Shown one piece after another: positions 1-13,165 of a stretch of 13,165 nucleotides of DNA (position 1 is its first letter; every line of letters starts with the position of its first letter). The notes beneath the pieces are model-generated. The model saw only the letters and a program-made list of their open reading frames with translations. It was not told the origin of the DNA and did no database searches. Where the stretch lies: positions 1-13,165 of the forward strand of contig VXZL01000669.1 of the NCBI GenBank assembly GCA_009845505.1, read 5' to 3'. The position numbers were made by a program, and so were the translations under genes. The DNA comes from Candidatus Poribacteria bacterium. GTDB lineage: Bacteria; Poribacteria; WGA-4E; WGA-3G.

Positions 1-2
1 CT

Positions 3-248
3 TGGGTTCTTCACCAATTGATTGAAATTTATGTATTCATCGTTATAGGAAATGCCATTCTTTCTTGGTTTGTTTACGGCACGCAAAATTCAACTATCAG
101 GCAAATCTATTGGTGGACAAGTCGTATCGTAGATCCAGCTTTGACCCCGATTCGTAGAGCACTTGGACCCAGGACTCGAAATCTCGGTATCGATATTTCG
201 CCTTTTATCCTAATTTTTCTGCTAATGATCTTGAAAGGGCTGTTCTAA
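3..248 (+). CDS. yggT: YggT family membrane protein (5' end outside window)
   Basis: This is a small integral membrane protein of the YggT/YlmG family, which is linked to membrane and division-site functions but has no defined enzymatic activity. The visible part has an N-terminal hydrophobic helix containing the family signature ILSWF, a middle segment DPALTPIRRALGP that matches the conserved DPxLxPiRr motif, then IDISPFILIF leading into a second hydrophobic helix. A TTG at base 18 could serve as a start. However, the frame is open to the window edge and the upstream codons (WVLHQ) resemble a normal YggT N-terminus, so the gene is probably cut by the window. In many bacteria this gene lies a few genes upstream of ileS-lspA at the end of the division cluster. 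The next two genes here fit that order, but no ylmH or divIVA lies between. Confidence 0.85.
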   Translation, partial: WVLHQLIEIYVFIVIGNAILSWFVYGTQNSTIRQIYWWTSRIVDPALTPIRRALGPRTRNLGIDISPFILIFLLMILKGLF

Positions 249-260
249 CCATAAACAGAC

Positions 261-312
261 GGAGGGCGCAATCCGCTTGATGTCGTTAAAAACTGAAATG
301 CAATCTGCATAA
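261..312 (+). other. Orphan Shine-Dalgarno with an 11-codon ORF in the yggT/synthetase-like gap
   Basis: A strong ribosome-binding sequence, GGAGGG (261-266), has no recognisable gene behind it. Ten bases later a TTG (277), directly followed in frame by ATG (280), opens an ORF ending at TAA 310-312 and encoding MMSLKTEMQSA. It has no isoleucine codons, so an Ile-attenuation leader is unlikely. It may be a regulatory upstream ORF, a remnant of a lost gene, or chance. Confidence 0.2.
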
Positions 313-381
313 TAAACGGGACCTCACCAGAAGTCGATTCGCCAAAACTGTAAGTGCTTCAGGGACAAGCATACGAAAAAT

Positions 382-3051
382 ATGAAACAGGGAAATTCCG
401 CCGCAAAAAGCGCGACACGTAAACAGGGCAAAGCAAGCAAGGGACCAGAAAACGATTTGCTAACCGACCAAACACGAGAGAAAGTGATTTTGGATACTTG
501 GGCAAATGCCAATATTCATGCCGTAGTGAACAAAAAGACGAACACGGCAAGCGTCAAGACGCGGCAGACGCACCACAGTTCTGAAACCCAAGCTTATGTC
601 CTACGCGAGATGCCTACACCGGTCCATCTGCTAACCCTTGAAACGCTTTGTAGGAAGATTTGTCAGGACATCTTTCTCAAGGCTGAGTTAATGCAGGGGC
701 ATCAGGTCACATACGTCCCGGCATGGGAGACCTATCCGCTCTGGATTGAAGAACAGGTCATCGCAGCAGCAAAATCGAAATCTCCGCTCAAACTCTCTGT
801 CCTCCGCAAAAGGTGTCGTGCCCGGCACAAACAGGAATTAGAAATCCAAAAACAGAAATTCTATCAACTTGGTATCTTTGCTGATTGGGATACTTCACAG
901 AAGACGCTTGAATCGCGGCAAGAGGCAAGACTCATTGCCCTTATTAGCCGCTTACGAGATTCTGACTACCTCCACGATCTACCCCAACTGAGTCCGTGGT
1001 GTCCCAAATGCACAATCCCGCTGAACGAAGCAAATCTCATACAGATGCCAACAAAAGCATTGAACGGCTATGTAAAGTTTCCATTTAATGTGGGGTTGGA
1101 GGCATTTGGTACCAACGTCTTTTTTGCAGTGCAACTGCCATATCTCCGAGAAATAGCATGGACTACGGAACTCGGGATTAACGAGAACACTACCTATTGG
1201 CTTACGCAATTCGCAGATGAATTTCTGCTCTTTGCTGAACCCCAGTTGAAAAATTTTTGTCGGCGTCTTGCCAAAGGACAGCAGCGCCCCAAGCGTGTTA
1301 AAGAAATCAAAGCCGTTGAGCTCACACAGTACACCGTAGCACATCCACTCTTTCCATCAAAAGCGTTAAATATCACACTCGTTCCGCAACCTCTCCCTGA
1401 AAAACTGTCTAACTCGCAACCAACACCGTTTTTAAAATCTGGTGTTCTGCCGCTAAATCCTGCCCACGATCAACTCAGCTACGACCTCGCTCAAGAACTA
1501 AATATAGCCTCTACACCCATTTTCGATGAAACAGGAAGACTCACAGAAGAAGCCGGGCAACTGTGTGGCTTGTATTTATTTGATGCAGAAAAATTCATTA
1601 TCCCTCAATTGGAAAGATTTGGATACCTGCTGAAGACCTATAACGAAGAACGGCGTGAACTTCACTGCCCACGCTGCGAAGAATTAGCAGTCTTTCGCCC
1701 ATGTTCAAAATGGGTATTTTCCGTTTCCAACAACCACGCCACTTTCCAACTCCTCAACGCGCAAGACCATTGGGACAATTATGCGAATACTGAGCACAAA
1801 AACATTGCTGATGTCCGAAAGGCTGTCTCAAATTTCAGAGACTTACAGGTTTCCGCACAACGTCAATGGGGAATGCCGTTACCAATCCTTCTCTGTGACC
1901 AGTGTGACGAACCGCTCACGGATAAAAACACACTGAGTGCCATTCGGAATTCCATTCAGCGCGGCTTCGAATCTTGGTTCCGATTAAGTGTTGAGGAACT
2001 CCTACCTACCGATACACACTGCTCGAACTGTGACTCAAGCGAATTCCGCAAAGAAGCTACACTGATTGACGGACATTTCGCAAATTTACTCCAAACTATT
2101 GATAACTCTGATTTCAAGAAAGCACTCGGTGGTTCCACAAGCGTCATGTTTGTTCCACAACCAAGCACGAGTGATGCTGAGTGGATAAAATGGTTAGCCG
2201 AGATCAGCGTTATTTCCGCTGCACTTACCAGAAGTCGTCCAATTAAAGAAATTCAACCTTTTAAGCAACTAAAACTTAACATAATGCCTAAAATTGGCAG
2301 CGAAATTGAAATCGACGACACTTTCCTAAACAAATATCCAGCGGATGTTTCGCGCCTCGTTGCTATAACACCTAATCTCAGTACACAGCAAATTACCCAG
2401 CAACGACTTGAGAAAGTTGCCGAAGACCTTCTAATGGAGTATCAACAACTACAAACCTTGTTTGAACACATCAGCGTCCTACTCCACGGTTCGCTCCCAA
2501 GTGAAGGACACAACACCAAAAATCGAAATAGCAACAAAGATGATGCCAGTCACGCTCACCTTCCGAGCGCGCCCACAGAACTGAATATAAATAGTACTGA
2601 CAGCTCAACCGCTGATAAAAATTTAACTATTGATGCGCTTGCGGTAAACGTTACCGCACAACTTCTGCAAGACATAAGACAGATTTACGAAAATGGGCAG
2701 TTTCATGAAACCTGGAAAATGTTAACCGATTTTTGTGCACAAGATCTCAGTTTCTATGTGCACGCTATCGAATCCCGCGATGCCACACCACCTCACGCAG
2801 CATACGAGGCACTCACACAAATCAGCATCGCGTTGCTTCAACATTTCGCACCTCTGACACCCTTTTTGGCAGAACATTTCTATCGATTGATTTCTGTAGA
2901 TAACAAAACCGATAACCATAGCATTTTTCAAAAGAACTGGCATTCAGTGTCGCCTGCAATTCGGCAAAGTCTGCGGGCTTCCCAGACGAAGAAAAATGAT
3001 GCAAAAGCGGAATGGGAGGCACTTAGAAATGCCCACAATACAGAAGGGTAA
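382..3051 (+). CDS. Degenerate isoleucyl-tRNA synthetase-like protein (predicted pseudoenzyme)
   Basis: The 889-residue protein follows the class Ia IleRS plan from end to end. Clear IleRS echoes are MQGHQVTYVPAWETYPLWIE (104-123), WCPKC (206-210), VKFPF (231-235), FDETGRLTEEA (381-391), HCPRC near 428-432 followed by VFRPCSKWVFSV, QRQWGMPLP (493-501), EFRKEATLID (554-563), LNKYPADVSRL (649-659), and an anticodon-binding-like helical region (750-835, with TDFCAQDLSFY and APLTPFLAEHFY). The key motifs are lost in my by-eye alignment. HIGH becomes TLET (85-88), KMSK becomes IMPK (634-637), and the GWDxHGLPIE block loses D, H and G. The editing residues equivalent to E. coli His333 and Asp342 become Pro357 and Ser366, and DVWFDSG becomes DGHFANL. 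A polar Ser/Asn/Asp-rich linker spans about 702-748, and the C-terminal zinc module of many IleRS is absent. No good Shine-Dalgarno precedes the ATG. It sits in the ileS slot between yggT and lspA and overlaps lspA by 23 bp. The ORF is intact, so I infer a retained non-catalytic protein, perhaps tRNA-binding. Homology is near certain; the function is unknown. Confidence 0.88.
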   Translation: MKQGNSAAKSATRKQGKASKGPENDLLTDQTREKVILDTWANANIHAVVNKKTNTASVKTRQTHHSSETQAYVLREMPTPVHLLTLETLCRKICQDIFLKAELMQGHQVTYVPAWETYPLWIEEQVIAAAKSKSPLKLSVLRKRCRARHKQELEIQKQKFYQLGIFADWDTSQKTLESRQEARLIALISRLRDSDYLHDLPQLSPWCPKCTIPLNEANLIQMPTKALNGYVKFPFNVGLEAFGTNVFFAVQLPYLREIAWTTELGINENTTYWLTQFADEFLLFAEPQLKNFCRRLAKGQQRPKRVKEIKAVELTQYTVAHPLFPSKALNITLVPQPLPEKLSNSQPTPFLKSGVLPLNPAHDQLSYDLAQELNIASTPIFDETGRLTEEAGQLCGLYLFDAEKFIIPQLERFGYLLKTYNEERRELHCPRCEELAVFRPCSKWVFSVSNNHATFQLLNAQDHWDNYANTEHKNIADVRKAVSNFRDLQVSAQRQWGMPLPILLCDQCDEPLTDKNTLSAIRNSIQRGFESWFRLSVEELLPTDTHCSNCDSSEFRKEATLIDGHFANLLQTIDNSDFKKALGGSTSVMFVPQPSTSDAEWIKWLAEISVISAALTRSRPIKEIQPFKQLKLNIMPKIGSEIEIDDTFLNKYPADVSRLVAITPNLSTQQITQQRLEKVAEDLLMEYQQLQTLFEHISVLLHGSLPSEGHNTKNRNSNKDDASHAHLPSAPTELNINSTDSSTADKNLTIDALAVNVTAQLLQDIRQIYENGQFHETWKMLTDFCAQDLSFYVHAIESRDATPPHAAYEALTQISIALLQHFAPLTPFLAEHFYRLISVDNKTDNHSIFQKNWHSVSPAIRQSLRASQTKKNDAKAEWEALRNAHNTEG

Positions 3052-3541
3052 AAAATTTAGCTGGCAGACCGCTATCCCGTTAATCAGCGTAGCAATACCG
3101 ATGCTAATACTTGATTGGACCAGCAAATGGCTCGTGCAAATGCATATCACTCAGATTACAGAGGTAATTCCGATTATCCCTGGCTTCTTTAATTTGCGGC
3201 ACGATAGAAATACTGGCGCGGCTTTCGGTGTGCTTGCTGGACACAGAATCTTACTTATTTTGATTACCCTTGCCGCCTTAGTCTTTATCTTCGCGTACTA
3301 TCTACGATTTAAGGAGAGCCGTTGGATGCAAATCTCGCTCGGTTTTCTGCTTGGAGGCGCCATTGGAAACTTCATTGATCGTATCCGTTTGGGTGAAGTC
3401 GTTGACTTCCTTCAATTCGGCATAGCAAGCAAGGGACTGTTTTGGCCAACCTTCAACATTGCCGATGTCTCAGTTTGCATCGGAGCGGGTATGCTAATCG
3501 TTTATCTCTTCCGCAATCGTAATGAGACCTATCAAAGTTGA
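3029..3541 (+). CDS. lspA: Lipoprotein signal peptidase (signal peptidase II)
   Basis: LspA is the inner-membrane aspartyl protease that removes the signal peptide from prolipoproteins after lipidation of the +1 cysteine. The 170-residue protein has four hydrophobic segments. It carries all family motifs: LDWTSKW (28-34), NTGAAFG (61-67), GNFIDR (113-118) and FNIADVSV (142-149). The two catalytic aspartates are D117 and D146. I chose the ATG at 3029 because GGGAGG (3014-3019) lies nine bases upstream. An in-frame ATG at 2996 would add 11 residues but has no ribosome-binding site. The gene begins inside the 3' end of the synthetase-like gene (23 bp overlap), so the two are probably translationally coupled. 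A substrate candidate in this window is the lipoprotein at 9839. Confidence 0.95.
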   Translation: MPTIQKGKKFSWQTAIPLISVAIPMLILDWTSKWLVQMHITQITEVIPIIPGFFNLRHDRNTGAAFGVLAGHRILLILITLAALVFIFAYYLRFKESRWMQISLGFLLGGAIGNFIDRIRLGEVVDFLQFGIASKGLFWPTFNIADVSVCIGAGMLIVYLFRNRNETYQS

Positions 3542-3623
3542 CTTTCTGGAGTCGCAGAAACAGGCTCGTGAGCTTATTAAGAAATCAAATACCACTTTTA
3601 TCAGGGACCTAACGTATGTATAA
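3522..3623 (+). CDS. Possible 33-residue small protein bridging lspA and the next gene
   Basis: An ATG inside the last codons of lspA opens a different frame that runs through the whole lspA/3616 gap and stops just inside the next gene. The predicted peptide is charged and soluble-looking, with a Lys/Arg/Glu/Gln-rich middle (SQKQARELIKKS). Overlap at both ends is typical of coupled operon genes, and it fills a gap that otherwise has no content. Against it, there is no Shine-Dalgarno and I do not recognise the sequence. It could equally be a chance ORF. Confidence 0.22.
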   Translation: MRPIKVDFLESQKQARELIKKSNTTFIRDLTYV

Positions 3624-4176
3624 ATTCACCATTCAGTTACTCGCGCTCAGCTTAATCGCCCTTTTTTTGGCATCCGAGGCAACGGCACAATTTCAACCCC
3701 CTCCAGATCAGAAGACGCAAGAAGAGCATCCAGAGGACTATAGTGAAAGCGCGTTGCGCCGCTTTGAGATTATCACTTTAAGTTCACTGCCGTTCGTCGC
3801 TGTTCACAGTTACGCCATCGTTCGTGGTATAAAAATGTACACTGAAAATCAATTCGCACCTGAGTTATCCCCTGCGGACTATCGGATCATCGGCGCCGGT
3901 GCCGTCTCTTTATCTCTGTTTATCGGATTATGGGATTGGTTACATACCCGCAAAGTAGACCGTTCTGCCCCGCGTATCCCTGAGCGAACACCGCCTGAAC
4001 CCCCCGAAGAGGAAGAACCTACTGAAGGCCCAATCGCTCGCCTATCAAACACCACGCCTTATGCAGCAAAATACAGAAATAGGTCTCTACACGAATCAAT
4101 GAACAAGGGACTGAACAGATGGGCAAGCGAACCGGCTGCCGGTCTCGCTATACCGCTCCTTCAAATTCGTTTTTGA
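3616..4176 (+). CDS. Hypothetical exported or membrane protein
   Basis: I do not recognise a family. Residues 1-25 form a signal peptide (hydrophobic core LLALSLIALFLA, likely cleavage after ATA). The mature part has two moderately hydrophobic segments: roughly 52-72 (ITLSSLPFVAVHSYAIV) and 91-108 (IIGAGAVSLSLFIGLWDW). A proline/glutamate-rich stretch follows (RTPPEPPEEEEPTEGP, about 124-139). The protein ends in LAIPLLQIRF, and a terminal phenylalanine after alternating hydrophobics recalls the C-terminal signal of outer-membrane beta-barrels. The chain looks too short for a standard barrel, so the two segments may be inner-membrane helices instead. The ATG has AGGGA (3603-3607) eight bases upstream. 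It lies between lspA and fmt in the same direction, so it is probably in the same operon. Confidence 0.75.
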   Translation: MYKFTIQLLALSLIALFLASEATAQFQPPPDQKTQEEHPEDYSESALRRFEIITLSSLPFVAVHSYAIVRGIKMYTENQFAPELSPADYRIIGAGAVSLSLFIGLWDWLHTRKVDRSAPRIPERTPPEPPEEEEPTEGPIARLSNTTPYAAKYRNRSLHESMNKGLNRWASEPAAGLAIPLLQIRF

Positions 4177-4213
4177 ATTCGGTTAATCTGTCGAAAAACT
4201 GCACAACTATAAA

Positions 4214-5164
4214 ATGCGCATTCTCTTTATGGGGACCAGCGAATTTGCTGTTCCAGCACTCAGAGCACTCATTTCAGGCGATTTTGAACTTATCGGTGTT
4301 GTCACACAACCCGACCGACCAAGCGGGCGCGGAAAACGACTCAATTCATCACCCGTCAAAGTCGCCGCAACAGAACACAAACTCCCTATCTATCAACCTG
4401 AACGGGCGAGGAAACTGAACTTCGTGCGTACGCTTAAGGACCTCGCGCCGGATGTAATTGTTGTCGCCGCTTTCGGTCAACTTTTGCCACAGACAGTCTT
4501 GGACATCCCGCCATGTGGAACCATCAACCTACATCCTTCTCTCCTCCCGAAGTACCGTGGTGCTGCACCGATCCAGTGGGCATTAATCAATGGAGAAAGC
4601 GAAACGGGTGTGACGCTTATGTTACTGGATGCGGGTGAAGATACTGGCGATATTATCTGCGCTGAACGAATTCCCATCAGAGATGGGGATACGGCTTTAA
4701 CGCTGACTGAACAGTTAGCCACGCTTGGTGCGAAACAACTTGTTCAGGTGCTATCAAAGATGCCGAAGAACGCGCCACCTCCAGCAACGCCGCAGAACGA
4801 CGCGGCGGCAACACATGCCCCGCGGCTGACAAAGGAAACTGGACACATTAACTGGAATCAACCGGCAGTCGCAATCCACAATCTTGTGAGAGGGACAGCC
4901 ATCTGGCCAGGTGCGTATACTTTCTTCCGCGAGAATCTTCGGCTTAAGATCGTTGATTGCCAACCAGAGACACAAGTATCTGCTTTACCACCGGGAACCC
5001 TTGAAATCGTAGATAGACAAAAACTATTTGTCGCCACAACAGAAGGAACACTCCAACTCCTGCAAATCCAGCCAGCAACGAAAAAAACGATGGAAGCACG
5101 CGATTTTATCAACGGGTACCAACTCCGAACAGGCGAGCGATTCTTGGAACACATACAACAATGA
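4214..5164 (+). CDS. fmt: Methionyl-tRNA formyltransferase
   Basis: Fmt transfers a formyl group from 10-formyl-tetrahydrofolate to Met-tRNAfMet, making the initiator tRNA in the cytoplasm. The 316-residue protein is full length. The N-terminal Rossmann-like formyltransferase domain (1 to about 200) begins with RILFMGTSEFAVPAL. It has the folate-site signature NLHPSLLPKYRGAAPIQ (105-121) and DAGEDTGDI (139-147). The catalytic triad equivalents are N105, H107 and D143. The C-terminal tRNA-binding beta-barrel domain starts near 205 (NWNQPAVAIHNLVRGTAIWPGAY). No clear Shine-Dalgarno precedes the ATG. The stop overlaps the start of the PASTA gene (ATGA, 5161-5164), implying translational coupling. 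The def gene, a usual neighbour, is not in the window. Confidence 0.97.
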   Translation: MRILFMGTSEFAVPALRALISGDFELIGVVTQPDRPSGRGKRLNSSPVKVAATEHKLPIYQPERARKLNFVRTLKDLAPDVIVVAAFGQLLPQTVLDIPPCGTINLHPSLLPKYRGAAPIQWALINGESETGVTLMLLDAGEDTGDIICAERIPIRDGDTALTLTEQLATLGAKQLVQVLSKMPKNAPPPATPQNDAAATHAPRLTKETGHINWNQPAVAIHNLVRGTAIWPGAYTFFRENLRLKIVDCQPETQVSALPPGTLEIVDRQKLFVATTEGTLQLLQIQPATKKTMEARDFINGYQLRTGERFLEHIQQ

Positions 5165-6135
5165 ATAGCCTTAATAATACTCTATTCGCTACATTCAAAG
5201 TCTTGCTCTATCTCTTAATTCTGCTTGGTATAGTAGGTTTGTTGATTGTCTTCATTATTATCCCAAAATGGATTCGGACTGAGGAGGTGCTTGTCCCCAA
5301 TATCACCGGCAAAACCTACTATGAAGCCATCCGTATCCTTGACGATGCCGGCCTCCAACCTGCAAAAACCATCCAAGAAGCGAGTAGTGATGCGCCTAAG
5401 GGTGAAATCGTTGCACAAAATCCGCAAGCCAATTTTAGAATCAAGTACTACCAACCCGTCCATATCACAGTGAGTATTGGTGTGGAATTAACGCCTGTCC
5501 CGTCTGTCATTGGTAAATCACAGGAGGCGGCTTTTGATGCACTTACATCTGCTGGATTTCGCCCAAATCGGGTATCGTCTGTCCATTCTGAAAATTATGT
5601 GCAAGGCACCGTCATTGCGCAGACACCACCGGAAGGTGGAGGTCAACGGCGCGGAAGTTCAGTCAATCTTCTCGTGAGCCGCGGCTCGACCCCACAATCC
5701 ATACAACTCCCGAATTTCCAAAGCCAACTCGCTAACGATGTCGTGTCTACACTCGAAGGGGTCGGACTAAAAATTGAAACACAATATAGCTCACATCCGA
5801 CAATCCCGGAAGGGGCAATTATTACCCATAAACCCGCAGCCGGCGCGATGGTCCAAACAGATGACCTTGTTCTTTTAGAAATTAGCGGGGTAAGAACAAA
5901 TGAAAATATTGGTAAACCTCTACCCTTCAAACACACTGTCAGTGAGGAAGGCAATTTGTCACGCCATATCAAAATTGTTATAATTGACGATTATGGTGAA
6001 CGCACTGAAATAAATCAACGTTATGCACCGGGCACAGTGATTGATTTGGAACGAAAAGCGGTGCGGGTCTTCGGAAAAACACGGGTGCTTATCTACGAAA
6101 ATGGTGAAAAATTACCTGAAGTGATTTATAATTAA
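5161..6135 (+). CDS. Membrane-anchored PASTA-repeat protein without a kinase domain
   Basis: PASTA domains bind peptidoglycan fragments or mediate protein contacts. They usually form the outer part of PrkC/PknB serine-threonine kinases or penicillin-binding proteins. This 324-residue protein has a very short cytoplasmic start, one transmembrane helix (about 12-34), and three PASTA repeats at about 41-107, 109-175 and 180-243. Each repeat begins with a VPxxxGKxxxEA-like motif (VPNITGKTYYEA; VPSVIGKSQEAA; the third is divergent, LPNFQSQLANDV) and contains QxP or KPAAG. A separate C-terminal domain (about 255-324) contains IKIVIIDDYGERTEI and VRVFGKTRVLIYENG. From memory it resembles the domain that follows PASTA repeats in clostridial PrkC kinases. 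There is no kinase domain. It overlaps fmt by four bases and is followed in the same frame by rpe. Probable role: cell-wall sensing or binding at the periplasmic face. Confidence 0.9.
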   Translation: MNSLNNTLFATFKVLLYLLILLGIVGLLIVFIIIPKWIRTEEVLVPNITGKTYYEAIRILDDAGLQPAKTIQEASSDAPKGEIVAQNPQANFRIKYYQPVHITVSIGVELTPVPSVIGKSQEAAFDALTSAGFRPNRVSSVHSENYVQGTVIAQTPPEGGGQRRGSSVNLLVSRGSTPQSIQLPNFQSQLANDVVSTLEGVGLKIETQYSSHPTIPEGAIITHKPAAGAMVQTDDLVLLEISGVRTNENIGKPLPFKHTVSEEGNLSRHIKIVIIDDYGERTEINQRYAPGTVIDLERKAVRVFGKTRVLIYENGEKLPEVIYN

Positions 6136-6143
6136 GAAAAACT

Positions 6144-6150
6144 GAGGAGA
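6144..6150 (+). promoter_or_regulatory. Shine-Dalgarno that sets the rpe start
   Basis: GAGGAGA lies nine bases after the PASTA stop codon and six bases before ATT 6157. No ATG, GTG or TTG occurs in the rpe frame between the PASTA stop and the ATG at 6250. This site therefore argues for initiation at the AUU. Confidence 0.7.
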
Positions 6151-6156
6151 ACGGAA

Positions 6157-6816
6157 ATTCCTACACCTAAGATTGCCCCCTCACTACTCGCCGCCGACTT
6201 TAGTTGCCTCGGTGAAGAGGTCAAACGCATCGTCGCCGCTGGTGCTGATATGCTGCATTTCGATGTAATGGACGGTGAATTCGTTCCGAATTTTGGTATC
6301 AGCCCGCCCTTCATCGCTGCCGTGCGCCAAATAACACAGGTCGCTTTTGATGTCCATATTATGGTGACGCACCCGCTCCGCTATATCGACGCACTTGCTG
6401 CAGCAGGTGCTGATATAATCACCTTCCACATCGAAAGTGAAGACGATCCAGAAATGGTAATTGCCGCAATTAAAGCACACGGACTTAAAAGTGGACTCGC
6501 ACTTTCGCCAAAAACACCGATCTCCACAGTTATACCGTATCTCTCGGATATTGACTTAGCCCTACCAATGAGCGTTGAACCCGGATTCGGCGGTCAAGCC
6601 TTCCAACACAATGCCCTTGAGAAAATAGCAGCATTGCATCAAATGAACCTGAAACTGGAGCAGCCGCTTGAGATCTCCGTCGATGGCGGTGTAACTACAG
6701 AAATCGCACCCCTTGCGACTCGTCAGGGCGCGACGATCCTCGTGGCAGGCACTGCTATCTTTAGCAGTGAACAACCGCGGGCAGTCATTGAAAAGCTTCG
6801 TAGTGCTGCAGCTTAA
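6157..6816 (+). CDS. rpe: Ribulose-phosphate 3-epimerase, predicted AUU start
   Basis: Rpe interconverts ribulose 5-phosphate and xylulose 5-phosphate in the pentose phosphate pathway. It is a metal-dependent TIM barrel. With an AUU start the protein is 219 residues, the usual family length, and begins MPTPKIAPSLLAADF, the normal N-terminus. Signatures are HFDVMDGEFVPN (34-45), DVHIMV (65-70), VEPGFGGQAF (140-149), DGG (176-178) and GATILVAGTAIF (191-202). Metal ligands are H34, D36, H67 and D176, and D36 and D176 are also the acid/base pair. Starting at the first ATG (6250) would delete residues 1-31, including the first beta strand and conserved S9, so it cannot be right. The gene lies 21 bases after the PASTA stop and in the same frame. 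ACG (6151) or CTG (6142) are alternative starts with worse spacing. A base-call error or stop readthrough is possible. Confidence 0.93.
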   Translation: MPTPKIAPSLLAADFSCLGEEVKRIVAAGADMLHFDVMDGEFVPNFGISPPFIAAVRQITQVAFDVHIMVTHPLRYIDALAAAGADIITFHIESEDDPEMVIAAIKAHGLKSGLALSPKTPISTVIPYLSDIDLALPMSVEPGFGGQAFQHNALEKIAALHQMNLKLEQPLEISVDGGVTTEIAPLATRQGATILVAGTAIFSSEQPRAVIEKLRSAAA

Positions 6817-6861
6817 CGCGTTGGCACCAAATCTCTATAGTATAAAGGGGGACCATAACAG

Positions 6862-7584
6862 ATGCACACCTTCTATGTTCCACCCTCTCAGATTGACGCT
6901 GAGATTGCTACTATTACCGGTTCAGAGCAGCACCACCTCCGCAATGTCCTACGTATAACGTCCGGAGAGACTATCCGAATTATTGATGGACAAGGCAACG
7001 TCTACACCGCGGAGATTCTTGACACATCTACAAACCGTTCTTCAAGCATCGCGCGAATTCAGACCCACGAATGCCGGGCACCGCTCTCGCCAACTCTCAC
7101 ACTGTTTCAAGGACTCCCCAAAAATGACAAAATGGAGATGATTCTCCAAAAAACAACAGAACTCGGTGTTACACAAATTGTACCCCTCCACTCGGAACGC
7201 GCCTTACAAAAACCGAGCCAAAACCGATATGAGCGTTGGCACCGCGTCCTCATCTCTGCCACAAAACAGTGTAAACGCGCCTGGTTACCTGAGTTAAGCG
7301 AAGCACAGCAGTTTGAGACTTCTCTCTCACAACTCGAAAAGTTTTCGCTCCGTTTTCTCTTCAGTCCTCACGCAGAGGGACAACATATTAAGACAGTCTT
7401 GCGAGAGACACCCGACCCAAACGCCATTGCACTTTTTGTCGGACCCGAAGGCGGATTCTCTGACCAAGAGATCACCGCCGGGATTAAAAACGGGTGCGTG
7501 CCTGTAACACTTGGCAGAAATATCTTGCGAACAGAAACCGCAGCGATTACGGCTGTCGCTGTTACCACCTACGAATTTTTTTAA
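6862..7584 (+). CDS. rsmE: 16S rRNA m3U1498 methyltransferase
   Basis: RsmE methylates N3 of U1498 in helix 44 of 16S rRNA using S-adenosylmethionine. The 240-residue protein has the N-terminal PUA-like RNA-binding domain (about 1-70; HTFYVPPSQ at the start, HHLRNVLRITSGETIRIIDG) and a SPOUT domain (about 72-240). SPOUT signatures are KNDKMEMILQKTTELGVTQI (90-109), LFVGPEGGFSDQEI and LGRNILRTETAAITAV; the last two form the trefoil-knot cofactor site. The ATG at 6862 follows a G-run (GGGGGA, 6847-6852). The gene is 45 bases after rpe in the same direction and appears to be the last gene of the upstream block, because a strong promoter for the next gene begins right after its stop. Confidence 0.95.
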   Translation: MHTFYVPPSQIDAEIATITGSEQHHLRNVLRITSGETIRIIDGQGNVYTAEILDTSTNRSSSIARIQTHECRAPLSPTLTLFQGLPKNDKMEMILQKTTELGVTQIVPLHSERALQKPSQNRYERWHRVLISATKQCKRAWLPELSEAQQFETSLSQLEKFSLRFLFSPHAEGQHIKTVLRETPDPNAIALFVGPEGGFSDQEITAGIKNGCVPVTLGRNILRTETAAITAVAVTTYEFF

Positions 7585-7586
7585 CA

Positions 7587-7615
7587 TTGACAAACTTCTC
7601 CACTTTTTGTAAAAT
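7587..7615 (+). promoter_or_regulatory. Near-consensus sigma-70 promoter giving a predicted leaderless mRNA
   Basis: The -35 TTGACA (7587-7592) is a full match. The spacer is exactly 17 bases, and the -10 is TAAAAT (7610-7615, five of six). Position +1 falls at about 7621-7624, and the ATG of the M20 gene is at 7624. There is no Shine-Dalgarno between them, so the transcript should begin at or within about three bases of the start codon. Confidence 0.75.
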
Positions 7616-7623
7616 CCCTAACT

Positions 7624-8748
7624 ATGGATGCAAAAGAACTAACCAAAACTCTCATTGGATATAACACGGTAAGCCCCCGCAGCAACGTTGAAGTTATGGA
7701 TTTCCTCACGGAAACATTAGAATCCATCGACTGCGAAGTGGAACGGGTTGAATACAAAGACCCAGCGGGTGTGCTAAAAGTGAATCTGATTGGACGCAAA
7801 GGACCGGAGAACGGGGAACGTGGACTTGCACTGCTCGGACACATAGATACTGTCCCCGCTATCGGTTGGGCGATGAACCCGTTTGAGGCACGGATCGCTG
7901 ATGGGAAGATGTACGGCAGGGGCAGCTGCGATATGAAAGGCAGTGTCTCCTGTATGATTGAGGTCGCATCGAGCTACGCCAACTCCGAGCTAAAGGCTCC
8001 GCTCTATGTTGTAATCACGGCTGATGAAGAGGTAGGCTACTTCGGGGCAAGGGCTGTCGCTGAAAAATCGCAGATGTTCAAAAAGCACGGATTCCCACAA
8101 TACGGTGTCGTTGGCGAACCGACAGAACTCCATGCGGTATATGCCCACAAAGGGGCTGTTCGATTCACTGTCACAGCACATGGGCGCGCGGCACACAGCA
8201 GCACAGGTGAAGGCGACAACGCGAATCTGAAGTTAATACCGTTTCTTGCAGAAATGCGGAATATTTATCAGGAACTAATCTCCGACACGCAGTACTTCAA
8301 CAACGAATTCAACCCACCTTTCACGGATTGGAACATCACTATCAGCGACGGCGAGTGTGCGGCAAATATCACTTCCCCGTTGAGTGTTTGTAGCATTAAC
8401 TACCGCCCAATGCCCGGAGACGATGCACAGATATGGATAGATCGGGCGCGTGAATCGGCTGAAAGGCACGGGTTAATATTCGATCTGTACATTAACGCGC
8501 CGCCGGTCCGCACGTCGCCAGATGCGGAGATTATCCAAGCCGCACTCGAAATCACGGGAGAAGACTCCCCTCAAACCGTTGCCTACAGCACCGATGCCGC
8601 CGTTTTCGCCCAGCACATGGAGACTGTCATTATCGGACCCGGTAGCATTCGACAAGCACACACCGTTGATGAGTGGATGGCGTTGGACCAGTTCCCACAA
8701 GGCGTTTCGATTTTTAACCGGTTCGTGGAACGGTTCTGCGTCGGATAG
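7624..8748 (+). CDS. M20 family metallo-deacylase/peptidase (ArgE/DapE-like)
   Basis: This is a two-zinc hydrolase of the M20 family, which includes acetylornithine deacetylase (ArgE), succinyl-diaminopimelate desuccinylase (DapE) and related deacylases. The 374-residue protein is full length. The active-site set is complete: H73 and D75 in LGHIDTVPA, bridging D103 in GRGSCDMKG, catalytic E135 and metal ligand E136 in ITADEEVG, E165 in GEPTE, and H346 in RQAHTVDEW. The dimerisation domain lies between, starting near residue 175 (VRFTVTAHGRAAHSS). The spacing of ligands is like DapE and ArgE, but the exact acyl substrate cannot be told from sequence. It lies outside any visible arginine or lysine operon. 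It has its own promoter, and expression probably starts on a leaderless transcript. Confidence 0.92.
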   Translation: MDAKELTKTLIGYNTVSPRSNVEVMDFLTETLESIDCEVERVEYKDPAGVLKVNLIGRKGPENGERGLALLGHIDTVPAIGWAMNPFEARIADGKMYGRGSCDMKGSVSCMIEVASSYANSELKAPLYVVITADEEVGYFGARAVAEKSQMFKKHGFPQYGVVGEPTELHAVYAHKGAVRFTVTAHGRAAHSSTGEGDNANLKLIPFLAEMRNIYQELISDTQYFNNEFNPPFTDWNITISDGECAANITSPLSVCSINYRPMPGDDAQIWIDRARESAERHGLIFDLYINAPPVRTSPDAEIIQAALEITGEDSPQTVAYSTDAAVFAQHMETVIIGPGSIRQAHTVDEWMALDQFPQGVSIFNRFVERFCVG

Positions 8749-8771
8749 ACACACCCAAAAAGCAGATAAAG

Positions 8772-8820
8772 AAATGGCACTCAATATCTTCCACATATAG
8801 GTTGATATAGAGTACCATTT
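8772..8820. repeat. Imperfect inverted repeat between convergent genes, possible bidirectional terminator
   Basis: The arms are AAATGGCACTCAATATC (8772-8788) and GATATAGAGTACCATTT (8804-8820). Fifteen of seventeen positions pair, with C/A and A/A mismatches, around a 15-base loop. It lies in the 107-bp gap between the M20 stop and the moaE stop, where a two-way terminator would be expected. The stem is AT-rich and lacks a long T tract, so a canonical intrinsic terminator is not assured. Confidence 0.45.
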
Positions 8821-8855
8821 GCGTGTCTCTCGCTTATACTACTGTGCCAGCCAAT

Positions 8856-9308
8856 CTATTGCGGTGTTTTACGCATATCAGGTGCATCAAAAAAGACCGC
8901 ATCCGGTTTTACCCATTCCGACTCACCGTCTGCCCACATCTCCCGCTTCCAGATAGGGACAATCTGTTTGAGACGATCCATGGCGTATTTGCAGGCTTCA
9001 AATCCATCTTTGCGATGGGGTGAGGCGACGGCGACTGCTACACTCACCTCGCCAATCTCTAACTTCCCGACGCGGTGAATCATAGCAACGCGATGGATTC
9101 CCCATTTTTCCGAGATCTCTTGTGCGATCTCTGCCATCTTTTTTTCTGCCATCGGTGGATATGACTCATATTCGAGATGTTTTACTGCCCTGCCATCCGT
9201 ATTATTACGCACTGTACCGAAGAAAAGCACTACCGCACCGGCATCAGGTCCCTCTACTGCCTCACGTACTTCTGCACCTGTAATAACTTCGGTCGTTATC
9301 TTAAACAT
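8856..9308 (-). CDS. moaE: Molybdopterin synthase catalytic subunit
   Basis: MoaE, the large subunit of molybdopterin synthase, converts cyclic pyranopterin monophosphate to molybdopterin with sulfur carried by MoaD thiocarboxylate. The 150-residue protein has the family blocks FFGTVRNNTDGR (29-40), LEYESYPPMAEKKM (45-58), HRVGKLEIGEVSVAVAVASPHR (78-99) and DRLKQIVPIWKRE (111-123). K114 and K121 match the two catalytic lysines (K119 and K126 in E. coli). I chose the ATG at 9308 because the G-run on the minus strand (9319-9314) is five bases upstream. A GTG at 9311 would add one methionine. The start overlaps the 3' end of moaD by eight bases, so the two are coupled. Confidence 0.95.
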   Translation of the reverse strand: MFKITTEVITGAEVREAVEGPDAGAVVLFFGTVRNNTDGRAVKHLEYESYPPMAEKKMAEIAQEISEKWGIHRVAMIHRVGKLEIGEVSVAVAVASPHRKDGFEACKYAMDRLKQIVPIWKREMWADGESEWVKPDAVFFDAPDMRKTPQ

Positions 9309-9555
9309 CACATCCCCCCGTCACAGGTGGAATCAAAGCGACCTCATCTCCTTCTGTCAGCTCCGTATTTTCAGTGGCATACTCCCAATTGACAGACATC
9401 TGCATCACTTCATAAAACTCAGCGATTTCGGGCCACTCTTCCTCAAGCCGTTTCAAAATAGTTCTGACGGTAGCACCTTCTGGCAGCTCCATTTCTTCTT
9501 CAGATCTATCTAACATCTCGTGGCACACGGCAAAGTATTTGACGGTAACGTTCAT
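9301..9555 (-). CDS. moaD: Molybdopterin synthase sulfur-carrier subunit with a three-residue tail after Gly-Gly
   Basis: MoaD is a beta-grasp (ubiquitin-like) protein whose C-terminal glycine is adenylated and thiocarboxylated to give sulfur to MoaE. The 84-residue protein starts NVTVKYFAVCHEML and has EGATVRTILKRLEEEWPEI and the usual ending ALIPPVTGG. Here the reading frame continues CDV beyond Gly-Gly before the TAA, so the glycine is not terminal as encoded. Maturation would require removal of CDV, as reported for the sulfur carrier QbsE, which ends GGCF. The extension arises where moaD overlaps moaE across a run of six G (9314-9319). A ribosome-binding site (AAGGAAG on the minus strand) precedes the ATG. 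Confidence 0.92.
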   Translation of the reverse strand: MNVTVKYFAVCHEMLDRSEEEMELPEGATVRTILKRLEEEWPEIAEFYEVMQMSVNWEYATENTELTEGDEVALIPPVTGGCDV

Positions 9556-9611
9556 AAGTTCTTCCTTTCAACAGAGATTTAGCGGACAACAGCACCTACA
9601 TTATGCGAAAA

Positions 9612-9640
9612 AGTATAACACAAACCCTCTTATAAAACAA
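9612..9640 (-). promoter_or_regulatory. Predicted sigma-70 promoter for moaD-moaE
   Basis: Reading the minus strand, -35 TTGTTT (9640-9635), a 17-base spacer and -10 TATACT (9617-9612) lie about 57 bases before the moaD ATG. The predicted start is near 9605, giving a leader of about 50 bases. Confidence 0.55.
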
Positions 9641-9710
9641 CTCTTTAGTGCAGATCCAACAAAGGACTCAGTTCTCCTACAGGTATAACCAGCCAACTGT
9701 GCTCTCTTCT

Positions 9711-9738
9711 GACTGTTGATAGCCGACCGCTGACAGCC
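9711..9738 (+). repeat. Degenerate heptamer array (four units)
   Basis: Four adjacent seven-base units all start with GA: GACTGTT, GATAGCC, GACCGCT and GACAGCC. They lie in the divergent intergenic region between the two promoters. Short heptamer arrays occur in intergenic DNA of some bacteria, notably cyanobacteria. Here the array is short and imperfect. Confidence 0.35.
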
Positions 9739-9753
9739 AAATTCAAATTTATG

Positions 9754-9782
9754 TTGATTTTTATTGAAAATTCTGATAGAAT
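9754..9782 (+). promoter_or_regulatory. Predicted promoter (extended -10) for the lipoprotein-folB operon
   Basis: The -35 TTGATT (9754-9759), a 17-base spacer and -10 TAGAAT (9777-9782) are present. A TGn extension (9774-9776) adds to the -10. The expected start near 9789 leaves a leader of about 50 bases before the ATG at 9839. Confidence 0.6.
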
Positions 9783-9838
9783 AAAGAAACCGAGTGAATG
9801 TGATTCGCTATTTTGGACTTAACGCGGGAGGTAAACTA

Positions 9839-10450
9839 ATGAAACCGAAAGTTATCTGTTATTTCATCATCATGCTGTTTGTCACCGGCATGATCGCCTG
9901 CGGTGGAGACGACCCCGAGCCTGAATCAACCGAAACGGAGACCCCAAGTGCGACAACATCTCAACCCGCGGAAGAAACGCCGACTGCAGGTAGAGATATT
10001 GACTTTGCTGCTGAGGAGCAAGCGATTCGTGATCTTTATGCGGTATATGCTACCGCCCATGGCGACCAGGACGAGGATACGCTCACAAAAGTTTGGCTCT
10101 CAGGCGAGAGCAAAGACATTTTCACCGCTTGGACATTTTGGGCTGGCACCTTTGAAAAAAACGAAGGCGCGAAAGCAGTATCGAAAGCATGGGCAGGAAT
10201 CTTTCGACTGCGCGGGGGGAACATGGTGGTTGACATTACCTATATCGCTATTGACAGTCGAGGCAAAGAAGCTGTCTTGCGAGGCTCATATAATTGGGGT
10301 AATCAAGCCGGAGACCTGATTTCCGCACTGAAGAAAGACGGCAGTGACTGGAAAATTCGCGCGATTGACTATACGGATGGAAGGTTTGGAAAACAGGTTA
10401 AAGATCTGATTGACCCTGCCCATACCTTCGGAGAAATTGCTGAAGAATAG
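9839..10450 (+). CDS. Predicted lipoprotein with an NTF2/SnoaL-like domain
   Basis: The 203-residue protein has a type II signal: charged MKPK, hydrophobic ICYFIIMLFVTG, then MIAC with the lipidation cysteine at 21. The M-I-A-C lipobox is slightly non-canonical. An acidic Thr/Ser/Pro-rich tether follows (about 24-50). A soluble domain from about 53 to 180 starts with EEQAIRDLYAVYATAHGDQD. It ends with a WKIRAIDYTD-like strand, the pattern of NTF2-like (SnoaL/DUF4440) folds that bind small ligands or act in ketosteroid-type chemistry. No catalytic role can be assigned. The ATG at 9839 is supported by GGGAGG (9826-9831) seven bases upstream and by the signal peptide; an upstream GTG at 9794 lacks both. 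The folB start lies two bases after its stop. Confidence 0.82.
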   Translation: MKPKVICYFIIMLFVTGMIACGGDDPEPESTETETPSATTSQPAEETPTAGRDIDFAAEEQAIRDLYAVYATAHGDQDEDTLTKVWLSGESKDIFTAWTFWAGTFEKNEGAKAVSKAWAGIFRLRGGNMVVDITYIAIDSRGKEAVLRGSYNWGNQAGDLISALKKDGSDWKIRAIDYTDGRFGKQVKDLIDPAHTFGEIAEE

Positions 10451-10452
10451 GC

Positions 10453-10812
10453 ATGGACAAGATTATCCTTAAAGGGATTCGATTTCATGGCCACCACGGT
10501 GTTCCCGAAGCGGAGCGTCAAGTTGGTGGCCATTACGAAATTGATGCGACCTTGGGCTGTAGCCTCGCAACCGCCGGTAGCACTGACGCACTCACAGACA
10601 CGATTGACTACGCAGAAGTCGTTACACGCATCATAGAGATCGGTACACAACAGTCCTTCCAACTCATTGAGGCACTCGCTGAAAAAATCGCAACGACGCT
10701 CTTAGCGCAATTCGCAGTCGAAGAGATCCATCTCACTGTTAAGAAGCTCCACCCACCAATTGAACAACCGATTAACTATTTTGCTGTTGAGATTTTCCGG
10801 AGTAATGCGTAG
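10453..10812 (+). CDS. folB: Dihydroneopterin aldolase
   Basis: FolB cleaves 7,8-dihydroneopterin to 6-hydroxymethyl-dihydropterin and glycolaldehyde in folate synthesis. The 119-residue protein is of normal length. It has FHGHHGVPEAERQVGGHYEID (11-31), DTIDYAEVV (49-57), FQLIEALAEKIA (69-80) and LTVKKLHPPI (94-103). The pterin-site and catalytic residues correspond to E21, Y53, E73 and K97 or K98. The usual KPxAPI motif is changed to KKLHPPI, a mild variation. No other folate gene is in the window. It starts two bases after the lipoprotein gene and overlaps the next gene by eight bases, so it is embedded in an operon with envelope genes. Confidence 0.93.
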   Translation: MDKIILKGIRFHGHHGVPEAERQVGGHYEIDATLGCSLATAGSTDALTDTIDYAEVVTRIIEIGTQQSFQLIEALAEKIATTLLAQFAVEEIHLTVKKLHPPIEQPINYFAVEIFRSNA

Positions 10813-11998
10813 ATTTTCCACCATTATCTGTCTCCTCTTGATAACAACCACCCTCACATACGCCGACGGCAAAAAAGAGGTCTTATTTCCAGACATAGCA
10901 TCCGGTATCCAAATCTACCGTTACGATTGGGATGTCGAAACATGTGTCCTTTATGTCGCTGAGATGTCTCGGCATGAGCCGACACTGCACTTTGAGGTAG
11001 CACTCGCAAATGCCCAAGTCTTAGGTAAAGAGACCGTGCGCTCCATGGCGAACCGTCGCACACAACGTGGGGATAGGCGCGTCCTCGTTGCAGTCAACGG
11101 CGGTTTCGGGGTTCTGGGGGATATGCGGGGCTACGGTGGGGTCCTGGAGAACCTTCACATCCAAGACGGCGAGTTGATTACACAACCGACCGACACCGAG
11201 GCATGCTTCGGTGTAACTGAATCGGGTGAGTTCTTAAGTTCCTCCGTTCAAATGAACGCCAGCCTTCAAATAGGCACGTTTATGCTGCAGCTCGGCTGTA
11301 TCAATCAACGTCGGCTTGACGGATGTCAGGTAACACTTTACACACCACGCCTCGGCGAATCGACGCGCACCAACCGTCGTCGTGGCAATGAGGTTATACT
11401 CCGCGGACTCTCACTCCCCCTGACACCGAATTACGAACACACCTACCGTGTGGAAAGCGTTTCACGCAACGGAAACAGTCCAATCCCGACAGACGGCGCA
11501 GTCCTCTGGATTAATGCGAGGCTAAGAGATGAAAGCGTTTCCCAGTTCAACACCGGCGCAAACGGCACACTCACGCTCTCCCTCTCACCCCCCGAATGGA
11601 ATCATGTACAGCACGCCATAGGCGGACGACTCCGACTTCTTAAAAACGGTGAGATAAATGAGACGATCGTAGAGATGCACAACGCTGAAAAACGACATAC
11701 CCCGGGCAAACGCACACCCGTGCTAAATCTCAGCCATGAACCGCGAACCGCACTCGGTTATAACGCAGATACACTCTTTTTGGTCGTCGCAGACGGCAGG
11801 CAACCGAAGTATAGCACGGGTCTAACGCTCTACGAACTCGCCAGTATCCTTACTGAACTCGGTGCAACGGAGGCAATCAATCTTGATGGCGGTTCCTCCA
11901 GCACTTTCGTCGTTAAAGATGCCGTTATCAACAAACCCTCCGGACAGCAGGAACGAGATGTTTTGAACGCTGTCTTTATCACAAAAGATGTCCCTTAG
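10805..11998 (+). CDS. Secreted phosphodiester glycosidase (NAGPA-domain) protein
   Basis: The NAGPA domain is named after the mammalian enzyme that removes N-acetylglucosamine from phosphodiesters. Bacterial members act on exported glycans or cell-surface phosphodiesters. The 397-residue protein has a signal peptide (about 1-20, IICLLLITTTLTYA). Core motifs are AVNGGFGVLGDMRGYGGVLE (about 92-111), RTALGYNADTLFLVVADGR and STGLTLYELASILTELGA, with the hallmark AINLDGGSSSTFVV near the end. The final block NKPSGQQERDVLNAVFI is also typical. I chose the ATG at 10805 because it gives a clean signal peptide and a short overlap with folB. The upstream in-frame ATG at 10760 would put the signal sequence inside. 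GGAG (10799-10802) is close to the start. Its substrate is unknown. Confidence 0.88.
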   Translation: MRRFSTIICLLLITTTLTYADGKKEVLFPDIASGIQIYRYDWDVETCVLYVAEMSRHEPTLHFEVALANAQVLGKETVRSMANRRTQRGDRRVLVAVNGGFGVLGDMRGYGGVLENLHIQDGELITQPTDTEACFGVTESGEFLSSSVQMNASLQIGTFMLQLGCINQRRLDGCQVTLYTPRLGESTRTNRRRGNEVILRGLSLPLTPNYEHTYRVESVSRNGNSPIPTDGAVLWINARLRDESVSQFNTGANGTLTLSLSPPEWNHVQHAIGGRLRLLKNGEINETIVEMHNAEKRHTPGKRTPVLNLSHEPRTALGYNADTLFLVVADGRQPKYSTGLTLYELASILTELGATEAINLDGGSSSTFVVKDAVINKPSGQQERDVLNAVFITKDVP

Positions 11999-12025
11999 AA
12001 GGATAAACAATCGCGGAGGTTTACC

Positions 12026-13081
12026 TTGAAAACCTATTTTCTCGCAGCATTCAAGTTCCTAATATTGCTATCACTGCTATTTTGTTCCATCTTAGCCGCC
12101 AATGCAGCCGAGACCACAAAACTGTTGGCGGCAGTCCCACTCTCACAAACGGCGATTCAGTTACAATTCGACGGACAATTGCAAGCAGCGTCTGCCGAAG
12201 ACCCCAATAATTATCAAATCACACCAGATGTCCAACTCGAATATGTCTTACTCGACCAACGATTGAACCGAGTCCTACTCCTCACCACGCCGTTGGAGGT
12301 AGGTAAAGAGTATCGCCTCACACTTCCAAATTTACAAACAGGCATAGTTCTAACACTCCCACCCGAAAACGAAATAACCTTCGGCACAGGCAGTGCTGTT
12401 ACATTCTCTGGCGGCGCACAAGATACCACACTGCTTGTCAATAAAGATCGGAAGACCCGAAACAACAACGCAGGTGCAGAACCGACCCTCTTATGCGATC
12501 CTACAGGGAGCGTCTTTTTCGCCGCTTTCGACTTATATGATGCCTTTGAAGATATGGGTATCCGAGAACCGACACAGGTCTTAGAAGCAACGATAAGTCT
12601 ACACGTCCAACAGTATGAGACAGACGCTACACAGACGGTGCTTTTCCGCCGCGTTCTACTCCCGTGGCGGGAGGGCAGAGGCACCTCCGAACGCGCAGAG
12701 GATAACGAACTTACCTATAACAGCGCGTTGCACCGTAATCTACCATGGAATAAAGCCCCCGCGCAGGCGATGTTAGCCGGAATAGACGGGGACAATGAAA
12801 GCGATTATAACGGTTCTGAGGATGTCGCGCACCGGATTGACGGCACATGTGAAATTCAAGGCGAGGGAAAACACTATACATTCAAAAGCGAACTCCTTAC
12901 CGATGCCATTCGTTTTTGGGTAGCGAATCCAGATTACAATTATGGGTACCTCTTCGCTTTGCAAGACGGTAGTGTGCCAATCGTTTTTTCTTCAAAAGAG
13001 GCAACCGATGAAAACCTGCGTCCAGTTTTAACGATTCGTTATCAGACCCAACCACCGGTCAAAGTCGAGGCACAAGAATAA
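12026..13081 (+). CDS. Secreted protein with an Ig-like region and a DNRLRE-type domain, TTG start
   Basis: The 351-residue protein has a long signal peptide (about 1-27, FLILLSLLFCSILAANA). An Ig-like beta-sandwich region follows at about 30-115 (LLAAVPLSQTAIQLQFDG through GKEYRLTLPNLQ). The main domain, about 132-345, has the features of DNRLRE proteins: DTTLLVNKDRKTRNNNAGAE at the start, VLEATISLHVQQY, a PWREGRGTSE loop, LPWNKAPA, then FALQDGS and RPVLTIRY at the end. DNRLRE domains are beta-sandwiches found on secreted and often carbohydrate-binding proteins, so glycan binding is possible but not shown. The TTG start is supported by GGAGG (12015-12019) six bases upstream and by the signal peptide. 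It lies 27 bases after the NAGPA gene and is probably in the same operon. Confidence 0.85.
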   Translation: MKTYFLAAFKFLILLSLLFCSILAANAAETTKLLAAVPLSQTAIQLQFDGQLQAASAEDPNNYQITPDVQLEYVLLDQRLNRVLLLTTPLEVGKEYRLTLPNLQTGIVLTLPPENEITFGTGSAVTFSGGAQDTTLLVNKDRKTRNNNAGAEPTLLCDPTGSVFFAAFDLYDAFEDMGIREPTQVLEATISLHVQQYETDATQTVLFRRVLLPWREGRGTSERAEDNELTYNSALHRNLPWNKAPAQAMLAGIDGDNESDYNGSEDVAHRIDGTCEIQGEGKHYTFKSELLTDAIRFWVANPDYNYGYLFALQDGSVPIVFSSKEATDENLRPVLTIRYQTQPPVKVEAQE

Positions 13082-13105
13082 AAACGGACATAAATTGCCT
13101 ATATA

Positions 13106-13114
13106 TGTTATACT
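13106..13114 (+). promoter_or_regulatory. Possible extended -10 promoter for a gene beyond the window
   Basis: TGTTATACT contains a TGn extension and -10 TATACT (13109-13114). No good -35 is visible at the right distance. The gene it would drive lies outside the window. Confidence 0.3.
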
Positions 13115-13144
13115 AAAGTTTGGACGCTATTGTAAAGTTATGCT

Positions 13145-13159
13145 GCCTTTTCAAAAGGC
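13145..13159. repeat. Small palindrome at the window end
   Basis: GCCTTTT and AAAAGGC are perfect inverted arms around one C. As RNA the loop would open the inner pairs. It follows the last gene by about 60 bases and is followed by a G-run. It could be a weak hairpin, a protein-binding site or part of a repeat that continues beyond the window. Confidence 0.3.
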
Positions 13160-13165
13160 GGGGGC

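Follow-up and report, generated by a model that had tools for sequence, protein, structure and literature searches.

The 889-codon open reading frame (ORF) at positions 382-3051 (forward strand) of the DNA analyzed here, a 13,165-nucleotide contig that we call the window, resembles the gene for an isoleucyl-tRNA synthetase (IleRS), although the sequence motifs by which such enzymes are recognized are difficult to find in it. A first-pass annotation proposed that the ORF encodes a full-length pseudoenzyme derived from IleRS, which cannot aminoacylate tRNA, keeps the scaffold and the tRNA-binding region of its ancestor, and is maintained by selection, perhaps as a tRNA-binding regulator. Why would a bacterium retain so long a gene for a synthetase that appears to lack its active sites?

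An IleRS-like protein with altered catalytic and editing sites

The product of this gene, hereafter pseudo-IleRS, exceeds the Pfam cut-offs for both tRNA-synt_1 and Anticodon_1. Its matches among solved structures are IleRS chains, and the IleRS fold is present over 748-756 residues in comparison with 8c9e of P. megaterium and with 1qu3, which we take to be the S. aureus enzyme. Together with the uninterrupted frame, these matches bear out the description of a full-length IleRS-like protein. The NCBIfam equivalog model for ileS (TIGR00392) gives it 198 bits, below the cut-off of 621.4.

Alignment with E. coli IleRS confirms the substitutions that had been read by eye. HIGH is replaced by TLET (T85-T88; nt 634-645), KMSKS by IMPKI (I634-I638; nt 2281-2295) and DVWFDSG by DGHFANL (D563-L569; nt 2068-2088), all on the forward strand. 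Residues T242/T243, H333 and D342 of the E. coli enzyme, which we take to be its CP1 editing residues, correspond to P253/Y254, P357 (nt 1450-1452) and S366 (nt 1477-1479). Judged from this alignment, the charging and editing motifs are lost, and the protein would have no aminoacylation activity.

The same losses are evident among relatives. An alignment of 49 relatives contains no HIGH and no KMSKS, one of the proteins (L061) having a gap where HIGH would be. A 139-row alignment, in which the window protein is present twice and counts are read from the six commonest letters per column, retains H333 in 11 rows and D342 in 15. An intact HIGH or KMSKS might instead lie elsewhere in these proteins, and text searches were made for HxGH, for KMSKS at any position and for WFDSG-type motifs. 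Among the matches listed, none was found in 169 distinct proteins of clade A, to which the window protein belongs, or in 33 proteins of a second degenerate clade (clade B). For comparison, 85, 97 and 108, respectively, of 111 listed IleRS1 proteins carry these motifs, these controls having been chosen by rank in profile-search listings and not individually inspected throughout. A looser HIGH pattern matches no protein of either clade and 109 of the 111 IleRS1. The GxHH pattern occurs in four clade A proteins, each time as ATHHL upstream of the HIGH column, and partial likenesses to KMSKS in clade B are KLSKS in the fragment P0228 and KIRKS in P0123.

Similarity was the sole criterion for assembling clade A, and the public search gave the best 120 of 350 matches. 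Clade B comprises P0123 and the block of matches adjoining it (P0203-P0229), together with P0252, P0295, P0305 and P0315, which were assigned after viewing the motif region; among these four, tree placement is limited to P0252 and P0315. In an alignment of 32 clade B proteins, the HIGH position is covered by 29 and the KMSKS position by 30; L109, a C-terminal fragment, lies outside this alignment.

Placement of both degenerate clades with type 1 IleRS

A profile search with class-level relatives returned the family first and P0123 next, followed by IleRS1, IleRS2, ValRS and LeuRS. The search from P0123 yielded about 30 further degenerate proteins, which make up clade B, and then intact IleRS1. 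Nearly all clade B proteins have the C-terminal zinc finger, and two are named Candidatus Poribacteria. A tree of 51 rows places A and B as sisters within one clade (100/100) that groups with IleRS1 (99/99), and IleRS2 stands apart (100/100). An earlier tree of the same size, in which P0123 was the sole representative of clade B, agrees (grouping with IleRS1 100/99), and both trees rule out descent from IleRS2 or ValRS. The two trees differ as to whether A and B together are sister to all IleRS1 or nested inside them.

A grouping of A with B merely through shared motif loss is also ruled out, as evident from a tree of 596 columns and 37 rows, built by a quick method without IleRS2 or ValRS rows, in which every column reaching 80% conservation among IleRS1 was omitted and the two clades still stand together against IleRS1 (SH-aLRT 100). 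Twelve residues that are present in at least 75% of A and of B occur in no more than 25% of IleRS1; a GLExxG stretch of CP1 (window residues 238-243) accounts for four of these. By the evidence of these trees, the ancestor of the window protein is an IleRS1, which refines the annotated origin from an IleRS.

Public records call the clade B proteins P0204 and P0315 isoleucine--tRNA ligase or class I tRNA ligase despite the absent motifs.

Genomic context and distribution

Pseudo-IleRS lies between yggT (nt 3-248) and lspA (nt 3029-3541), both on the forward strand. The likely lspA start at 3029, which follows GGGAGG, was picked by visual inspection (2996 is the start of the ORF as listed); from there, lspA shares 23 bases with the last part of the pseudo-IleRS ORF. 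These two genes flank pseudo-IleRS in families f1, f3, f4, f6 and f7 of the phylum, and lspA is downstream of it in f5, in f8 and in G061, a genome of another class. E. coli ileS is also upstream of lspA, and we take the Bacillus gene order to be ylmG(yggT)-ylmH-divIVA-ileS-lspA. Searches of the window for RNA families and tRNA genes found none, and no relative of P0123 was found among viral contigs. A 186-aa ORF that follows lspA in the window (nt 3616-4176) has no Pfam match; it is downstream of lspA in most families, including where pseudo-IleRS has been lost, and has no match in G052 (f7) or G061 (f10).

As read from search listings, 77 of 84 phylum genomes carry a relative of pseudo-IleRS, so that the orthologues proposed as a check on the annotation exist in quantity. 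All 38 genomes of the genus, the window genome included, and 19 of 20 in the rest of the family have it. The counts in other families are 0/2 (f2), 3/3 (f3), 8/9 (f4), 4/6 (f5), 2/2 (f6, one as two contig-edge pieces), 1/1 (f7), 1/1 (f8, a contig-edge fragment), 0/1 (f9) and 1/1 (f10, a fragment of clade B type). In G036, G038 and G039, yggT and lspA are about 200 to 580 bases apart and pseudo-IleRS was found neither between them nor elsewhere; an unrelated 122-aa ORF fills the gap in G038. These three genomes are well covered, and the gene is therefore dispensable. Among the other genomes in which no relative was found, the contig of G067 ends beside lspA, and G050, G059 and G060 yielded no lspA either, leaving the old ileS place uninformative.

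A type 2 enzyme presumed to charge tRNA-Ile

The window genome (G000) encodes another IleRS on contig C416, an IleRS2 of 1047 aa from the first Met that carries GVHH and KMSKS. Enzymes of this type have an altered signature motif and tolerate the swapped GXHH, according to the available text of PMC10485003, and from its sequence this IleRS2 is presumed to be the working enzyme. The ileS cut-off is passed in 74 of 84 genomes.

Five genomes from f2, f4 and f7 carry a different IleRS2 (L111-L114 and L128), with NNPMGVHHAWG, GFDCQGLW and MHKS in place of KMSKS; those of its frames that are complete span 1123-1173 aa. This points to an exchange of the working IleRS within the phylum. In f4 this other IleRS2 is present beside pseudo-IleRS, and the latter thus appears to have survived the change of working enzyme there. 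The IleRS2 of G061 (L072), the sole IleRS over the cut-off listed for that genome, reads TIAH at the HIGH place, which is neither HXGH nor GXHH, and has an intact KMSKS and DAG for DSG. No IleRS over the cut-off was found in G046 (95% complete) or G048 (91%), probably owing to assembly gaps.

Purifying selection on pseudo-IleRS

The persistence of a long open frame had been read as a sign of selection, and substitution rates agree. Pairwise dN/dS values for pseudo-IleRS are 0.102-0.285 in 11 pairs, and bootstrapping of five pairs (0.130-0.277) gives upper 95% bounds of 0.177-0.372. Among the seven pairs nearest the window, the values (0.10-0.16) are near those of lspA, fmt and rpe; in the other four (0.19-0.29) they are about 2 to 4 times that of lspA. 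Compared with pseudo-IleRS, the M20 gene always has the lower value, and the PASTA gene usually does. Across 28 genome pairs, the highest pseudo-IleRS value is about 0.32, and its dN is 1.7 to 4.1 times that of IleRS2 of the same genome. The constraint is real, yet weaker than that on the working synthetase. Pseudogene decay is ruled out by these ratios and by the intact long frames, and a protein under such selection therefore probably does another job.

This constraint is unevenly distributed, as evident from dN/dS by part, pooled over 12 close pairs. The ratio is 0.34 for residues 1-33, 0.13 for 34-205 and 0.14 for 206-440. It is lowest in the stretch formed by residues 441-660 (nt 1702-2361), with 0.060 for 441-560 and 0.082 for 561-660, and rises to 0.40 in the linker (661-745) and 0.29 in the anticodon-binding-type domain (746-889; nt 2617-3048).

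A conserved core and eroded tRNA-binding domains

Eight cysteines, which form four CxxC pairs, show little or no variation. These pairs are at residues 207/210 (nt 1000-1011; putatively zinc-type by position), 429/432 (nt 1666-1677), 505/508 (nt 1894-1905) and 547/550 (nt 2020-2031). Each of W95, P336, H338 and W569 (E. coli numbering) recurs in 137-139 of the 139 rows. Conservation also exceeds that in IleRS1 at polar residues such as K100, R179, H321, Y367, D382, R522, D655 and E831. Residues 561-660, which include the former DVWFDSG site, are strongly conserved within the genus.

The regions that bind tRNA in IleRS1 present a different picture, at least in clade A. In a comparison of 11 A, 28 B and 18 IleRS1 rows, which draws on few columns and on domain borders set by the author, clade A keeps 28% and clade B 82% of the residues in 18 anticodon-domain columns that are invariant in IleRS1, and 0% and 94%, respectively, in nine C-tail columns. 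For invariant Lys/Arg, the corresponding values are 24% and 88% in the anticodon domain (three columns), 30% and 79% in the stem-contact region (four columns), and 0% and 93% in the C-tail (two columns). The C-terminal zinc finger (PF06827) is absent from the precomputed domains of the best 120 of 350 matches, the window's included, and the sole zinc-finger text match in the compared clade A rows is at residue 470 of 819, outside the tail. The median net charge of the anticodon region is -8 in 19 diverse relatives (18 A, 1 B) versus -2.5 in 18 IleRS1.

Of the annotated claim that pseudo-IleRS keeps both scaffold and tRNA-binding region, the first half holds and the second is weakened, and the proposal of a tRNA-binding regulator gains from the residues of clade B and finds no support in those of the window protein. 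As a whole, the earlier interpretation is partly supported. From these patterns, tRNA binding looks ancestral and is doubtful in the window protein.

Possible functions of pseudo-IleRS

We consider it fairly probable that pseudo-IleRS is a former housekeeping IleRS1 that gave way to an IleRS2 and now serves as a scaffold or regulator without catalytic activity, binding a partner through its core. The gene, still beside lspA, would be the original type 1 ileS of the phylum, and tRNA-Ile charging may have been taken over by an IleRS2 at the phylum stem. Both the editing site and the site for ATP and the amino acid would then have disappeared from the type 1 protein, the whole fold staying under selection. 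Clade B keeps most of the Lys/Arg residues and the C-terminal zinc finger, which suggests that the first non-catalytic state was probably a tRNA binder. In clade A, most tRNA-domain residues would have been lost later, and the Rossmann core with its zinc ribbons appears as the best-conserved part, through which a partner (protein or ligand) may be bound. More tentatively, the whole phylum might have passed through two steps, from a tRNA-binding pseudo-synthetase as in clade B to a tRNA-free scaffold in the class of the window genome, where a remodeled Rossmann/zinc core would bind a new partner, for example in the control of isoleucine or of translation, with the protein acting as a sensor or as an allosteric subunit.

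The main rival is a regulator that binds tRNA-Ile, be it as a chaperone, a competitor or a sensor of uncharged tRNA. This function would account for the persistence of the fold and of the anticodon-binding Pfam domain, and it suits the Lys/Arg content of the clade B anticodon domain and C-tail. We nevertheless regard it as unlikely for the window protein, given that clade A keeps only 24% and 0% of those residues and that its anticodon region is relaxed and more acidic. A scaffold or regulator is preferred because clade A has lost these tRNA-domain residues and because constraint centers on the Rossmann/zinc core. Instead, the remodeled Rossmann pocket, or else the CP1 site, might have acquired a new catalytic activity. 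The conservation of residues 561-660, of the near-invariant W95, W569, P336 and H338, and of polar residues such as those listed above would fit such a catalyst. However, SbzA, the IleRS homolog that would serve as its precedent, has slightly modified HIGH and KMSKS motifs in the available text of PMC6331615, and these are gone here, which makes a repurposed catalyst improbable in our estimation.

Two further explanations deserve mention. Translation of the ORF might be coupled to that of lspA, the protein itself being an inert leader remnant of the operon. The 23-base overlap, the loss of the gene in three genomes and the elevated dN relative to IleRS2 all point in this direction, but such a leader is contradicted by purifying selection at the amino-acid level and by residues and cysteines that are invariant across the class, and several relatives from other families stop well short of lspA. 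We therefore give this explanation very little weight. Least credible of all is a still-active IleRS with unusual or displaced motifs. Tolerance of the swapped GXHH by IleRS2 offers a precedent (PMC10485003), but here all catalytic segments are gone together and an IleRS2 with intact motifs is present in the genome. Moreover, the available portion of that study reports HXGH in all 158 IleRS1 examined, and no product from GXHH versions of the E. coli and P. megaterium IleRS1. The partner-binding scaffold or regulator thus remains the explanation that we favor.

Comparison with known synthetase relatives

Pseudo-IleRS resembles the bacterial IleRS1 of E. coli, 8c9e and 1qu3 in its fold, its tree position and the location of its gene before lspA. 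It differs from them by the loss of catalytic and editing residues and, throughout the clade A sample, by the missing C-terminal zinc tail and the eroded Lys/Arg residues of the tRNA domains. The HisRS-like protein HisZ regulates HisG and has a class II fold, and both this fold and the known partner distinguish it from pseudo-IleRS. HisZ is similar in being a synthetase relative that serves amino-acid biosynthesis instead of charging, and the accessible part of PMC9437257 makes clear that such non-charging relatives are already known. The same text describes LeuRS-I of Sulfolobaceae, an additional synthetase of class Ia, as unable to aminoacylate and as having a disrupted editing domain, a likeness that we draw from the description and not from motifs. 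LeuRS-I still makes leucyl-adenylate and binds tRNA-Leu (PMC9437257, in the portion available), and it is an extra LeuRS, whereas pseudo-IleRS appears to be a displaced gene at the old ileS place. SbzA of Streptomyces likewise has a job outside charging, moving Ile from Ile-tRNA to another acceptor; it differs, according to the part of PMC6331615 at hand, by its weak charging activity and its location in a biosynthetic cluster. Among the papers listed in the literature searched, which covers few subscription journals, none appears to be an earlier report of an isoleucyl-tRNA synthetase pseudoenzyme or of a case from Poribacteria.

The labeling of such proteins as isoleucine--tRNA ligase, as for P0204, misleads annotation and IleRS phylogenies. 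Across most of the phylum, the apparent original gene next to lspA has kept its full length and is dead as a synthetase gene, and a second-type enzyme would be able to do the work there. The two sister clades, at different stages of erosion, would form a natural series on the uses to which a synthetase scaffold may be put without its chemistry.
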